Shown here: positions 1 to 64,000 of the stretch, piece after piece
Numbering within the stretch: the first letter of the stretch is position 1
Layout: the number at the start of each line of letters is the position of its first letter
Origin: Giesbergeria anulus
GTDB lineage: Bacteria > Pseudomonadota > Gammaproteobacteria > Burkholderiales > Burkholderiaceae_C
Length of the DNA stretch: 64,000 nt
Assembly (NCBI RefSeq): GCF_900111115.1
Contig: NZ_FOGD01000004.1
Location: 62,001 to 126,000, forward strand
Direction of reading: 5' to 3'
Position numbers and translations under genes: made by a program
The notes under the pieces: model-generated
What the model was told of the DNA's origin: nothing
The model's input: the letters and a program-made list of their open reading frames with translations, nothing else
The model's database searches: none

Positions 1-448
1 CTTGCCAGCGGCGCATGGCCTCCACGGCGGCCATCGCGGTAGCCACATGGTCTGGGTGCAACTCCCACGGCGACGGGGCATAAACCACATCCGTCTGCCA
101 CGCCTGCATCGCCTCTAACATCTGCGCGATAAGAGGCTCGCCATACGCCACGCCCCGGTCAGGCAGATTCCAGCAGTGCGGCGGTGGCAGGCCCAACAGG
201 CGCACAGCCGCCACCGTTTCTTGCAGACGGGCTTGGGCATAGGCCCCTTGGGCTCCAGCCGCATCACCGTGGTCGCCCGCCGTGAGCAAAATCACCTGCA
301 CCTGATGGCCTGCTTGGATGTGCAAAGCGATAGCACCGCCACAGCCAAACACCTCATCGTCGGGATGCGGGGCAAACACCAGCACCTTGCGCACATCAGG
401 CACCGGCGAGGCGCAGTAGGGGATCAACGTGGCCTCACTGGGATGCAT
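1..448 (-). CDS. PIG-L family deacetylase (LmbE-like), C-terminus cut by window edge
   Basis: Read directly from the minus strand, with the ATG at 446-448 and the frame open to base 1. About 149 residues are visible. The N-terminal beta strand ends in the zinc-binding motif HPDDE at residues 28-32, and a second ligand region reads ELHPDH near the window edge. Both are hallmarks of the PIG-L/LmbE family, which removes N-acetyl groups from sugar substrates in the cytosol (known for MshB, PIG-L and BshB). The substrate here cannot be told. The gene runs off the left edge, so neighbours on that side are unknown. Family identification is firm; the exact start is moderately sure. Confidence 0.8.
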   Translation of the reverse strand, partial: MHPSEATLIPYCASPVPDVRKVLVFAPHPDDEVFGCGGAIALHIQAGHQVQVILLTAGDHGDAAGAQGAYAQARLQETVAAVRLLGLPPPHCWNLPDRGVAYGEPLIAQMLEAMQAWQTDVVYAPSPWELHPDHVATAMAAVEAMRRWQ

Positions 449-593
449 AGCTCACACTCATAAGGAATCGGGCCCGAGGGCAGAGGATCAGGATCGCGCA
501 GGGGCGGAAAAAAACCGCCAAATGGTGGCGGCAATACATGCACCACCGTCGGTGGTGCCGGGCCGATTCTATCGCCTAGGGGCGCCAGATAGT

Positions 594-1844
594 TTAGGCA
601 GCCTCATGCAAAAAAATGGCTTGTAAATCGCTTAAAAAGTCAAAGCCGCGCTCTGTGGGACGCACGCGCAGCAAATCACGCTCAATCAGGCCCTTGCGCT
701 CGGCCTCCTCCAAGCCACGGGCAATAGCCGTCAGGGGTAAGCCCGTGCGCTCAACAAAATCTTGCAAAACAAAGCCTTCGCGCAGACGCAGGGCATTGAG
801 CATATATTCAAACGGCAATTCTGTGCGGCGCACCTCCTCGTCTTGGCTCAGGGCATGGCCCGCCAAGGCTTGCTCCATGTACAAACGCGGCTCGCGAAAA
901 CGCACCTGGCGCACGATGCGGTGGGCAAAACTCAGTTTGCTGTGGGCACCGGCACCAATGCCCAAGTAATCGCCAAACTGCCAATAATTGGTGTTGTGAA
1001 AGCAGGCGTGGTCGGCACGGGCGTAGGCCGAAATCTCGTAGCGCTGCAAGCCACTCTGGCCGGTCAGTTCGGTGATGCGATCGAGCATGGCATAGGCATC
1101 ATCGTCTTCGGGCAGTGTGGGCGGGTGCTTAGCAAACCAAGTGTTCGGCTCAATCGTCAGGTGGTAGATGGACAAATGCGGCGGTGCCAGCGCCAGCGCT
1201 GTGCGCACCTCTTCTTCTAGCTCAGCCATGCTTTGCCCCGGCAGGGCGTACATCAGATCGAGGTTAAAGGTGTCAAAGGCTTGGGCGGCTTCTTCCACGG
1301 CAGCTAAGGCTTGGGCGCGGTTGTGGACTCGGCCCAAAGCTTGCAAATGGCGGTCGTTAAAACTTTGCACACCCATCGACAGGCGCGTGACCCCAGCGGC
1401 ACGAAAGGCGCGAAACCTGTCTTTTTCAAAGGTGCCGGGGTTGGCCTCTAGGCTGATCTCGCAGCCCGGTGCCAACGGCAGGCGGGCGCGGATATCACCC
1501 AGCAAACGGTCAATAGCCTCTGGCGAGAACAAACTGGGCGTGCCGCCACCGATAAAAATGCTGTGGACTTGCCGCCCCCAAATCAGCGGCAAGGCGGCCT
1601 CCAGATCGGCCATCAGGGCATCCAGATAGCGCTGCTCAGGCACTGCCCCTTGGCTCTCAGGCCAAGCGTGGGAGTTGAAATCGCAGTAAGGGCACTTTTT
1701 CAGGCACCAAGGCAAATGCACATACAGCGACAAAGGCGGCAGACTGCTCAGTTGCAGCAAACCGGGGCGCATGTAATGCTGAATATCGCGTTGTACCGCA
1801 GGCTCGACCGGCGAGGCCGAAGCCACAGGAATGACCACCGCCAT
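594..1844 (-). CDS. hemW: HemW, radical SAM heme chaperone (HemN-like)
   Basis: 416 residues. The radical SAM cluster motif CxxxCxxC is at C47, C51 and C54 (CLKKCPYC). The next residues are DF, without the extra cysteine typical of true HemN coproporphyrinogen dehydrogenase, which favours HemW. A GGGTPSLF glycine-rich motif for S-adenosylmethionine follows. HemW proteins bind heme and are thought to hand it to respiratory proteins; they do not make protoporphyrinogen. The start lies only 3 bases after the rdgB stop, so the two are almost certainly co-transcribed. The roughly 20 residues before the conserved core may mean a slightly later true start. Confidence 0.9.
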   Translation of the reverse strand: MAVVIPVASASPVEPAVQRDIQHYMRPGLLQLSSLPPLSLYVHLPWCLKKCPYCDFNSHAWPESQGAVPEQRYLDALMADLEAALPLIWGRQVHSIFIGGGTPSLFSPEAIDRLLGDIRARLPLAPGCEISLEANPGTFEKDRFRAFRAAGVTRLSMGVQSFNDRHLQALGRVHNRAQALAAVEEAAQAFDTFNLDLMYALPGQSMAELEEEVRTALALAPPHLSIYHLTIEPNTWFAKHPPTLPEDDDAYAMLDRITELTGQSGLQRYEISAYARADHACFHNTNYWQFGDYLGIGAGAHSKLSFAHRIVRQVRFREPRLYMEQALAGHALSQDEEVRRTELPFEYMLNALRLREGFVLQDFVERTGLPLTAIARGLEEAERKGLIERDLLRVRPTERGFDFLSDLQAIFLHEAA

Positions 1845-1847
1845 CGC

Positions 1848-2447
1848 TTACAACCAACGCTCGCGCAACAAGGCCAGCATTTGCTGGGTGGCACGGCCCC
1901 GGTGGCTGTGGGCGTTTTTGACCTCTACTGGCAACTCGGCAAAGGTTTTGCCAAATTCTGGAATGAACATCACAGGATCAAAACCAAAGCCATTGCTGCC
2001 TTGGGGCTGCTGCGTGATCTGGCCCACCACGCGGCCCACAGCAATCAGCGGCTCTGGGTCTTGGGGGCTACGCACGGCCACCAGAGTGCTCACCATCGCG
2101 GCACGGCGGTTGCTTTGCCCCTGCAACTGCTCTAACAGAGCGCGCACATTGTTGGCATCGCTCTTGTCGTAGCCAAACTGGGTGCAATAGTGGGCGGTAT
2201 TGACTCCCGGCAAGCCGCCAAAGGCATCAACACACAGGCCTGCATCATCAGCCAGCGCGGGCAAGCCAGTATGGGCGGCCGCAAAACGGGCTTTAGCCAG
2301 CGCGTTCTCGACAAAGGTGCCATAGGGTTCCTCAGCCTCACCCACACCCAGATCGGCTTGGCGCACCAACTCTACCCCCAAGGGGGCCAACATGGCTTGC
2401 AATTCGACCAGTTTGCCTTGGTTATTGGAGGCTAGAACGATTTTCAT
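1848..2447 (-). CDS. rdgB: RdgB/HAM1 non-canonical purine NTP pyrophosphatase
   Basis: 199 residues from the ATG at 2445-2447; a TTG two codons upstream is less likely. The N-terminal substrate loop SNNQGK (residues 7-12) and the segment ADDAGLCVDAFGG match the Ham1/ITPase family. The enzyme hydrolyses dITP, ITP and XTP to monophosphates in the cytosol and so keeps deaminated purines out of DNA. It sits between the PP2C phosphatase gene (24 bases upstream) and hemW (3 bases downstream), all on the minus strand, which suggests one transcript. The length is normal for the family. Confidence 0.93.
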   Translation of the reverse strand: MKIVLASNNQGKLVELQAMLAPLGVELVRQADLGVGEAEEPYGTFVENALAKARFAAAHTGLPALADDAGLCVDAFGGLPGVNTAHYCTQFGYDKSDANNVRALLEQLQGQSNRRAAMVSTLVAVRSPQDPEPLIAVGRVVGQITQQPQGSNGFGFDPVMFIPEFGKTFAELPVEVKNAHSHRGRATQQMLALLRERWL

Positions 2448-2470
2448 AATCAAACAGAAAAAACAAAAAA

Positions 2471-3382
2471 TTACGCTTTGCGCGCTGCTGAACGGCGAAT
2501 GGCCTCGTTGATCTCAGCAATCGAGCGCTCAATGGCTTCCTCATCCAAATCATCGACGGCACTATCAAAGCTATCAAAGGGGCCCGCTTGGATAGTAGAG
2601 GCAAACATATCATCGCCAATGCTGTCGGTAGAAATGCCCTGGGTGGACTCAAAGGTATCGGGAGTCTCCCACTCTAGGGCCACCACGGTCACGTTGTCGC
2701 TGCTGGCACCGGCTTTGCGCAGGGCAGACTCCACCAACTCCGGCACGGCTTGCGACACCGGCAAGCCACCCAAATGGCGTGTGATCTCGGCATCATCCAA
2801 ACTGCCCCACAAACCATCAGAGCAGAGCAAGATACGGTCACCCTGCTCCAGCGGCACTGGGCCGGTCATGTCATAAATCGGCTTGGTGGGCGAGCCTAGG
2901 CAAGTAAACAGCACGTTGCGATTCATGCGGTCTGGCCCCGATGGGGGTGCGCGGCCCAGCTCCAAAAACGAGTGATCGCGGGTGCGTGTGAGCAACTCAC
3001 GGCCCCGCACCACATACAGGCGCGAATCGCCGCAATGGATCCAAGTGGCACTGCCGTTTTGCAGCACCGCCGCCACCACTGTGGTGCGCGGCGAATCGAG
3101 CATGGCTTTGTCGCTGGCGTAGCGCAAAATCTGGTGATGGGCCGCCAGCAATGCAGACGTTAAGAACGCCTGCGGGTCAGGAACCTTGGGCTTGGCATGG
3201 TGCTGAAACTGTGCTGAAATGGTTTGCAGCGCAATCTGCGCGGCCACCTCACCCTCAGGGTGCCCGCCCATGCCATCGGCCAACACAAACAAACTGGCCT
3301 CACGGGTATAGCAATAGCCCATGCGATCTTCGTTTTTTTCGCGACCACCGCGTCGGCTGATCTGAAAAACTGAAAACTTCAT
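2471..3382 (-). CDS. PP2C-family serine/threonine protein phosphatase
   Basis: 303 residues. PPM/PP2C motifs appear in order: the arginine/aspartate stretch GGREKNEDR, the metal-binding ADGMGGHPEGE, CGDSRLY, SDGLWGSL and the C-terminal SDNVTVV. These are the Mg/Mn-coordinating aspartates of a cytosolic manganese-dependent phosphatase. About 60 extra acidic residues follow the catalytic core (from about residue 240), rich in Asp, Glu, Ser and Thr, with no recognised domain; they could be a substrate for the adjacent kinase (inference). The ATG overlaps the kinase stop by 4 bases (ATGA at 3379-3382), so kinase and phosphatase are translationally coupled and probably act on the same targets. Confidence 0.9.
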   Translation of the reverse strand: MKFSVFQISRRGGREKNEDRMGYCYTREASLFVLADGMGGHPEGEVAAQIALQTISAQFQHHAKPKVPDPQAFLTSALLAAHHQILRYASDKAMLDSPRTTVVAAVLQNGSATWIHCGDSRLYVVRGRELLTRTRDHSFLELGRAPPSGPDRMNRNVLFTCLGSPTKPIYDMTGPVPLEQGDRILLCSDGLWGSLDDAEITRHLGGLPVSQAVPELVESALRKAGASSDNVTVVALEWETPDTFESTQGISTDSIGDDMFASTIQAGPFDSFDSAVDDLDEEAIERSIAEINEAIRRSAARKA

Positions 3383-4398
3383 GAGGGTTTGGCTCCAATA
3401 TCAGCAGCAGGGGCTACCACTTTTTGCACCCCCTTGCGGGTCTCAGACACCAGCGAGTCAATCTGCATCCTCATCTTCTCGGCCACCGACGGCTTGGTGT
3501 AGCGGCGCTCGCCCTCGCGACTGAGTTCTTTTTGCAAAGCAAACACCGACTGCGGACGCGACAACGGATCGAGCGCCATGCACCACTCCACTACCTCGAT
3601 CAGGTTGTCAGAATAAACACCACGCAACTTGCCCAGCGCCAGCGTCAGGCGGTTTTTGTCTTGGCGCTGCGGTGCCTCAGTGGGCGGGAAGCCCTGCATA
3701 CAGGCATAAATGCAGGCACCAATGGCGTAAATATCCGTCCACGGCCCCATAGACGAATCGCGCCGGTACATCTCTGGAGCAGCAAAGCCGGGGGTGTACA
3801 TAGGCCGGATGAAATTGCCCTCTTTGGACAAGACTTCACGGGCGGCACCAAAATCAATCAGCACCGCACGGTTGTCGTCGGTGATAAAAATGTTGGCCGG
3901 TTTGATGTCCAAGTGCAGCATTTTGTGCTGGTGCACGATGCGCAAGCCGCGCAACACCTCATCAAACAACGAGCGGATGGTGGACTCGCGAAACACCTTC
4001 TCGCGCTTGAGATCGCGAGCCGTGACAATGAAATCCTGCAAGGACGCACCATCTAAGTAGTTCATGACCATGTAAACGGTCTCGTTCTCGCGAAAGAAGT
4101 TGAGCACGCTCACCACCGAGGGGTGGGAAATTTGCGCCAGTGCCCGGCCTTCTTCAAAAAAGCTCTTGAGGCCCAACCGGTACAGCGAGAGCTTTTCGTG
4201 CGGCACTTTGGGGGTCAGTTCGCCAGATGCGCGCGTGGCTAGCGATGAAGGCAAATACTCTTTGATAGCCACTTTTTGGCCATCGCCATCAATGGCCAGA
4301 TAGACCACACCGAAACCGCCAGCCGCCAAGCGGCGTATGACCCGGTATCCACCCAGCGGGGTATCGGGTGACAATGGCGCTGGTTTGATTTTGGACAT
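3379..4398 (-). CDS. Hanks-type serine/threonine protein kinase
   Basis: 339 residues from the ATG at 4396-4398; a GTG ten codons upstream is possible. The glycine-rich loop is AAGGFGVVY, the ATP-anchoring lysine lies in VAIKEYLP, the catalytic loop reads HLDIKPANIF and the metal motif DFGAAR follows. Leucine replaces Arg in the usual HRD, a non-RD form that often needs no activation-loop phosphorylation. An APE-like APEMYRR follows. There is no transmembrane segment or PASTA domain, so it is cytosolic. The gene is coupled by a 4-base overlap to the PP2C gene. Substrates are unknown. The gene is divergent from yicC, with a shared upstream region of about 77 bases. Confidence 0.9.
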   Translation of the reverse strand: MSKIKPAPLSPDTPLGGYRVIRRLAAGGFGVVYLAIDGDGQKVAIKEYLPSSLATRASGELTPKVPHEKLSLYRLGLKSFFEEGRALAQISHPSVVSVLNFFRENETVYMVMNYLDGASLQDFIVTARDLKREKVFRESTIRSLFDEVLRGLRIVHQHKMLHLDIKPANIFITDDNRAVLIDFGAAREVLSKEGNFIRPMYTPGFAAPEMYRRDSSMGPWTDIYAIGACIYACMQGFPPTEAPQRQDKNRLTLALGKLRGVYSDNLIEVVEWCMALDPLSRPQSVFALQKELSREGERRYTKPSVAEKMRMQIDSLVSETRKGVQKVVAPAADIGAKPS

Positions 4399-4475
4399 AT
4401 TTTTCGCAGAAAACGGACCCGCCTGCACATAAGCCGGATAATCCGGTGCATTGCAAGCAACTCACCAAAAGCCTG

Positions 4476-5393
4476 ATGCCAGTTTACAGCATGACCGGAT
4501 ACGCCAGCGCGCAGCTGGGTGCCTCCCAAGGCAACACATCCACCGAGTCGGGCACGCCGCCAAACCGCCGTCTGGGGCTAGAAATACGCTCCGTCAACAG
4601 CCGCTTTCTTGACCTCTCCTTGCGCCTGCCCGACGAGCTGCGCGCCCTAGAGCCGGTGCTGCGCACGCTGGTTACGCAAAAAATCAAACGCGGCAAGGTC
4701 GAAGTGCGCGCTTGGCTAGAGCAAGCCGATACCGCCGCCCTGCCCGACGTCAACCCCCGTCTGTTGCAACGCCTAGGCTCGCTGCAAGACGCCGTGCAGT
4801 CTTGGATGCCAGAGGCCTCGCCCCTTTCTGTGGCCGAAGTTTTGCGCTTTTGCACAGGCAGCAGCGCCACCCCCGAAGACTGGAGCAGCGCCATCCCAGC
4901 CGTGGCCCAGCAAGCCCTAGAAGCCCTGCTGCAAGCCCGCGCCCAAGAAGGCGAGCGCTTAGCTACCATGCTGCACGAGCGGGTCAGCCAACTGCGCGCT
5001 TTGGCCTTGCAGGCCGTGCCCTTGGTGCCCCGGCTGGTAGAGCAGCAACGCCAGCGCTTTATGGAGCGCTGGAAAGAAGCTATGGGCTTGGCCGAAGGTA
5101 GTGCCACCCCTGAGGCAGCCCAAGACCGCGCCCTGTCCGAAGCCACCGCCTTTGCTATTCGCATTGATGTGGCCGAAGAAGTCACGCGGCTGCAATCGCA
5201 CCTCGACGAAATCGAACGCCTGCTGCGCCAAGGCGGCGACATCGGCAAACGGCTAGACTTTTTGATTCAAGAGTTACACCGTGAAGCCAATACGTTTGGC
5301 TCCAAATCTGCCGCGCTAGAGCTGACCCGCATCAGCGTGGATATGAAAGTGCTGATCGAGCAGATGCGCGAGCAGGTACAAAACATCGAATAA
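4476..5393 (+). CDS. yicC: YicC family endoribonuclease-like protein
   Basis: 305 residues starting with the typical N-terminus [12 protein letters not shown]; the first codon of the longer reading frame lies 30 bases upstream and is not supported by the family. The conserved N-terminal domain ([14 protein letters not shown], roughly residues 40-55) and the C-terminal DUF1732 domain ([24 protein letters not shown] region) are both present. YicC has been reported to act as an endoribonuclease affecting small RNA turnover in E. coli. The gene lies 13 bases before gmk, the usual yicC-gmk pairing. Confidence 0.88.
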
Positions 5394-5406
5394 CGCTTTA
5401 TTTTTT

Positions 5407-6027
5407 ATGGATTACCCCGGAAACCTGTTTGTCGTGGCTGCGCCCAGTGGCGCTGGCAAATCCAGCCTCGTCAAGGCCCTGCTGGCGCAAGATGCACAGT
5501 TGCAGTTGTCGATCTCGCACACCACGCGCGCGCCGCGCGGCCAAGAGCAACATGGGCGCGAATACTTTTTTGCCTCCGCCGCTGAATTTGATGCCATGGT
5601 GGCCACCGATGCCTTTGTTGAATGGGCGCATGTGCATGGGCAGCGCTATGGCACAGCCAAGCAAGCCATTGAGGCACGTATTGCCCAAGGCGCTGATGTG
5701 CTGCTAGAGATTGACTACCAAGGCGCACAGCAAGTGCGCCAAACCTTTCCCAATGCTGCGCTGATTTTCATTTTGCCCCCCAGTTGGGACGAATTGCGCG
5801 CACGCCTGCAAGGCCGGGGCGAAGACAGCCCCGAAGTGATTGCGCTGCGCCTGAGCAATGCCCGCACCGAGATGGCCCAAGCCCCACATTTTGACTTCGT
5901 TATAATCAACAATTCGTTTGATCGGGCCGTGCAAGAACTTAGCACCATTGTCCACGCCCAGCGCCTGCGCTATGCCGCGCAGCGACGCGCCAAAGCCGCC
6001 ACCTTCGCGGCCCTCGACATCCCCTGA
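5407..6027 (+). CDS. gmk: Guanylate kinase
   Basis: 206 residues. The P-loop is [10 protein letters not shown] near residues 12-21, followed by the GMP-binding signature around [11 protein letters not shown] and the motif [12 protein letters not shown]. It phosphorylates GMP to GDP with ATP in the cytosol, a required step of GTP and (p)ppGpp supply. It is followed by rpoZ and spoT, so the run gmk-rpoZ-spoT links GTP synthesis with stringent control, as in many proteobacteria. Length is normal. Confidence 0.95.
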
Positions 6028-6058
6028 AGCATTCACCCTATACCCCCCCGGAGAAACC

Positions 6059-6262
6059 ATGGCCCGTATCACTGTAGAAGATTGCCTTGAGAAAATCCCT
6101 AACCGTTTCCAGTTGGTGCTGGCAGCCACGTACCGGGCCCGTATGCTCAGCCAAGGCCATGCGCCACGCATCGAGAGCAAAAACAAGCCCGGCGTGACGG
6201 CCCTGCGCGAAATTGCTGCGGGCAAAGTGGGCCTAGAAATGCTCAAAAAAGTGCCCGGCTAA
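6059..6262 (+). CDS. rpoZ: RNA polymerase omega subunit
   Basis: 67 residues starting [18 protein letters not shown], the canonical omega N-terminus, with conserved ARMLSQG and [10 protein letters not shown] segments. The start is fixed by a GGAG ribosome-binding site at 6050-6053; the frame is open further upstream inside gmk but without support. Omega stabilises beta-prime and is part of one ppGpp binding site on RNA polymerase, which fits its place directly before spoT. A strong terminator follows 24 bases after the stop, so spoT may also need its own promoter. Confidence 0.95.
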
Positions 6263-6286
6263 GTCTGGCCCTTTGCGCTCCATCTC

Positions 6287-6311
6287 AGCACCGCATAGCG
6301 GTGCTTTTTTT
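6287..6311 (+). terminator. Rho-independent terminator after rpoZ
   Basis: An 8-bp stem (AGCACCGC / GCGGTGCT) with a 3-base loop is followed directly by seven T residues. It sits between rpoZ and spoT on the plus strand and should end or attenuate the yicC-gmk-rpoZ transcript. Confidence 0.85.
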
Positions 6312-6364
6312 ATGGTCTTTTATCGGACTTTTACGACCTGTTACAGCAGCGCTACATTTAAGGG

Positions 6365-8629
6365 ATGAATGCGGCATTGAAACCTTCCTCCTCCTCCTCT
6401 GGCTCCTCCGGTGCGGGCACCCCCCCGGCTGATGGGAGTGCTGTAGCTGCGGCCAATGCAGCAGCCGCCAGCTTTGCAGCCCTGACGGACAGCCTAGACT
6501 ACCTTGATCCAGCCAGCATTGAGCTGGTACACCAAGCATACCGCTATGCCGATAACGCCCACTTGGGCCAATTGCGCAACAGCGGCGAGCCTTACATCAC
6601 GCACCCCATTGCAGTGGCAGCACAATGCGCCACTTGGAAACTCGATGCTCAGGCGCTGATGGCCGCCCTGTTGCACGATGCGATGGAAGACTGCGGCATC
6701 ACCAAGGCTGACCTGATCGAACGCTTTGGCACCCCCGTGGCAGAGCTAGTCGATGGCCTGACCAAACTCGACAAACTGCAGTTTGACACCCGCGAAGAAA
6801 ACCAAGCCGAGTCGTTTCGCAAAATGCTGCTGGCGATGGCGCGGGATGTGCGCGTCATTCTGATTAAGCTGGCCGACCGCTCGCACAATATGCGCACGCT
6901 GTCGGACATGCCACGCAGCAAATGGAAGCGCATCTCGTCTGAAACTCTCGAAATTTATGCGCCCATCGCCCACCGCTTGGGCCTAAACCAAACCTTTCGC
7001 GAATTACAAGACCTGTCTTTCCGGCACCTGCACCCTTGGCGCTATGCCACCCTGAACAAGGCGATCAGCAAAGCGCGCAACCGACGACGCGACTTGGTGC
7101 AAAAGGTACAGGCCGATGTAGATGCCGTGTTTAGCAAACACAGTATGAAGGTACGGCTAGCGGGCCGCGAAAAAACCCTCTACGCCATCTACCAAAAGAT
7201 GACGCTCAAGCACTTGAGCTTTGCCCAAGTCACTGACCTGTATGGCTTTCGCGTCATTGTGCCGACCATCACCGATTGCTATACCGGCTTGGGCCTGCTG
7301 CACCAAATGTACAAGCCAGTGCCGGGCAAATTTAAAGACCACATCGCCATTGCCAAGCTCAACGGCTACCAATCGCTGCACACCACGCTGGTCGGGCCGT
7401 CGGGCATTAACATTGAATTTCAGTTGCGCACCGAAGAGATGCACATCATTGCCGAGGCTGGCGTGGCAGCGCACTGGCTGTACAAGGCGCAAGAGCACGA
7501 TGGTACCGCCGCCGAACGGCTAGGCACCAAATGGCTGCAATCGCTGCTCGACATCCAAAACGAAACCCGCGACGCCGCCGAATTTTGGGATCACGTCAAA
7601 GTTGATTTGTTCCCTGATGCTGTGTATGTGTTTACCCCCAAGAGCCAGATCATGGCCATGCCCCAAGGGGCCACGGTGGTCGATTTTGCCTACGCCATCC
7701 ACAGCAACGTTGGCAACCGCACCTCTGCGGCCAAAATCAACAACGAACAGGTGCCGCTGCGCACCGAACTAAAAAACGGCGATGTGGTGGAAATCATCAC
7801 AACGACGGACGCCACACCCAACCCGGCGTGGTTGGGCTTTGTACGCACGGGCCGGGCACGCTCCAAAATCCGCCATTACCTCAAGACCTTGGCCCATTCT
7901 GAATCCGAAGGCTTGGGCGAAAAGCTGCTCACGCAGGCCCTGCGCGCCGAAGGCCTTGAAGAGCTGCCCCCAGCCACCGGCACTACACAACCGCTTTGGG
8001 ATAAGCTGCTGCGCTTTACCGGCAACCGCCACCGCGACGAGTTGATGACCGACATTGGCCTAGGCAAACGCATTGCCAGCATCGTGGCAAAGCGCTTGAC
8101 GGTACTGATGGCCGAGTATGGCTACCGCCCTGACGCCTTGCTCATGACGCGCGAGCGCTACACCTCGCACGAAACCGTCTCGCAAGGCGGCCTCACCCTC
8201 GATGGCAGTGAAAACGCTTCGGTGCAATACGCTCCTTGCTGTCGCCCTATTCCCGGTGACAACATCATCGGCTATCTGGGGCGCGGCGAAGGTCTGGTAG
8301 TACATACCTCGCAATGCGCCGTAGCGCAAAAGCTCTTGCACCGCGATAGCGAGCGCTTTATTACCGTCGATTGGGCAGAAGAGCCGATCCGCCTGTTTGA
8401 AACCGGAGTGGTCGTGACCATCAGCAATGGCAAAGGCGTACTAGCGCGGGTGGCCGCAGAGCTGGCCAGTGCCGAGGCCGACATCACCCATGTCGATATG
8501 GATGATGCTGTGGCACTAGACACGATTGACCTGCGTTTTGTGGTGGCTGTGCGCGATCAAGCCCACCTAGAAACTGCCTTGCGCAATTTGCGCCGGGTGC
8601 CCGCAGTGCTGCGGGCTTCACGCCGCTAA
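6365..8629 (+). CDS. spoT: Bifunctional (p)ppGpp synthetase/hydrolase SpoT/Rel
   Basis: 754 residues. Domains in order: a low-complexity Ser/Gly/Ala N-terminus (residues 1-45), an HD hydrolase with intact HDAMED (about residue 100), the synthetase domain (REKTLYAIYQKM, then DLYGFRVIV), a TGS domain starting DLFPDAVYVFTPKS, a zinc-finger-like/helical region with PCCRPIPGD, and a C-terminal ACT domain. Both catalytic halves look intact, so it can make and degrade (p)ppGpp. It controls the stringent response in the cytosol. The start is an ATG just before a run of TCC codons at 6386-6397, a small repeat that may vary in length between strains. Confidence 0.93.
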   Translation: MNAALKPSSSSSGSSGAGTPPADGSAVAAANAAAASFAALTDSLDYLDPASIELVHQAYRYADNAHLGQLRNSGEPYITHPIAVAAQCATWKLDAQALMAALLHDAMEDCGITKADLIERFGTPVAELVDGLTKLDKLQFDTREENQAESFRKMLLAMARDVRVILIKLADRSHNMRTLSDMPRSKWKRISSETLEIYAPIAHRLGLNQTFRELQDLSFRHLHPWRYATLNKAISKARNRRRDLVQKVQADVDAVFSKHSMKVRLAGREKTLYAIYQKMTLKHLSFAQVTDLYGFRVIVPTITDCYTGLGLLHQMYKPVPGKFKDHIAIAKLNGYQSLHTTLVGPSGINIEFQLRTEEMHIIAEAGVAAHWLYKAQEHDGTAAERLGTKWLQSLLDIQNETRDAAEFWDHVKVDLFPDAVYVFTPKSQIMAMPQGATVVDFAYAIHSNVGNRTSAAKINNEQVPLRTELKNGDVVEIITTTDATPNPAWLGFVRTGRARSKIRHYLKTLAHSESEGLGEKLLTQALRAEGLEELPPATGTTQPLWDKLLRFTGNRHRDELMTDIGLGKRIASIVAKRLTVLMAEYGYRPDALLMTRERYTSHETVSQGGLTLDGSENASVQYAPCCRPIPGDNIIGYLGRGEGLVVHTSQCAVAQKLLHRDSERFITVDWAEEPIRLFETGVVVTISNGKGVLARVAAELASAEADITHVDMDDAVALDTIDLRFVVAVRDQAHLETALRNLRRVPAVLRASRR

Positions 8630-9196
8630 ACTGAGCAAAGAAAAAAGGGTGCTGTAGTGCACCTGCAACAACTCTAGGGTGCGTACTCCGGCAGGGGTGG
8701 GCAAATCTACCTGATCGCCCTCTCTGGCTTTTAACAACGCTCTAGCCACCGGAGACACCCAACTGATCTGCCCCTGCGCACTGTCGGCCTCGTCAATACC
8801 CAAAATAGTGACGGTGCGCTCACAGTCCATATCATCCACATAGGTAACGGTAGCGCCAAAAAAGACTTGGCTGTTGCCCAGATGCACAGCCGGATCGACC
8901 ACCTCGGCCAGTTCTAGGCGCTGGGTCAAAAAGCGGATGCGCCGATCAATCTCGCGCAGGCGTTTTTTACCGTACAGGTAGTCACCGTTTTCAGAGCGGT
9001 CGCCGTTGCTGGCGGCCCAATGGACAATCTCCACGATACGCGGGCGCTCGGTATCGATCAGCGCCAGCAGCTCGGTTTTGAGCCGGGCATAGCCCACGGG
9101 GGTGATATAGTTTTTACTGCCAGCGGGCAGTGGTGGCAGGCTGACCTCATCGTCGTCGTCAGCCGTTTGTGTTTCTTTGGTGAATGCTTTGCTCAT
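8618..9196 (-). CDS. greB: Transcription elongation factor GreB
   Basis: 192 residues. After an acidic tail (DDDDEV) comes the Gre coiled-coil domain (YARLKTELLALIDTERP through GDYLYGKKRLREIDRRI) and the C-terminal FKBP-like domain (ISWVSPVARALLKAREGD). The NGDRSENGDYLYGKK tip carries the acidic pair that promotes transcript cleavage by backtracked RNA polymerase. The KKRLREIDRR pattern favours GreB over GreA. The gene converges on spoT, and the two coding ends overlap by 12 bases with no room for a terminator between them. Confidence 0.9.
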   Translation of the reverse strand: MSKAFTKETQTADDDDEVSLPPLPAGSKNYITPVGYARLKTELLALIDTERPRIVEIVHWAASNGDRSENGDYLYGKKRLREIDRRIRFLTQRLELAEVVDPAVHLGNSQVFFGATVTYVDDMDCERTVTILGIDEADSAQGQISWVSPVARALLKAREGDQVDLPTPAGVRTLELLQVHYSTLFSLLSLAA

Positions 9197-9215
9197 CGAA
9201 AGAAAACCTCAAAGG

Positions 9216-9248
9216 AAAAAGCCCTGAAACCTTGCGATTTCAGGGCTT
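9216..9248 (-). terminator. Rho-independent terminator downstream of tRNA-Arg
   Basis: Read on the minus strand, an 11-bp stem (AAGCCCTGAAA / TTTCAGGGCTT) with an 8-base loop ends in a short T-run. It lies between the tRNA gene and the greB start, so the tRNA transcript stops before greB. Confidence 0.85.
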
Positions 9249-9254
9249 ACCTGT

Positions 9255-9331
9255 TGGTGCGGCTGGCAGGAATCGAACCCACGACCCCTTGGTTCGTAGC
9301 CAAGTACTCTATCCAGCTGAGCTACAGCCGC
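9255..9331 (-). tRNA. tRNA-Arg (anticodon ACG)
   Basis: 77 nt on the minus strand. The acceptor stem GCGGCTG/CAGCCGC, a D-arm with AGCTCAGCTGGAT, the anticodon loop CTACGAA giving anticodon ACG, the T-arm GGTTCGATTCC and an encoded 3' CCA are all present. ACG arginine tRNAs are normally deaminated to ICG by TadA and read CGU, CGC and CGA codons. Confidence 0.97.
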
Positions 9332-9341
9332 TAAGATTTAA

Positions 9342-9347
9342 ATTATA
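9342..9347 (-). promoter_or_regulatory. -10 element of the tRNA-Arg promoter
   Basis: A perfect TATAAT on the minus strand ends 10 bases before the tRNA 5' end, inside an unusually AT-rich patch (9333-9385). A clear -35 hexamer is not seen; TTAAGA about 19 bases upstream is the best candidate. Confidence 0.55.
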
Positions 9348-9462
9348 ACACTAAAATTTGACTTAGTCTTAAATTTTAATGTTTGCTTTGCTCTTGTGAA
9401 GCTGCAGTAAATCTAAGCCGCTATTGTAGCGCACTTTTGCCCGCTGCGGGGATAATTGCGTC

Positions 9463-10692
9463 ATGGGAACCACTTTTGAGCAGCCTTCGCTACTGCAACG
9501 TCTGCAGCCATTTTTTCGCGGTTTTGATGGCTGGCTGTTGCTAGCACTTCTAGTGCTGGGCAGCTTAGGGCTGTTAGCCATGTATTCATCAGGTTATGAC
9601 CACGGCAGCCGCTTTATAGACCACGGCCGCAACATGGCGCTGGCCGCTGGCATCTTGTTTGTGGTGGCCCAAGTGCCGCCTCAACGCCTACTAACGCTAG
9701 CCGTGCCACTGTACACGCTGGGAGTCATTTTGCTGGTGGCGGTGGCGCTGTTTGGCATTACCAAAAAAGGCTCACAGCGCTGGATCAATTTAGGCATCGT
9801 CATACAACCGAGCGAGCTACTCAAGATTGCTATGCCGCTGATGCTGGCTTGGTGGTTTCAAAAGCGCGAGGGCCAATTGCGACCGCTGGACTTCTTAGTT
9901 GCGGGGGTGCTGTTAGCTATGCCAGTGGGCCTGATCATGAAGCAGCCCGATCTGGGTACCTCGCTGCTGGTGCTGGCAGCAGGGCTATCGGTCATATTCT
10001 TTGCTGGGTTGCCCTGGAAGCTAGTGATTCCGCCCCTGCTGCTGGGCATAGTTGGTATCGGATTGATTGTATGGTTTGGTGACGATCTTTGCGCTGATGG
10101 TGTGCGCTGGCCGGTGCTCCATGACTACCAACAGCAGCGCATCTGCACTCTGCTAGATCCGACCCGCGACCCGCTAGGCAAGGGCTTTCACATCATCCAA
10201 GGCATGATTGCCATTGGCTCCGGCGGCGTTTGGGGCAAGGGCTTTATGGCGGGCACCCAGACGCACCTGGAGTTTATTCCAGAGCGCACCACCGACTTTA
10301 TCTTTGCCGCCTACTCAGAAGAGTTTGGGTTGCTAGGCAATGTGCTGTTGGTGGTTTGCTATTTGTTTTTGGTCTGGCGCGGCTTGGCTATTGCACTGGG
10401 TGCAGGCACGCTGTTTGGCCGCCTGATGGCTGGGGCGGTATCCATGATCTTTTTTACCTATGCCTTTGTCAATATGGGCATGGTCAGTGGCATGTTGCCA
10501 GTGGTAGGCGTGCCCCTGCCCTTTATCAGCTACGGTGGCACTGCTATGGTAACGCTGGGCTTGGCGCTGGGCATTTTGATGTCGATTGCGCGAGCGCAGC
10601 GCATGCCAGTAGTGCATAGCCAGCCGGTGGATGTGACTGGCATCCCGATGGGCGATAGCCCGGCACAGCCGGTGCCAGCACCCGCACCCTAA
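9463..10692 (+). CDS. rodA: Rod-shape determining SEDS glycosyltransferase RodA
   Basis: 409 residues with about ten hydrophobic segments, a polytopic inner-membrane protein of the RodA/FtsW/SpoVE family. Family signatures visible: the GSQRWINLG loop, KQPDLGTSLLVLAAG, the large periplasmic loop with ERTTDFIFAAYSEEFG, and the C-terminal VPLPFISYGGTAM. SEDS proteins polymerise lipid II into glycan strands, RodA working with PBP2 and MreBCD in side-wall growth. The usual mreBCD-mrdA partners are not next to it in this window, so it stands alone, followed by tldD after 9 bases. A short proline-rich tail ends the protein. Confidence 0.93.
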   Translation: MGTTFEQPSLLQRLQPFFRGFDGWLLLALLVLGSLGLLAMYSSGYDHGSRFIDHGRNMALAAGILFVVAQVPPQRLLTLAVPLYTLGVILLVAVALFGITKKGSQRWINLGIVIQPSELLKIAMPLMLAWWFQKREGQLRPLDFLVAGVLLAMPVGLIMKQPDLGTSLLVLAAGLSVIFFAGLPWKLVIPPLLLGIVGIGLIVWFGDDLCADGVRWPVLHDYQQQRICTLLDPTRDPLGKGFHIIQGMIAIGSGGVWGKGFMAGTQTHLEFIPERTTDFIFAAYSEEFGLLGNVLLVVCYLFLVWRGLAIALGAGTLFGRLMAGAVSMIFFTYAFVNMGMVSGMLPVVGVPLPFISYGGTAMVTLGLALGILMSIARAQRMPVVHSQPVDVTGIPMGDSPAQPVPAPAP

Positions 10693-10701
10693 AATGGCCC
10701 T

Positions 10702-12186
10702 ATGATCTCCCGTACCCCTTCTGGCGCACTGCGCCGCGCCCCTACCCTTGAGCGTATCGACATTGCTCGCCAGCTGCTGCTGACCCCATTTGGCTTAGAT
10801 GAGAGCCACCTAGCGCGTGCCTTGGCAGAAATCCGCACCCATCAGGTCGATGATGCTGACTTGTACTTTCAGTACACCCGCAGCGAAGGTTGGAGTTTAG
10901 AAGAGGGCATTGTTAAAACTGGCTCATTCAGTATCGACCAAGGGGTGGGCGTGCGAGCCGTCAGTGGCGAAAAAACAGCTTTTGCCTACTCGGACGATAT
11001 TTCTCTGGCCTCGCTGCTAGATGCGGCGCATACCGTGCGCTCCATTGGCGCGGTGGCACAAGCGGGCAAAGTGCGGGTGGCTGCGCGCAAAATTCCTACC
11101 AGCCGCAGCCTGTATCCCGGCACCGATCCGATTGCTAGCCTCGACAGCACGGCCAAAGTGGCCTTGCTAGAGCGTGTAGAACAACGCGCCCGCGCCAAAG
11201 ACCCACGGGTGGCACAGGTCATGGCGGGGCTGGCTGCCGAGTATGACGTGGTGCTGGTGGCCCGTGCCGATGGCACGCTGGCTGCCGATGTGCGCCCGCT
11301 GGTGCGCTTATCCGTCACGGTGATTGCCGAGCAGGGGGGCCGCCGCGAAGTAGGTTCTGCTGGCGGTGGTGGCCGCTTTGGTTTGGCCTATTTTGACGAC
11401 GCCCTGATTACGCAGTATGTCGATGAAGCGGTGCACGCGGCGTTGGTCAATTTGGAATCTCGCCCTGCACCCGCTGGTGAGATGACCGTGGTACTTGGCC
11501 CTGGCTGGCCCGGTGTGCTGCTGCACGAGGCCGTGGGCCACGGGCTAGAGGGCGACTTCAACCGCAAAGGCTCTAGCGCGTTCAGTGGCCGCATTGGCCA
11601 GCGCGTGGCCGCCAAAGGCGTAACAGTGCTTGATGATGGCACGCTGGCCGACCGGCGCGGCTCGCTCAACGTGGACGACGAAGGCCACGCCAGCCAGCGC
11701 AATGTGCTGATCGAAGACGGCATCCTCAAGGGCTATATCCAAGATGCACTCAATGCCCGCCTGACGGGCGTGGCACCCACCGGCAATGGCCGCCGCGAGA
11801 GCTATGCCCATATCCCGATGCCACGCATGACCAACACCTACATGCTCGGAGGCGACAAAGACCCGCAAGAGATCATTGCCAGCATCAAAAAGGGGCTGTA
11901 TGCCAGCAACTTTGGTGGCGGACAGGTGGACATTACCTCCGGCAAGTTTGTCTTTAGCGCCAGCGAAGCCTATTGGGTAGAAAACGGCAAAATTTTGTAC
12001 CCCGTCAAAGGAGCCACCATCATTGGCAGCGGCCCAGAATCGCTCAAAAAGATCAGCATGATTGGCAACGATATGCGCCTCGATAGCGGCGTGGGCACCT
12101 GTGGCAAAGAAGGCCAAAGCGTGCCTGTAGGGGTGGGCCAGCCCACTTTGCGCATTGAGGGCTTGACGGTGGGCGGTACCGCCTAA
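10702..12186 (+). CDS. tldD: Metalloprotease TldD
   Basis: 494 residues, normal for TldD. The metal site HEAVGH is followed by GLEGDFNRKGSS, the TldD signature (HExxxH). TldD forms a heterodimeric peptidase with TldE/PmbA that processes peptides such as microcin B17 and modulates gyrase-targeting toxins. No pmbA gene is visible here; its partner is usually elsewhere in the genome. It follows rodA by 9 bases and could share its transcript. Motifs near the C-terminus (GVGTCGKEGQSVPVGVGQP) also match the family. Confidence 0.93.
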   Translation: MISRTPSGALRRAPTLERIDIARQLLLTPFGLDESHLARALAEIRTHQVDDADLYFQYTRSEGWSLEEGIVKTGSFSIDQGVGVRAVSGEKTAFAYSDDISLASLLDAAHTVRSIGAVAQAGKVRVAARKIPTSRSLYPGTDPIASLDSTAKVALLERVEQRARAKDPRVAQVMAGLAAEYDVVLVARADGTLAADVRPLVRLSVTVIAEQGGRREVGSAGGGGRFGLAYFDDALITQYVDEAVHAALVNLESRPAPAGEMTVVLGPGWPGVLLHEAVGHGLEGDFNRKGSSAFSGRIGQRVAAKGVTVLDDGTLADRRGSLNVDDEGHASQRNVLIEDGILKGYIQDALNARLTGVAPTGNGRRESYAHIPMPRMTNTYMLGGDKDPQEIIASIKKGLYASNFGGGQVDITSGKFVFSASEAYWVENGKILYPVKGATIIGSGPESLKKISMIGNDMRLDSGVGTCGKEGQSVPVGVGQPTLRIEGLTVGGTA

Positions 12187-12237
12187 AACGCCACCGACGG
12201 CGGGCTGCAGTATGGTGCGGCCCACGGAGCAACCACT

Positions 12238-12789
12238 ATGGCCGGGCCACTGACGCAAGCCTCGCAAACGGCACAGTCCTTTGCCGACATCAGCTATTTG
12301 CTGCGCGAATGTGTTGCCGATGAGCAATTGCGCCTGCTGCGTGACAACATCAGCGCGCTGGCTAAGGCTCTGGACTTGGCAGTGGGAGCCAGACGCCACC
12401 GCCGCGACGCCAATACCATTGCACGGCGCGCCGGCGCGCTAGCCCAAGAACTGCGCCAGCACCAAGCCGTGCTTTGCAGCCCAGAGGCGGGCTGGAAAAC
12501 CATGTACGAATGGGCCAGTTACCAGCGCGCCCTGCGCGAACTGGCCCAAGCCGTGCAACGCTGGCGCGAAGCCTTGGCCCAGCGCAGTAGCCACGAGGGG
12601 GCCGCTTTTGACCAGATGGAGCAATGGGCATGGCGCGCCTTGGGCGAGGGCCTGTTGCTGCTGGATATGTACCAGCAAGGGGCAGGCTTGGTGATGAGTT
12701 CTACCCCAGAAGAGCCCCCCTCACCGCCATCGCCACAACGATCATCATGGTGGCAGGCCGTGCTACAACGCTGGCAGCGTTGGCATTAG
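12238..12789 (+). CDS. Hypothetical protein, mostly helical, cytosolic
   Basis: 183 residues with a GGAG ribosome-binding site nine bases before the ATG. I do not recognise the family. It is rich in Ala, Leu, Gln, Arg and Trp, with long predicted helices (about residues 15-65 and 85-140) that could form coiled coils. A Pro/Ser-rich hinge (about 155-168) separates a Trp-rich end. No signal peptide or membrane segment is evident. It lies 51 bases after tldD and just before the aroG leader region. Reading-frame length and start context support a real gene; function is unknown. Confidence 0.65.
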   Translation: MAGPLTQASQTAQSFADISYLLRECVADEQLRLLRDNISALAKALDLAVGARRHRRDANTIARRAGALAQELRQHQAVLCSPEAGWKTMYEWASYQRALRELAQAVQRWREALAQRSSHEGAAFDQMEQWAWRALGEGLLLLDMYQQGAGLVMSSTPEEPPSPPSPQRSSWWQAVLQRWQRWH

Positions 12790-12818
12790 CTGTTGCTGCA
12801 ATGCACCACAGACTGTGC

Positions 12819-12824
12819 TACATT
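12819..12824 (+). promoter_or_regulatory. Extended -10 element for the aroG leader transcript
   Basis: TACATT preceded by TGC gives an extended -10 (TGnTAnnnT). It ends 8 bases before the leader ATG, so transcription would start at or within a base or two of that ATG. The -35 is weak; TTGCTG at 12793-12798 has a 20-base spacer. The same arrangement occurs before the trpE leader candidate. Confidence 0.5.
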
Positions 12825-12832
12825 GCTTTCCC

Positions 12833-12889
12833 ATGTCGATAGCACGCGCTTTTTATTTTTGGTCCTATTTCTCGATCCCGGGCGGATGA
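12833..12889 (+). CDS. Aromatic-rich leader peptide of aroG
   Basis: A short reading frame of 18 codons encodes MSIARAFYFWSYFSIPGG. Six of seven consecutive residues (FYFWSYF) are Phe, Tyr or Trp, the amino acids made from the DAHP synthase pathway encoded just downstream. The stop is followed by a Rho-independent terminator at 12928-12959. The last two Gly codons contain GGCGG (12881-12885), complementary to the CCGCC that forms the terminator's left arm. This is the layout of ribosome-mediated attenuation: a ribosome stalled on the aromatic codons leaves GGCGG free to block the terminator, while one that reaches the stop covers it. No Shine-Dalgarno site is visible and the predicted transcript starts near the ATG. 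Confidence 0.8.
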   Translation: MSIARAFYFWSYFSIPGG

Positions 12890-12927
12890 GAGAGGCGAGC
12901 GCGCAAGCACCTAGACCCTTTTCACAC

Positions 12928-12959
12928 ACCGCCGCTGCTGCAAAGCCCGGCGGTTTTTT
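12928..12959 (+). terminator. Attenuator terminator upstream of aroG
   Basis: A 6-bp GC stem CCGCCG (12929-12934) / CGGCGG (12948-12953), extendable by one A-T pair, is followed by six T residues and further T-rich sequence. It lies 39 bases after the leader-peptide stop and 45 bases before the aroG start. CCGGGC at 12878-12883 can pair with GCCCGG at 12945-12950, and GGCGG at 12881-12885 with CCGCC at 12929-12933, both giving competing antiterminator structures. Confidence 0.85.
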
Positions 12960-13003
12960 GTTTTCAAATCCCCACTTTGATCCATCTTAAAAGGAAGACA
13001 AGC

Positions 13004-14128
13004 ATGACTGCCCCCCAAGCCACCCCTGTCACTGAGCCCTGGTACCAGCACGTCGAGAAAACCAGCCAGACCGACGACGAACGTATCAAGGACATCATTG
13101 TGCTGCCCCCTCCCGAACACCTCATCCGTTTCTTCCCCATCCGGGGCACCGCCATTGAAACGTTGATTACGCAAACGCGCCAAAGCATCCACAACATCAT
13201 GGCAGGCACGGACGACCGCCTGCTGGTGATTATTGGCCCTTGCTCCATCCACGACCCGGCTGCCGCACTGGACTACGCCCGCCGCCTGCAAGTGGTGCGC
13301 GAGCAATACAAAGACACGCTAGAGATCGTGATGCGCGTTTACTTTGAAAAGCCACGCACCACGGTAGGCTGGAAGGGCCTGATCAACGACCCCTACCTCG
13401 ATGAAAGCTACCGCATTGACGAGGGCCTGCGCATGGCACGCCAGTTGCTCATCGACATTAACCGCTTGGGCGTGCCCGCTGGCAGCGAGTTTTTGGACGT
13501 GATCTCACCCCAATACATTGGCGATTTGATCAGCTGGGGCGCAATTGGTGCCCGCACCACCGAAAGCCAAGTCCACCGCGAACTGGCTTCGGGCTTGTCG
13601 GCACCGATTGGTTTTAAGAATGGCACCGATGGCAATATCCGCATTGCTACCGACGCCATCCAATCGGCCAGCCGAGGCCACCACTTCTTGTCCGTCCACA
13701 AAAACGGCCAAGTAGCGATTGTCGATACCGCAGGCAACCCCGACTGCCACGTTATTTTGCGCGGTGGCAAGGCCCCCAACTACGATGCCGCCAGCGTGGC
13801 TGCGGCCTGCAAAGACCTAGAAGCTGCCAAACTGCCCGCTACACTGATGGTCGATTGCAGCCATGCCAATAGCAGCAAACAGCACGAAAAGCAACGCGAC
13901 GTGGTGCGCGACATTGCCGCCCAACTGGCGGCAGGCTCGCACAGCGTTTTTGGTGTGATGATCGAGAGCCACATCAACGCAGGCGCACAAAAGTTTACCC
14001 CCGGCAAAGATGTACCCACTGCGCTGGAATACGGCAAGAGCATCACCGATGCCTGCTTGGGCTGGGATGACTCGGTGCAATCGTTGGCCGACTTGGCTGC
14101 TGCCGTGCAGGCACGCCGCACCCGCTGA
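13004..14128 (+). CDS. aroG: Class I 3-deoxy-7-phosphoheptulonate (DAHP) synthase
   Basis: 374 residues from the ATG with an AAGGAAG ribosome-binding site at 12991-12997. Class I AroF/G/H features: LLVIIGPCSIHDP, RVYFEKPRTTVGWKGL, the KNGTDG segment, the VILRGG motif and DCSHANSSK. It condenses phosphoenolpyruvate and erythrose 4-phosphate, the first committed step of aromatic amino acid synthesis, in the cytosol. Expression is probably attenuated through the upstream leader peptide. Which amino acid inhibits the enzyme (Phe, Tyr or Trp) cannot be read reliably. Confidence 0.95.
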   Translation: MTAPQATPVTEPWYQHVEKTSQTDDERIKDIIVLPPPEHLIRFFPIRGTAIETLITQTRQSIHNIMAGTDDRLLVIIGPCSIHDPAAALDYARRLQVVREQYKDTLEIVMRVYFEKPRTTVGWKGLINDPYLDESYRIDEGLRMARQLLIDINRLGVPAGSEFLDVISPQYIGDLISWGAIGARTTESQVHRELASGLSAPIGFKNGTDGNIRIATDAIQSASRGHHFLSVHKNGQVAIVDTAGNPDCHVILRGGKAPNYDAASVAAACKDLEAAKLPATLMVDCSHANSSKQHEKQRDVVRDIAAQLAAGSHSVFGVMIESHINAGAQKFTPGKDVPTALEYGKSITDACLGWDDSVQSLADLAAAVQARRTR

Positions 14129-14135
14129 CAGGCAG

Positions 14136-14167
14136 GCTGCGCCAGTGTAAGCTAGCGTTGGCGCAGC
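14136..14167 (+). repeat. Inverted repeat after aroG
   Basis: A perfect 9-bp inverted repeat GCTGCGCCA / TGGCGCAGC encloses a 14-base loop. No T-run follows, so it is not an intrinsic terminator by itself. It may protect the 3' end of aroG mRNA or pair with the next hairpin in ending transcription. Confidence 0.5.
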
Positions 14168-14181
14168 AAATGCAACGCCAC

Positions 14182-14206
14182 AGGGTGGTGGAGACAACCA
14201 CCCTTT
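14182..14206 (+). terminator. Probable weak terminator after aroG
   Basis: An 8-bp stem AGGGTGGT / ACCACCCT with a 7-base loop is followed by only a short T stretch (TTTG). It lies 54 bases after the aroG stop and 27 bases before the next small gene. The T-run is poor, so read-through is likely. Confidence 0.45.
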
Positions 14207-14232
14207 GTACTCTCCATTAGAAAGATAGATCC

Positions 14233-14544
14233 ATGCACAGAGAAGTCACCGTTACCTTAGGGCACAACGCAGAGTTTCGCTTCGACCTAGAACACGCCGA
14301 GCCAATGGGCAATGAAGAAGCACGCCGCTGGCTGGACGATGAGTTCATCCGCCTAGAGTGCGAGCCATTGCGTGCCAGCGGCAAGGTGCTGCTGGCCGAC
14401 AAGGTGCTAACGGTAGCGGTAGCCGCAGGCGCACCGCTGCTCTCAGATGCCACATGGTTGGCCCAGTTTGCCCGCGCCACCTATGCCGTGTTGGTCAAGC
14501 CCATCATCCACGTGGACGTGCCCTCTATGACCATCAGTTACTGA
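14233..14544 (+). CDS. Small hypothetical protein, 103 aa
   Basis: 103 residues. I do not recognise a family. The protein has an acidic N-terminal half (FDLEHAEPMGNEEARRWLDDEF) and a hydrophobic C-terminal half with mixed strand/helix character, no signal peptide and no clear membrane helix. Its end overlaps the end of the convergent mpl gene by 11 bases. An AGAAAGA stretch lies about 7 bases before the ATG as a weak ribosome-binding site. Codon use resembles its neighbours, which supports it being real. It follows aroG, but no functional link is shown. Confidence 0.6.
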   Translation: MHREVTVTLGHNAEFRFDLEHAEPMGNEEARRWLDDEFIRLECEPLRASGKVLLADKVLTVAVAAGAPLLSDATWLAQFARATYAVLVKPIIHVDVPSMTISY

Positions 14545-15943
14545 GCGTTTGCAACAGTAAGCTGTGGATGCCACCAAAAGCCCCATTGCTCATGCACAGG
14601 ATGTGATCGCCGGGCTGTGCTGCAGCAGCAATTTGCGCCAACAGCGCAGTGATATGGGCGGCAGTGTGCGCCTGCGCTCCTAAAGGGGCCAGTGCAGCAG
14701 CGGCATCCCAGTCTAGCCCGGCAGTGTGGCAAAACACCTGATCGGCATTTTCGAGTGCCCAAGGCAATTGGGCCTTCATAGTGCCCAGTTTCATGGTGTT
14801 GCTGCGCGGCTCAAAGGCTACCAAAATGCGCCCCTGCGCGCCGACACGCTGGCGCAGGCCATCCAGCGTGGTGCGCATGGCCGTGGGGTGGTGGGCAAAA
14901 TCATCGTAAACGGTGATGCCGCGCACGACGCCGCGCAACTCCATGCGGCGGCGCACATTCTGAAAGCTGCCCAAAGCCGCTGCCGCCACCGCTGGGGCCA
15001 CGCCGACATGCTCTGCTGCGGCAATGGCGGCCAAGGCGTTAAGCTGGTTGTGTACGCCACTGAGTGCCCACTCGACCCGCGCCACGCGCTGGCCACGATG
15101 CAAGACATCAAAAGCATCGGGCGGGCCTTCTGCCGTGAAATCGCTCACAGCTGCGCCAAAACTGCTCACGCCGCTCCAACAGCCGGTATGCAATACCCGC
15201 GCCAAACTCTCTTCTAAGCCATTAACCACCACCCGCCCCGACGGCGGCACGGTACGCACCAAATGGTGAAATTGCCGCTCAATAGCCGCTAGATCATCAA
15301 AGATGTCGGCATGATCGAACTCTAGGTTGTTCAAAATAGCAGTGCGCGGGCGATAGTGAACAAATTTGCTGCGCTTGTCAAAAAAAGCGGTGTCGTATTC
15401 ATCGGCCTCAATGACAAACAACGGCGCGCTGCCTACCGGGCCAGCGCCAGCAATAGGCCGGGTGGACGCACCCAAGCGCGCCGACACACCAAAATTGAGC
15501 GGCACGCCACCCACCAAAAAGCCCGGCTGCAAGCCAGCGCACTCCAGCACCCACGCCAGCATCGAGGTGGTGGTGGTTTTGCCATGCGTACCAGCCACAG
15601 CCAGCACATGGCGGCCTTGCAACACCTGCTCGGCCAGCCATTGCGGCCCGCTGGTGTAGGGCAGCCCGGCCTCCAAAATGGCCTCCATCAGCGGAAACTT
15701 GGGGCTACCATCGGGCAGGCGGGCGCGGCTGACGACATTGCCAACCACGAACATATCGGGCTTGAGCGCTAGTTGTTCGGTGCCAAAGCCCTCAATCAAC
15801 TCAATGCCCAAAGAGCGCAATTGGTCGCTCATGGGGGGATAAACACCGGCATCGCAGCCGGTGACGCGGTGTCCGGCCTCGCGGGCCAATGCGGCCACGC
15901 CGCCCATGAAAGTGCCGCAAATGCCTAGGATGTGTATGTGCAT
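14534..15943 (-). CDS. mpl: UDP-N-acetylmuramate:L-alanyl-gamma-D-glutamyl-meso-DAP ligase Mpl
   Basis: 469 residues from the ATG at 15941-15943. The N-terminus MHIHILGICGTFMGG is the Mpl signature; the frame is open for 126 codons upstream but that region overlaps the divergent gene and lacks support. Mur-ligase features: the N-terminal Rossmann fold, the ATP P-loop GTHGKTTTTSM, the central segment ending NNLEFDHADIFDD and a C-terminal domain with DDFAHHPTA. Mpl reattaches recycled murein tripeptide to UDP-MurNAc in the cytosol. It is divergent from the next gene with about 30 bases between start codons. Confidence 0.93.
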   Translation of the reverse strand: MHIHILGICGTFMGGVAALAREAGHRVTGCDAGVYPPMSDQLRSLGIELIEGFGTEQLALKPDMFVVGNVVSRARLPDGSPKFPLMEAILEAGLPYTSGPQWLAEQVLQGRHVLAVAGTHGKTTTTSMLAWVLECAGLQPGFLVGGVPLNFGVSARLGASTRPIAGAGPVGSAPLFVIEADEYDTAFFDKRSKFVHYRPRTAILNNLEFDHADIFDDLAAIERQFHHLVRTVPPSGRVVVNGLEESLARVLHTGCWSGVSSFGAAVSDFTAEGPPDAFDVLHRGQRVARVEWALSGVHNQLNALAAIAAAEHVGVAPAVAAAALGSFQNVRRRMELRGVVRGITVYDDFAHHPTAMRTTLDGLRQRVGAQGRILVAFEPRSNTMKLGTMKAQLPWALENADQVFCHTAGLDWDAAAALAPLGAQAHTAAHITALLAQIAAAAQPGDHILCMSNGAFGGIHSLLLQTLSN

Positions 15944-15972
15944 AGGCACAGATTTTACGGTTGCAGGCCACA

Positions 15973-16611
15973 ATGCAGACTTGGAACCACACCATGCAAA
16001 ACACCCACCTTGCCACCGAAATTGCCCACGCTGCTGCCCGTCTGGTGGTGGATGAGGGGCTGGACTACGGCCCGGCCAAACGCCGCGCTGTGCGTGATTT
16101 AGGCTTGCCCGCCCGCACCGCCCTACCCCACAACGACTTGCTAGAAGCCGCCGTGGCTGAGCACATTGCCATTTTTTGCGCCGACACCCAGCCGCAAGAA
16201 TTACGCGCCCTGCGGCAACTGGCCTTGCTATGGATGGAGCGGCTGGCAGAGTTTCGGCCTCACTTGGCTGGGGCCGTCTGGCACGGTACGGCCACACGGC
16301 TGTCTGATATTTACCTCTCACTGTTTTGCGATGATTCCAAATCGGCAGAGATTTTGCTGATTAACCGGGGCGTGGACTATGACGCCCAGATGGTCAACGG
16401 CTTACACGGCCAACCCGTAGAGGCGCTCACCATCGGCCACCCCCTGCCTGAACTGGATACCGTGGTGGGCGTGCATTTGCTGATTTACGATTTGGATGAC
16501 CTGCGCGGAGCCCTGCGCCCTGACAGCCAAGGGCGCACGCCACGCGGCCACGCGGCGGCGGTGCGTCAATTACTGGCAGCCACCGACACGGCCACCAGCA
16601 CAGCGCCATGA
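15973..16611 (+). CDS. Hypothetical protein with nucleotidyltransferase-like segment
   Basis: About 212 residues from the ATG at 15973 (a second ATG lies at 15994). No firm family is recognised. The N-terminal third is helical (AHAAARLVVDEGLDYGPAKRRAVRDLG). The segment GAVWHGTATRLSDIYLSLFCDD, spanning roughly residues 98-119, recalls the G-S/G...D-x-D/E core of nucleotidyltransferases, but with Tyr where a second Asp is expected, so the metal site may be degenerate. The stop overlaps the start of the TlpA-like gene by 4 bases, which implies translational coupling. It is divergent from mpl. Function is unknown. Confidence 0.7.
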   Translation: MQTWNHTMQNTHLATEIAHAAARLVVDEGLDYGPAKRRAVRDLGLPARTALPHNDLLEAAVAEHIAIFCADTQPQELRALRQLALLWMERLAEFRPHLAGAVWHGTATRLSDIYLSLFCDDSKSAEILLINRGVDYDAQMVNGLHGQPVEALTIGHPLPELDTVVGVHLLIYDLDDLRGALRPDSQGRTPRGHAAAVRQLLAATDTATSTAP

Positions 16612-17189
16612 ACACGCCCACCACACCCGACGCCCCCACCCCATCTCCCAGCCGCCCACCGCGCCGCCTGCTGCTGGGCAGCGCAGTGGCCGCCACGCTG
16701 GCCGCTGGGGCTGGCTGGGACTGGTGGCAAAGCCAGCGCCCCGCCCCAGTCCCCGGCAGCCCCGATGGTGTGCCCGACTTCTGGGAAAAAACTTTTGTAA
16801 CGCCTACCGCAGACGGCACACAGCTGGCGCTGCGCCAGTTTCAGCACCAGCCGTTGCTGCTCAACTTTTGGGCCACTTGGTGCCCGCCTTGCGTGGCCGA
16901 AATGCCGCTATTGAATCGCTTTTTTCAGCAACAACGGGCCAAAGGCTGGCAAGTGCTGGGCATCGCTATCGACAAACCAGCCGCCGTACAGCAATTTTTA
17001 GCGCGCCAGCCGGTGGATTTTCCGGTGGCACTGGCCTCGGTAGAAGGCCAAGACTTGGCCCGTGCGCTGGGCAATTTAGGGGGTGGTTTACCCTTTAGCG
17101 TGCTGCTGGCTGCCGATGGCCAAGTGCAACAACGTAAAATCGGCCAAGTCACAGCGCAGCTGCTGCAAAGCTGGAGTGCCTTGCACTAA
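16608..17189 (+). CDS. TlpA-like periplasmic thiol:disulfide oxidoreductase
   Basis: 193 residues. An N-terminal proline-rich stretch with twin arginines precedes one hydrophobic segment (RRLLLGSAVAATLAAGAG, about residues 21-38), a signal anchor or Tat-like signal. The thioredoxin fold carries WATWCPPC with both redox cysteines, and the cis-proline loop is in GGGLPFSVLL. Such proteins reduce periplasmic disulfides, often for cytochrome c maturation. The gene is coupled to the upstream unknown gene by an ATGA overlap at 16608-16611. The specific partner is unknown. Confidence 0.85.
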   Translation: MNTPTTPDAPTPSPSRPPRRLLLGSAVAATLAAGAGWDWWQSQRPAPVPGSPDGVPDFWEKTFVTPTADGTQLALRQFQHQPLLLNFWATWCPPCVAEMPLLNRFFQQQRAKGWQVLGIAIDKPAAVQQFLARQPVDFPVALASVEGQDLARALGNLGGGLPFSVLLAADGQVQQRKIGQVTAQLLQSWSALH

Positions 17190-17316
17190 CGCCTGACACC
17201 GGGGAATTCACCCCGAAGATTGCCACCGTTCCCCTCAAATACCTCAGAAAGACTGCAATAGCGTGAAATTAGAGTAAATTCGCGCCCTGTTCAGTTTTTC
17301 GCTCTTGGAGCCTTGC

Positions 17317-17763
17317 ATGGATTTGCGCAAACTCAAAACCCTGATTGACCTCGTTTCCGAGTCAAATGTGTCGGAACTGGAAATCACCGAGGCCGAAGGC
17401 AAAGTCCGCATCGTCAAAGGCGGTGGTGCCGTGGTACAGCAATTTGTTGCTGCGCCAGTACAGGCAGCCACAGCCGCCCCGATGCAACCTGCTGCCGTGG
17501 CCGAATTGGCCGCCCCCGCAGAACCCAGCGGCCACGTTGTCAAATCGCCAATGGTGGGCACGTTTTACCGCTCCTCCAGCCCCGGTGCCAAGCCTTTTGT
17601 CGAGCTAGGCAGCCAAGTCAAAGAGGGCGAGACCGTCTGCATCATTGAGGCCATGAAGATTCTCAATGAGATCGAAGCCGACAAATCGGGCACAGTCACG
17701 CGCATTCTGGGTGAAAACGGCCAAGCGGTAGAGTACGGCCAACCCCTGTTTGTGATCGAATAA
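17317..17763 (+). CDS. accB: Biotin carboxyl carrier protein of acetyl-CoA carboxylase
   Basis: 148 residues from the ATG at 17317. The N-terminal [23 protein letters not shown] helix-strand is typical of AccB. An Ala/Pro-rich linker (about residues 44-70) follows, then the biotinyl domain with [10 protein letters not shown] and the biotin site EAMKI (Lys114). It carries the carboxyl group between AccC and the AccAD carboxyltransferase in fatty acid synthesis. It lies 46 bases upstream of accC in the usual accBC operon. Confidence 0.95.
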
Positions 17764-17809
17764 GGCAGCGATGCTCTCCCCCTTCGAGCCATCTGCGGCA
17801 AAAACACCC

Positions 17810-19165
17810 ATGTTTAAAAAGATTCTGATCGCTAATCGCGGCGAAATCGCACTGCGCATCCAGCGCGCCTGCCAAGAGCTGGGCGTCAAGGCGGTGATGG
17901 TCTATTCCGAGGCTGACCGCGACGCCAAATACGTCAAGCTGGCCGAAGAAGCCGTCTGCATCGGCCCAGCACCCTCGCCGCTGAGTTACCTCAACATGCC
18001 CGCCATCATCTCGGCGGCAGAAGTGACCGACGCCGAGGCCATTCACCCCGGTTATGGCTTCTTGTCCGAGAACGCTGATTTTGCAGAGCGGGTAGAAAAA
18101 AGCGGCTTCCAGTTTATTGGCCCCACGCCAGAGAACATCCGCACCATGGGCGATAAGGTCTCGGCCAAGCAGGCCATGATCCGCGCTGGCGTGCCCTGCG
18201 TGCCAGGCTCTGAGGGCGAATTGCCTGATGACCCAGTGCAAATCAAGCGCATTGCCAAGGCGGTGGGCTATCCGGTGATTATCAAAGCCGCTGGCGGTGG
18301 CGGTGGCCGGGGGATGCGCGTGGTGCATACCGAGGCAGCGCTGGTCAATGCCGTGCAGATGACCAAGGCCGAAGCCGGGGCTGCCTTTGGCAATCCGGCG
18401 GTCTATATGGAAAAGTTTCTGCAAAACCCGCGCCACATTGAAATCCAAGTGCTGGCCGACAAGCACCGCAATGCTGTCTATCTGGGCGAGCGCGATTGCT
18501 CTATGCAGCGCCGCCACCAAAAGGTGATTGAAGAGGCCCCTGCCCCCGATATCTCGCGCCGCCTGATTGACCGCATTGGCGATCGCTGCGTAGCTGCCTG
18601 CAAAAAGATTGGCTACCGGGGTGCGGGCACCTTTGAGTTTCTGTACGAAGACGGCGAGTTCTACTTTATTGAGATGAACACCCGCGTGCAGGTGGAGCAC
18701 CCCGTCACCGAAATGATTACCGGCGTGGACATTGTGCGCACCCAGATCATGGTGGCGGCGGGCGAGAAATTGCCCTTCACCCAGCGCCAAATCAACGCCC
18801 AGTTGCGCGGCCATGCCATTGAGTGCCGCATCAACGCCGAAGACCCGTACAAGTTCACGCCCTCGCCGGGGCGCATCACCACTTGGCACGCACCGGGTGG
18901 GCCGGGGGTACGGGTCGATTCGCACGTCTACACCAACTACTATGTGCCGCCAAACTACGACTCAATGATTGGCAAAATCATTGCACATGGCGATACCCGC
19001 GAGCAAGCCTTGGCCCGGATGCGTACCGCACTGGCCGAGACGGTGATTGAAGGCATTAACACCAACATCGCCCTGCACCGCGAGCTGATGGTCGATGCCA
19101 AGTTTATGGCTGGTGGCACCAACATCCACTACCTCGAAGAGTGGCTCTCACAGCGCCAGCGTTGA
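17810..19165 (+). CDS. accC: Biotin carboxylase subunit of acetyl-CoA carboxylase
   Basis: 451 residues from the ATG of [21 protein letters not shown], the canonical AccC start; 13 upstream codons in frame are not part of the family. ATP-grasp features are visible: the glycine-rich loop [25 protein letters not shown], the [11 protein letters not shown] stretch and [13 protein letters not shown]. It carboxylates biotin on AccB with ATP and bicarbonate. A strong terminator follows the gene. Confidence 0.96.
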
Positions 19166-19181
19166 GCCTCTTGCCCTGATA

Positions 19182-19221
19182 GGGGCCTGCGCCAAGCACC
19201 AGGCGCGGGCCTGTTTTTTTT
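19182..19221 (+). terminator. Rho-independent terminator after accC
   Basis: A 10-bp stem GGCCTGCGCC (19184-19193) / GGCGCGGGCC (19202-19211), with one G-T pair, is followed by TG and eight T residues. It ends accBC and lies 27 bases before the prmA start codon, so prmA may depend on read-through or a nearby promoter. Confidence 0.85.
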
Positions 19222-19247
19222 CATTGCTGTGCACAAGGCCCCCCGCC

Positions 19248-20132
19248 ATGTATGAATTGAGCCTGATGAGCCCGGAAGACCGGGTCGAATCCCTGAGCGA
19301 TGCCCTCGATGCGCTAGATGCCCTGAGCGTCTCGGTGGAGGATGCCGACGCCCAGACCGATGCCGAACAGGCCCTGTTTGGCGAGCCCGGTATGCCGCCC
19401 CCCAAAGACGGCTGGCAACGCAGCCGCATCGTGGCCTTGTTTGCCACTGAGGCCTTAGCCGAAGAAGCACGCAACCTGTTGCAAGCGCAAGAGTTTTTTG
19501 ACGGTTGCGCGGTGTTGGGCATTAGCCCGCTGGCCGACCAAGATTGGGTGCGTTTGACGCAATCGCAGTTTGCCCCAGTGGACATCACCCCCGATTTTTG
19601 GATCGTGCCCACTTGGCATGAGCCACCAGCGCAAGCCACGCGTGTGATTCGCCTTGACCCCGGCTTGGCCTTTGGCACCGGCACCCACCCCACCACCCGC
19701 ATGTGCCTGCGCTGGATTGCCCGCCAACCCCAAGGCAGCTTGGGCCGGGTGCTGGACTATGGCTGCGGCTCCGGGATTTTGGCCATTGGCGCGGCCAAGT
19801 TTGGCGCGCAAGACATTGATGCGGTGGATATTGACCCCGCTGCCGTGGAATCGAGCCAGCAAAACGCCCACGCCAATAGCGTGCAGATGCACTCTGGCCT
19901 GCCCGACTTGGCCCAAGGCAGCTACCAGACTGTGCTAGCCAACATTTTGGCAACACCACTGCGGGTGCTGGCCCCACTGCTGTGCGCCCATGTGGCCGCT
20001 GGCGGCCATCTGGTGCTGGCCGGTATCCTAGAGCGCCAAGCCGACGAGCTCAAAGAAGCCTACGCCCCCTATCTGCCGCTGCAAGTGGCCGATGCCCAAG
20101 AGGGTTGGATTTTAATGACCGCACAACGCTAA
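19248..20132 (+). CDS. prmA: Ribosomal protein L11 methyltransferase
   Basis: 294 residues from the ATG of MYELSLMSPED; an earlier in-frame start would lie inside accC and across the terminator. Class I methyltransferase motifs: the PrmA lead-in RLDPGLAFGTGTHPTTRMCLRW, motif I VLDYGCGSGILAIGAAKFGA, the acidic loop VDIDPAAVESS and NILATPL (the N-x-x-x-P catalytic loop). It trimethylates L11 in the ribosome. The neighbouring accBC and zinc-ribbon genes form the order common in Burkholderiales. Confidence 0.94.
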   Translation: MYELSLMSPEDRVESLSDALDALDALSVSVEDADAQTDAEQALFGEPGMPPPKDGWQRSRIVALFATEALAEEARNLLQAQEFFDGCAVLGISPLADQDWVRLTQSQFAPVDITPDFWIVPTWHEPPAQATRVIRLDPGLAFGTGTHPTTRMCLRWIARQPQGSLGRVLDYGCGSGILAIGAAKFGAQDIDAVDIDPAAVESSQQNAHANSVQMHSGLPDLAQGSYQTVLANILATPLRVLAPLLCAHVAAGGHLVLAGILERQADELKEAYAPYLPLQVADAQEGWILMTAQR

Positions 20133-20165
20133 CTCCCCTCCACGCCAGCCTACCCACCACCGCCG

Positions 20166-21605
20166 ATGAGCCAGATCACCCGCTGCCCGTCTTGCGCCAC
20201 CTCGTTCAAGGTGGTTCCGGATCAACTGCGTATTTCCGAGGGCTGGGTGCGCTGCGGTCATTGTGAGCATGTGTTTGATGCCACCGAGCATCTACAACCC
20301 CAGCCGACAGCGGCAACCCCGGCCCCAGCAGACATCCAAAGCGGCGCGCAAAACGCCACCTTGCCCACGCCATTGGCTGCCGCCAGCGCTACGCGGCCCG
20401 TATCCCCAGCCGACCCGTGGGAAATACCCCTGCCGCCGCCCCCAGCCGCCCCCAGCCCCGAAGAGTTGGCCCCGCCGCCACCGGAGGTGCTCGACTTTGC
20501 AGCACCGACTGCCAGCAGCATTGATCTGGACTGGCCAGAGGCAGCACCACCCCCGCCACCAATCACAGCCCCAGTACCGCCACCACCACCGCCGCCTCCT
20601 CCTCCCGCACCCATCCCCGCGCCGCCAGCGCCTGCCCCGATCCCGGCAGCCAGCATCCCTACCGATATTGATTGGCCTGAGCCTGCACTGGAGCTAGAGG
20701 CCGAAGCCACCACAGAAGCAGAACTGGCACGCGCCGCAGAGGCTGAAGCCAACGCCAGCCCGGTGATGCCCGAATTGGACTTGGCCCCATTGCCAACGCC
20801 CAAACCAGAGGCCAAAGAGGTATTTTCTGCCCCGGCTTTGGCACCCAGCCTCTCCTTGGATGAACGCATAGAACCCAGTGGCCCACTGGACTGGGCGCAA
20901 GACACGCCAGCGGCTACGGCGCGGCCTGCGGCTGCATTGGCGGCCACTACCCCAGTGCATCCAGCACCAAACACCGCCGCCCCCGCAACGGCAGCAGTGC
21001 CAACACGCAAAAACAAAAACAAACGTCCCGCCCCAGTTTCTGCCGACCCCCCCCCCCCTCCCACTGCGGATACCCCCGACGTTGGCCCCGACGAGCCTTC
21101 GTTTGTGCGGGCAGCACGACGCAAGGCCCTGTGGCGCAAACCACTGGTGCGCCTAGGGCTGGCCCTGTTAGCCACCTTGCTCTTGCTGGGCTTGATCGGG
21201 CAGGTGTTGGTGCATGACCGCCACAGGCTGGCGGCATCGCAACCGTCTTGGCGTCCCATGCTAGAACTGCTGTGCGGGCCGCTCAATTGCACGGTGGACT
21301 TGTACCGACAAATTGGCGCGGTGGTGATAGAAAGCTCCTCCTTTAACCGAGTGGATGGCGGCGTTTACCATTTTGCCGTGACGCTCAAAAACCGCTCTGG
21401 CCTGATGCTGGAGATGCCTGCCGTGGAGCTAACACTCACCGATGCCAACGAGCAGCCGGTGCTGCGGCGCGTTTTCATGCCGCAAGAATTGGGAGCCGGT
21501 ACCACACTAGCGGCCCACGCTGAATGGAGCTCTACAGTGCTGGTGCGCATTGCCACTGGCAACACGCCCATGGCAGGCTACCGGGTATTAGCGTTTTACC
21601 CTTAA
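20166..21605 (+). CDS. Zinc-ribbon (MJ0042) and DUF3426 membrane protein with Pro/Ala-rich linker
   Basis: 479 residues. The N-terminal MJ0042-type zinc ribbon has CPSC (C7, C10) and CGHC (C30, C33). A very long low-complexity linker rich in Pro and Ala (about residues 45-300) contains oligoproline runs. One transmembrane helix follows (LVRLGLALLATLLLLGLIGQVL, about 325-346). The C-terminal DUF3426 domain is presumably periplasmic. Function is unknown. A run of 12 C residues at 21047-21058 lies in the linker before the membrane helix, so slippage there would remove the C-terminal domain. A strong terminator follows. Confidence 0.85.
   Translation: MSQITRCPSCATSFKVVPDQLRISEGWVRCGHCEHVFDATEHLQPQPTAATPAPADIQSGAQNATLPTPLAAASATRPVSPADPWEIPLPPPPAAPSPEELAPPPPEVLDFAAPTASSIDLDWPEAAPPPPPITAPVPPPPPPPPPPAPIPAPPAPAPIPAASIPTDIDWPEPALELEAEATTEAELARAAEAEANASPVMPELDLAPLPTPKPEAKEVFSAPALAPSLSLDERIEPSGPLDWAQDTPAATARPAAALAATTPVHPAPNTAAPATAAVPTRKNKNKRPAPVSADPPPPPTADTPDVGPDEPSFVRAARRKALWRKPLVRLGLALLATLLLLGLIGQVLVHDRHRLAASQPSWRPMLELLCGPLNCTVDLYRQIGAVVIESSSFNRVDGGVYHFAVTLKNRSGLMLEMPAVELTLTDANEQPVLRRVFMPQELGAGTTLAAHAEWSSTVLVRIATGNTPMAGYRVLAFYP
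21047..21058 (+). repeat. Poly-C tract (12 C) inside the DUF3426 gene
   Basis: Twelve consecutive C residues fall in the coding sequence after an Asp codon and encode part of an oligoproline run. The frame is intact in this sequence. Tracts of this length are prone to slippage in replication and to base-calling errors. Confidence 0.9.
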
Positions 21606-21659
21606 GGCATGAAACGCTACGAAGCACTGGCTGCCATGGTCTGACATGGCTTAAAAACC

Positions 21660-21685
21660 AAAAGCCGACCCAAGGTCGGCTTTTT
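21660..21685. terminator. Bidirectional Rho-independent terminator
   Basis: An 11-base arm AAAAGCCGACC and its complement GGTCGGCTTTT, with a 3-base loop, give T-runs on both strands. It lies between the convergent DUF3426 gene and paaE and should end both transcripts, including the long paa operon. Confidence 0.88.
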
Positions 21686-21714
21686 GCGGGTGGCGCTAAG
21701 GCCGACAGATCAGA

Positions 21715-22803
21715 TTAACGCTCGTCAAAGCTGATGGTGACTTGCTCGCTGGTAGGGCGGGCTTGGCAGCTCAAGACAAAGCCTTGGGCGATTTCATCGG
21801 CTTCTAGGGTGTAGTTTTTGTCCATAGTGACCGAACCACACAGCACCTTGGCGCGGCAGGTGCAGCACACACCAGCCTTGCACGAGAACGACAAATCCAA
21901 ACCAGCATCCAGCCCGACATCCAGCACGCGCTCGGAGGAGGCCATCGTCATGTGGTGTTCTGTGCCATCGACCACAATCGTCAGTTGCACCGTGCGCGCT
22001 GCCGAGGCTTTGGGGGCATCAATGCTCACCACTTGCGCACCCGTAGGGGCACCGGCGCTAAAGCGCTCGCTGTACACGCGGTTGGCGGGCACACCCGCCT
22101 CGACCAGCGATTTTTCTACCGCGTCCATCATCGGCTCAGGGCCGCAGATAAACACTTCATCCATGCTCTTGACTGGCAAGAAGGCGGCAATCAGGGCACG
22201 CACCTTGTCGCCATCAATCAGCCCTTGCAACAAGTCCACTTCTTGGGCTTGGCTGGACAGAATGTGGATCATGGTGAAGCGGCCAGCAAAACGATCTTTC
22301 AGGTCTTGCAGGGCTTCATTGAACATGACGGTAGCCATGTTGCGGTTGCCATAGACCAAGGTGAACTTGGACTCAGGCTGCTCTTCCAGCGTGGTGGCGG
22401 CAATCGACAAAATCGGGGTAATGCCCGAACCACCGGCAAAGCCCACGCGGTGAATGGCGCGCTGCTTTTTGACCACAAAACGGCCATCGGGGGTCATCAC
22501 GTTCAGGGTGTCGCCCACCTTGATGGCGGTAGTGGCCCAGTTGGAGAACAGGCCGTTTTCTACCGCACGGATGCCCACTTCGATCTCACCGCGCTGGGTC
22601 AGGCGGCTGCGGGGGCTGCTGATAGAGTAGTTGCGGCGCACATCTTGGTCGTTGATAGTGGCGCGCAGCGTCAGAAACTGGCCCGGCTCAAAAGCGAAAG
22701 CTTCGCGCAGGTTGGCCGGGATGTCAAAAGTGATGGCTACCGCACCAGCCGCTTCCGGGCTGACACGCTTGACCTTGAGTTCATGGAAATGGGGTGCAGA
22801 CAT
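21715..22803 (-). CDS. paaE: Phenylacetyl-CoA epoxidase reductase subunit PaaE
   Basis: 362 residues. The N-terminal ferredoxin-NADP reductase-like module has the FAD motif RNYSISS and the NADPH-binding GGSGITPI. A C-terminal plant-type 2Fe-2S domain carries CKAGVCCTCRAKV plus a downstream cysteine. PaaE passes electrons from NADPH to the PaaAC di-iron oxygenase, which makes 1,2-epoxyphenylacetyl-CoA. It is the last gene of the minus-strand paa operon, 20 bases after paaD. The length matches the family. Confidence 0.95.
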   Translation of the reverse strand: MSAPHFHELKVKRVSPEAAGAVAITFDIPANLREAFAFEPGQFLTLRATINDQDVRRNYSISSPRSRLTQRGEIEVGIRAVENGLFSNWATTAIKVGDTLNVMTPDGRFVVKKQRAIHRVGFAGGSGITPILSIAATTLEEQPESKFTLVYGNRNMATVMFNEALQDLKDRFAGRFTMIHILSSQAQEVDLLQGLIDGDKVRALIAAFLPVKSMDEVFICGPEPMMDAVEKSLVEAGVPANRVYSERFSAGAPTGAQVVSIDAPKASAARTVQLTIVVDGTEHHMTMASSERVLDVGLDAGLDLSFSCKAGVCCTCRAKVLCGSVTMDKNYTLEADEIAQGFVLSCQARPTSEQVTISFDER

Positions 22804-22823
22804 GCTGGCGTTTCCGGTTGGCG

Positions 22824-23360
22824 TTAATACGGCTTGAAGTAATCAAAAGGTTCTTGGCAATCTAGGCATTTGTACAGCGCCTTGCAGGCGGTGGAACCAA
22901 AATGCGAAGACTCCACAGTATGGCTGGAGCCACAGTGCGGGCAGGGCACAGCGGGCTCAGGCTCGGCAGCACCGCGCACAAAGCGCAGCACGCTCTCGCC
23001 CGCCTCGCGCCCTTTAGCGCAGTGGTGGCCGGGGGGCGCAATGCCGTAGGCGCGCAGCTTTTCTTTGGCAATATCGGTCATCCAGTCGGTAGTCCAAGCT
23101 GGGGCCAATTGCGTCACCACCTTGGCCTGCAAGCCAGCGGCTTGCAGGGTGGTGTGGACATCGTCCTCAATCTGGCCCATCGCTGGGCAGCCGCTGTAGG
23201 TGGGGGTGATGACCACCTCCAGCCCGTCGGCACCCTGACGCACATCGCGCAAAATGCCCAGTTCACGCAACGACACCACCGGAATTTCCGGATCGGCCAA
23301 GGTTTCTAGGGCAGTCCAAGCTGCCTGTATGGCATCGGCGGGGGTGACAACGGTGTTCAT
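22824..23360 (-). CDS. paaD: Phenylacetyl-CoA epoxygenase maturation protein PaaD
   Basis: 178 residues from the ATG at 23358-23360; the frame stays open 51 codons further into paaC without support. The N-terminal DUF59/MIP18-like domain (DPEIPVVSLRELGI, then PTYSGCPAMGQIEDD) and a C-terminal zinc-ribbon (CPHCGSSHTVE and CKALYKCLDC) define PaaD. It is thought to help assemble iron-sulfur or di-iron centres of the PaaABCE epoxidase. It lies 7 bases after paaC. Confidence 0.94.
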   Translation of the reverse strand: MNTVVTPADAIQAAWTALETLADPEIPVVSLRELGILRDVRQGADGLEVVITPTYSGCPAMGQIEDDVHTTLQAAGLQAKVVTQLAPAWTTDWMTDIAKEKLRAYGIAPPGHHCAKGREAGESVLRFVRGAAEPEPAVPCPHCGSSHTVESSHFGSTACKALYKCLDCQEPFDYFKPY

Positions 23361-23367
23361 GGTGTTT

Positions 23368-24150
23368 TTACCAGGTAGCGTTAGGATGGGCGCGGGCCAA
23401 ACTTTGCATCTCGGAGAGCAAGAAGCCCAGATGCTCAGAATGCAGACCTTGTTTGCCTTCGGTGATGTAGCCTTCAAACGCTGGGCGCACCAAGGTGGCT
23501 TCAGCCAAAGCATCGTTCACCAAAGCGTCCCACTGGGCGCGCAGGCTGGGCACGCTCACACCAACACCGGTGGCCACGGCAGCGCTTTCGATGCTGCTGT
23601 CTGTCCAGAATTCTTCGGTGTAAGGCATCAGGTGATCCAGCGCTGCTTGCACGCGGGCGTGCGATTCGTCGGTGCCATCACCCAAACGGATCAGCCAGTC
23701 ACGCGAGTGGCGCAGGTGGTAGCGCACCTCTTTGAGCGACTTGGCAGCAATTGCGGCCAGTTGCTCATCTTTGGACTGCTGCAAGGCTTCCCAAACCAGC
23801 ACCATCAAGGCGCTGTAGAGAAAGTTGCGCACGATGGTGGTGCCGTAGTCCATGTCAGACTTGGCGTAACCCACCAAAGCGCTGCGGTGCGGCAGCTCCA
23901 ACAAGGTGTAGTTGCGAAACTCGGGCTCATCACGGAAGTAGGCCAGCTTGTCTTCGGTGGCGTCGCCACCCAAGACCACAGCGGCTTGCTGGTACAGCAG
24001 GCGGGCTTGGCCAATCAAGTCCAAGCTGACGTTGGCCAGCGCAATGTCTTCCTCAATCACGGGGCCGTGGCCACACCATTCGGCGTTGCGCTGGCCCAGC
24101 ACTACGGCGTTGTCAGCCAAGTGCAACAGGTAGTTGGCAGTTGCACTCAT
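23368..24150 (-). CDS. paaC: Phenylacetyl-CoA epoxidase structural subunit PaaC
   Basis: 260 residues, all-helical ferritin-like fold. The start region MSATANYLLHLADNAVVLGQRNAEWCGHGP and EEDIALANVSLDLIGQARLLY are characteristic. PaaC pairs with the catalytic PaaA to form the heterodimeric core but does not bind iron itself. It starts 2 bases after the paaB stop. A central region (FLYSALMVLVWEALQQSKD) is conserved in the family. Confidence 0.95.
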   Translation of the reverse strand: MSATANYLLHLADNAVVLGQRNAEWCGHGPVIEEDIALANVSLDLIGQARLLYQQAAVVLGGDATEDKLAYFRDEPEFRNYTLLELPHRSALVGYAKSDMDYGTTIVRNFLYSALMVLVWEALQQSKDEQLAAIAAKSLKEVRYHLRHSRDWLIRLGDGTDESHARVQAALDHLMPYTEEFWTDSSIESAAVATGVGVSVPSLRAQWDALVNDALAEATLVRPAFEGYITEGKQGLHSEHLGFLLSEMQSLARAHPNATW

Positions 24151-24152
24151 GA

Positions 24153-24449
24153 TTACATGTGCCCCACTTCTTCCGGAATTTCGTAGAACGTTGGGTGGCG
24201 GTAGATTTTGTCAGCCGCTGGGTCAAACAGTTCTTCTTTATCGTCCGGGTTGCTGGCAGTGATTTGGGCCGAAGGAATCACCCAGATGCTCACGCCTTCT
24301 TGGCGGCGCGTGTACATATCGCGGGCCATTTGCAAGGCGTGCTGCGCGTCCGAGGCGTGCAGGCTACCGCAGTGCTTGTGATCCAAGCCTTGCTTGCTAC
24401 GAACAAAAACTTCCCACAGGGGCCAATCTTTCAGTGCGGGGGTGCTCAT
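24153..24449 (-). CDS. paaB: Phenylacetyl-CoA epoxidase subunit PaaB
   Basis: 98 residues with the PaaB pattern [24 protein letters not shown]. The small subunit bridges PaaAC heterodimers into the working complex. The start overlaps the paaA stop by 4 bases (24446-24449), so translation is coupled, consistent with fixed stoichiometry. Confidence 0.95.
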
Positions 24450-25456
24450 GCTGCTTCCTTCATTGCGCGTTGTTGCTGTTTGCGGGCGTGGGCCAGGGCG
24501 GCATCACGCACCCATTGGCCGTCGTTGTGCGCTTTCACGCGGGTCGAGAGACGTTCTTTGTTGCACGGGCCGTTGCCGTTGACCGTGGTCCAAAACTCAT
24601 CCCAATCGATTTGGCCGTAGTCGTAGTGACCACGTTCTTCGTTCCACTTCAGGTCGGGGTCAGGCAGGGTGATGCCCAACACCTTGGCCTGTGGCACAGT
24701 GGCGTCGATAAACTTTTGGCGCAGGTCGTCGTTGGACACGCGCTTGATACCCCAGCGCATCCCTTGGGCGCTGTGGGGGCTGTCAGCATCTGGGGGGCCA
24801 AACATAGCCAAGCACTTCCACCACCAGCGGTTGACGGAGTCTTGCACCATCGCCTTTTGCTCGTCGGTGCCGCGCATCATCACCAGCAGGGCTTCGTAGC
24901 CTTGGCGCTGGTGGAAGGACTCTTCCTTGCACACACGGATCATGGCGCGGGAGTAAGGGCCATAAGAGCAGCGGCACAGCGGCACTTGGTTCATGATGGC
25001 TGCGCCATCGACCAACCAGCCAATCGTGCCTACATCGGCCCAGTTCAGGGTCGGGTAGTTAAAGATCGAGCTGTACTTGGCCTTGCCCGAGTGCAGTGCA
25101 TCGAGCAGGTCGGCACGGCTCACACCCAAGGTTTCAGCGGCGCTGTACAGGTATTGGCCGTGGCCACCTTCGTCTTGCACCTTGGCAATCAAGATAGCCT
25201 TGCGCTTCAAGCTAGGAGCGCGGCTGATCCAGTTGCCTTCGGGCAGCATACCGACGATTTCGCTGTGGGCGTGCTGGCTGATTTGGCGCACCAGCGTTTT
25301 GCGGTAGGCGTCGGGCATCCAGTCTTGTGGCTCAATGCGGCCATCGGCGTCGATGCGGGCATCAAACTTTGCCATCAACTCAGGCGGCTCGATAGCCGCC
25401 ACGGCTTTGATTTTTTGGCCGGTGTCATCCGGCACACTGAACGATTGCGTGTACAT
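24446..25456 (-). CDS. paaA: Phenylacetyl-CoA epoxidase catalytic subunit PaaA
   Basis: 336 residues. Carboxylate-bridged di-iron ligands are visible in [11 protein letters not shown] (about residues 115-125) and [15 protein letters not shown] (about 200-215), the E-x-x-H pairs of a ferritin-like oxygenase. PaaA epoxidises the ring of phenylacetyl-CoA with O2 and electrons from PaaE. An AAGGAGT ribosome-binding site precedes the ATG. It is preceded by an enoyl-CoA hydratase gene 43 bases upstream. Confidence 0.96.
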
Positions 25457-25499
25457 GGCGATTACTCCTTGAAGGTTGAGGCCAATACGGTGGGGAAAA

Positions 25500-26282
25500 T
25501 CAGAGCAACCAAGCTGGCGTGCGCTTTTCTAAAAAAGCGGCAATGCCATCTTTGGCTTCGCTGGTGGCGCGCTGGCGGGCAATGCGCTGCGCGGTCTCTT
25601 CACTGATGTCGTCATTGATGGGGTGGCCATCGACGGCGGCAATCAGGTCTTTAGCGGCCTTTTGTGCCAGCGGTGCGCCCACAATCAGCGGTTCGATTAG
25701 TTGGGCGATAGTGGTATCTAATTGGTCGCGCTCGCACACTTCAGTCACCAAGCCCATCGCCAACGCCCGCTGTGCCGAGAAGCGCTCGCCACTCTGAAAG
25801 TAACGCAGTGCATGGCGTGGCCCAATGGCACGCAACACATAGGGGCTGATGACCGCCGGGATGATGCCGAACTTGACTTCAGAGGTGGCAAAGGTGGCAT
25901 CACTGCTGGCCACCGCCATATCGCAGGCAGCAGCCAAGCCAGTGCCACCACCCAACGCCGCCCCTTGCACACGGGCCACGGTGGGCTTAGACATGCCCGA
26001 CAGGGCGCGCAACATGCGGGCAAACTTGCGGGCATCGGCGCGGTTTTCTTCCTCGGTAAAGGCAGAGGCGCGCTTCATCCAGTTCAAATCGGCACCGGCA
26101 GAAAAATGCTTGCCACGGCCAGCCAACACCACCACCCGCACCGAGGCATCGGCATCGAGTTCGGCGCAGGCCGCGCCCAAGTCGGCAATCAGTTGCTCAT
26201 CAAAGGCGTTGAACACATCGGGACGATCCATCCAGATGGTGGCGACACGCTCTTGGCGCTCAATACTCAGGGTTTGGTACAT
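25500..26282 (-). CDS. Enoyl-CoA hydratase/isomerase family protein in the paa operon (PaaF position, LiuC-like)
   Basis: 260 residues of the crotonase fold. The oxyanion-hole segments are [12 protein letters not shown] (about residues 58-69) and [17 protein letters not shown] (about 108-124). In paa operons this slot is normally PaaF, the 2,3-dehydroadipyl-CoA hydratase. However, ADLNWMKR and [14 protein letters not shown] resemble methylglutaconyl-CoA hydratases (LiuC/GnyH) more than PaaF as I know them. It may have been recruited for the PaaF step, or serve leucine breakdown. The active-site acidic residues need an alignment to place. It lies between the binding-protein gene and paaA. Confidence 0.8.
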
Positions 26283-26314
26283 GGTGGAAGTGGCTCGCAG
26301 TCAGTAGCTCAAAG

Positions 26315-27460
26315 TTATTGCGGCAGGTGCCATTTGCCGTCCTTGACTTCCAGCAGGCGGAAGGCGGACAGGTTCAGGCCCATGTGGTCGGTGGCCGACA
26401 TATTGAAAGTGCCGCTGGTAGCCACAAAGCCTTTGGTCGATTCGAGGGCATCACGCACCTTGGCTTTGTCGGTGCCGTTGGCACGCTTCATGGCATCTAC
26501 CGTCAGCATCAGCGCGTCGTAGGCGTAACCACCAAAGGTGGACACTTCGGACTTGTAGCGCGTCTTGTAGGCCAAGTCGTACGCTGCCACCACCGGCTTT
26601 TGTGGGTCGTTGGCGGGCAGTTGTTCAGGAATCAACTGGGCGGGCGAAGGCAAACGCACGCCTTCGGCGGCTGGGCCAGCCAGCTTCAGGAACTCATCCG
26701 AGGCCACACCATGCGATTGGTACAGTGGCAGGCTGACGCCCAACTGCTTGTAGTTCTTGGTGACGATGGCCGGGCCTTGGCCCAAACCAAAGACAAACAC
26801 CGCTTGCAAGCCTGCGGTATTTTTGATCTTGGTGAGCTGGGGGCTCATGTCGGTGTCTTTGGGGCCGTAGGTTTCGTTGGCCACCAGCGTGATGCCGTAC
26901 TTGGATGCTACGGCTTCGGTTTCTTTCTTGCCCGACTGGCCAAAGCCAGAGGTTTCCGACAGCAGGGCCACCTTGGTCAGGCCGCGCTTTTTCATGTCTT
27001 CAAACACTTTTTCGGCGGCCATGCGGTCGGTATGCGGGGTTTTGAAAACCCACTTCTTCACCGGCTCGACCACCACCACGGCACCGGCCAGCGAGATAAA
27101 GGGCACTTCGGCCTTGGTGACCAGCGGCACCATCGACATCGTGGCCCCAGTGGTGGTGCCACCGATGATGACGTCCACCTTGTCGTTGTCGATCAGGCGC
27201 TTGGTAAAACCGTTGGCCTTGTTGGCATCACTGCCGTCGTCGTAATGCACCAGTTCCAACTGGCGGCCCAGCACGCCGCCTTTTTTGTTCAGGTCTTCAA
27301 CGTACATTTGCAGCGTCTTCAGCTCTGGGTCGCCCAAAAAGGCAGCCGGGCCGGTGACGGAGAGCACAGCACCGATTTTGATCGGGTCTGCTGCCATCGC
27401 TACCATTGCGCCCAAGGCCAAAGTGGCACCGACGGCGATTTGCTTGAGTTGAAATTTCAT
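26315..27460 (-). CDS. Branched-chain-amino-acid type ABC transporter substrate-binding protein (LivJ-like)
   Basis: 381 residues. A cleavable signal peptide (MKFQLKQIAVGATLALGAMVAMA, about residues 1-23) precedes a type I periplasmic binding fold starting IKIGAVLSVTGPAAFLGDP. There is no lipobox cysteine, so it should be soluble in the periplasm. It is embedded in the paa operon between paaJ and the hydratase, while the matching membrane and ATPase genes livHMGF lie upstream of paaN on the same strand. Phenylacetate or a related aromatic acid is therefore the likely ligand (inference); branched-chain amino acids remain possible. Confidence 0.88.
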   Translation of the reverse strand: MKFQLKQIAVGATLALGAMVAMAADPIKIGAVLSVTGPAAFLGDPELKTLQMYVEDLNKKGGVLGRQLELVHYDDGSDANKANGFTKRLIDNDKVDVIIGGTTTGATMSMVPLVTKAEVPFISLAGAVVVVEPVKKWVFKTPHTDRMAAEKVFEDMKKRGLTKVALLSETSGFGQSGKKETEAVASKYGITLVANETYGPKDTDMSPQLTKIKNTAGLQAVFVFGLGQGPAIVTKNYKQLGVSLPLYQSHGVASDEFLKLAGPAAEGVRLPSPAQLIPEQLPANDPQKPVVAAYDLAYKTRYKSEVSTFGGYAYDALMLTVDAMKRANGTDKAKVRDALESTKGFVATSGTFNMSATDHMGLNLSAFRLLEVKDGKWHLPQ

Positions 27461-27504
27461 TGCTTTGTCTCCTGATAAATAGTTGTTGAGTTTTCCTGGT
27501 GATC

Positions 27505-28710
27505 TCAGACGCGCTCAATCACCATGGCAATGCCCTGACCGACGCCAATGCACATCGTGCACAGCGCATAACGACCACCACGGCGGGCGAGTTCATAACT
27601 GGCGGTAGTGACCAGACGGGCACCACTCATGCCCAGCGGGTGGCCCATCGCAATAGCACCGCCGTTGGGGTTGACGTGGGCGGCGTCATCCGACAAACCT
27701 AAGTCGCGCAGCACGGCCAGCGCTTGGGCGGCAAAGGCTTCATTGAGTTCGATCACGTCCATTTGCGCCAGAGTCAGGCCGGTTTGGGCCAGCACCTTGC
27801 GCACGGCAGGGGCGGGGCCAAAACCCATGATGCGTGGGGCCAAGCCAGCAGTTGCCATGCCCACAACACGGGCGCGCGGGGTCAGGCCGTAGCGCTGGGC
27901 AGCTTCTTCAGAAGCCAGCAGCACGGCGCAAGCGCCATCGTTCACACCAGAAGCATTGCCCGCCGTGACGCTCAAATCGGGGCCATTGACGCCCTTGAGC
28001 TTGGCCAGCATTTCTAGCGTGGTTTCGGGACGAGGATGCTCGTCGGTGGTCACCACCAGCGGATCGCCCTTCTTGCGCGGAATGGTGACGGGCACCAACT
28101 CATCCGCAAAACGGCCTGCGGCATTGGCAGCACCCCAGCGCTGTTGCGAGCGCAGGGCGAAGGCGTCTTGGTCAGCACGGCCAATTTGGAACTCTGCGGC
28201 CACGTTGTCCGCTGTTTGCGGCATCGAGTGGGTGTCGTAGAGCTTCTTCATCACAGGATTGGGAAAGCGCCAGCCGATGGTGGTGTCGTACACCACATTG
28301 CTACGGCTAAACGCGCTATCTGCCTTAGGCATGACAAACGGGGCACGGCTCATGCTCTCGACGCCACCTGCAATCATCAGGCTGGTTTCGCCGGCCTTGA
28401 TCGAGCGGGCAGCCAAACCGATGGCATCCATACCGGAGCCGCACAGGCGGTTGATGGTGGTGCCGGGCACTTGCACCGGCAAACCGGCCAGCAGGCCCGA
28501 CATGCGCGCTACGTTGCGGTTGTCTTCACCGGCTTGGTTGGCGCAGCCGTAGATGATGTCTTCGACGGCAGCCCAGTCCACTTGGGGGTTGCGCTCCATC
28601 AGCGCTTTGAGCGGCACCGCACCCAGATCATCGGCACGCACCGAAGACAGGGCACCGCCGTAGCGGCCAATGGGGGTGCGGATAGCGTCGCAAATATAAG
28701 CTTGGGTCAT
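27505..28710 (-). CDS. paaJ: 3-oxoadipyl-CoA/3-oxo-5,6-dehydrosuberyl-CoA thiolase
   Basis: 401 residues. Thiolase motifs are intact: the nucleophilic Cys in [12 protein letters not shown] (about residue 90), the [16 protein letters not shown] segment, the [11 protein letters not shown] histidine motif and the C-terminal CIGVGQG cysteine. [16 protein letters not shown] at the start is typical of PcaF/PaaJ. It performs the thiolytic steps that release acetyl-CoA and succinyl-CoA from ring-cleaved phenylacetate. It follows paaK by 12 bases. A PcaF role in the beta-ketoadipate pathway cannot be excluded. Confidence 0.93.
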
Positions 28711-28722
28711 GCGAATCTTTCT

Positions 28723-30048
28723 TTAGGCTTGCTTAGGACGCTCATCGAACACGCGGCGGGCTTTGCCAGTCAGGGTGCGCGGCAGGGCATTGGCCTCAAA
28801 CACATTGACTTTGGTCGAGATGCCGACAATGGTTTTGATGTGGTGTTGCAACTCTTTGGCTACTTGTTGCACTTGGGCTGGGCTAAGCTGGCCGGTCAGG
28901 CTGTGTTGCAATTCGCAGCGGATTTCGACGTTGTCCAAGTGGCCATCGCGGCTCAGGTGGATTTGGTAGTTGCCCGACAAACGGGGATCGCGCAAAATTT
29001 GCTCTTCCACTTGGGTCGGGAAGACGTTGACGCCGCGCACGATCAGCATGTCGTCCGAGCGGCCCGTAATCTTGCCCATGCGGCGGAACGAGCGCGCTGT
29101 AGGTGGCAGCAGGCTGGTTAAGTCGCGGGTGCGATAGCGAATGACCGGAAAAGCTTCTTTGGTCAGCGAGGTAAACACCAGTTCACCCAGTGCGCCGTCG
29201 GGCAACACTTCGCCAGTGTCGGGGTTGATGATTTCGGGGTAGAAATGGTCTTCCCAGATCACCGGGCCGTCTTTGGTTTCGATGCACTCGCAGGCTACAC
29301 CGGGGCCCATCACTTCGGTCAGGCCGTAGATGTCGATGGCGTCAATGCCCAGTTTTTTCTCGATCTCGGCGCGCATGCCTTCGCCCCAAGGCTCGGCACC
29401 AAAAATACCAACCTTGAGCGAGATGTCTTCGGGGGCAATGCCTTGGCGCTCAAACTCTTCGGCAATCACCAACGAGTATGAGGGCGTGACCATGATGGCA
29501 TCGGGCTTGAAGTCCATGATTTGCTGGACTTGCTTTTCCGTCTGGCCGCCGGACATCGGCACTGCCGTGCAACCCAAGCGCTCAATACCAAAGTGCGCGC
29601 CCAAGCCGCCGGTAAACATACCGTAGCCATAGGAGTTTTGCACCATATCGCCGGGGCGCACACCGGCAGCGCGCAGCGAACGGGCGGCCAAATCGGCCCA
29701 GTTGTCGGCATCTTGCCGGGTGTAACCCACCACAATCGACTTGCCGGTGGTGCCGCTGGAGGCGTGCAGGCGCAACACCTTGGGCAGGGGTACAGCAAAC
29801 AGCCCAAAGGGGTAGTTGTCGCGCAAATCCAGCTTGGTCATGAAGGGGAACTTAGCCAAATCGGCCAGCGTCTTCAAGTCATCGGGGTGTACGCCCTTGG
29901 CCACACATTTTTCGCGGTAGGGGGCCACGTTGTCATAGGTGTGGCGCACCGACCACTTCAGACGCTCTAGTTGCAGCGCGGAGATTTCATCGCGGCTGGC
30001 GGTTTCAATGGGTTCCAAATCGCCGGGAGCGGGTTGCTTAACGGTCAT
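28723..30048 (-). CDS. paaK: Phenylacetate-CoA ligase
   Basis: 441 residues of the adenylate-forming family. The ATP motif SSGTTGKSIVVGYT (about residue 100), the substrate region NSYGYGMFTGGLG, the YGLTEVMGPG motif and the C-terminal GRSDDMLIVRGVNVFPTQVE are characteristic of PaaK. It converts phenylacetate, ATP and CoA to phenylacetyl-CoA, both the pathway entry and the PaaX inducer. It lies 55 bases after paaI in the operon. Confidence 0.95.
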   Translation of the reverse strand: MTVKQPAPGDLEPIETASRDEISALQLERLKWSVRHTYDNVAPYREKCVAKGVHPDDLKTLADLAKFPFMTKLDLRDNYPFGLFAVPLPKVLRLHASSGTTGKSIVVGYTRQDADNWADLAARSLRAAGVRPGDMVQNSYGYGMFTGGLGAHFGIERLGCTAVPMSGGQTEKQVQQIMDFKPDAIMVTPSYSLVIAEEFERQGIAPEDISLKVGIFGAEPWGEGMRAEIEKKLGIDAIDIYGLTEVMGPGVACECIETKDGPVIWEDHFYPEIINPDTGEVLPDGALGELVFTSLTKEAFPVIRYRTRDLTSLLPPTARSFRRMGKITGRSDDMLIVRGVNVFPTQVEEQILRDPRLSGNYQIHLSRDGHLDNVEIRCELQHSLTGQLSPAQVQQVAKELQHHIKTIVGISTKVNVFEANALPRTLTGKARRVFDERPKQA

Positions 30049-30103
30049 GAAAATGGCTCCTTAAATTAGAATTTCTTATCAATAGGGGAAGGCAAGCGGG
30101 CGC

Positions 30104-30577
30104 TTAGGCAGCTCCATCTTGCGTGGCAAAGCTGGCGGTCACTTCGCCCTTGATGCGGTAGCTCTTGCCCCGGAACAGCGCTACGGTTTTGCCACCGACC
30201 ACGCTCACGGTGACGTCATAGACGCCGGTGCGCCCTGCGGCGGAACGCTCCACAGCCACGGCTTCGAGCACATCGCCCTCGCGCGCTGGCGAGAGAAAGT
30301 CAATGTGGCAGGCCGAGGCCACGGTGTTGAGGTTGTAGCTGTTGCAGGAATAGGCAAAGGCGGTATCGGCCAGCGCAAAAATCATCCCACCGTGGCAAAT
30401 GTGGTGGCCGTTGACCATGTCAGGACGCACCGCCATACGCAGGGTGGCTTGACCCGGCGTGACCGACATGCGCTCCATGCCCAAGGCTTGGGCGGCATGG
30501 TCGCGCTGCCACATGGCATCGCTGGCAGCCGTAGCCAACTCTTGGGGGTTCAAAGCAGAGGTATCAACTTCAGACAT
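30104..30577 (-). CDS. paaI: Hydroxyphenylacetyl-CoA thioesterase PaaI
   Basis: 157 residues from the ATG at 30575-30577, which overlaps the end of paaH by 8 bases. Hotdog-fold features: NGHHICHGGMIFALADTAFAY with the catalytic Asp in the ADTA segment, and HIDFLSPAREGD. PaaI hydrolyses stalled hydroxylated or epoxide CoA thioesters, freeing CoA and preventing toxic build-up. Position between paaH and paaK in the operon supports the call. Confidence 0.93.
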   Translation of the reverse strand: MSEVDTSALNPQELATAASDAMWQRDHAAQALGMERMSVTPGQATLRMAVRPDMVNGHHICHGGMIFALADTAFAYSCNSYNLNTVASACHIDFLSPAREGDVLEAVAVERSAAGRTGVYDVTVSVVGGKTVALFRGKSYRIKGEVTASFATQDGAA

Positions 30578-32108
30578 GGAGAGTGCTCTCGGCATAAACG
30601 GCTTGCTGGATCAGCGGTGAGATGCGGTAGCGGTCTTCGCCGTAAAACCGGCCCAGATGCCGCAAAACGGTATCGATTTGCTCCACACCCACGGCATCGG
30701 CCCAAGCCAACGGGCCGCAGGGGTAGTTGACGCCCAAGCGCATAGCGGCATCCGCGCCACGGGCATCGCACACGCCTTGGTTCACGGCATCTGCGGCTTC
30801 GTTGGCCAACATAGCGACGGTGCGCATGACGGCCAAACCGGGCACATCGTTGAATTCAGACACGGCCCAACCTGCGGCTTGCAACAGGCCAATGGCAGCA
30901 TCACGCGCGGAGGCGCTGGCTTGACGGGCTGCCGCCACAGCTAAACGGGTGGCACGACCATAGTCCAATGCCAAATCGACCAGCACGGTGTTGGCAACGT
31001 CGGTGGCTTGGGCGCGCTGGGTGGCACTGCGGCCATCGGTTTGGTACAACGCGGCATCACCCGCTTGAGCGACACAGCCATCAGCGGTGGCTTCGGCTTG
31101 GGTAAAAGTGACGCTAGCAGCTTGCAAGCGGCTCACCAAGGCTTGGGCCAGCGCCGTGGTGCCATACACAGTGATTTGTGCAGGCACGGCAGCAGCGGCA
31201 GCAGTGCTAGGTGCAGGCCGTTCAGCGCCAGCGGCATAGCTGTAAAAACCCCGGCCTGTCTTGCGACCCAAGAAGCCCGCATCCACCAGCTCTTGCTGGA
31301 TCAGCGAGGGCAAGAAACGCTGGTCGTTAAAGAAGGCATTCCAGACCGAGCGGGTGACGGCGAAATTGACGTCGTGGCCGATCATGTCCATGAGTTCAAA
31401 CGGCCCCATACGGAAGCCCCCGGCCTCGCGCACCACGGCATCAATGGTGGCGCAATCGGCAGCGCCTTCGTGCAGCAGGCGCAAGCCTTCGGCATAAAAC
31501 GGACGGGCGACGCGGTTGACGATAAAGCCCGGTGTGGACTTGGCGTGTACCGGCGTTTTGCCCCACGCCGCAGCGGTGGCAAACAGCGTCTCAGCCACGG
31601 CAGCATCGGTAGCCAACCCAGACACCACTTCTACCAGTGCCATCAAAGGTGCTGGGTTAAAAAAGTGCAGCCCGGCCAAACGGCCCGCATTTTGCAAGCC
31701 TGCGCCAATCGCGGTGACAGAAATGGACGAGGTGTTGGTGCCAAAAATGCAATGCCCACCCACCACCGCTTCCAAATCACGGAACAAGGCGCGCTTGACT
31801 TCCAGATTTTCGACAATGGCTTCCACCACCAAACCGGCATCGGCCAGTTGCGCTAGGTTCTCTGCGGCTTGCAGACGCTCACCCGCAGCGCGGGCTGCTT
31901 CAGCAGTCATCTTGCCTTTGTCGGCCAGCTTGCCCAATTGCGCCCGAATGCCCTCAATGGCTTGCTGGGCAGCGCCGGGGCGGTTGTCTAATAAGCGTAC
32001 CGGATGGCCCGCTACGGCTGCCACTTGGGCAATGCCCGCGCCCATGGCACCGGCACCAATCACCGCCACGACGGCGGACAGGGGAAGTGCATTCACCGCC
32101 ATGCTCAT
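30570..32108 (-). CDS. paaH: 3-hydroxyadipyl-CoA dehydrogenase PaaH
   Basis: 512 residues. The NAD-binding Rossmann motif is VIGAGAMGAGIAQVAAVAGH at the N-terminus, with the SSIS segment and HFFNPAP loop of 3-hydroxyacyl-CoA dehydrogenases. TPGFIVNRVARPFY follows. There are two C-terminal dimerisation domains, giving the longer PaaH/PaaC type length. It oxidises 3-hydroxyadipyl-CoA to 3-oxoadipyl-CoA. The start overlaps the paaG stop by 4 bases (ATGA, 32105-32108). A second ATG two codons in is possible. Confidence 0.94.
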   Translation of the reverse strand: MSMAVNALPLSAVVAVIGAGAMGAGIAQVAAVAGHPVRLLDNRPGAAQQAIEGIRAQLGKLADKGKMTAEAARAAGERLQAAENLAQLADAGLVVEAIVENLEVKRALFRDLEAVVGGHCIFGTNTSSISVTAIGAGLQNAGRLAGLHFFNPAPLMALVEVVSGLATDAAVAETLFATAAAWGKTPVHAKSTPGFIVNRVARPFYAEGLRLLHEGAADCATIDAVVREAGGFRMGPFELMDMIGHDVNFAVTRSVWNAFFNDQRFLPSLIQQELVDAGFLGRKTGRGFYSYAAGAERPAPSTAAAAAVPAQITVYGTTALAQALVSRLQAASVTFTQAEATADGCVAQAGDAALYQTDGRSATQRAQATDVANTVLVDLALDYGRATRLAVAAARQASASARDAAIGLLQAAGWAVSEFNDVPGLAVMRTVAMLANEAADAVNQGVCDARGADAAMRLGVNYPCGPLAWADAVGVEQIDTVLRHLGRFYGEDRYRISPLIQQAVYAESTLHV

Positions 32109-32905
32109 GCTCCGGTAAAGCGCGGTGTGCGCTTTTCTAGGAAGGCCGACACGCCTTCAACATAGTCGCTGCTGCGGCCCAGTTCACGCATATACAAGCC
32201 TTCTAGCGTGAGCTGCTGCTCTAGCGTGTTGGTACGCCCAGCCTGCATAGCTTGGCGGGTACGCACCAGCGCCTTGGTGGGCATGGTGGCCAATTGTTCA
32301 GCCAGCTTTTGCACGCTCTCGGCAAAGGCATCTTCGGCCACGGCCTCCCAAATCAGGCCCCACTCGGCGGCTTTGGCGGCGGGCAGTTTGTTGCCGGTCA
32401 TCGCCAAGCCCAAGGCGCGGGCTTGGCCCAAGCGCTGCGGCACCAGCCAAGAGCAGGCGGTATCTGGAATCAAACCAATCTTGGCAAACGGCAACATAAA
32501 AGAAGCCGCTTGGCTGGCAATCACCATGTCGCAGGCCAGCGCCAAGCTGGCACCAGCGCCAGCGGCTACACCATTGACGGCAGCCACCGTGGGCACACGC
32601 AGATTAGCCAAGCGCATCACCAGCGGCTTGTAGTGGCGCTCAACCACATCGCCCAAATCGGGTGGGGTTTCGCCGGGCACAAAGCGCACTTCGGCATCGG
32701 CCAAATCTTGCCCAGCGCAGAAGCCCCGGCCTGCGCCGGTCAGCACCAACACGCGCACGGCGGCATTGGTTTGGATGCTGTCCAAGGCGTCGCGCAACTC
32801 GGCGTGCATGTCCGCGTTGAAGCTGTTCATCTTGTCCGGACGGTTCAGCGTCAGGCGGGCCACGCCGCTGTCGCTGACCTCGAACAGAATATGTTGATAA
32901 GCCAT
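32105..32905 (-). CDS. paaG: 1,2-epoxyphenylacetyl-CoA isomerase PaaG
   Basis: 266 residues, crotonase fold. GAGRGFCAGQDLAD (about residues 57-70) and the oxyanion loop GVAAGAGASLALACD match PaaG closely. It converts the ring epoxide to oxepin-CoA and can also act as a double-bond isomerase later in the pathway. It lies 12 bases after paaN and is coupled to paaH by overlap. The ending FLEKRTPRFTGA is usual for the family. Confidence 0.92.
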   Translation of the reverse strand: MAYQHILFEVSDSGVARLTLNRPDKMNSFNADMHAELRDALDSIQTNAAVRVLVLTGAGRGFCAGQDLADAEVRFVPGETPPDLGDVVERHYKPLVMRLANLRVPTVAAVNGVAAGAGASLALACDMVIASQAASFMLPFAKIGLIPDTACSWLVPQRLGQARALGLAMTGNKLPAAKAAEWGLIWEAVAEDAFAESVQKLAEQLATMPTKALVRTRQAMQAGRTNTLEQQLTLEGLYMRELGRSSDYVEGVSAFLEKRTPRFTGA

Positions 32906-32917
32906 CGTTGCGGCCCC

Positions 32918-34585
32918 TTAGACGTGGTAGCGGCGTTGCACCACGCGGAATCGGTTGGCGACAAAGGCCGAATCCGCATACGAGGCGTTGGCTGCGGGGT
33001 TGCCGCCGGTGCCGTGGTAATCCGAGAAAGCGCTGGACTGGTTCACAAACACGCCGCTGGTCAGGTTGATAGACAGCGCCACCTTGCCGCGCCAAGTGGC
33101 TTCAGTCATGGCGTCAATCACTTCTTGGCGGGTGGAGTACAGGCCCACGGTCAGGGCACCATGCTCACGCACGATGCGCTCGGACAAAGCGATGCCAGCG
33201 GCAGTATCGGCCACCTTGACGACAAAGCTGATCGGGCCAAAACGCTCTTCCATGTAGGCAGCCTCATCGGCAGCATCGCAGGCCAGCAACACTGGGGTGC
33301 GTACTTGGGCAGCGGGGAAGTCGGGGTTGTTGAGTGTTTGCGAAGCCAGCACCACGGTGCCCAGTTGGCCGCTGTTGGCGTGGGCCACACGGTCGGCGGT
33401 GGCTTCGGACTGCATCGCACCCAGCACTGCAAAGGCCACTTCAGGCTTGGACAGGAAACGGGTAATGGCCTTGCCCAAGTCGGCACACACTTCATCGTAG
33501 CTCTTGTGGCCTTCGTCGGTGTCGATACCGCCAGCGGGCACAAAAATGGCCTGCGACGTGGTACACATTTGGCCCGAATACAGTGACAACGTGAACGCCA
33601 AGTTGCCCAGCATGGCCTTGTAAGCGTTGGTGGAGTCGATGACGATGTTGTTCACACCAGCCAACTCGGCATAAACCTGCGCTTGCTTGCAGTGCTCAAT
33701 CAGCCACTGGCCAAACACGTTGCTGCCAGTAAAGTCCACCGACTTGACGCTGGGGTGCGTTGCCAGCGCTTGGGTGACGCTGCGGTTGTCGGTCACGCAC
33801 AGCGTGACCAAGTTGGGGTCAATGCCGTTTTCAGCCAGCACAGCGCGAATGGTGCGCACGGTGATAGCGGCGGGCAAGATGGCGTTGCTGTGCGGCTTGA
33901 TAATCACGGCATTGCCGGTAGCCAGTGCAGCAAACACGCCCGGATAGGTGTTCCAAGTGGGGAAGGTGCCGCAACCGACCACCAAACCCACACCCCGGCC
34001 CACCACTTCAAAATGCTTCTTCATGACCAAGGCGGGGTTTTTGCCTTGGGGCTTTTCCCAGACAGCTTCGGCGGGGACAAAACTTTGTTCGCGCCAAGCG
34101 TAGGCCACGGCCTCCAAACCACGGTCTTGGGCATGGGGGGCACCAGCTTGGAAGGCCATCATCCAGCCTTGGCCGGTGGTCATCATCACGGCATGGCCCA
34201 GTTCAAAGCTCTGGCGGTTCAGGCGGGCCAAAATTTCTAAACAAATACCAGTGCGGCCTTCAGCACCGACGGCTTGCCAGCCCTTCATGGCAACCAGACC
34301 GGCATCAATCAGGGCTTCATGGTCGCACAGCGGGTAATGGACGTTCAAGGCACCAGCGTAGGGCGAGACCTCGTTGCCTGTCCAGCCGTTTTGGCCGGGT
34401 TGGTTTAGCTCAAAGTTTTGACCCAAGTGGGCTTCGTAGGCGCGCTTGCCATCTTCGGCGGCGGTTTCACCGTAAGCCTTGGGGCTGGGCATCTCAGTGT
34501 AGGGCGACCAGTAGCCACGGGTGGCGATGGCTTGCAAAGCGCCATCGAGGGTGGCACGGTGTTGTTCAAACAAAGGATGGGACAT
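32918..34585 (-). CDS. paaN: Phenylacetic acid degradation protein PaaN (aldehyde dehydrogenase type)
   Basis: 555 residues from the ATG of MSHPLFEQHRATL (34583-34585); the frame is open 28 codons upstream into a low-quality Cys-rich stretch. It is an aldehyde-dehydrogenase-like protein with VDFTGSNVFGQ and the cysteine region SGQMCTTSQ. PaaN replaces the aldehyde dehydrogenase half of PaaZ in many betaproteobacteria, oxidising the semialdehyde after ring opening. There is no MaoC-type hydratase domain at the C-terminus, so oxepin-CoA hydrolysis must come from another protein. It is the first gene of the paaNGHIKJ segment. Confidence 0.9.
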   Translation of the reverse strand: MSHPLFEQHRATLDGALQAIATRGYWSPYTEMPSPKAYGETAAEDGKRAYEAHLGQNFELNQPGQNGWTGNEVSPYAGALNVHYPLCDHEALIDAGLVAMKGWQAVGAEGRTGICLEILARLNRQSFELGHAVMMTTGQGWMMAFQAGAPHAQDRGLEAVAYAWREQSFVPAEAVWEKPQGKNPALVMKKHFEVVGRGVGLVVGCGTFPTWNTYPGVFAALATGNAVIIKPHSNAILPAAITVRTIRAVLAENGIDPNLVTLCVTDNRSVTQALATHPSVKSVDFTGSNVFGQWLIEHCKQAQVYAELAGVNNIVIDSTNAYKAMLGNLAFTLSLYSGQMCTTSQAIFVPAGGIDTDEGHKSYDEVCADLGKAITRFLSKPEVAFAVLGAMQSEATADRVAHANSGQLGTVVLASQTLNNPDFPAAQVRTPVLLACDAADEAAYMEERFGPISFVVKVADTAAGIALSERIVREHGALTVGLYSTRQEVIDAMTEATWRGKVALSINLTSGVFVNQSSAFSDYHGTGGNPAANASYADSAFVANRFRVVQRRYHV

Positions 34586-34688
34586 GCTTTTTCCAAATAG
34601 AAACGGCTGAAACTTGTACGCAAAGCAGCGGAGCCAACGCTGCTCTACCGAGCAACAAGCAACACACAAATTTCATTTCATCAGAAAA

Positions 34689-34701
34689 AAGTGTATCACT
34701 T
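34689..34701 (-). promoter_or_regulatory. Palindrome upstream of paaN, candidate PaaX site
   Basis: AAGTG-ATA-CACTT on the minus strand is a 13-base inverted repeat 104 bases upstream of the paaN ATG, in a 186-base AT-rich intergenic gap. It contains TGATAC, close to the TGATTC core I recall for E. coli PaaX boxes. A TACACT that could be a -10 element overlaps it. No convincing -35 is seen. Confidence 0.35.
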
Positions 34702-34771
34702 AAAGAATGGTTTTTCTTAGAGGGAAAACCTTAATACGATAAACATTTATGGCAAAAATTAGCTTGCAATG

Positions 34772-36085
34772 TCACATACCAAGATAGGCAGCGCGCACCT
34801 TCTCGTTGTGGATCAAGTCTTGGCCGGTACCGGTCAGGGTGATCTCGCCGGTTTCGAGCACATAGCCCCGGTCGGCCAGTGCCAGCGCGGCAAAAGCGTT
34901 TTGCTCGGCCAAGATGATGGTCATGCCCTGCGCCTTGAGCGCCTTGACCACGTTGAACACCTCCTGCACCAGCAGCGGAGCCAAACCCATCGACGGCTCA
35001 TCGAGCAGCAGCAGCTTGGGGCGGCCCATCAGTGCGCGGCCAATAGCCAGCATCTGCTGTTGGCCGCCCGACAGGGTGCCCGCAGGCAACTTGCGCTTTT
35101 CCTTCAAGATCGGGAACATGGCATAGACCTTTTCGAGGTCTTCGGGCACTTGCTGCTTGGGCTGGGTGTAAGCGCCTAGCAGCAGGTTGTCTTCAATCGA
35201 CAGCGGGCCAAACACTTGCCGCCCTTCAGGGCTTTGGCAGATACCCCGGCGCATCCGTTGGTCAGCACGCACCTTCGAGATGTCTTCGCCATCAAACACA
35301 ATTTGCCCAGCACCCATCGGTTGCACACCCGACAGCGTGCGCAAAAAGGTGGTTTTACCGGCACCATTGGCACCGACCAGCGCCACGGTTTCGCCCCGGT
35401 GGATTTCTAAATTCAAGCCTTTCAGGGCTTTGATGCGGCCATAGCTGCTCTCTAAGCCACTGACTTTGAGCAGCACGTCACCACCGCTAGCGGGCATGGG
35501 TGTCTTCAACACACCGCCGCTGTGGGCTCCCAAGCCTATCGACTCTGGGGCCAAACTGACCACGCGGTGGTACAGCTCCTGAAACTCGGCTTGGGCTTCG
35601 GGGCCAAACAGCGGGTCGTTGTGTTCTTGGAAGCGGGCATCAATCTTTTGCCAATCTTCAGCCGTCAGAATTTTGCGTGCCAAGGGCAGCGCCTTACCCT
35701 CTTCGGTGCGGATGTGGTTTTTGAGCCGCTTGCAATAGTCGCGCAACGACTGCACCAAAGCCCCCGGTGGCTGGCCCGCTGTGACTTGGGCAAACGCTTG
35801 GCGCATCCCTTCCAAGTGGACGATGGCTTGGCGGTGCTCTTCTTCCAGCGCTTCCACCAAGGGCACCGCATCAGCCGAGCGCTGGCGCATCAGTGGGAAC
35901 AGGTAATCGTCTTCTTTGCGGTGGTGCGCGTGGTCGGCAAACTTTTCGATGTACTCGAAGGCGGCCTGAAAGAACGCCGGATCGACCGGTTTGCCCGCAT
36001 CCAAATCATCGGCCACCTGCTCTAGCGCAATCGCCATGCGCCAAAAGCTCCGATGCTCTTCGGTAATGATACGCAGTGTTTCCAT
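34772..36085 (-). CDS. livF: Hemerythrin-HHE domain fused to LivF-type ABC ATPase
   Basis: 437 residues from the ATG at 36083-36085. Residues 1-180 form an HHE hemerythrin-like helical domain with ligand-type residues H11, H54xxxE58, H84 and H124xxxE128, the pattern of a di-iron, oxygen-responsive site. A short linker leads to a complete LivF ATPase (residues about 203-437): Walker A GANGAGKT (238-245), signature LSGGQQQ, Walker B LLLLDEPS and the H-loop-region AEQN. Normal LivF is about 235 residues, so the fusion nearly doubles it. It follows livG by 16 bases in livHMGF and probably energises import of a phenylacetate-type substrate. Confidence 0.92.
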   Translation of the reverse strand: METLRIITEEHRSFWRMAIALEQVADDLDAGKPVDPAFFQAAFEYIEKFADHAHHRKEDDYLFPLMRQRSADAVPLVEALEEEHRQAIVHLEGMRQAFAQVTAGQPPGALVQSLRDYCKRLKNHIRTEEGKALPLARKILTAEDWQKIDARFQEHNDPLFGPEAQAEFQELYHRVVSLAPESIGLGAHSGGVLKTPMPASGGDVLLKVSGLESSYGRIKALKGLNLEIHRGETVALVGANGAGKTTFLRTLSGVQPMGAGQIVFDGEDISKVRADQRMRRGICQSPEGRQVFGPLSIEDNLLLGAYTQPKQQVPEDLEKVYAMFPILKEKRKLPAGTLSGGQQQMLAIGRALMGRPKLLLLDEPSMGLAPLLVQEVFNVVKALKAQGMTIILAEQNAFAALALADRGYVLETGEITLTGTGQDLIHNEKVRAAYLGM

Positions 36086-36101
36086 TTTTCCTGCTTCCGT
36101 T

Positions 36102-36869
36102 TTAACCGTGGGCACCCAGATAGGCGGCAATCACGTCGGGGTTTTTGCGCACCTCTTCGCCGGTGCCTTCGGCCAGCTTTTTGCCGTAGTCGAGCACCAA
36201 AATGCGATCAGACAGGTTCATCACCATCTTCATGTCGTGCTCTACCAGCACCACGGTGATGCCAGAGTCGGCCACTTTGCGCACCAACTGATCGACCTCG
36301 ATGGTTTCTTTGGGGTTCAGCCCCGCAGCAGGCTCATCCAAAAAGATCATGCGTGGCTTCATGGCCAAGGCACGGGCAATTTCGAGCCGCTTGAGCACGC
36401 CATAAGACATAGTGTCGGCACGGGCGTTGGTGTAGCTTTCTAGACCGACAAAGCGCATCAGCTCGGCGGCCTCTTCGCGCAGTTCGCGGTCGCGCTTGCG
36501 CAGGCTGGGCCAGCGCAGCGCTGCCTTGAACAGGTTGCGGTCTAGCCGCAAATGCGCGCCCACCATCACGTTCTCGATGGCCGTCATGTTCATGCAGATT
36601 TGCAGGTTCTGGAACGTACGGGCCACGCCGCGCTCGGCCAGCTCATTGGGCGATTTACCGTGGATCGGCTCGCCATCGAGGCGAATCTCGCCGGTGGTGG
36701 GCTTATAGACCCCCGTAATCAGGTTAAACAGCGTGGTCTTGCCTGCGCCGTTGGGGCCAATCACGGCATAAACGATGCCTGCATCAATATTGAACGATAC
36801 GTTCTGCACCGCCTTGACACCACCAAAGTGGATGGACAGGTCTTTGACTTCTAGCAGGGCCATGTTCAA
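36102..36869 (-). CDS. livG: LivG-type ABC transporter ATP-binding protein
   Basis: 255 residues. Walker A is GPNGAGKTTLFNLITG, the Walker B is MIFLDEPAAGLNP and the C-terminal IAAYLG is typical of LivG. The signature reads MSYGVLKRLEIARAL, with VLK in place of the more common GQQ, a variant seen in aromatic-acid LIV systems as I remember them. It overlaps livM by 4 bases and pairs with the hemerythrin-LivF ATPase on the cytosolic face of the transporter. Confidence 0.93.
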   Translation of the reverse strand: MNMALLEVKDLSIHFGGVKAVQNVSFNIDAGIVYAVIGPNGAGKTTLFNLITGVYKPTTGEIRLDGEPIHGKSPNELAERGVARTFQNLQICMNMTAIENVMVGAHLRLDRNLFKAALRWPSLRKRDRELREEAAELMRFVGLESYTNARADTMSYGVLKRLEIARALAMKPRMIFLDEPAAGLNPKETIEVDQLVRKVADSGITVVLVEHDMKMVMNLSDRILVLDYGKKLAEGTGEEVRKNPDVIAAYLGAHG

Positions 36870-37798
36870 TCTCCCTTACCAAATTTGGCAGCCAGCGTCG
36901 GCACCAGCCCCTTGGGCAGGAAAATCATGCACAGCATCAGCACAGCACCAAACACCACGGTTTCCCAGCCCTCAAAGGTAGCCAAGGCTTGAGGCAAGGC
37001 CGTCAGCAGCACGGCACCGATGATGGAACCGAACACCGAAGCCATGCCGCCCACCACCACCATCGTTACCAGTTCAACCGAGTGGAAGAAATCGGCAAAA
37101 TTGGGCGTAACAAAGGCCATGTAATGCGCCGTGATGCTGCCCATGATGCTGGCAAACACCGCCGACATCACAAAAATCGTCACCTTGTAGCGCACCACAT
37201 TCACACCCACCACCTGCGAGGCCACTTCAGAGCCATGCAAGGCGCGCAGCGCACGGCCAAACGGTGAGTCAATCATGTTGAGCGAAGCCCAGACGCTAAA
37301 GGCCAACATGGCAGCCACCACCCAGTACCAGTGCTTATCGGTGCTGAGTTCAAAGCCGAACACTGACATCGCAGGCACCGGCATACCGTCGGGGCCACCC
37401 GTCCATTGCGCTTCATTGCGCAGGGCGATGTTGATGATGATGCCCAGCCCCAAGGTAGCCATCGCCAAGTAATTGCCCTTGAGCTTAAAAATAGGGCGTG
37501 CCACCAGCCCGGCAATCACGGCGGTGGCAGTAGCACCGGCGGCCATCGCCAACAAGGGATGTAAACCAAAGTGCGTGGGCAGCACTGCCGAGGCGTAAGC
37601 GCCAATGCCCAAAAACCCCGCATGGCCCAAGCTGATCTGGCCAGCAAAGCCAATCAGCAGATTCAGCCCGATGACGATGATGGCGTTGATACCAATGCGA
37701 ATCGCCAAATCCATGTAGTAACTGTTGGGCACCACCCACGGCAGCACCAACAGCACGGCCACCAGCAGGCCCAGCCCGATATAAGAACTCTTTTGCAT
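36866..37798 (-). CDS. livM: LivM-type ABC transporter permease
   Basis: 310 residues with about eight to nine hydrophobic helices and the LIV permease motif GFAGQISLGHAGFLGIGAY (about residues 50-68). It forms the inner-membrane channel together with LivH. The start is 2 bases after the livH stop and the end overlaps livG. The length is normal. Confidence 0.93.
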   Translation of the reverse strand: MQKSSYIGLGLLVAVLLVLPWVVPNSYYMDLAIRIGINAIIVIGLNLLIGFAGQISLGHAGFLGIGAYASAVLPTHFGLHPLLAMAAGATATAVIAGLVARPIFKLKGNYLAMATLGLGIIINIALRNEAQWTGGPDGMPVPAMSVFGFELSTDKHWYWVVAAMLAFSVWASLNMIDSPFGRALRALHGSEVASQVVGVNVVRYKVTIFVMSAVFASIMGSITAHYMAFVTPNFADFFHSVELVTMVVVGGMASVFGSIIGAVLLTALPQALATFEGWETVVFGAVLMLCMIFLPKGLVPTLAAKFGKGD

Positions 37799-37800
37799 AC

Positions 37801-38676
37801 TTACACCCGATCGGTCGATTTGCCACCGAACAGACCGCGCGGCATGAAGAACAGCACCAGCAGGATCAGCACAAACGGCATCGCATCCTTGTAGGCTGAG
37901 GAGATATAGCCCGCGCCCATCGCTTCCAGCACACCGACCAGCAAACCGCCAACCACCGCGCCCAAACCATTGCCCAAACCACCGACCACCACGGCCACAA
38001 AGCCCTTGAGGCCGAGCATGATGCCGACGTCATACGAGGTCATGGTGATGGGGGTAATCAGAATGCCGCCCAGCGCACCCAAGCCAGCGGCCATCGCAAA
38101 ACTCATAAACAGCACCCAACTGGTGTTGATGCCCACCAGCTCAGCCGCCGTGCGGTTGAACGAGGTAGCCAACATGGCCTTGCCGGTGAGGGTACGGTTA
38201 AAGAAATACCACAAACCGACCACCACCACTGCCGTGACACCCAGCACCCACAGACTTTGCGGCAGCAGCGTAGCGCCCAAAATTTGCAGAGGCGCATCGC
38301 CAGAAAAAGCGGGAAAGCTGTGTGTGCCCTTGCCCAGCCAAACCTGAATCAGGCCGCGAATGACCAGCGAAGCACCAATGGTGACGATGATGAGCGAGAC
38401 TGTTTCGGCCCCTTTGATCGGCTCAATGGCTACCTTTTCCATCACCACGCCCACCGCTGCCGGAATGGCAATAGCCAACAGCAGCACCACCGGCATCGGC
38501 AGGCCCATCTGGGCAAAAAACACCGCCAACATGCCGCCCAGCATGATGAACTCGCCTTGGGCAAAGTTGATGACGTTGCTGGCGTTGTAGATCAGCGTGA
38601 AGCCCAGTGCAGCCAAGGCATAGGTAGCCCCCACGGTGATGCCAGAGAACAAAAATTGCAAAAACTCGGCAAGCAT
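37801..38676 (-). CDS. livH: LivH-type ABC transporter permease
   Basis: 291 residues from the ATG at 38674-38676, chosen because a GGGAGG ribosome-binding site lies 8 bases upstream and MLAEFLQFLFSGITVGATYALAALG is the family N-terminus; 34 upstream codons in frame are unsupported. Helical inner-membrane protein with NFAQGEFIMLGG and a cytosolic coupling loop near GAVVGGLLVG. It is the first gene of livHMGF, divergent from paaX with a 553-base region between them. Confidence 0.93.
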   Translation of the reverse strand: MLAEFLQFLFSGITVGATYALAALGFTLIYNASNVINFAQGEFIMLGGMLAVFFAQMGLPMPVVLLLAIAIPAAVGVVMEKVAIEPIKGAETVSLIIVTIGASLVIRGLIQVWLGKGTHSFPAFSGDAPLQILGATLLPQSLWVLGVTAVVVVGLWYFFNRTLTGKAMLATSFNRTAAELVGINTSWVLFMSFAMAAGLGALGGILITPITMTSYDVGIMLGLKGFVAVVVGGLGNGLGAVVGGLLVGVLEAMGAGYISSAYKDAMPFVLILLVLFFMPRGLFGGKSTDRV

Positions 38677-38841
38677 CAGTCGATCCTCCCGAGCGTCGCA
38701 GACGCATGGCAACCTTGTAGCGGCAAGGGCATAGGGTAGTCTCCGTAGTGGTTTTTGGGGAACGTTGCCCGAACGCACTGCCCAGCACAGGGCAGCACTA
38801 AACTGGGCTTGTGCAGCGTTTTATGCACGTGCCATCATGAT

Positions 38842-38856
38842 ACCTAGAATCAGATT
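38842..38856 (-). promoter_or_regulatory. Candidate PaaX box at the livH promoter
   Basis: Reading the minus strand, AATCTGATTCTAGGT contains TGATTC, the core I recall from the E. coli PaaX consensus. It overlaps the expected transcription start of the TTGACC/AACAAT promoter, where a repressor would block initiation. The match to the full consensus is partial. Confidence 0.35.
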
Positions 38857-39089
38857 TTTTATTGTTTTTGTATCTCGTTTGAGGGTCAAAATGCGGGTAA
38901 TCCCTAATATAAACAGGCTCCAAGCCCCCCTCAACGGCCCTAAAAATGGTGTTTTATGCCCACAGTGGTTTGACTTATCGCAGAAATAAGCCACATTTTG
39001 GCGGCACACTGGCGCAGTGTTGCCAACACCGCAAGCCAGAAAGAACAAAAAATGCTAAGAATTTTTGAGTCTCCTAGCATCACATACTG

Positions 39090-39110
39090 GCACAAAAAAA
39101 CGTTTTGTGC
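39090..39110. repeat. Inverted repeat GCACAAAA-N5-TTTTGTGC upstream of paaX
   Basis: A perfect 8-bp inverted repeat with a 5-base centre lies 120 bases before the paaX start. Size and symmetry fit a dimeric regulator operator. It is not followed by a T-run on either strand that would make it a terminator. Confidence 0.55.
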
Positions 39111-39134
39111 GTATCGTTTTGCCCCTAGGCTTTC

Positions 39135-39150
39135 CCTATAGTCCTATAGT
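39135..39150 (+). repeat. Tandem CCTATAGT repeat, possible paaX -10 region
   Basis: Two adjacent copies of CCTATAGT each contain TATAGT, close to a -10 consensus. They lie 80 bases before the paaX ATG. No clear -35 stands 17 bases upstream of either copy. Confidence 0.45.
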
Positions 39151-39229
39151 GCAGCCAAGGTGCTACTCTGCCCTTAGCACACAGACTCTTGGCCTACGCA
39201 AGCTGCGGCGCAGCTACCATCAACCACCT

Positions 39230-40189
39230 ATGCACGAACCTATCGCATCACAGGCCATTGAGGCCCTTTTGGAGAGCTTTCGCCAGAAAAGCCGCGTACA
39301 AGCCAGCTCCCTCATCACCTCGGTTTTTGGCGATGCCATCCTGCCCCGTGGTGGGCGGGTCTGGCTGGGCAGCCTCATCAAACTGCTACAACCGCTGGAC
39401 ATCAACGAGCGGCTGGCACGCACCACAGTGTTCCGGCTGGTCAAAGATGAGTGGCTACAAACCGAGGCCATTGGGCGGCGCACCGATTACATGCTCACGC
39501 CCTCCGGGCAGCGCCGGTTTGAAGAAGCCTCGCGGCAAATCTACGCCGCCGAAGCGCCCCAGTGGGATCGGCGCTGGCGTCTCATCATGGTGGTGGGCGA
39601 GTTGGAGCCGCGCCAGCGCGACCGCCTGCGCCAAGCGCTGTCTTGGCAAGGGTTTGGCGATACCGGCTCTGGCTGCTTTATCCACCCCAGCGCCGAGCTA
39701 GATCGGGCCTTTGATGCTTTGGCCGCCGACGGTATGGCCGAGCTGCTGCCGCAGTTGATGCCCTTGGTAGCAATCAACCCCAAACTGAGCCTATCGGCCA
39801 ACGATGCCAGCATGGTGCAGCGCGCTTGGAACTTAGACGGGCTGGCCGCCGCCTACAGCGGCTTTGTGGCACGCTACCAACCCATTTTGGATGCCTTGCG
39901 GCAAGAGCCCACCGACAGCGTCAATGAAGAGCTGGCCTGCCTAGCGCGCATCCTGCTCATCCACGACTTTCGCCGCTTTTTGCTGCGCGACCCCGAACTG
40001 CCCGAAGTACTGCTACCTGCCGGTTGGCCGGGCAACCAAGCACGGCTGCTGTGCAAAGAGATTTACCGCCGCCTGTTGGCACCCTCGGAGCGCCACCTCG
40101 ACCAATGCCTACAACTGGCCAGCGGCGACATGCCCCGCGCCTCGCGCCTGCTGCTGGGGCGCTTTCAGATTGAGGATGACTTGGCCTAG
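39230..40189 (+). CDS. paaX: PaaX family transcriptional regulator
   Basis: 319 residues from the ATG of [16 protein letters not shown]; earlier in-frame codons lie in the repeat-rich promoter region. The N-terminal winged-helix domain ([26 protein letters not shown], then [13 protein letters not shown]) and the PaaX-type C-terminal domain ([27 protein letters not shown]) are visible. PaaX represses paa genes and is released by phenylacetyl-CoA. Being divergent from livH, it probably controls the shared region and perhaps paaN. Its end overlaps the miaB end by 4 bases. Confidence 0.92.
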
Positions 40190-41520
40190 ACGCTCTCGTG
40201 CAACAGCACCTCGCCGCGCAAGGTGTAGGTTTTGGCCTCGGTGATACGCACATCGACCATCTGCCCCATCAGGCGCGGCTGGCCCGGAAAGTTGACCACG
40301 CGGTTGCATTCAGTGCGGCCCATCAGCTCGCTGGCGTCGCGCTTGCTCACGCCCTCCACCAGCAAGCGCTGCACGGTGCCCACGCGCTCCTCACTGATGT
40401 CTTTGATGTTTTGGTTGATGGCCGCTTGCAACTGCTGCAAGCGGCGCAGCTTAACGTCTTGCGGCGTATCGTCGTGCAGGCTGGCCGCTGGCGTGCCGGG
40501 GCGCGGGCTAAAGATAAAGCTGAAGCTGTTGTCAAAACGCACATCGTCGATCAGCTTCATCATCTTTTGAAAGTCTTCTTCGGTCTCGCCCGGAAAACCC
40601 ACAATAAAGTCACTGCTCATCGCCATATCCGGGCGAATGACGCGCAGCTTGCGCACCGTGCTTTTGTACTCCATCGCCGTGTAGCCGCGCTTCATGGCCA
40701 TCAAAATCCGGTCGCTGCCGTGCTGCACCGGCAGGTGCAGGTGATTGACCAGTTGAGGAATGCTGGCGTAGGCCTCAATCAGGCGCGGCGTGAACTCATT
40801 GGGGTGGCTGGTGGTGTAGCGGATGCGCTCAATACCGGGGATTTCGGCTACATATTCGAGCAGCAGGGCAAAATCAGCTACCTCGGCGGTGTCGCCCATC
40901 GCACCCCGGTAGGCATTGACGTTTTGGCCCAGCAACGTGATTTCTTTCACGCCTTGATCGGCCAACCCGGCCACCTCGACCAGCACATCGTCTAATGGGC
41001 GGCTGACTTCTTCGCCACGGGTGTAAGGCACCACACAGTAGCTGCAATACTTGGAGCAGCCCTCCATGATCGAAACAAAGGCGCTAGCGCCCTCCACGCG
41101 GGCGGGCGGCAGGTGGTCAAACTTTTCGATTTCTGGAAAGCTAATATCCACCTGTGGCTTGGCCTTGGCGGCACGGGCCAAGAGCAATTCAGGCAGGCGG
41201 TGCAGGGTTTGCGGGCCAAACACCACATCGACATAGGGGGCGCGCTTGATGATCTCTTCGCCCTCTTGGCTGGCGACGCAACCGCCCACGCCAATCAGCA
41301 CGCCTTTTTCTTTGAGGTGCTTGATGCGGCCCAAATCGCTAAATACCTTTTCTTGCGCCTTTTCGCGCACCGAGCAGGTGTTAAAGAGGATCAGGTCGGC
41401 TTCTTCGGGGTTGTCGGTGGGCTCGTAGCCTTGGGCGGCACCGAGCACGTCGGCCATCTTGTCCGAGTCGTACTCGTTCATCTGACAGCCGAAGGTTTTA
41501 ATAAAGACTTTTTTGCTCAT
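40186..41520 (-). CDS. miaB: tRNA-2-methylthio-N6-dimethylallyladenosine synthase MiaB
   Basis: 444 residues. The N-terminal UPF0004 domain carries cysteines in [21 protein letters not shown] and GGCVASQ. The radical SAM motif is [11 protein letters not shown] and a C-terminal TRAM domain ends near RGEVLL. MiaB adds the methylthio group to i6A37 in tRNAs reading UNN codons, using two 4Fe-4S clusters. The gene is convergent with paaX. Length and motif order fit MiaB better than RimO or MtaB. Confidence 0.95.
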
Positions 41521-41544
41521 GGGGAAAGTAGGGTAATGGGGTAT

Positions 41545-41967
41545 TCAGCGCACTGTGTTGCTCTTGCGCTCTTGCGCGGCTTCAGCCGAACTGAGCACCC
41601 AAGCCGTGAGCAACAGGCCGGTGCTTTGCTCAATCAGATAGTTGACGGTCAATTTTTGCCCGATCACGGTGTGCAGCATGACCAGTGCATTTTCTGCATT
41701 GAAGAGGCGCATCCCCGGTGCCATGCGCAGAGCCTTGCCGTTCACCTCGGCCATGCCTTGCCCAGTCACCACCAAGGTGCCGCGCACAGCCGCTTCAGGA
41801 AAATTGCGGGCTGCACCGGTGATGGGCAGCATTTGTGCTTGCGCGGGGGCTGGCAAGCTCGCCAGCAACCCGCCAAAAACCGTGACAGAAAAAGCCAGCA
41901 GCAGATGGGAAACGCGGGAGCGGGGCCGTTCATCAGAAGGCCCCAAGCAAGGAATGCAGCGGTGCAT
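41545..41967 (-). CDS. Small exported hypothetical protein
   Basis: 140 residues. After a charged start comes a hydrophobic signal segment (HLLLAFSVTVFGGLLASLPAPAQA, about residues 21-44) with AQA as a likely cleavage site, giving a mature domain of about 95 residues. The mature part contains GTLVVTGQGMAEVNGKALRMAPGMRLF, which suggests a small beta-sandwich. I know no name for this family. It lies 24 bases before miaB on the same strand and downstream of rnpB. Confidence 0.7.
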   Translation of the reverse strand: MHRCIPCLGPSDERPRSRVSHLLLAFSVTVFGGLLASLPAPAQAQMLPITGAARNFPEAAVRGTLVVTGQGMAEVNGKALRMAPGMRLFNAENALVMLHTVIGQKLTVNYLIEQSTGLLLTAWVLSSAEAAQERKSNTVR

Positions 41968-42022
41968 GGTGTATATCCAGTGGCTGAAACCGTAATTTTA
42001 CGGGGCCACCGAAAAACAAAGT

Positions 42023-42362
42023 GTGAAGCACACCGATAAGCCGGATTCTGTGCACTGCGGTTACCCGCAGCGTGACCGCCATTACTCTGGGCCGGGGGTT
42101 GCCCACCCGGCTCGGTGCTACCTACCCGCCAGCTCTGCGGAACCACATCAACGCTGGCCTACTTGGTATTGCTGCGCGTAGAGATTGCCCGTTTCACCCC
42201 GACTGGTTTACCTTGCGGTACTCCCGTCAGACTCGTCTCTGTTGCTCTGATCCTCACCTTGCGGTGGGCAGCCGTTAGCTGCTACGCTGTCCTGTGCAGT
42301 CCGGACGTTCCTCCAGTGCTTGGTTTCCCAAATTGCACCAGCGGCGGTCTGGCGTGCTTCAC
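42023..42362 (-). ncRNA. rnpB: RNase P RNA (class A)
   Basis: About 340 nt on the minus strand. The P4-forming segment GAGGAACGTCCGGACTGCAC near the 5' end and its 3' partner ACAGAATCCGGCTTATCGG are present, with universal motifs such as GGTAAACC and GGGTGAAACGGGCAA. The ends were set by the P1 helix GTGAAGCAC (42354-42362 on minus) pairing with GTGCTTCAC (42023-42031 on minus). The RNA is the catalytic part of RNase P, which trims tRNA 5' leaders. Confidence 0.96.
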
Positions 42363-42369
42363 GGTGGTG

Positions 42370-42375
42370 ATTATG
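42370..42375 (-). promoter_or_regulatory. Probable -10 element of rnpB
   Basis: CATAAT on the minus strand ends 7 bases before the mapped 5' end of the RNA, the right spacing for a transcription start. The -35 is weak or absent. Confidence 0.45.
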
Positions 42376-42435
42376 GCATTCAGATAGGCTTCATCACAGC
42401 AATGCATAGTTACGGCTTCTTCAAAGGTGGGATGA

Positions 42436-43695
42436 ATGCAGACTTTTCAACGCAAAACCGCAGGGCGTATTGCCGCTGTCACGTTGCTGATGGCCGCTTG
42501 TGCCAGTCCGCTGGCTTGGTTCGTCTCACGCGAAAATGCCGAGGAAGAGGTGGTAGCTTTTGCCCAAGAAGAATCGCGCCGCGTCTTGAGTGCCCAAGAC
42601 AGCCTGCGCCTTGATGGCCCCAAGGCCGCTGCCCAAGCCCAGCAGGCCGCACAACTGCTCACCGGGGGCTTGTTTGAAATTGCCGAGATCTACGGTGCCG
42701 ATGGCAGTAAGCTGGCCGAGTCTGTGACCCCAGCCGGACACACCGTAGAACCGCAACTACCGCGCCACGGCGCTCCGCAATATGTTGACTCTTTTTATGA
42801 AAGCCTGCCCCTGCCTTCTGGTGAGTGGGTACTACGGGTTTTTGTGCCACTGCGCGAGGCCGTCTCTGGCCCCGTGACTGGCTATTTTGAAGGGGTACGC
42901 ATCATCCCCGAATGGCAGCGCCAGCAAATTGTGTCCGATGCCTTCATCGTCAGTCTGATGGTGTGTTTGGCCTCTCTGGTCTGTGGTGCCGTGATTTACC
43001 CGGTGGTGGTGCATCTGGTAAAAGAGAACGAACACAAGGCCCAGCAAGTGCTGGAATCGCACATTGCCATGATGGAAGCCTTAGGCAGGGCCATTGCCAA
43101 GCGCGACTCCGACACCGGCGCACACAACTACCGCGTGGCTTGGCTGGCCGCCAGTACCGCCCATGCATTGGGCTTGCAGGGTGCGGCCATGCAATCGCTC
43201 ATTGCGGGTAGCTTTTTGCACGATGCAGGCAAAATTGGCATTCCAGATGCCATTTTGCTCAAACCGGGGCGCTTGGACGATGCAGAAATGGCTACCATGC
43301 GCACCCATGTGGCGCTGGGCGAAGACATCGTCACCGGTGCTGGCTGGCTAGACGGTGCCCGCGATGTCGTGGGCAGCCACCACGAAAAATGGGATGGCTC
43401 CGGCTATCCGCGTGGCCTGTCTGGGCAAAACATTCCGCTATCGGCGCGCATTTTTGCCGTGGCTGATGTGTTTGATGCCCTGAGTTCGCGCCGCCCGTAC
43501 AAGGAGCCGTTGCCATTTGAGCAAGTCATGGCCATCTTGCACGAAGGTCGGGGCAGCCACTTTGACCCCTTGGTGCTCGACACCTTTACCCAATTGGCCC
43601 CTGAGCTGCATCGGCAGTTGCAGGGACTAGACGAAGCGGCCACGCGCAAGCTGATGACGGACATGGTGCAGCGGCATTTTGATATCCTGGTGTAA
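42436..43695 (+). CDS. Membrane-bound HD-GYP cyclic-di-GMP phosphodiesterase
   Basis: 419 residues. Two membrane segments (about residues 11-30 and 168-190) bracket a periplasmic sensor region. The cytosolic HD-GYP domain has HDAGKIGIPD, RTHVALGEDIV, HHEKWDGSGYPRGLSG and ADVFDAL, so both the HD pair and the GYP triplet are intact. It should hydrolyse c-di-GMP and lower biofilm signals in response to an outside cue. The sensed ligand is unknown. It stands alone between rnpB (divergent) and the cysteine synthase gene. Confidence 0.9.
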   Translation: MQTFQRKTAGRIAAVTLLMAACASPLAWFVSRENAEEEVVAFAQEESRRVLSAQDSLRLDGPKAAAQAQQAAQLLTGGLFEIAEIYGADGSKLAESVTPAGHTVEPQLPRHGAPQYVDSFYESLPLPSGEWVLRVFVPLREAVSGPVTGYFEGVRIIPEWQRQQIVSDAFIVSLMVCLASLVCGAVIYPVVVHLVKENEHKAQQVLESHIAMMEALGRAIAKRDSDTGAHNYRVAWLAASTAHALGLQGAAMQSLIAGSFLHDAGKIGIPDAILLKPGRLDDAEMATMRTHVALGEDIVTGAGWLDGARDVVGSHHEKWDGSGYPRGLSGQNIPLSARIFAVADVFDALSSRRPYKEPLPFEQVMAILHEGRGSHFDPLVLDTFTQLAPELHRQLQGLDEAATRKLMTDMVQRHFDILV

Positions 43696-43741
43696 GTGCT
43701 ATATGCAAATAGCCGCTAGGCCCATACAACTGGGCCAGAAT

Positions 43742-43775
43742 GTGCAGGTTTTTCCCACACACCGGAGACCTGCAC
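43742..43775 (+). repeat. Inverted repeat enclosing the cysteine synthase ribosome-binding site
   Basis: GTGCAGGT (43742-43749) and ACCTGCAC (43768-43775) form an 8-bp stem that ends one base before the ATG. The GGAG Shine-Dalgarno (43764-43767) sits at the end of the loop beside the stem. Such a structure may limit ribosome access. Confidence 0.6.
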
Positions 43776-43776
43776 C

Positions 43777-44694
43777 ATGAAATTCAGCAACGTCCTGCAA
43801 ACCATTGGCAACACGCCCCATATCCGCATCAACCGCTTGTTTGGCGCAGGCACTAACGTTTGGGTTAAATCCGAGCGCGGCAACCCTGGCGGCTCCATCA
43901 AAGACCGCATCGCACTGGCGATGGTAGAAGACGCAGAAAAATCGGGCGCACTGCAACCGGGCGGCACCATCATTGAACCCACCAGCGGCAACACCGGCAT
44001 TGGGCTGGCGCTGGTGGCCGCTGTGAAGGGCTACAAACTCATTTTGGTGATGCCCGACAGCATGAGCATTGAGCGCCGCCGCCTGATGCTGGCCTACGGT
44101 GCCACCTTTGACCTAACACCGCGCGAAAAAGGCATGAAAGGGGCTATTGCCCGCGCCGAAGAACTCAAGGCGCAAACCCCCGGCGCTTGGGTGCCGCAAC
44201 AGTTTGAAAACCCCGCCAATGTAGACGTACACGTACGCACCACGGCGCAAGAAATTCTGGCCGATTTTCCTGAGGGGCTAGACGCCCTGATTACCGGCGT
44301 GGGCACCGGCGGGCACCTGACCGGCGTGGCGCGCGTGCTGAAAGCCCAATTTCCACAACTCAAGGTGTTTGCGGTAGAGCCTAGCGCCTCAGCCGTCATC
44401 AGCGGTGGCGCGCCAGCACCGCACCCGATCCAAGGCATTGGGGCCGGTTTTATTCCGAAAAATTTGGACACTAGCCTGCTCGATGGCGTGATCCAAGTGG
44501 ATGCCGAACCCGCCCGCGAATACGCCCGCCGCGCCGCCCGCGAAGAGGGCCTGCTGGTGGGCATCTCCTCTGGCGCTACGCTGGCGGCTATTGCGCAAAA
44601 ACTGCCCGAACTGCCCGCCGGAGCCAAGGTGCTGGGCTTTAACTACGACACCGGCGAGCGCTACTTGTCGGTAGACGGCTTCTTGCCCACCTAA
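43777..44694 (+). CDS. Cysteine synthase (O-acetylserine sulfhydrylase)
   Basis: 305 residues of the PLP fold type II family. The Schiff-base lysine is in [11 protein letters not shown] (about residue 42), with the substrate loop TSGNTG (about 68-73) and the PLP-phosphate loop [10 protein letters not shown]. It joins sulfide to O-acetylserine to make cysteine. I do not separate CysK from CysM with confidence; [15 protein letters not shown] is found in both. It follows the hairpin at 43742-43775, and the FAD oxidoreductase gene lies 46 bases downstream. Confidence 0.9.
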
Positions 44695-44740
44695 AATAGC
44701 TCCCTTTGCACCCCTGCCCGATGACCACGGGCCTGTTGCC

Positions 44741-46522
44741 ATGATCCGCCTGTCTGAACTCAAACTGCCCCTGACGGAACTGCCCGTTCCCCCACTGCGC
44801 GCTGCTGATGCCAGCTTTGAGACCGAGGCTGACCGCGCCCCCGCGCCCCAGCCGCTTGCGGCTTTGCACCGCTTGGCCGCCCAAGCGCTGGGCGTGCCAG
44901 AGGCCGAACTGGCACAGCTACAGGTGTTCAAGCGCAGTTTTGATGCCCGCAAGGCCCAATTGCTGGCGGTGTTTATTGTGGATGTCACGCTGGCTGACCG
45001 GGCGCAGGAAGCGGCACTGCTGGCCCGCCATGCGACCAACCCGCATATCCAGCCCACGCCCGACATGGTTTGGCACCCAGTGGGCCAAGCACCGGCCAGC
45101 CTGACAGAGCGCCCCGTGGTGGTCGGCTTTGGCCCTTGCGGCATTTTTGCAGCGCTGGCACTGGCGCAAATGGGCTTCAAGCCCATCGTGTTAGAGCGCG
45201 GCAAAAGCGTACGCCAACGCACCAAAGACACTTGGGGCCTGTGGCGCAAGCGCGAACTGAACCCCGAATCGAATGTCCAGTTTGGTGAAGGCGGTGCCGG
45301 TACCTTCTCTGACGGCAAGCTCTACAGCCAGATCAAAGACCCGCGCCACTTGGGCCGCAAGGTGATGGAAGAATTTGTGCAGGCAGGGGCACCGCCGGAG
45401 ATTTTGTACGCTGCCCACCCGCACATCGGCACCTTCAAACTGGTCAAGGTGGTAGAGGCCCTGCGCGAACAAATCATCGCGCTGGGCGGCGATGTGCGCT
45501 TTGAGCAGCGCGTTACCGACATCATCGTGGAAGACAAAGGCCAAGGTCGCCACCTGCGCGGCCTGCGGGTACTCGATCAGGCCACCGGCCAAAGCACGGA
45601 GCTACGCGCCTCGCAAGTAGTGATCGCCTTAGGCCACAGCGCCCGCGACACCTTTGCCATGTTGCACGAGCGGGGCGTGTATATGGAGGCCAAGCCGTTC
45701 TCGGTCGGTTTTCGCATTGAGCACCCGCAGGGCGTGATTGACCGCGCCCGCTGGGGCCGCCATGCTGGGCACCCGCTGCTGGGCGCAGCCGACTACAAAC
45801 TGGTACACCACGCCAGCAATGGCCGCACCGCCTACAGCTTTTGTATGTGCCCCGGCGGCACCGTAGTGGCAGCCACCAGCGAGCCGGGCCGGGTCGTCAC
45901 CAACGGCATGAGCCAGTATTCGCGCAACGAACGCAACGCCAACGCGGGCATGGTGGTGGGTATTGACCCCAGCGACTACCCCACCGATCCCGCCGCCTTC
46001 GAGGCTACGCTAGGGGCCACCTACGGCATTGAAAGCCAACCCGCAGGTACACCACACCCGTTAGCAGGCATCGTGCTCCAGCGCCAGCTTGAATCGAACG
46101 CCTATGTCTTGGGGGGCAGCAACTACAACGCACCGGGCCAACTGGTGGGCGATTTCATCGCCGGGCGGCCCTCGCAGCACTGGGGCGAAGTGGAGGCTTC
46201 TTACAAACCCGGCGTGACGCTGGGCGATTTGCACCCGGCCCTGCCCGCCTACGCCATTACCGCACTGCGCGAGGCTCTGCCCGCCTTTGGCAGAAAAATC
46301 AAGGGTTTTGATATGCCCGATGCCGTGCTCACTGGGGTAGAAACCCGCACCTCTTCACCACTGAAAATCACCCGTGGTGACAACTTCCAAAGCCTGAACA
46401 CAGCCGGTCTGTATCCCGCTGGCGAAGGGGCTAGTTATGCCGGTGGCATCCTCTCAGCAGGGGTCGATGGCATCAAGGTAGCCGAAGCCGTGGCCCGCAC
46501 CCTGCTGGGCCACACGGCGTAG
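44741..46522 (+). CDS. Uncharacterised FAD-dependent oxidoreductase (COG2509 type)
   Basis: 593 residues. An N-terminal segment of about 115 residues precedes the FAD-binding Rossmann motif VVGFGPCGIFAALALAQMGFK (about 125-145). GEGGAGTFSDGKLYSQI is the signature of this large dehydrogenase family, and the C-terminal GGILSAGVDGIKVAEAVA closes the FAD site. The substrate is not known for the family. It is cytosolic with no signal. It follows the cysteine synthase gene by 46 bases; a shared role is not shown. Confidence 0.9.
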   Translation: MIRLSELKLPLTELPVPPLRAADASFETEADRAPAPQPLAALHRLAAQALGVPEAELAQLQVFKRSFDARKAQLLAVFIVDVTLADRAQEAALLARHATNPHIQPTPDMVWHPVGQAPASLTERPVVVGFGPCGIFAALALAQMGFKPIVLERGKSVRQRTKDTWGLWRKRELNPESNVQFGEGGAGTFSDGKLYSQIKDPRHLGRKVMEEFVQAGAPPEILYAAHPHIGTFKLVKVVEALREQIIALGGDVRFEQRVTDIIVEDKGQGRHLRGLRVLDQATGQSTELRASQVVIALGHSARDTFAMLHERGVYMEAKPFSVGFRIEHPQGVIDRARWGRHAGHPLLGAADYKLVHHASNGRTAYSFCMCPGGTVVAATSEPGRVVTNGMSQYSRNERNANAGMVVGIDPSDYPTDPAAFEATLGATYGIESQPAGTPHPLAGIVLQRQLESNAYVLGGSNYNAPGQLVGDFIAGRPSQHWGEVEASYKPGVTLGDLHPALPAYAITALREALPAFGRKIKGFDMPDAVLTGVETRTSSPLKITRGDNFQSLNTAGLYPAGEGASYAGGILSAGVDGIKVAEAVARTLLGHTA

Positions 46523-46539
46523 GCTGTTCTCCCCAAAAA

Positions 46540-47172
46540 TCAGGCGGCGCGCTTAAACAGCGCCAGCAATGACCCAGCCAGCACAAACAGGCTGCCAAAG
46601 ACGCGGTTCATGGCCCGGATATGGGTGGTGGAGGTCAAAGTGCCCAGCACACGGGCGGCCAAGGCGGTGTAACCAGCCATCACCACCAGATCGGTAAAGG
46701 CGATGGTCAACCCGATGGCCACATACTGTGGCCACAGCGGTTGGGCCAAATCCATAAACTGCGGCACCACGGCCAGCAAAAACACTGTGCCCTTGGGGTT
46801 GACGATATTGACCAGCAAACCACGCAGCACCATGCTAGCGCGTGACGCCTGCGGGCGCTCGCCTTCGATCTTCGCCACCATCGGTACCGCAGGCGCACGC
46901 CATTGCTGAATGCCCAGCCACACCAGATAAACCACCCCCAACCACTTCACCACGGTAAAAGCCGTGTTGGAAGCGGCAATCAAAGCCCCCAACCCCAAGC
47001 CCACCACCACGATCTGCACCCAGATGCCAAGCACCAGCCCAAAAGCGGTGAAGTAACCGATGCGAAAGCCGTGGTTCAGCCCCGCACTCATCGAGGCCAC
47101 GGCCCCCGGCCCTGGCGAAATACTGATGGCCCATGATGCGGCAAACAATGCCAGCCAAGTAGAAAACTCCAT
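46540..47172 (-). CDS. LysE/RhtB family amino acid exporter
   Basis: 210 residues with six hydrophobic helices. The motif SPGPGAVASMSAGLNHGFRIG near the N-terminus is the LysE/RhtB signature. These inner-membrane exporters remove excess amino acids or homoserine lactones. The substrate cannot be told from sequence. It converges on the FAD oxidoreductase gene and is divergent from the transglutaminase-like gene across 155 bases. Confidence 0.9.
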   Translation of the reverse strand: MEFSTWLALFAASWAISISPGPGAVASMSAGLNHGFRIGYFTAFGLVLGIWVQIVVVGLGLGALIAASNTAFTVVKWLGVVYLVWLGIQQWRAPAVPMVAKIEGERPQASRASMVLRGLLVNIVNPKGTVFLLAVVPQFMDLAQPLWPQYVAIGLTIAFTDLVVMAGYTALAARVLGTLTSTTHIRAMNRVFGSLFVLAGSLLALFKRAA

Positions 47173-47327
47173 TGTTGATTCCTTGTTTGTCGTAGCCCAT
47201 GATCTTGGGGTATGAAGTACGGTGCGTGCAGTGGTGGCCTAAACCTTGCTTGCACACGCAGTACTTGCGCGCATTCTCGCGCCCCCGCCGCAGCGCAGGC
47301 TGACAGCGCTACTTTTACGGTGAACCT

Positions 47328-48224
47328 ATGGTACGCATCCACCTCGCCATTGACCTGAACTACATGGTCAACACCCCACCAGGTGCCGATTTCATTTTTA
47401 ACATCCAGTGCGCCCAGACACGCCAGCAATTTGTGGCTTGGGAGCAGCTGCTGGTCAGTCAACCCGTGCCCCTGACCAGCCACACCGACCCCAGCACACA
47501 CACCCGCTACCTGCGCCTGACCGCTACGCCCGGCCCCTTGCTAGTACGCTACCAAGCCACCATCGACATCATCCACCACACGGCCCCACCGGCCAGCGTG
47601 ATGGAGACCCCAGTGGCCCAGCTGCCCCCAGACGCACTCATCTACCTCTACCCCAGCCGCTACTGCCAGTCCGATTGCCTGACCGCACAGGCCATGAACC
47701 TGTTTGGCACACAGCGACAAGGCTATGCCCGCGTGTTGGCCATCCGCGACTGGGTACGCTCACAGGTTAAATTCCAGTCCAACACCAGCAACTCCATGAC
47801 CTCAGCGCTGGATACGCTCCATGCCCATGTGGGGGTATGCCGTGATTTTGCCCACCTGATGATCGCCATGTGCCGGGCGCTGAACATTCCAGCCCGCTTT
47901 ACCACGGGCATTGATTTTGGGGCCGACCCAGCACTGGGGCCCACAGACTTTCATGCCTATGTCGAGGTGTACCTCAGTCACCGTTGGTACCTGTTCGACC
48001 CTTCGGGCACCGCCATTCCGATGGGCTTTGTGCGTATTGGCACCGGGCGTGACGCCGCAGACGCCTCGTTTGCCACCATTTTTGGCAACGTGACGGCAGC
48101 GGCACCGCGCATCGATATCTCTGCCCAAACGGGCCCCAATACCGGGTGGGTTTATCCAGTACACCGAGAAGAAGCCCTGTCGAGTGACGCCGGTTTTTCT
48201 TGGAATGAGATCAACGCCCGCTGA
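47328..48224 (+). CDS. Transglutaminase-like family protein
   Basis: 298 residues. The core transglutaminase triad is visible: Cys in HVGVCRDFAHL, His in DFHAYVEVYL and Asp in LFDPSGT. An N-terminal beta-rich region (residues 1-110) matches the bacterial transglutaminase N domain. There is no signal peptide, so it is likely cytosolic. Bacterial members usually act as proteases or amidases; the target is unknown. It converges on htpX with 9 bases between stops. Confidence 0.87.
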   Translation: MVRIHLAIDLNYMVNTPPGADFIFNIQCAQTRQQFVAWEQLLVSQPVPLTSHTDPSTHTRYLRLTATPGPLLVRYQATIDIIHHTAPPASVMETPVAQLPPDALIYLYPSRYCQSDCLTAQAMNLFGTQRQGYARVLAIRDWVRSQVKFQSNTSNSMTSALDTLHAHVGVCRDFAHLMIAMCRALNIPARFTTGIDFGADPALGPTDFHAYVEVYLSHRWYLFDPSGTAIPMGFVRIGTGRDAADASFATIFGNVTAAAPRIDISAQTGPNTGWVYPVHREEALSSDAGFSWNEINAR

Positions 48225-48233
48225 GTACCCAGA

Positions 48234-49109
48234 TCAATGCCCGGCGCTTTGCAAGGCAGCAATGCGCTCTTCAATCGGGGGGTGGGTGCTAAACAGTTGG
48301 CCGATACCACCGGCAATACCCATCGCCGCCATGCTCTTGGGCAGTTCGGCTGGATGCACGCCACCCAAACGGGCCAAGGCGTTAATCATCGGCTGCTTGC
48401 GGCCCATCAGTTGGGCTGCGCCCGCATCGGCGCGAAACTCGCGCTGGCGCGAGAACCAAGCCACGATCATCGCCGCCACAAAGCCCAGCAAAATATCCAG
48501 CACCAAGGTAGTGATGGTGTAGCCAATGCCGGGGCCAGAGTTTTCTGAATCGCCCTTGCGCAAAAAGCTATCTACCGCATAACCAATCACCCGTGACAAG
48601 AAGACCACAAAGGTGTTCATCACCCCTTGGATCAGCGTCATGGTCACCATATCGCCATTGGCAATGTGGGCGACCTCGTGGCCAATCACGGCCTCAATTT
48701 CTTCGTGGGTCATGCTCTCTAGCAGGCCGGTGGACACCGCCACCAGCGCCGAGTTTTTAAAGGCACCCGTAGCAAAGGCGTTTGGGTCGCCCTCAAAGAT
48801 ACCCACTTCGGGCATACCAATACCGGCCTTGTCGGCAAACTTGCGCACGGTATCGACAATCCAAGCCTCATCTTGGTTGCGCGGCTGCTCAATCACCTGC
48901 ACGCCCGAACTCCATTTGGCCATAGGCTTGGAGATAAGCAAGGAGATGATGGCACCGCCAAAGCCCATCACCAGCGCATAACCCAGCAATGCGCCCAAAT
49001 TGAGACCATTGGAGGTTAAGTAGCGGTTCACGCCCAACAGGCTGGCCACAATGCCCAGCACCGCTACCACGGCCACGTTGGTCAGGACAAACAACAAAAT
49101 GCGTTTCAT
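48234..49109 (-). CDS. htpX: Membrane zinc metalloprotease HtpX
   Basis: 291 residues from the ATG of [11 protein letters not shown] (49107-49109). Two N-terminal membrane helices are followed by the zinc site HEVAH in [15 protein letters not shown], then two more hydrophobic stretches and the third ligand region [13 protein letters not shown]. HtpX degrades misfolded inner-membrane proteins along with FtsH. The length is normal for the family. Confidence 0.95.
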
Positions 49110-49175
49110 ATTCGATTTTTTCTCCACAAGAATGGGGCCAAGCCTCTAGGCAGAGAGAACGCAGCCATCTGCGGC

Positions 49176-49931
49176 TTACCCCCGGCGCGGGCTGCGAAAG
49201 ACGTCGGAGTCATCATAGAAGGAAAAGTTCTCGCTCTCAGCCCACCAGCCCGGAACACCCAGCACCGGCAAAGGGGTAAAGGGTTTAGTAGCCAGATGTG
49301 GAGCTGCCAGCTCGTGTGCTAACCAACGATCTACGGCAGCCACGCTGCTGTGGGGTGCCAATATAGTTTGGGGCCGGTAGACATGGGCGGTGATCGATTT
49401 GCGCGGCTGCACCAGTTTTTCCAGCAAAGCATGGCCCAGCAGATAGAGCCGCGCCTGCGTCCACAACGGGCGCAGATCCACCAATAGCCGCCGCCAGTCT
49501 CGCGCCAGCAACGCCTGCCACAGCAGCTCTGGCGCGTCCAGCACGGCCCCGTTCTCGTCCAACACAGTAATGGCATCGCGCACGGGGCCACGCACAGCAC
49601 CCACCCCCTGCATGGCAATGGCCTCGGCTTGGAGCTGGTTCAAGCGCCGCTTGGTCTGGGGGTAATGCAGCCAGATCAGGCCATTAAAAAAGTCATGTAG
49701 GTTGTCGCGGGTGGGGACATGTCCGGTCTGAAAAATGAACGACTCATAAGCCATGCCATCAGGCAACTCGGCCTGCGGCACAAAGCGCACTGGCAGGTGG
49801 GGCTGCGCATGGAGTGCCTCGGCCACCGTATGGCCTGCCAGCCAATGCTGCTGCACCGGCTGCCCGATAGGCTGCATTGGGGCAAACCAAGGTGCGCTCC
49901 AAGCAATAGGGGGCAGTGCCAACGGTTGCAT
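49176..49931 (-). CDS. DUF3025 family protein
   Basis: 251 residues from the ATG at 49929-49931; a longer frame upstream overlaps the TauE/SafE gene and is rejected. Characteristic stretches are LPDGMAYESFIFQTGHVPTRDN and FFNGLIWLHYPQTKRRLN, which I associate with DUF3025. No catalytic motif is recognised, and there is no signal peptide. The gene follows the TauE/SafE gene by 20 bases on the same strand. Function is unknown. Confidence 0.8.
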   Translation of the reverse strand: MQPLALPPIAWSAPWFAPMQPIGQPVQQHWLAGHTVAEALHAQPHLPVRFVPQAELPDGMAYESFIFQTGHVPTRDNLHDFFNGLIWLHYPQTKRRLNQLQAEAIAMQGVGAVRGPVRDAITVLDENGAVLDAPELLWQALLARDWRRLLVDLRPLWTQARLYLLGHALLEKLVQPRKSITAHVYRPQTILAPHSSVAAVDRWLAHELAAPHLATKPFTPLPVLGVPGWWAESENFSFYDDSDVFRSPRRG

Positions 49932-49951
49932 GCAGTGCCTGCGCCCCCGTT

Positions 49952-50719
49952 TTATGCACGGGCAAAAAACAGTGCCGCCATCACCAACCCGGTGAGCACA
50001 ATACCTGCCCGCAACCACTGCGCCGGAATGCGCCGGGCCAGCCGAGCACCAGCGTAGCCGCCTGCGGTGGCCGCCAACATCATGAGCAGGGCCTGTGGCC
50101 ACTGCACCACACCGCCTGCGGCATACACCACCACCGCAATAGCGGCCAACAGCGCCGAGACCCCATTTTTAAGCGCATTCATCTGGTGCAAAGACGTAGC
50201 ACCACACAGGCTCCAAAAGGCCAACAGCAAAATGCCCAAGCCCCCATTGAAATAGCCACCATAAACACCCACCGCCAGCAACCCAACACCGACACGCCAG
50301 CGCGGGGCCTGACCTGTTGCGCCTGCCATGCCCGATATCCATTGCCGCAACCGGGGGCCAAAAGCAAACAGCGCCGTAGCCAGCAGCAACAGCCACGGCA
50401 CAATGCGCGAGAAGGTGGCATTGGGCGTGAGCAGCAACAAGGCCGCCCCCAAAGCCCCACCGAGCAGTGACAACCATGCCACTGCCCACAAACTCAATCC
50501 GGGCGGGGCCTGCATGTCTTGGCGCTGGCCCCAAACGCTGGCTACATAGCCCGGCAGCAAAGCCACGGTACCTGTGGCATTGGCTACCACCGGCGGCACC
50601 CCCGTCCACACCAACGCAGGCAAGGTCAAAAAACTACCGCCACCGGCCACGGCATTGAGCGCCCCGGCACCAAACGCAGCCCCCAGCAGTAACAAGGCAT
50701 CCGGTAGAGCAGGCCACAT
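49952..50719 (-). CDS. TauE/SafE family permease
   Basis: 255 residues with about eight hydrophobic segments. The N-terminal GALNAVAGGGSFLTLPALVW is the TauE/SafE signature loop and a second inverted half begins near ALFAFGPRLRQW. These inner-membrane proteins export sulfite, sulfoacetate or other organic anions; the substrate here is unknown. It starts 1 base before the ybeY stop. Confidence 0.9.
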   Translation of the reverse strand: MWPALPDALLLLGAAFGAGALNAVAGGGSFLTLPALVWTGVPPVVANATGTVALLPGYVASVWGQRQDMQAPPGLSLWAVAWLSLLGGALGAALLLLTPNATFSRIVPWLLLLATALFAFGPRLRQWISGMAGATGQAPRWRVGVGLLAVGVYGGYFNGGLGILLLAFWSLCGATSLHQMNALKNGVSALLAAIAVVVYAAGGVVQWPQALLMMLAATAGGYAGARLARRIPAQWLRAGIVLTGLVMAALFFARA

Positions 50720-50720
50720 T

Positions 50721-51179
50721 TCAGGTAGCGTAGGGGTCGGTAAAGCCCAAGCCGGTCATGATCTCGGTCTCGTAGGCTTCCATTTCCTGTGCATCTTCCT
50801 CGCTGGTCTCGTGATCCCAGCCTTGGGCATGCAGCGTGCCATGCACCAGCAGGTGGGCATAGTGCTCTTGCAGGGTTTTGTTCTGCTCGCGCGCTTCGCG
50901 TTCGACCACTGGAGCGCACAGCACCAAGTCAGCCAGAATCACGGGTTCTTGGGCGTAATCAAAGGTCAGAACGTTGGTGGCGTAATCTTTTTCCCGATAA
51001 GCACGGTTGAGCTGTTGGCCTTCTTCGGTATCGACAATGCGCACAGCCATTTCGGCATCACTGGCCAAAGCGTGGCGCAGCCAGCGCATGACTTTGTGGC
51101 GAGGCAGGGCGGCGCGGTGCTCAGCGGCACCATCAAAACGGGCAAATTGCAGGGAGAGGGTCAGGGCAGGCAAGGGCAT
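50721..51179 (-). CDS. ybeY: Endoribonuclease YbeY (rRNA maturation)
   Basis: 152 residues from the ATG at 51177-51179. The zinc-binding motif [12 protein letters not shown] near the C-terminus is the UPF0054 signature (HGxLHxxGyDH). TNVLTFDY and the acidic [10 protein letters not shown] are also typical. YbeY is a single-strand RNase that helps mature 16S rRNA 3' ends and removes faulty ribosomes. It follows the PhoH gene by 17 bases, the conserved ybeZ-ybeY pair. Confidence 0.94.
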
Positions 51180-51196
51180 AGCAGAAGAAAAAAAGG

Positions 51197-52162
51197 TCAA
51201 AGGGCGCTACTGCGCGAACGGGCCACTGCCGGACGGCCAGCGGCATCGTAGGCATCCACAATGCGGGCCACCAGCGGGTGGCGCACCACATCCGCACTGG
51301 TAAAGCGGGTCACGGCAATGCCCTTGACGCGCTTGAGCACGCGCTCGGCATCAATCAGGCCGCTCATTGCGCCTTTGGGCAGGTCAATCTGGCTCACATC
51401 GCCGGTGACTACCGCCTTGGCACCAAAGCCAATGCGGGTCAAGAACATCTTCATCTGCTCTGGGGTGGTGTTTTGCGCTTCGTCCAGAATCACAAAGGCA
51501 TTGTTGAGTGTGCGCCCACGCATAAAGGCCAGCGGTGCAATCTCTAAGGCATTGCGCTCAAACGCTTTTTGCACCTTGTCAAAGCCCATCAGTTCATAGA
51601 GGGCGTCGTACAGCGGGCGCAGATACGGGTCTACCTTTTGTGCCAAATCGCCCGGCAAAAAGCCCAGCCGCTCGCCCGCCTCTACCGCTGGGCGTGTCAG
51701 CACAATACGCTGCACACTAGAGCGCTCCAGCGCATCCACGGCACAGGCCACCGCTAGATAGGTTTTGCCAGTGCCCGCAGGCCCAATACCAAAGGTGATG
51801 TCGTGGCTGGCGATGTTCTCGAGGTACATCGCTTGGGTGGGGGTACGCGCACGCAAGTCGGCGCGGCGGGTGCTCAGGGTAGGGGCCGTGCTGGCGGCCT
51901 CGTTCATGGCGCTATCGCCTGCCAGCATCAGTTGCAGGTATTCCTCGGTGATGGGGCGGTCGGCCATCTCATAGATGGCTTGCAGCATTTCTAGCGCTTG
52001 GGTGGCGCGGGCCTTGAGGCCATCAATTTTGAACTGCTCATGCCGGTGGGCAATGCTGACCTGCAATGCCGCCTCAATGGTGCGCAGGTGGGCATCTGCC
52101 GGGCCGCACAGGTGCGTCAGGCGGTTGTTGTTGTGGGGGATAAAAGTGTGGCGAAGAATCAC
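51197..52162 (-). CDS. ybeZ: PhoH-like ATPase YbeZ
   Basis: 321 residues, starting at a GTG (52160-52162). The PhoH/RecA-like ATPase core has Walker [12 protein letters not shown] (about residue 135) and Walker [10 protein letters not shown], with [14 protein letters not shown]. YbeZ works with YbeY in ribosome-associated RNA processing, and the two lie together here. An N-terminal helical region of about 110 residues precedes the ATPase. Confidence 0.93.
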
Positions 52163-52214
52163 AATACGGGGTAGCTTATGGGGGCAAGAGAGGCATCATA
52201 GAACTTTGCCCCCT

Positions 52215-52496
52215 TCAGCGCCGCCCACCACCACGGTAGCCACGGTGAAATGGGGACGGCCCAGCATGCCGATGTTCTGACCAATGCCAAGTAGCGCCAA
52301 ACCACAAAAAGGTGGGCAACAACGGCGGCCCCACATACTCAACAGAGGGCGCTGGCTCGTAGTAGTAGCTGGGTGGCTGCTCGTAGGGAATAGCACGTTG
52401 GTAGTAAACACCCCGGTCTGACACTGGCGCCACCAGACAACCGCTCAGGGTGCCTATGGCACCCCAAACAGCAAGCAGCAGAAAAAATCGCTTCAC
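52215..52496 (-). CDS. Small Tyr/Pro-rich putative lipoprotein
   Basis: 93 residues. A signal with lipobox LSGC (Cys at about residue 20) marks a lipoprotein. The mature part is rich in Tyr, Pro and Arg, with YYYEPAPS and a C-terminal HRGYRGGGRR, suggesting little fixed fold. I do not recognise a family. It stands between the PhoH gene and trpG on the same strand with its own spacing of about 50-90 bases on each side. Confidence 0.7.
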   Translation of the reverse strand: MKRFFLLLAVWGAIGTLSGCLVAPVSDRGVYYQRAIPYEQPPSYYYEPAPSVEYVGPPLLPTFLWFGATWHWSEHRHAGPSPFHRGYRGGGRR

Positions 52497-52585
52497 GGCA
52501 GGCTCCTCAAGGTTGGGAGTAGATGCCCACTATAGTGCAGCAGCCGCTTTTACGATAGCGATGTGCTGCACCGTGCGTCTACCGT

Positions 52586-53173
52586 TCAGGCTGGGCGCTG
52601 CTCCAAAAAGTTGCGCAGCATGGCATGGCCGTGTTCGGTCAAGATGCTTTCGGGGTGAAACTGCACACCCTCAATCGCCAAGGTTTTATGGCGCACGCCC
52701 ATGATCTCGCCGTCTTCTGTCCAAGCGGTAACTTCTAGGCAATCGGGGCAAGTGGTGCGCTCAATGGCCAGCGAGTGGTAGCGGTTAACGGTAAATTGCG
52801 CTGGCAAGCCCGCAAACACGCCCTGCTGCGTGGTGGTAATCACGCTGGTTTTGCCGTGCATTTGCTGCTGCGCCCGCACAATGTTGCCGCCAAAGGCCGC
52901 CCCAATAGCTTGGTGGCCCAAGCAAACCCCCAAAATCGGCAACTTGCCTGCAAAATGCTGAATCGCTGCGACTGAAATACCCGCCTCTGCCGGAGAACAA
53001 GGCCCCGGCGAGATCACCAGTCGATCCAGTTGCCCTGCATCCAAGCGGGCCTGAATATCAGCCACGGTGATTTCATCGTTACGAAACACTTCTACCTCAG
53101 CCCCCAGCTCGCCAAAATACTGCACGATGTTGTAAGTGAAGCTGTCGTAGTTATCAACCATCAAGAGTTTCAT
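52586..53173 (-). CDS. trpG: Anthranilate synthase component II (glutamine amidotransferase)
   Basis: 195 residues of a class I glutamine amidotransferase. The nucleophile Cys is in [10 protein letters not shown] (about residue 80), with VISPGPCSP near 54-62 and the His-Glu pair in [10 protein letters not shown]. It supplies ammonia to TrpE for anthranilate. The ATG overlaps the chorismate mutase stop by 4 bases (ATGA, 53170-53173), so it is translationally coupled. In related bacteria a TrpG can double as PabA. Confidence 0.94.
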
Positions 53174-53499
53174 ACTTGCTCTCCTTGGGGCGCGCGCAGG
53201 CGGGCAAATTCTTGGTGCTCATGGGCAATAGAGTGCTCCATCAGGCTGCGGTAAATGGCCTCCATGACATCGGGCGCGCCACCATGCAGCGCCGCGCTGG
53301 CACGCACCCGCGCCACGATAGCCTCAATGCGCTCTTCGTCGCGCACCTGCGATGGGTCTTGCTTGATGCGTGCGGCTTGGGTCATGTAGCCGGTGCGTTG
53401 CACCAGCAGGGGCACCAGCACATCGTCCAAAGCGTCAATGTAGCGGCGCACGTCTTGCATGGTGGTGCAATGCTGCACGTTGTCGATGGCGCGGGTCAT
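53170..53499 (-). CDS. Chorismate mutase (AroQ type) between trpE and trpG
   Basis: 109 residues from the ATG at 53497-53499. The all-helical AroQ pattern is [33 protein letters not shown], with the active-site arginine and lysine ahead of [14 protein letters not shown]. It turns chorismate to prephenate, the branch to Phe and Tyr. It overlaps the trpE stop by 4 bases and the trpG start by 4 bases, so a competing branch enzyme is made in step with anthranilate synthase. An isochorismate pyruvate lyase relative is an alternative reading. Confidence 0.88.
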
Positions 53500-54995
53500 T
53501 CCAAGCCCTCCTCTACCAGTTCTGCGGCGCGCAGCAGGGCGCGGGCCTTGTGTTCGGTTTCTTTCCACTCCAGCTCAGGCACAGAGTCGGCCACCACGCC
53601 AGCAGCCGCTTGCACATACAAGGTGCCATCTTTAATCAGGCCAGTGCGGATGGCAATGGCCAAGTCCATATTGCCCGCGTAGCTTAGATAGCCACAGGCA
53701 CCACCATAAATGCCGCGCTTGCTCGGCTCCAATTGGTCGATCAGCTCCATGGCGTGGACTTTGGGCGCACCCGTGAGCGTGCCTGCCGGGAACGTGGCCT
53801 TGAGCACATCCATGCTGGTCATGCCCTCGTTGAGGATGCCCTCGACGTTGCTCACAATGTGCATGACATGGCTGTAGCGCTCCACCACAAACGCTTCGGT
53901 CACTTTGACGCTGCCAATTTGGGCAATACGGCCAATGTCGTTGCGGGCCAAGTCAATCAGCATGACGTGCTCAGCGCGCTCTTTGGGGTCGTTGATGAGT
54001 TCTAGCTCGGCAGCCTTGTCTTGCTCCGGCGTGGCACCGCGCGGACGCGTACCGGCCAAGGGGCGGATGGTGACTTTTTGCCCTTCGGGTGTTTGCTCTT
54101 GGCGCACCAGAATTTCGGGCGAAGAACCCACCACCTGAAAATCGCCAAAGTTGTAAAAATACATATAGGGCGAGGGGTTGAGCGAACGCAAAGCGCGGTA
54201 CAGGCTCAAGGGCGATTCAGTGTAGGTTTTGTGGATGCGCTGGCCCACTTGCACCTGCATAAAGTCGCCAGCGGCAATCAGCTCTTTGGCGTGAGCCACG
54301 GCGGCCAGATAGTCGTCTTTGGCAAAACTGCGCTGCGCTGGGTGGCTGGTGCTGGCTTGCACCACCGGGGCCACCACCGGGGCTTGCAGCCGCTCTTTCA
54401 GCTGGCGCAGGCGCTGCTGGGCTTGGGCATAGGCTTCGGGCTGGGTGGGGTCGGCATACACAATCAACGACAGCTTGCCCGACAAGTTGTCAATCACTGC
54501 CAGCTCTTCGCATTGCAGCAGCAAGATGTCGGGGCAGCCCAGGGTGTCAGGGGGGCAGGTGGCTTCGAGCTTTTTCTCGATGTAACGCACGGCGTCGTAG
54601 CCAAAGTAGCCTGCCAGCCCGCCACAAAAGCGCGGCAAGCCCGGCAGCAATGCCACCTTAAAGCGCTGCTGGTAGCTGGCAATAAAATCGAGCGGGTTGC
54701 CCGTGGCGGTTTCTACCACCACACCATCGGTGACTACTTCGGTGCGGGCCGCAGCGCCAAAGCCGCTGGCGCGCACCAAGGTATGCGCAGGCAAACCAAT
54801 AAAGCTATAACGGCCAAAGCGCTCGCCACCCACCACAGATTCGAGCAAGAAGCTGTGCTGCCCACCCGCTTGGCTGTGGGCGAGCTTGAAGTAGAGCGAG
54901 AGCGGGGTTTCTAAATCCGCAAAGGCTTGGGCCATGAGCGGAATACGGTTGTAGCCCTGTTGGGCCAAATGGTGAAATTCAGATTCTGTGATCAC
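53496..54995 (-). CDS. trpE: Anthranilate synthase component I
   Basis: 499 residues from a GTG at 54993-54995, giving VITESEFHHLAQQGYNRIPL as the family-like N-terminus; an ATG ten codons upstream (55023-55025) lies inside a predicted stem and is less likely. The LLES motif that binds feedback tryptophan (SFLLESV, about residue 50) is intact. The chorismate-binding domain shows LAGTRPRGATPEQD and AGVVADSVPELEW. With TrpG it makes anthranilate. It is first in trpE-chorismate mutase-trpG. Confidence 0.92.
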   Translation of the reverse strand: MITESEFHHLAQQGYNRIPLMAQAFADLETPLSLYFKLAHSQAGGQHSFLLESVVGGERFGRYSFIGLPAHTLVRASGFGAAARTEVVTDGVVVETATGNPLDFIASYQQRFKVALLPGLPRFCGGLAGYFGYDAVRYIEKKLEATCPPDTLGCPDILLLQCEELAVIDNLSGKLSLIVYADPTQPEAYAQAQQRLRQLKERLQAPVVAPVVQASTSHPAQRSFAKDDYLAAVAHAKELIAAGDFMQVQVGQRIHKTYTESPLSLYRALRSLNPSPYMYFYNFGDFQVVGSSPEILVRQEQTPEGQKVTIRPLAGTRPRGATPEQDKAAELELINDPKERAEHVMLIDLARNDIGRIAQIGSVKVTEAFVVERYSHVMHIVSNVEGILNEGMTSMDVLKATFPAGTLTGAPKVHAMELIDQLEPSKRGIYGGACGYLSYAGNMDLAIAIRTGLIKDGTLYVQAAAGVVADSVPELEWKETEHKARALLRAAELVEEGLE

Positions 54996-55016
54996 GGGAG
55001 ATTGGTCCCTGCTGGG

Positions 55017-55053
55017 GCGGCACATGCTGGCGTAGACAACAACGCCGTGCCGC
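55017..55053 (-). repeat. Nested hairpin just upstream of trpE
   Basis: On the minus strand GCGGCAC (55047-55053) pairs with GTGCCGC (55017-55023), enclosing an inner stem GGCGT (55042-55046) / ACGCC (55029-55033). It lies 22 bases before the GTG start. No T-run follows, so it is not an intrinsic terminator; it could affect translation of trpE or pausing. Confidence 0.55.
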
Positions 55054-55128
55054 AGTGTTCATGCAATCGGCCTCTGCTACAGGACAGAGAAAGGCCACGG
55101 GGGGCGTACAGGGCCATGCCCGCACGCA

Positions 55129-55212
55129 TCAGACATACCAACAAACAGAGCGACGCCAGGGCCAAGCTCCCCGGTCGCTGTGACCTGCGATGAACACGCG
55201 GTGAATAAACAT
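55129..55212 (-). CDS. Candidate Trp-rich leader peptide of trpE
   Basis: 27 residues from the ATG at 55210-55212. Three of the last 11 residues are Trp (AWPWRRSVCWYV), an unusual density just ahead of trpE. An extended -10 (TGC then TACACT, minus, 55220-55225) lies 7 bases before the ATG, as for the aroG leader, so the transcript would be nearly leaderless. Strong hairpins follow, including GGCCT/AGGCC around 55069-55096, but no T-run terminator is visible. The attenuation role is inference. Confidence 0.5.
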   Translation of the reverse strand: MFIHRVFIAGHSDRGAWPWRRSVCWYV

Positions 55213-55621
55213 GGGCCAAAGTGTAGCAAACTGCACCCGCAGCGTTGCGGCCTTGCCGTGTTGCTGTAACCTGCCAGCCCTTGCTGCGCTATGTTGGCTG
55301 CACCCAGCAGGAGCCAACCTATTCAGGAAAAACAATTTTTGACACCCACCACATTAGCCTAATAAAAATTCAAAAACAACAGGCCAGTCAAACTTTGAAT
55401 AATACCACCCCCTCTGTTCTGGCACAATGAAACCAATGGCGCAGCATCCATCAGACCTACATCCTATGGCAAACCCTGATGTATAACAAGAAAAAACGAC
55501 CCAGAATTCACCTTTTTCAGCATGGCGTAGACGTAGCATACTGAGTCGATCACCAAGCACGATCTGCTTACACCGTAAATAGACTGACCAATTATTTTTT
55601 ATTATTTTACAGGTGCCCTGC

Positions 55622-57235
55622 ATGTTTAAATTTACCTCCTACACTGTGTCTAGGCGCCTGCTCACCCTGACCTTAGCTGCTGTATTTGGCATTATATTTT
55701 TAGCCAGTGTTTTTCTTTTCTCTGAACGTCACCTTATTATGAATGAGCGTGAAAATGGTGTGCGCCAAACAGTAGAAACTGTGAGTAGTTTGGCCGTTTA
55801 CTATCACGCCCTATCCGCAAATGGTACTTTGCCGGAAGCCGAAGCAAAAAAACAAGCCATTGCTGCCATTAAAGCTTTGCGCTACAGCAAAGATGAATAC
55901 TTCTGGATCAATGATGCTGATGCACTGATGCTGATGCACCCGATCAAACCTGAGTTAGATGGCAAAAATCTTATTAATTTAAAAGACCCTACTGGCAAGC
56001 TATTTTTTAGTGAAATGGCGAGCAAAGTAAAGTCTAACGGCTCTGGATTTGTTCATTATATGTGGCCCAAGCCCGGTCATGAAACCCCGGTGCCAAAAGT
56101 TTCTTATGTGCAAGGTTTTGCCCCATGGAACTGGATTATCGGTTCTGGCGTATATGTAGACACCGTAGACTCGGTAATTGCAGAACGGGTCATATCATTT
56201 TCTTTGGGGTCTTTGGCATTGGCCGGGTGTTTGGCTTTGTTGGGCTGGCTGATTGCGCGCAGCATTTTGCAACAATTGGGTGGTGAACCGGCTTATGCCG
56301 CAGCCATAGCCCACCGCCTCGCCGACGGCGATTTGTCGGTAGAAATCACGATCCGCGATGCCCATCAACCCAGCCTGCTCAGTGCCATCCAGACCATGCG
56401 CGACAAAATCGCCAACATCGTCGGTGAAGTACGCCAAGGGGCCAATTCTGTAGCCACCGCCAGCGCCCAAATCGCCAGCGGCAACAGTGATCTGTCAGGC
56501 CGCACCGAGGCGCAGGCCAACGCCCTCAACGGTGCCTCCAGCTCTATGGCTGAACTGGGTGGCACCGTGCAACAAAACGCCGACAACGCACGCCAAGCCA
56601 ATCAGTTGGCGATGAGTGCATCCACCGTAGCCACGCGTGGCGGCCAAGTGGTGTCTGAAGTGGTGCAAACCATGAAGGGTATCAACGAAAGCTCACGCAA
56701 AATTTCTGACATCATCAGCGTGATTGATGGCATTGCATTCCAAACCAACATTTTGGCCCTCAATGCGGCGGTCGAGGCAGCGCGAGCAGGCGAGCAGGGC
56801 CGGGGCTTTGCCGTGGTGGCCTCAGAAGTGCGCAACTTGGCGGGGCGCTCCGCCGAGGCAGCCAAAGAGATTAAAACCCTTATCAATGCCAGCGTCGAGC
56901 GGGTGGAGCAGGGCACAGCGCTGGTCGATCAGGCAGGCTCGACCATGACCGAAGTGGTCGATAGCATCCGCCGCGTGACTGACATCATGGGTGAGATCAG
57001 TGCGGCCAGCCATGAGCAATCGACGGGTGTGATCCATGTCAGCGACGGGATGGCCCACATGGAGCAGGTAACGCAACAAAATGCTGCATTGGTCGAAGAA
57101 ATGGCTGCTGCCGCCAACAGCCTACACGCCCAAGCCGAAGACTTGGTGCAGGTGGTGTCAGTCTTCAAGACCAATGCACACCCTGCATACACAACACCCC
57201 CCAGAGCAGGCCAGGGGACATTGTTGATTCGCTAA
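55622..57235 (+). CDS. Methyl-accepting chemotaxis protein with sCache sensor
   Basis: 537 residues from the ATG at 55622. Two membrane helices (about residues 12-33 and 190-211) flank a periplasmic sCache-type sensor with [25 protein letters not shown] segment ([11 protein letters not shown] onward) leads to the signalling domain with the hairpin tip [20 protein letters not shown]. There is no C-terminal NWETF-like CheR tether. The first 560 bases are clearly richer in A/T than the rest. The ligand is unknown. The gene is convergent with gph with 4 bases between stops. Confidence 0.92.
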
Positions 57236-57239
57236 GGCT

Positions 57240-57947
57240 TTAGCGCAGCGCAGCCAAGCTCTCGATCCAGCCGTCGGCATCGACCTGGCGCACCGGCTGG
57301 CCGTGGTTGTAGCCATAAGTGACCAGCAACACTGGGCAACCAGCGGCACGGGCGGCTTGGGCATCGTTGCTGGAATCGCCCACCACCAAGGTGCGGGCCG
57401 GTGCCGTGCGCAAGGCCTCGCAGGTCTTGCGCAGTGGCAGCGGATCGGGTTTTTTTTGGGCAAAGGCATCGCCGCCAAAAACATGGGTAAAAAATCTGTC
57501 CAGTTTTTTGGCTTGTAACAGAGCCACAGCAAAGGCAGTAGGCTTGTTGGTCAGGCAGGCCAGCGGCCAATGCAAAGCGTGCAGCGCCTCTAAGCCCTCC
57601 AACACCCCCGGATAAACGCGCGAAAACTGCCCGTTGACGGCAGGGTAATGGTGCTGGTAACTGGCCCAAGCACGGGGAAACAATGCCTCTACCACCGCTT
57701 GGCGCTCGGCAAGCTCAGGATGGGCAGGTGCCAGCAGATGGTGCAGCACCGATGCAATCAGATGCTCGGTACCCTTGCCGACCATGCGTTCGACCTCGGC
57801 GGCTGCCACTGGGGGCAGGGCGACATCGGCCAGCATACGGCGCAACACCTCGACAAAATCACCCAAGGTATCCACCATCGTGCCATCCAGATCGATGATG
57901 GCGGCGTCTAGTCCTGTAGCGTCTAGCGGCAAAGTGAGCAGGGCCAT
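57240..57947 (-). CDS. gph: Phosphoglycolate phosphatase
   Basis: 235 residues from the ATG at 57945-57947 (a TTG five codons upstream is possible). HAD superfamily motifs: motif I DLDGTMVDT (about residue 19), motif II in LTNKPTAFA, motif III lysine near FAQKKPDP and motif IV VVGDSSNDAQAARAAG. It removes phosphate from 2-phosphoglycolate made during DNA repair or oxygenase side reactions. It starts 11 bases after rpe, the usual rpe-gph pair, which in many bacteria precedes trpE. Confidence 0.92.
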   Translation of the reverse strand: MALLTLPLDATGLDAAIIDLDGTMVDTLGDFVEVLRRMLADVALPPVAAAEVERMVGKGTEHLIASVLHHLLAPAHPELAERQAVVEALFPRAWASYQHHYPAVNGQFSRVYPGVLEGLEALHALHWPLACLTNKPTAFAVALLQAKKLDRFFTHVFGGDAFAQKKPDPLPLRKTCEALRTAPARTLVVGDSSNDAQAARAAGCPVLLVTYGYNHGQPVRQVDADGWIESLAALR

Positions 57948-57958
57948 GCTGCGCCCAC

Positions 57959-58639
57959 TCAAACCAAAGCCACGCGCATGGCGTCAATAACCGAGCGGTA
58001 GTCAGGCTTGCCAAAAATGGCGCTGCCCGCCACAAAAGTGTCGGCCCCAGCATCGGCCACACGGCGGATGTTGTCTACCTTGATGCCGCCATCGACTTCG
58101 AGGCGGATATCTTTGCCGCTGGCGTCAATGCGTTTGCGCGCTTGCTCAATTTTGCGCAGGGCCGAATCAATAAAACCCTGACCGCCAAAACCGGGGTTGA
58201 CGCTCATGATGAGAATCAGGTCGATGTCGTCAATCACCCAGTCGAGCACGTCCAGCGGCTCGGCAGGGTTAAACACCAGCCCGGCCTTGACGCCTTGACT
58301 TTGGATGGCCTGCACGCTGCGGTGGACATGGGTAGAGGCGTCGGGGTGAAAGCTAATCAGGTCGGCACCGGCTTGGGCAAAGGCAGCGGCCAAGGCATCG
58401 ACGGGTGATACCATCAAATGCACGTCAATGGGCACGGCAACGCCTGCCGGGGTCACAGCATGGGGCTTGAGGGCTTGGCAGACCATCGGCCCAAAGGTCA
58501 GGTTGGGCACATAGTGGTTGTCCATGACATCAAAGTGGATCCAATCGGCACCAGCGGCAATCACGTTGCGCACTTCCTCGCCCAGACGGGCAAAGTCGGC
58601 AGAGAGGATAGAGGGGGCAATACGGTAGGTGTGGCTCAT
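57959..58639 (-). CDS. rpe: Ribulose-phosphate 3-epimerase
   Basis: 226 residues from the ATG of [16 protein letters not shown] (58637-58639). TIM-barrel signatures: [35 protein letters not shown] and VDGGIK, which hold the catalytic Asp pair and metal histidines. It interconverts ribulose- and xylulose-5-phosphate. It is divergent from apaG, with the two starts 30 bases apart. Confidence 0.95.
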
Positions 58640-58669
58640 AGTTTTGATTGTCGCAGTTACTATTGCTTT

Positions 58670-59077
58670 ATGCCAAAGTACCAATTTCAAGTGGAAGTCA
58701 CCCCGGCATACCTGCCGCAGCAATCCGCCCCCGAGGCTGGGGTGTTTAGCTTTTCCTACACCATCACCGTACGCAACACCGGCGAGGTGGCGGCGCAACT
58801 GGTATCGCGCCACTGGCACATCAGCGATGCGCTGGGGCACACCCACGAGGTCAAGGGTTTGGGGGTAGTGGGTGAGCAACCGCTACTGCACCCCGGCGAA
58901 GCATTCCAGTACAGCAGTGGCTGCCAATTGCGCACCCCCAGCGGCACCATGCACGGAATTTTTCACTGCGTGGCCGACGATGGCGAGGGCTTTGACTGCC
59001 CCATCTCCTTGTTTATGCTGGAGGCTACCAATGCCGAAGCACCAGATCAGCCCCTAAGCGCAAGGGTGTTGCATTGA
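58670..59077 (+). CDS. apaG: ApaG domain protein (Co2+/Mg2+ efflux protein family)
   Basis: 135 residues from the ATG of [16 protein letters not shown]. The fibronectin-III-like ApaG fold is clear in [42 protein letters not shown] and the C-terminal region GTMHG. Its exact biochemical role is unsettled; it has been tied to metal resistance and pyrophosphate binding. The stop overlaps the TTG start of the next gene. Confidence 0.92.
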
Positions 59078-61059
59078 CGCGGCCCCGCTACGATCTGCAC
59101 AGCCTGCTGGAGCAACTCGATCCACAGGCTAACTTGGCGCAGCGCCACCTGTGGCTGATTAACGCACTCGGTTGGGTGCGCGGCCAAGGCGATTCGGTGC
59201 CCGATGCAGTGGGCCGCTTGGGCCTACTGCTCGATGCCGTGCAAGCGCGCCCCGAATTGCAGCAGCGCCTGCAAACTTGGTGGCAAACGTTGGTCGATAC
59301 GGTGGATATCACCGCGCTGCTGGCAGATTTTGGTTTTGCACCGCGCACGGCACTGCTGAGTGAACTGGCCGAGCGCCTGCGCCTGAAAATCTTGCCCGGT
59401 AGCCCAGAAACCATTGACGCCACGGAGTTGTTTACTCTGGCCCTGCCCAGTGCCTTTGATGCCCAGTGGCTGGCCGCCCTGCCCGCCGACTTGCTGGATC
59501 GGTTGATGATGGAGCTGTGCGGCAGCAACGGCCACAGCACCCGCTGGCAGCGCGCCCTGCTCGATGCCATGACCTACTGCGCTGGGCAAATCCTCTCCAC
59601 CGGCTTTGCCCCAGAACTGCGCCTGCGCATGACCCCAGAGGCGCGCGAAGCACAGCCCTTTCACGCCCTGATTCGGGATGTCGAAAGCTTGCGGGTCGAA
59701 GTGCTGCACAGCCTGCGCACCCCAGACCGGCTACAAGCAACCGCCCAGCGCCTACGCGGGCGCCTAGATGCCTGCCGCAGCGCAGCCACCAGCGTTTATG
59801 GCCATTTTGAGGACAATGGCATCTCGGTGGGGTTGGTGTTTCGTCTGCGCCAGTTGCGTGCCCGCATTGTGCGTATGCGTGAACTGCTGGAATGCGTGCT
59901 CTCGCCCACCCCAGCATTGCATGGTGCGCGCTTGCTAGGGCATTTGGTGCAGGTGGCGCAAGAGCGGCGCAGCCTACGTGCGGTGTTCAGTGCCAACTCA
60001 TCATTGCTGGCGGCCAAGGTGGCCGAGCGCAGTGCCGAAACCGGCGAGCACTACATCACCCGTACCCCAGCAGAGTACAGCGCCATGCTCGGCCATGCTG
60101 CTGGCGGTGGGGCCGTGATAGCCCTGACCACGCTAGCCAAGTTTGCGCTGGGGGCGTTGGCACTGTCGGCATTTTGGGCCGGGTTTGTGGCGGGCATGAA
60201 CTACGCCATCAGCTTTGTGCTGGTACAACTGCTGCACTTTACCGTGGCTACCAAGCAGCCCGCCATGACGGCCCCTGCGATGGCCGCCAAGCTCAAGGAG
60301 CTGGGTTCTGGTGAAGGCATCAATGCCTTTGTCGATGAGGTCACGCATTTGGTGCGCTCACAGGTGGCTGCCGTGCTGGGCAATGTGCTGGTGGTGTTTC
60401 CCGCCGTGCTGCTGCTCACGGGTGGCTGGCAACTGTGGTCAGGTGCGCCGTTTCTGGATGCCGATAAAACCCAATCCACGCTGGCATCGCTGCAACTGCT
60501 GGGGCCGTCGGTGCTCTATGCGGCATTTACCGGCGTGCTACTGTTTGCCTCCAGCATGGTGGCAGGCGGTGCAGAAAACTGGTTTGTGCTCTACCGGATC
60601 GATTCAGCGCTACGCTACAACCCGCGCATTACGGGCCTGCTGGGGCCTGCGCGCGCAGCGCGCTGGGCGCTGTTTTTTCGCAACAATATTTCGGGGCTGG
60701 CGGCCAATGTCTCGCTGGGGCTGATGCTGGGGCTGGTTCCAGTATTTGCCACCTTTTTTGGCTTGGGGCTGGATGTACGCCACGTCACACTGTCTGCGGG
60801 CCAAATTGCTGCGGCGGGCATGGGTTTGGGTTTGCTAGAGGCACTGCAACTGCCCGCCTTTTGGTGGGCACTGGCCAGCCTGCCGTTTCTGGCGGCTTTG
60901 AATGTGGGCGTGAGCTTTTATTTGGCCTTTCGGGTGGCTCTGAGCGCACAAAACGTCAGTGGCGTTGAGCGCTCGCGCATCTACGCCGCCATTGGGGCGC
61001 GGCTGCGCACGCACCCGCTGGATTTTTTCAGGCCCCGCCATTCCCCGCCCACCATCTGA
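59074..61059 (+). CDS. PF10136-type 'site-specific recombinase' family polytopic membrane protein
   Basis: 661 residues. It starts at a TTG that overlaps the apaG stop (TTGA, 59074-59077). The first 340 residues are soluble and helical. After that come about eight hydrophobic segments (for example ALGALALSAFWAGFVAGMNY, VLGNVLVVFPAVLLLTGG, VSLGLMLGLVPVFATFFG and ALASLPFLAALNVGVSFYLA). The family is labelled site-specific recombinase in databases from a Neisseria gene. The membrane topology and lack of a recombinase active site argue against that role. True function unknown. Confidence 0.75.
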   Translation: MTRPRYDLHSLLEQLDPQANLAQRHLWLINALGWVRGQGDSVPDAVGRLGLLLDAVQARPELQQRLQTWWQTLVDTVDITALLADFGFAPRTALLSELAERLRLKILPGSPETIDATELFTLALPSAFDAQWLAALPADLLDRLMMELCGSNGHSTRWQRALLDAMTYCAGQILSTGFAPELRLRMTPEAREAQPFHALIRDVESLRVEVLHSLRTPDRLQATAQRLRGRLDACRSAATSVYGHFEDNGISVGLVFRLRQLRARIVRMRELLECVLSPTPALHGARLLGHLVQVAQERRSLRAVFSANSSLLAAKVAERSAETGEHYITRTPAEYSAMLGHAAGGGAVIALTTLAKFALGALALSAFWAGFVAGMNYAISFVLVQLLHFTVATKQPAMTAPAMAAKLKELGSGEGINAFVDEVTHLVRSQVAAVLGNVLVVFPAVLLLTGGWQLWSGAPFLDADKTQSTLASLQLLGPSVLYAAFTGVLLFASSMVAGGAENWFVLYRIDSALRYNPRITGLLGPARAARWALFFRNNISGLAANVSLGLMLGLVPVFATFFGLGLDVRHVTLSAGQIAAAGMGLGLLEALQLPAFWWALASLPFLAALNVGVSFYLAFRVALSAQNVSGVERSRIYAAIGARLRTHPLDFFRPRHSPPTI

Positions 61060-61072
61060 CACAGGGGCAGCC

Positions 61073-62074
61073 ATGCACTACAAGCGCCACAATGGCGGCA
61101 TGGGTGAATTTGATCTGATTGCACGTTATTTCACGCGGCCCGTGCGCCGGGCAGTTTTGGGGGTGGGCGACGACTGCGCGCTGCTACAGCCCCGCGCTGG
61201 GATACAACTGGCTATCTCCAGCGATATGCTGGTGGAGGGACGGCATTTTTTTGCCGGAACGGATGCCTACCGTCTGGGCCACAAAGCATTGGCCGTCAAC
61301 TTGAGTGATTTGGCTGCCTGCGGTGCCCAGCCTGTAGCCTTCACGCTGGCGCTGGCTCTGCCTAGGGTGGATGAGCCTTGGTTGCAAGCCTTTTCTAGCG
61401 GGCTGCTGGCGCTGGCCGATGCCCACGGTTGTGAACTGATCGGCGGCGATACCACGCAAGGGCCGCTCAATATCTGCATCACGGTGTTTGGCGAGGTGCC
61501 TGCTGGGCAAGCGCTGCTGCGCAGTGGCGCCCGCGCTGGGGACGATTTGTATGTCAGCGGCCATCTGGGTGATGCCCGGCTGGCGCTGGAGTGTTTGCTC
61601 GGCCATTTTGCCTTACCCCCGGCCTTGCTGGCTCCAGCACAGCAGCGGCTGGAAGCGCCTACGCCGAGGGTAGCACTGGGGCAGGCGCTGCGCAGCATCG
61701 CTAGTGCAGCACTGGATGTGAGCGATGGCCTGCTGGGGGACTTGAGCCATCTCCTGCGCGCCTCAGGAGTTGGGGCGTGTGTCGATACCTCCTGCACCAG
61801 CGCCTTGCTGGCGACACAGGTTGCAGCCGGCCAAACGGGTCAACCCTTGGAGACAGAACGGGTACGACAATGCACCCTCGCAGGAGGTGACGATTACGAA
61901 TTGCTGTTTACCGCAGCACCTGGCCAGCGCCATGCTGTGCTGGCTGCCGCACAGGCCAGCGCCACAGCCGTCACGCGTATTGGCACCATAGAGGCTAGCC
62001 CCGGTCTGCGCTTGATGGATAGCCAAGGCCAAACCATCACGGCGCGTTATGCTTCGTTTGACCACTTTGCCTGA
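61073..62074 (+). CDS. thiL: Thiamine-monophosphate kinase
   Basis: 333 residues from an ATG with AGGGG seven bases upstream; a family-typical MGEFDLI start at 61100 is the alternative. ATP and metal motifs: GVGDDCALL, SSDMLVEGRHF, GGDTTQG, LDVSDGLLGDL and GGDDYELLFT. It phosphorylates thiamine monophosphate to thiamine diphosphate, the last step of the pathway. It follows the membrane protein gene by 13 bases and precedes a small unknown gene by 11 bases. Confidence 0.93.
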   Translation: MHYKRHNGGMGEFDLIARYFTRPVRRAVLGVGDDCALLQPRAGIQLAISSDMLVEGRHFFAGTDAYRLGHKALAVNLSDLAACGAQPVAFTLALALPRVDEPWLQAFSSGLLALADAHGCELIGGDTTQGPLNICITVFGEVPAGQALLRSGARAGDDLYVSGHLGDARLALECLLGHFALPPALLAPAQQRLEAPTPRVALGQALRSIASAALDVSDGLLGDLSHLLRASGVGACVDTSCTSALLATQVAAGQTGQPLETERVRQCTLAGGDDYELLFTAAPGQRHAVLAAAQASATAVTRIGTIEASPGLRLMDSQGQTITARYASFDHFA

Positions 62075-62085
62075 GGGAATCTACC

Positions 62086-62349
62086 ATGCCACCTTCCGCA
62101 CCAACCTCCAGCATCCAAGAAGGGCTAGAGCTTGCAGAACAACAAGAACGGCAACAGTCACAGCAGGAATCGGGCAACAGCACCGCCGCCGACGTGTTGT
62201 CTCAAGGCGTTGACATCCTAGATGCTTTGGGCAGCCTCTCAGACATCGCCTGTGATGTCGGTGGTGCCGTGCTATCGACGGCGGGGGATGTGCTCTCCGC
62301 CGTGGGCCAAGGCATTGGCAGCGTGCTAGAGGGGCTGGGAGATCTTTAA
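62086..62349 (+). CDS. Small hypothetical protein with Gly-rich amphipathic C-terminal half
   Basis: 87 residues. The first 35 are hydrophilic (Gln, Glu, Ser). The last 50 are low in charge with regularly spaced Gly, Leu, Val and Ala (for example DVGGAVLSTAGDVLSAVGQG), consistent with an amphipathic or membrane-interacting helix. There is one Cys. No family is recognised. It follows thiL by 11 bases and ends just before the palindromic promoter. The translated sequence is plausible but unproven. Confidence 0.55.
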   Translation: MPPSAPTSSIQEGLELAEQQERQQSQQESGNSTAADVLSQGVDILDALGSLSDIACDVGGAVLSTAGDVLSAVGQGIGSVLEGLGDL

Positions 62350-62364
62350 GATCGGGCCGAATTC

Positions 62365-62393
62365 TTTACGTTGACGTAAACGTCAACTATGAT
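62365..62393 (+). promoter_or_regulatory. Promoter with overlapping palindromic operator
   Basis: A -35-like TTTACG (62365-62370), a 17-base spacer and TATGAT as -10 (62388-62393) face the alpha/beta hydrolase gene. The spacer is nearly filled by the perfect inverted repeat TTGACGTAAACGTCAA (62371-62386), also readable as GTTGACGT-AA-ACGTCAAC. An operator in the spacer is typical of MerR-family control and resembles LiuR-type motifs as I recall them. Confidence 0.65.
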
Positions 62394-62438
62394 GAGGCGA
62401 TCTGTTTCGGCCCGCTAGGCCGGTCATATCCCAACGTT

Positions 62439-63245
62439 ATGCCTCACACTTCCCAACCTACCATCACCACCCAAGACCAATGGGTGTCCGTTCCACAAGG
62501 CCGTCTTTTTGTGCGCATCTGGACGCCACAGACCGTGGTCTCAGAGGTGCCGATCATCCTGCTGCACGACTCTTTGGGCAGCGTGGTGCTGTGGCGGGGT
62601 TTTCCGGCGGCACTGTGCGCCGCCACTGGGCGGCAAGTTGTGGCCTATGACCGGCTGGGCTTTGGTCAATCTTGCCCCCACACGGGCAAGCTGCCACTGG
62701 ATTTTGTGCTGCAAGAGGCCGTGGGCAGTTTTGCTGCCGTGCGCCAGCAGTTGGGCATTGAGCGTTTTGCCCTGTTTGGTCACAGCGTGGGCGGCGGCAT
62801 GGCAGTGGGCTGCGCAGCCCAGTTTGCCGATGCCTGCGTGGCCTTAGTGGCCGAATCGGCCCAAGCGTTTGTGGAAGACCGCACCATCCAAGGGCTGCAA
62901 GAGGCCAAGGTGTTTTTCAGCGATGCAGAGCAGATAGCGCGTCTGCAAAAGTACCACGGCGACAAAGCACCGTGGGTGCTGGAGGCTTGGATTGGTTCTT
63001 GGCTTAATCCAGCCATTGCCGATTGGTCACTAGACCCTGCGTTGCCTCTAGTCGCTTGCCCGGTGCTCGCCATTCACGGCGTTGATGATGAATATGGCAC
63101 CCATCTCCATCCGGAACGGATCGTTCAAAGCACGGGTGGGCCTGCACAGCTGGCACTGATGCAAGATACCCGGCATATACCCCACCGCGAAAAAGAGCCA
63201 GAAGTGCTGGCCTTGGTAGCCCACTTTTTGGCCGATAAGCCATAG
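62439..63245 (+). CDS. Alpha/beta hydrolase
   Basis: 268 residues of the alpha/beta-hydrolase fold. The nucleophile elbow GHSVGGG (about residue 114) holds the catalytic Ser, an oxyanion HDSLGS lies near residue 42, an Asp is in IHGVDDEYG and the His in DTRHIPHRE. The substrate is unknown. It is preceded by the palindromic promoter at 62365-62393, so it is probably regulated by a MerR-type factor not in this window. It converges on the ANTAR regulator. Confidence 0.88.
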   Translation: MPHTSQPTITTQDQWVSVPQGRLFVRIWTPQTVVSEVPIILLHDSLGSVVLWRGFPAALCAATGRQVVAYDRLGFGQSCPHTGKLPLDFVLQEAVGSFAAVRQQLGIERFALFGHSVGGGMAVGCAAQFADACVALVAESAQAFVEDRTIQGLQEAKVFFSDAEQIARLQKYHGDKAPWVLEAWIGSWLNPAIADWSLDPALPLVACPVLAIHGVDDEYGTHLHPERIVQSTGGPAQLALMQDTRHIPHREKEPEVLALVAHFLADKP

Positions 63246-63269
63246 CTCCACTTATTAGCGTAACACAAC

Positions 63270-64000
63270 CTATCGGGCTACGGGGGCATTGCTGGTGGGG
63301 GTCTGGAAAAAACAGTCCGGTAGGCTCAAGGTGGCGTGGGCCACATCCACCAGCCGCCGGTTGTGGTCCATGGACGCTTTTTGCAACGCTCGGTAAGCCA
63401 CTTCCTCGCTCAGGCCCAGCCGCGACATCAAAGCACCCTTGGCGCGTTCAATCACCTTGCGTTCCTGCATGGCCCGCCGGGCAGTATCGAGTTCCAACTC
63501 CATCCCTGCCAAGCGCTCGGACTGTGTGTGTACCAACTCCATCAGCCCAGACACGGTACTGGCCTCCATGCCGGTGCCTTGGTCTTGGGTTGCTTCACCG
63601 CGCAGGGGCAGCACCGGGGCAGTGCCGGGCCGGACTGTCGGGTCAAAAAAGCGCTGCACGGCATGGGTATGAGGCGGCGGGTTGTCGCGCAGCCGCCGCA
63701 ACAAGCCTTCCGAGTCAAGCAGGTCTTGTTCAGCCACAGCAATCAAGCGGGCGCAGGTTTGGCGCAAGCATTGCACCAATGCCTCTTGCAGTTGCCACAG
63801 CCCAGTGATGCGCTCGCTACAGACCTCAAACCAAGCCTCGCTCAGACTTTGTTCTAAGGGGCCACCGTGCCGGGCGGTGCAGAGCGTGCGCCGCAGCCGC
63901 TCCAACAGCACCAGTTGCGGGGTCAACTGGCTGTGTTGCCACTGGGCGCGCAACGGTGGTTCAGCAAATTCTTCAAACACTTGCAAGCTGCGCTCTTGGG
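63270..64000 (-). CDS. ANTAR-domain regulator with NIT-like sensor, start beyond window
   Basis: 243 residues are visible and the frame is open through the right edge. The N-terminal visible part (about 120 residues) is helical and recalls the nitrate/nitrite-sensing NIT domain of NasR. The C-terminal ANTAR domain, about residues 175-235, shows ERAKGALMSRLGLSEEVAYRALQKASMDHNRRLVDVA, used to bind RNA hairpins and block termination. NasR-type proteins act on leader RNAs of nitrate assimilation operons. The target here lies outside the window. Confidence 0.8.
   Translation of the reverse strand, partial: QERSLQVFEEFAEPPLRAQWQHSQLTPQLVLLERLRRTLCTARHGGPLEQSLSEAWFEVCSERITGLWQLQEALVQCLRQTCARLIAVAEQDLLDSEGLLRRLRDNPPPHTHAVQRFFDPTVRPGTAPVLPLRGEATQDQGTGMEASTVSGLMELVHTQSERLAGMELELDTARRAMQERKVIERAKGALMSRLGLSEEVAYRALQKASMDHNRRLVDVAHATLSLPDCFFQTPTSNAPVAR

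Follow-up and report, generated by a model that had tools for sequence, protein, structure and literature searches.

The aroG gene of Giesbergeria anulus is preceded by an element which is most likely a ribosome-mediated transcription attenuator of this gene, and on the evidence of the sequence the probability of this reading is put at about 0.92. The attenuator is very probably real and widely conserved, and its mechanism is of a known kind. Its features are a conserved open reading frame rich in aromatic codons, a terminator, an antiterminator with covarying pairs, a pairing between strands 1 and 2 (hereafter 1:2, and likewise for the other helices), a particular geometry of codons and helices, and the gene context. 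The coordinates of all parts are collected in Table 1 and refer to the window, which is the whole stretch of 64,000 nt that was analysed. The reading frame, the aromatic codons, the stop codon and the terminator all lie where the first-pass annotation of this DNA had placed them. It had also named the downstream gene as a DAHP synthase gene, and this name agrees with the product, which matched TIGR00034 with 533.5 bits as well as PF00793 (NCBIfam, Pfam) and is thus a class I DAHP synthase; AAGGA is found at 12991-12995, just 5' of the aroG start. The genome search gave one AroG-type match and no match of a class II DAHP synthase in the Giesbergeria anulus genome.

Table 1. Parts of the putative aroG attenuator and its surroundings, in window positions
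Feature	Position	Strand	Basis or remark
Extended -10 promoter box TGC-TACATT (putative)	12816-12824	+	Conserved box pattern upstream of leader start
Predicted transcription start	~12831-12833	+	Position relative to -10 box
Leader ORF MSIARAFYFWSYFSIPGG	12833-12889	+	18 codons; stop TGA 12887-12889
Aromatic sensor codons F-Y-F-W-S-Y-F	12851-12871	+	Leader translation
Predicted effective stalling window W-S-Y-F (last four sensor codons)	12860-12871	+	Codon position against strand 1
Strand 1, UUCUC, from last Phe codon onward	12869-12873	+	Pairs with 12888-12892
Strand 2, antiterminator 5' arm GGCGG, inside end of peptide ORF	12881-12885	+	Conservation, covariation
Strand 2, 3' half GAGAG (anti-antiterminator arm)	12888-12892	+	114-row alignment
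Strand 3, shared by terminator (5' arm) and antiterminator (3' arm, CCGCC 12929-12933)	12928-12934	+	Fold, alignment
Strand 4, terminator 3' arm CGGCGGU	12948-12954	+	96.4% of terminator cells paired
Intrinsic terminator U-run; predicted 3' end of short RNA	12954-12959	+	Sequence, terminator scan
aroG, class I DAHP synthase	13004-14128	+	TIGR00034, PF00793

Between tldD and the leader sits an ORF of 183 aa (12238-12789, plus strand), for which no Pfam or NCBIfam match was obtained; ORFs with similar-looking ends stop just 5' of the leader in a few relatives of the genus (L002, L011 and L012). Elsewhere in the window, Rfam recognised a bacterial RNase P RNA of class A (42021-42360, minus strand) and a tRNA (9258-9331, minus strand), both ordinary. 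No leader family of Rfam (release 15) was found in the window at the gathering cut-off, nor over 12750-13050 at E values up to 10. Counted by distinct stop codons, the whole window has 583 ORFs that start with ATG and encode 8-45 aa, 278 on the plus and 305 on the minus strand, and none of them but the aroG leader reached six aromatics within eight residues. When the 214-nt intergenic region was shuffled by dinucleotides, an ORF of this kind arose in 2 cases out of 5000, and a chance ORF as the origin of the leader was rejected on these two results. The fold statistics of the window itself were weak, the minimum free energy having a z-score of -1.16 and the terminator scan giving 2 sites vs 2.4 in shuffles, so that the proof of the fold rests on conservation.

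Leader and terminator were present at 23 of the 25 orthologue loci of the genus, and the two others (L015 and L025) have too little upstream sequence; a 26th genus genome (G023) gave paralogue-like matches only. The genus alignment A1 (22 rows) was chosen by a pattern that includes TACATT and did not pick L009, L015 and L025, therefore A1 is no evidence for the -10 box. The wider survey covered the GTDB family of the Giesbergeria anulus genome with one genome per genus, and an aroG match was found in 119 of the 120 genera searched. After the weak best matches of G086, G092 and G127 had been left out, the leader was present in every one of the 116 genera analysed, and the terminator was recognised by pattern in 114 of them. 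In the remaining two (L192 and L218) a hairpin and a T-run are visible by eye, and for want of a terminator-pattern match they do not stand in the 114-row family alignment A2. A set of named relatives, including Acidovorax, Comamonas, Variovorax, Polaromonas, Hydrogenophaga, Rhodoferax, Limnohabitans, Aquabacterium, Rubrivivax and others, had both leader and terminator in 75 of 79 cases, a set that shares members with those of genus and family (L054 and L023 are an example) and thus depends on them. In this set L063 shows a leader but no match of the terminator pattern, both parts are absent at L101, L104 and L106, and the upstream sequence of L057 is too short to judge. The alignment of aroG upstream regions that the first-pass annotation had called for was thus run, and over the 114 family rows the aromatic codons are conserved and the antiterminator pairs covary.

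Genes related to aroG also occur without the leader. L101, L104 and L256 are such relatives with 75-77% identity; L101 and L104 bear the name Polynucleobacter, the Polynucleobacter MAGs L086 and L096 carry the leader, and the leader was apparently lost or gained within this genus name. Paralogues without a leader are L027-L030, L106 and L226, and paralogue L026 has no upstream sequence by which to judge. L027-L030 belong to a second DAHP synthase paralogue of genus members, which is about 54-56% identical and has no aromatic leader. At least two matches were found in 22 of the 26 genus genomes searched, and for this reason a single DAHP synthase as the explanation of three-way sensing was set aside.

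The strands in the 114-row alignment are UUCUC (strand 1), GGCGG followed by GAGAG (strand 2), CCGCC (strand 3) and the GGCGG before the U-run (strand 4). UUCUC:GAGAG (1:2) is paired in 94.2% of the cells and GGCGG:CCGCC (2:3) in 92.5%, with both-sided changes at three of the five pairs in each helix. Together the two helices have six double-change pairs, where the shuffles have 0.8, and a count of six was not reached by any of the 500 shuffles; the helices were named by hand and then counted, a procedure that leans towards them. RNAalifold on the same alignment returned the terminator alone, with neither 1:2 nor 2:3. When the partners were slid by 1-3 columns as a control, 43.2-64.0% of the cells were paired, and the slide by +3 columns gave 15 double-change cells vs 12 observed, a score of 0.062 vs 0.066 and 64.0% of cells paired. 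The compensatory pairs of the antiterminator are GACGG with CCGUC in five rows, and GACGA with CCGUC, AGCGG with CCGCU and GGCGA with UCGCC in one row each; G-U intermediates occur in four rows. Strand 4 is GGCGG in all of the compensatory rows but the GGCGA/UCGCC row, in which it is GGCGU and leaves the new U of strand 3 without a partner. As strand 4 does not follow strand 3 in these rows, the pressure comes from the 2:3 pairing. In L192, which stands outside the alignment, strands 2, 3 and 4 have changed in concert (AGCGG, CCGCU and AGCGG, respectively). In 17 of the 114 rows the set of five antiterminator pairs is incomplete, partly through a misalignment by one column. On the AroG tree, a quick tree from about 200 residues, the change of strand 2 takes three steps and that of strand 3 takes four. 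The terminator helix is nearly invariant, with a score of 0.035 vs 0.036 in shuffles, 96.4% of cells paired and two double-change pairs, a number that 19 of 500 shuffles reached as well. The UUCUC:GAGAG hairpin would complete an attenuator of the 1:2, 2:3, 3:4 design.

The GGCGG:CCGCC pairing had been proposed from the single sequence, and it is found at the proposed positions and is complete in 22/22 genus rows and 97/114 family rows. CCGGGC:GCCCGG, which had been proposed beside it, also exists in this DNA but is complete in just 3/22 genus rows and 1/114 family rows, and it was dropped as a pairing confined to this species and its closest relatives. Conservation, covariation and geometry lend strong support to the idea of a ribosome-mediated terminator/antiterminator switch as such. 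As to its design, terminator and antiterminator stand as first drawn, and the anti-antiterminator hairpin UUCUC:GAGAG and the predicted leaderless start had been overlooked. The GGCGG-type motif lies in frame 0 of the peptide in 88 leaders, in frame 2 in 20 and in frame 1 in 2; these 110-row counts, like the others below, are without L129, L148, L208 and L223, in which a search with four spellings of the motif had no match. Peptide ends vary between genera (GG, PAA, PAV, PAD, LAD etc.). On the AroG tree the motif has moved from one reading frame to another at least 18 times, therefore it is the RNA that is conserved and not the end of the peptide.

The aromatic clusters of the family contain 4-9 aromatics, six or more of them in 109/116 genera; Trp is included in 108/116 and all of F, W and Y lie within the cluster in 106/116. 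Among 110 leaders there are 93 whose last aromatic codon starts 12-15 nt 5' of the GGCGG-type motif. If the ribosome is taken to cover 12 nt, counted from the start of its A-site codon, the motif is left free by 755/765 aromatic codons vs 65/406 of the later non-aromatic codons; the aromatic codons would thus end about where a stalled ribosome still leaves GGCGG free. A ribosome halted on any of the four codons up to strand 1 would cover that strand as well; at these codons the commonest residues are Y (88), F (111), W (101) and F (101, each out of 114), and in 82 of the 114 leaders F, W and Y are all inside these four codons; in Giesbergeria anulus they are W-S-Y-F. Of the one-step codon variants, 24 of 26 remain aromatic at the Tyr codon and 7 of 7 at the first Phe codon; at the Trp codon the count is 0 of 2, and at the last Phe codon, where Ile is mostly found instead, it is 5 of 15.

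Folding was predicted for 110 leaders. When a ribosome is placed at the penultimate aromatic codon and strand 4 is not yet made, 2:3 forms in 108 of them, and with no ribosome before strand 4 it is predicted in 38. Once strand 4 is present, only 6 leaders keep 2:3 as their fold of minimum energy, even behind a stalled ribosome, which means that the switch must be kinetic. The 1:2 hairpin is part of the minimum-energy fold in only 65 of the free leaders. Four or more bases of CCGCC were paired in 141 of 330 folds with shuffled upstream segments vs 110/110 with the real ones. The mechanism that we propose would run as follows. Transcription would start at the leader AUG or a few bases from it, and a ribosome would initiate directly at the 5' end of the transcript. 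When Phe-, Tyr- or Trp-tRNA is scarce, this ribosome would halt on the aromatic codons, with strand 1 covered and GGCGG free, and GGCGG could pair with CCGCC before strand 4 is made, so that the terminator would be blocked and aroG transcribed. With the tRNAs charged, the ribosome would reach the stop codon and cover strand 2, or the 1:2 hairpin would reform on its release; CCGCC would then pair with strand 4 and transcription would end near 12959. From the sequence of the leaders we infer these kinetics and the identity of the amino acids sensed, which would be all three aromatic ones.

The leader appears to begin its own transcript. A TACATT-like box ends 6-9 nt 5' of the leader start in 106/116 family genera, and three further genera fit this spacing once an earlier in-frame start 1 nt past the box is set aside. 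TGnTAnnnT stands 5-9 nt 5' of the start in 105/116 leaders vs 0/116 aroG starts, and Shine-Dalgarno matches of at least 4 are the reverse, with 2/116 leaders vs 96/116 aroG starts; none was recognised at the Giesbergeria anulus leader ORF. The box consensus was taken from 109/116 leaders aligned on the most TACATT-like hexamer with a bonus for TG, which leans towards that consensus, and the TGnTAnnnT pattern test is free of this lean. The leader start codon is ATG in 115 of the 116 genera and GTG in one, and the base preceding it is C or T in 108. A -10 box so close to the ATG, together with the lack of a Shine-Dalgarno sequence, points to a leaderless leader mRNA in the family. No conserved -35 was found at the leaders, and the two-hexamer promoter scan gave 0 promoters. 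Outside the family TGnTAnnnT was present in 23/70 leaders, or in 35/70 without the TG, and a Shine-Dalgarno sequence in 9/70; the leaders from other orders had TGnTAnnnT in 0/4. As the box pattern is sparser outside the family, the leaderless trait is well supported in the family only.

The range of the element was followed with a covariance model built from the 114 family rows and run on whole genomes with no protein information. It matched 84 of 299 genomes of the order with one match each, in 14 families, and 11 of the matches were in the own family. An aroG match is present at every one of the 84 loci, and at 81 of them the leader counts as aromatic by our own rule. No model match was obtained in 215 of the 299 genomes, a figure that counts genomes irrespective of whether aroG is present. 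The class gave 7 matches in 232 genomes, three in the family and four in two families outside the order, the latter four all 5' of aroG. One search in distant mode found no plasmid copy. According to whole-peptide counts, Phe and Tyr are the only aromatics in 8/9 leaders of family f98 and in 6/6 of f113, and all three are present in 11/11 of f116; most leaders of several families outside the own one are without Trp. Three loci of family f137 (L361, L365 and L367) have kept the RNA strands upstream of aroG with few aromatic codons and no aromatic cluster by that rule, and decay or an altered signal is possible there.

Nascent-peptide stalling in answer to a free amino acid is known from TnaC, and the aromatic-rich leader peptide might likewise arrest the ribosome on free amino acids, instead of the ribosome waiting at codons for charged tRNAs. 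The strong conservation of the peptide inside the genus and the near-fixed Y-F-W-F block in much of the family are what such an arrest would lead one to expect, but the order and number of the aromatics vary between families (FYFYFFGYL, FFFFFYFSY, HWFFFGFFL), the reading frame at the end of the peptide differs, and it is the content of aromatic codons and their distance to GGCGG that are kept. We consider this reading quite improbable. There is next to no chance that the hairpin is simply the ordinary terminator of ORF 12238-12789 and the leader ORF incidental to it. A terminator-like site does lie between both genes, about 139 nt past the end of that ORF, but a conserved -10-like box separates the ORF from the leader, the aromatic codons, the antiterminator and the spacing are conserved across genera, and the 84/84 order model matches adjoin aroG; the covariation of the antiterminator refutes an ordinary terminator as the sole explanation. 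Unlikely, though less so than either of these, is a further action of the leader peptide or of the terminated RNA in trans on other targets. Peptide ends that differ in frame and sequence between genera speak against a peptide-specific role, and yet a terminated and probably leaderless small mRNA would arise in rich conditions, and there is a precedent in peTrpL and rnTrpL of Sinorhizobium meliloti, as described in PMC7298713.

Attenuation of aroG by the translating ribosome may go further than a common leader in one respect, for which we would give even odds: the leader would be an OR gate. Shortage of Phe, Tyr or Trp would each halt the ribosome in the same window of four codons, typically Y-F-W-F and here W-S-Y-F, where it covers strand 1 and not GGCGG, and any one of them would turn on the DAHP synthase gene. 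The ORF of this gate would be leaderless, and its design old, being spread over 14 families of one order and two outside it, with some lineages lacking the Trp codon. No account of the Burkholderiales aroG element was found in openly licensed papers, and the text available of PMC5343134, PMC3110155, PMC2965389 and PMC4603805 holds no description of it. What is new in this element is its place, its range, the occurrence of all three aromatics among the codons of the predicted stalling window, and a start that is predicted to be leaderless. The usual model for the control of entry into aromatic biosynthesis is that of the DNA-level regulators of E. coli. If true, the present reading would give a defined control point for this entry in a large bacterial group, and a natural setting in which to test how a single leader combines the signals of three tRNAs and how attenuation works when the mRNA is leaderless. 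The covariance model of the element is a possible addition to Rfam.

The architecture of trpL and pheL consists of competing hairpins and a terminator behind a Shine-Dalgarno-led leader, and each of the two senses one amino acid. Both are leader attenuators of E. coli and are mentioned in PMC11802643. The aroG leader resembles them in having a short leader ORF with codons for the end products, competing hairpins and a terminator, whereas they serve other genes, answer to a single amino acid and have a Shine-Dalgarno sequence, and the aroG leader matches no Rfam leader family. Leader mRNAs that begin at the start codon have been described for trpL of Sinorhizobium meliloti and for leader peptides of Streptomyces lividans (PMC7298713 and PMC8079986, respectively). 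Those leaders concern Trp and Leu and stand before other genes and not before DAHP synthase, and the leaderless start is predicted here. Several candidate attenuators have been proposed before other DAHP synthase genes: uORFC-13-1 of Acholeplasma, with a Phe-coding U-run and a ribosome binding site before aroF (PMC8632094), aroF of E. coli and Shewanella, for which attenuation was proposed and which is listed as Tyr-tRNA sensing (PMC2659441, PMC8632094), and the DAHP synthase-tyrA operon of Vibrio, for which attenuation was proposed (PMC1173090). These candidates are from other lineages and are set beside the aroG leader by their descriptions. Compared by description, the nearest precedent is aroR-aroF of Corynebacterium glutamicum, of which Neshat 2014 is reportedly the primary paper. 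The Phe-Tyr-Phe leader aroR precedes the DAHP synthase gene aroF, attenuation was reported (PMC4046766, PMC11802643), and the leader is said to answer to Phe and not to Tyr (PMC11802643). Likened from such descriptions, the two systems share an aromatic leader peptide before a DAHP synthase gene; aroR is from a different phylum with no Trp mentioned, whereas the family leaders described here have 4-9 aromatics and include Trp in 108/116 genera.
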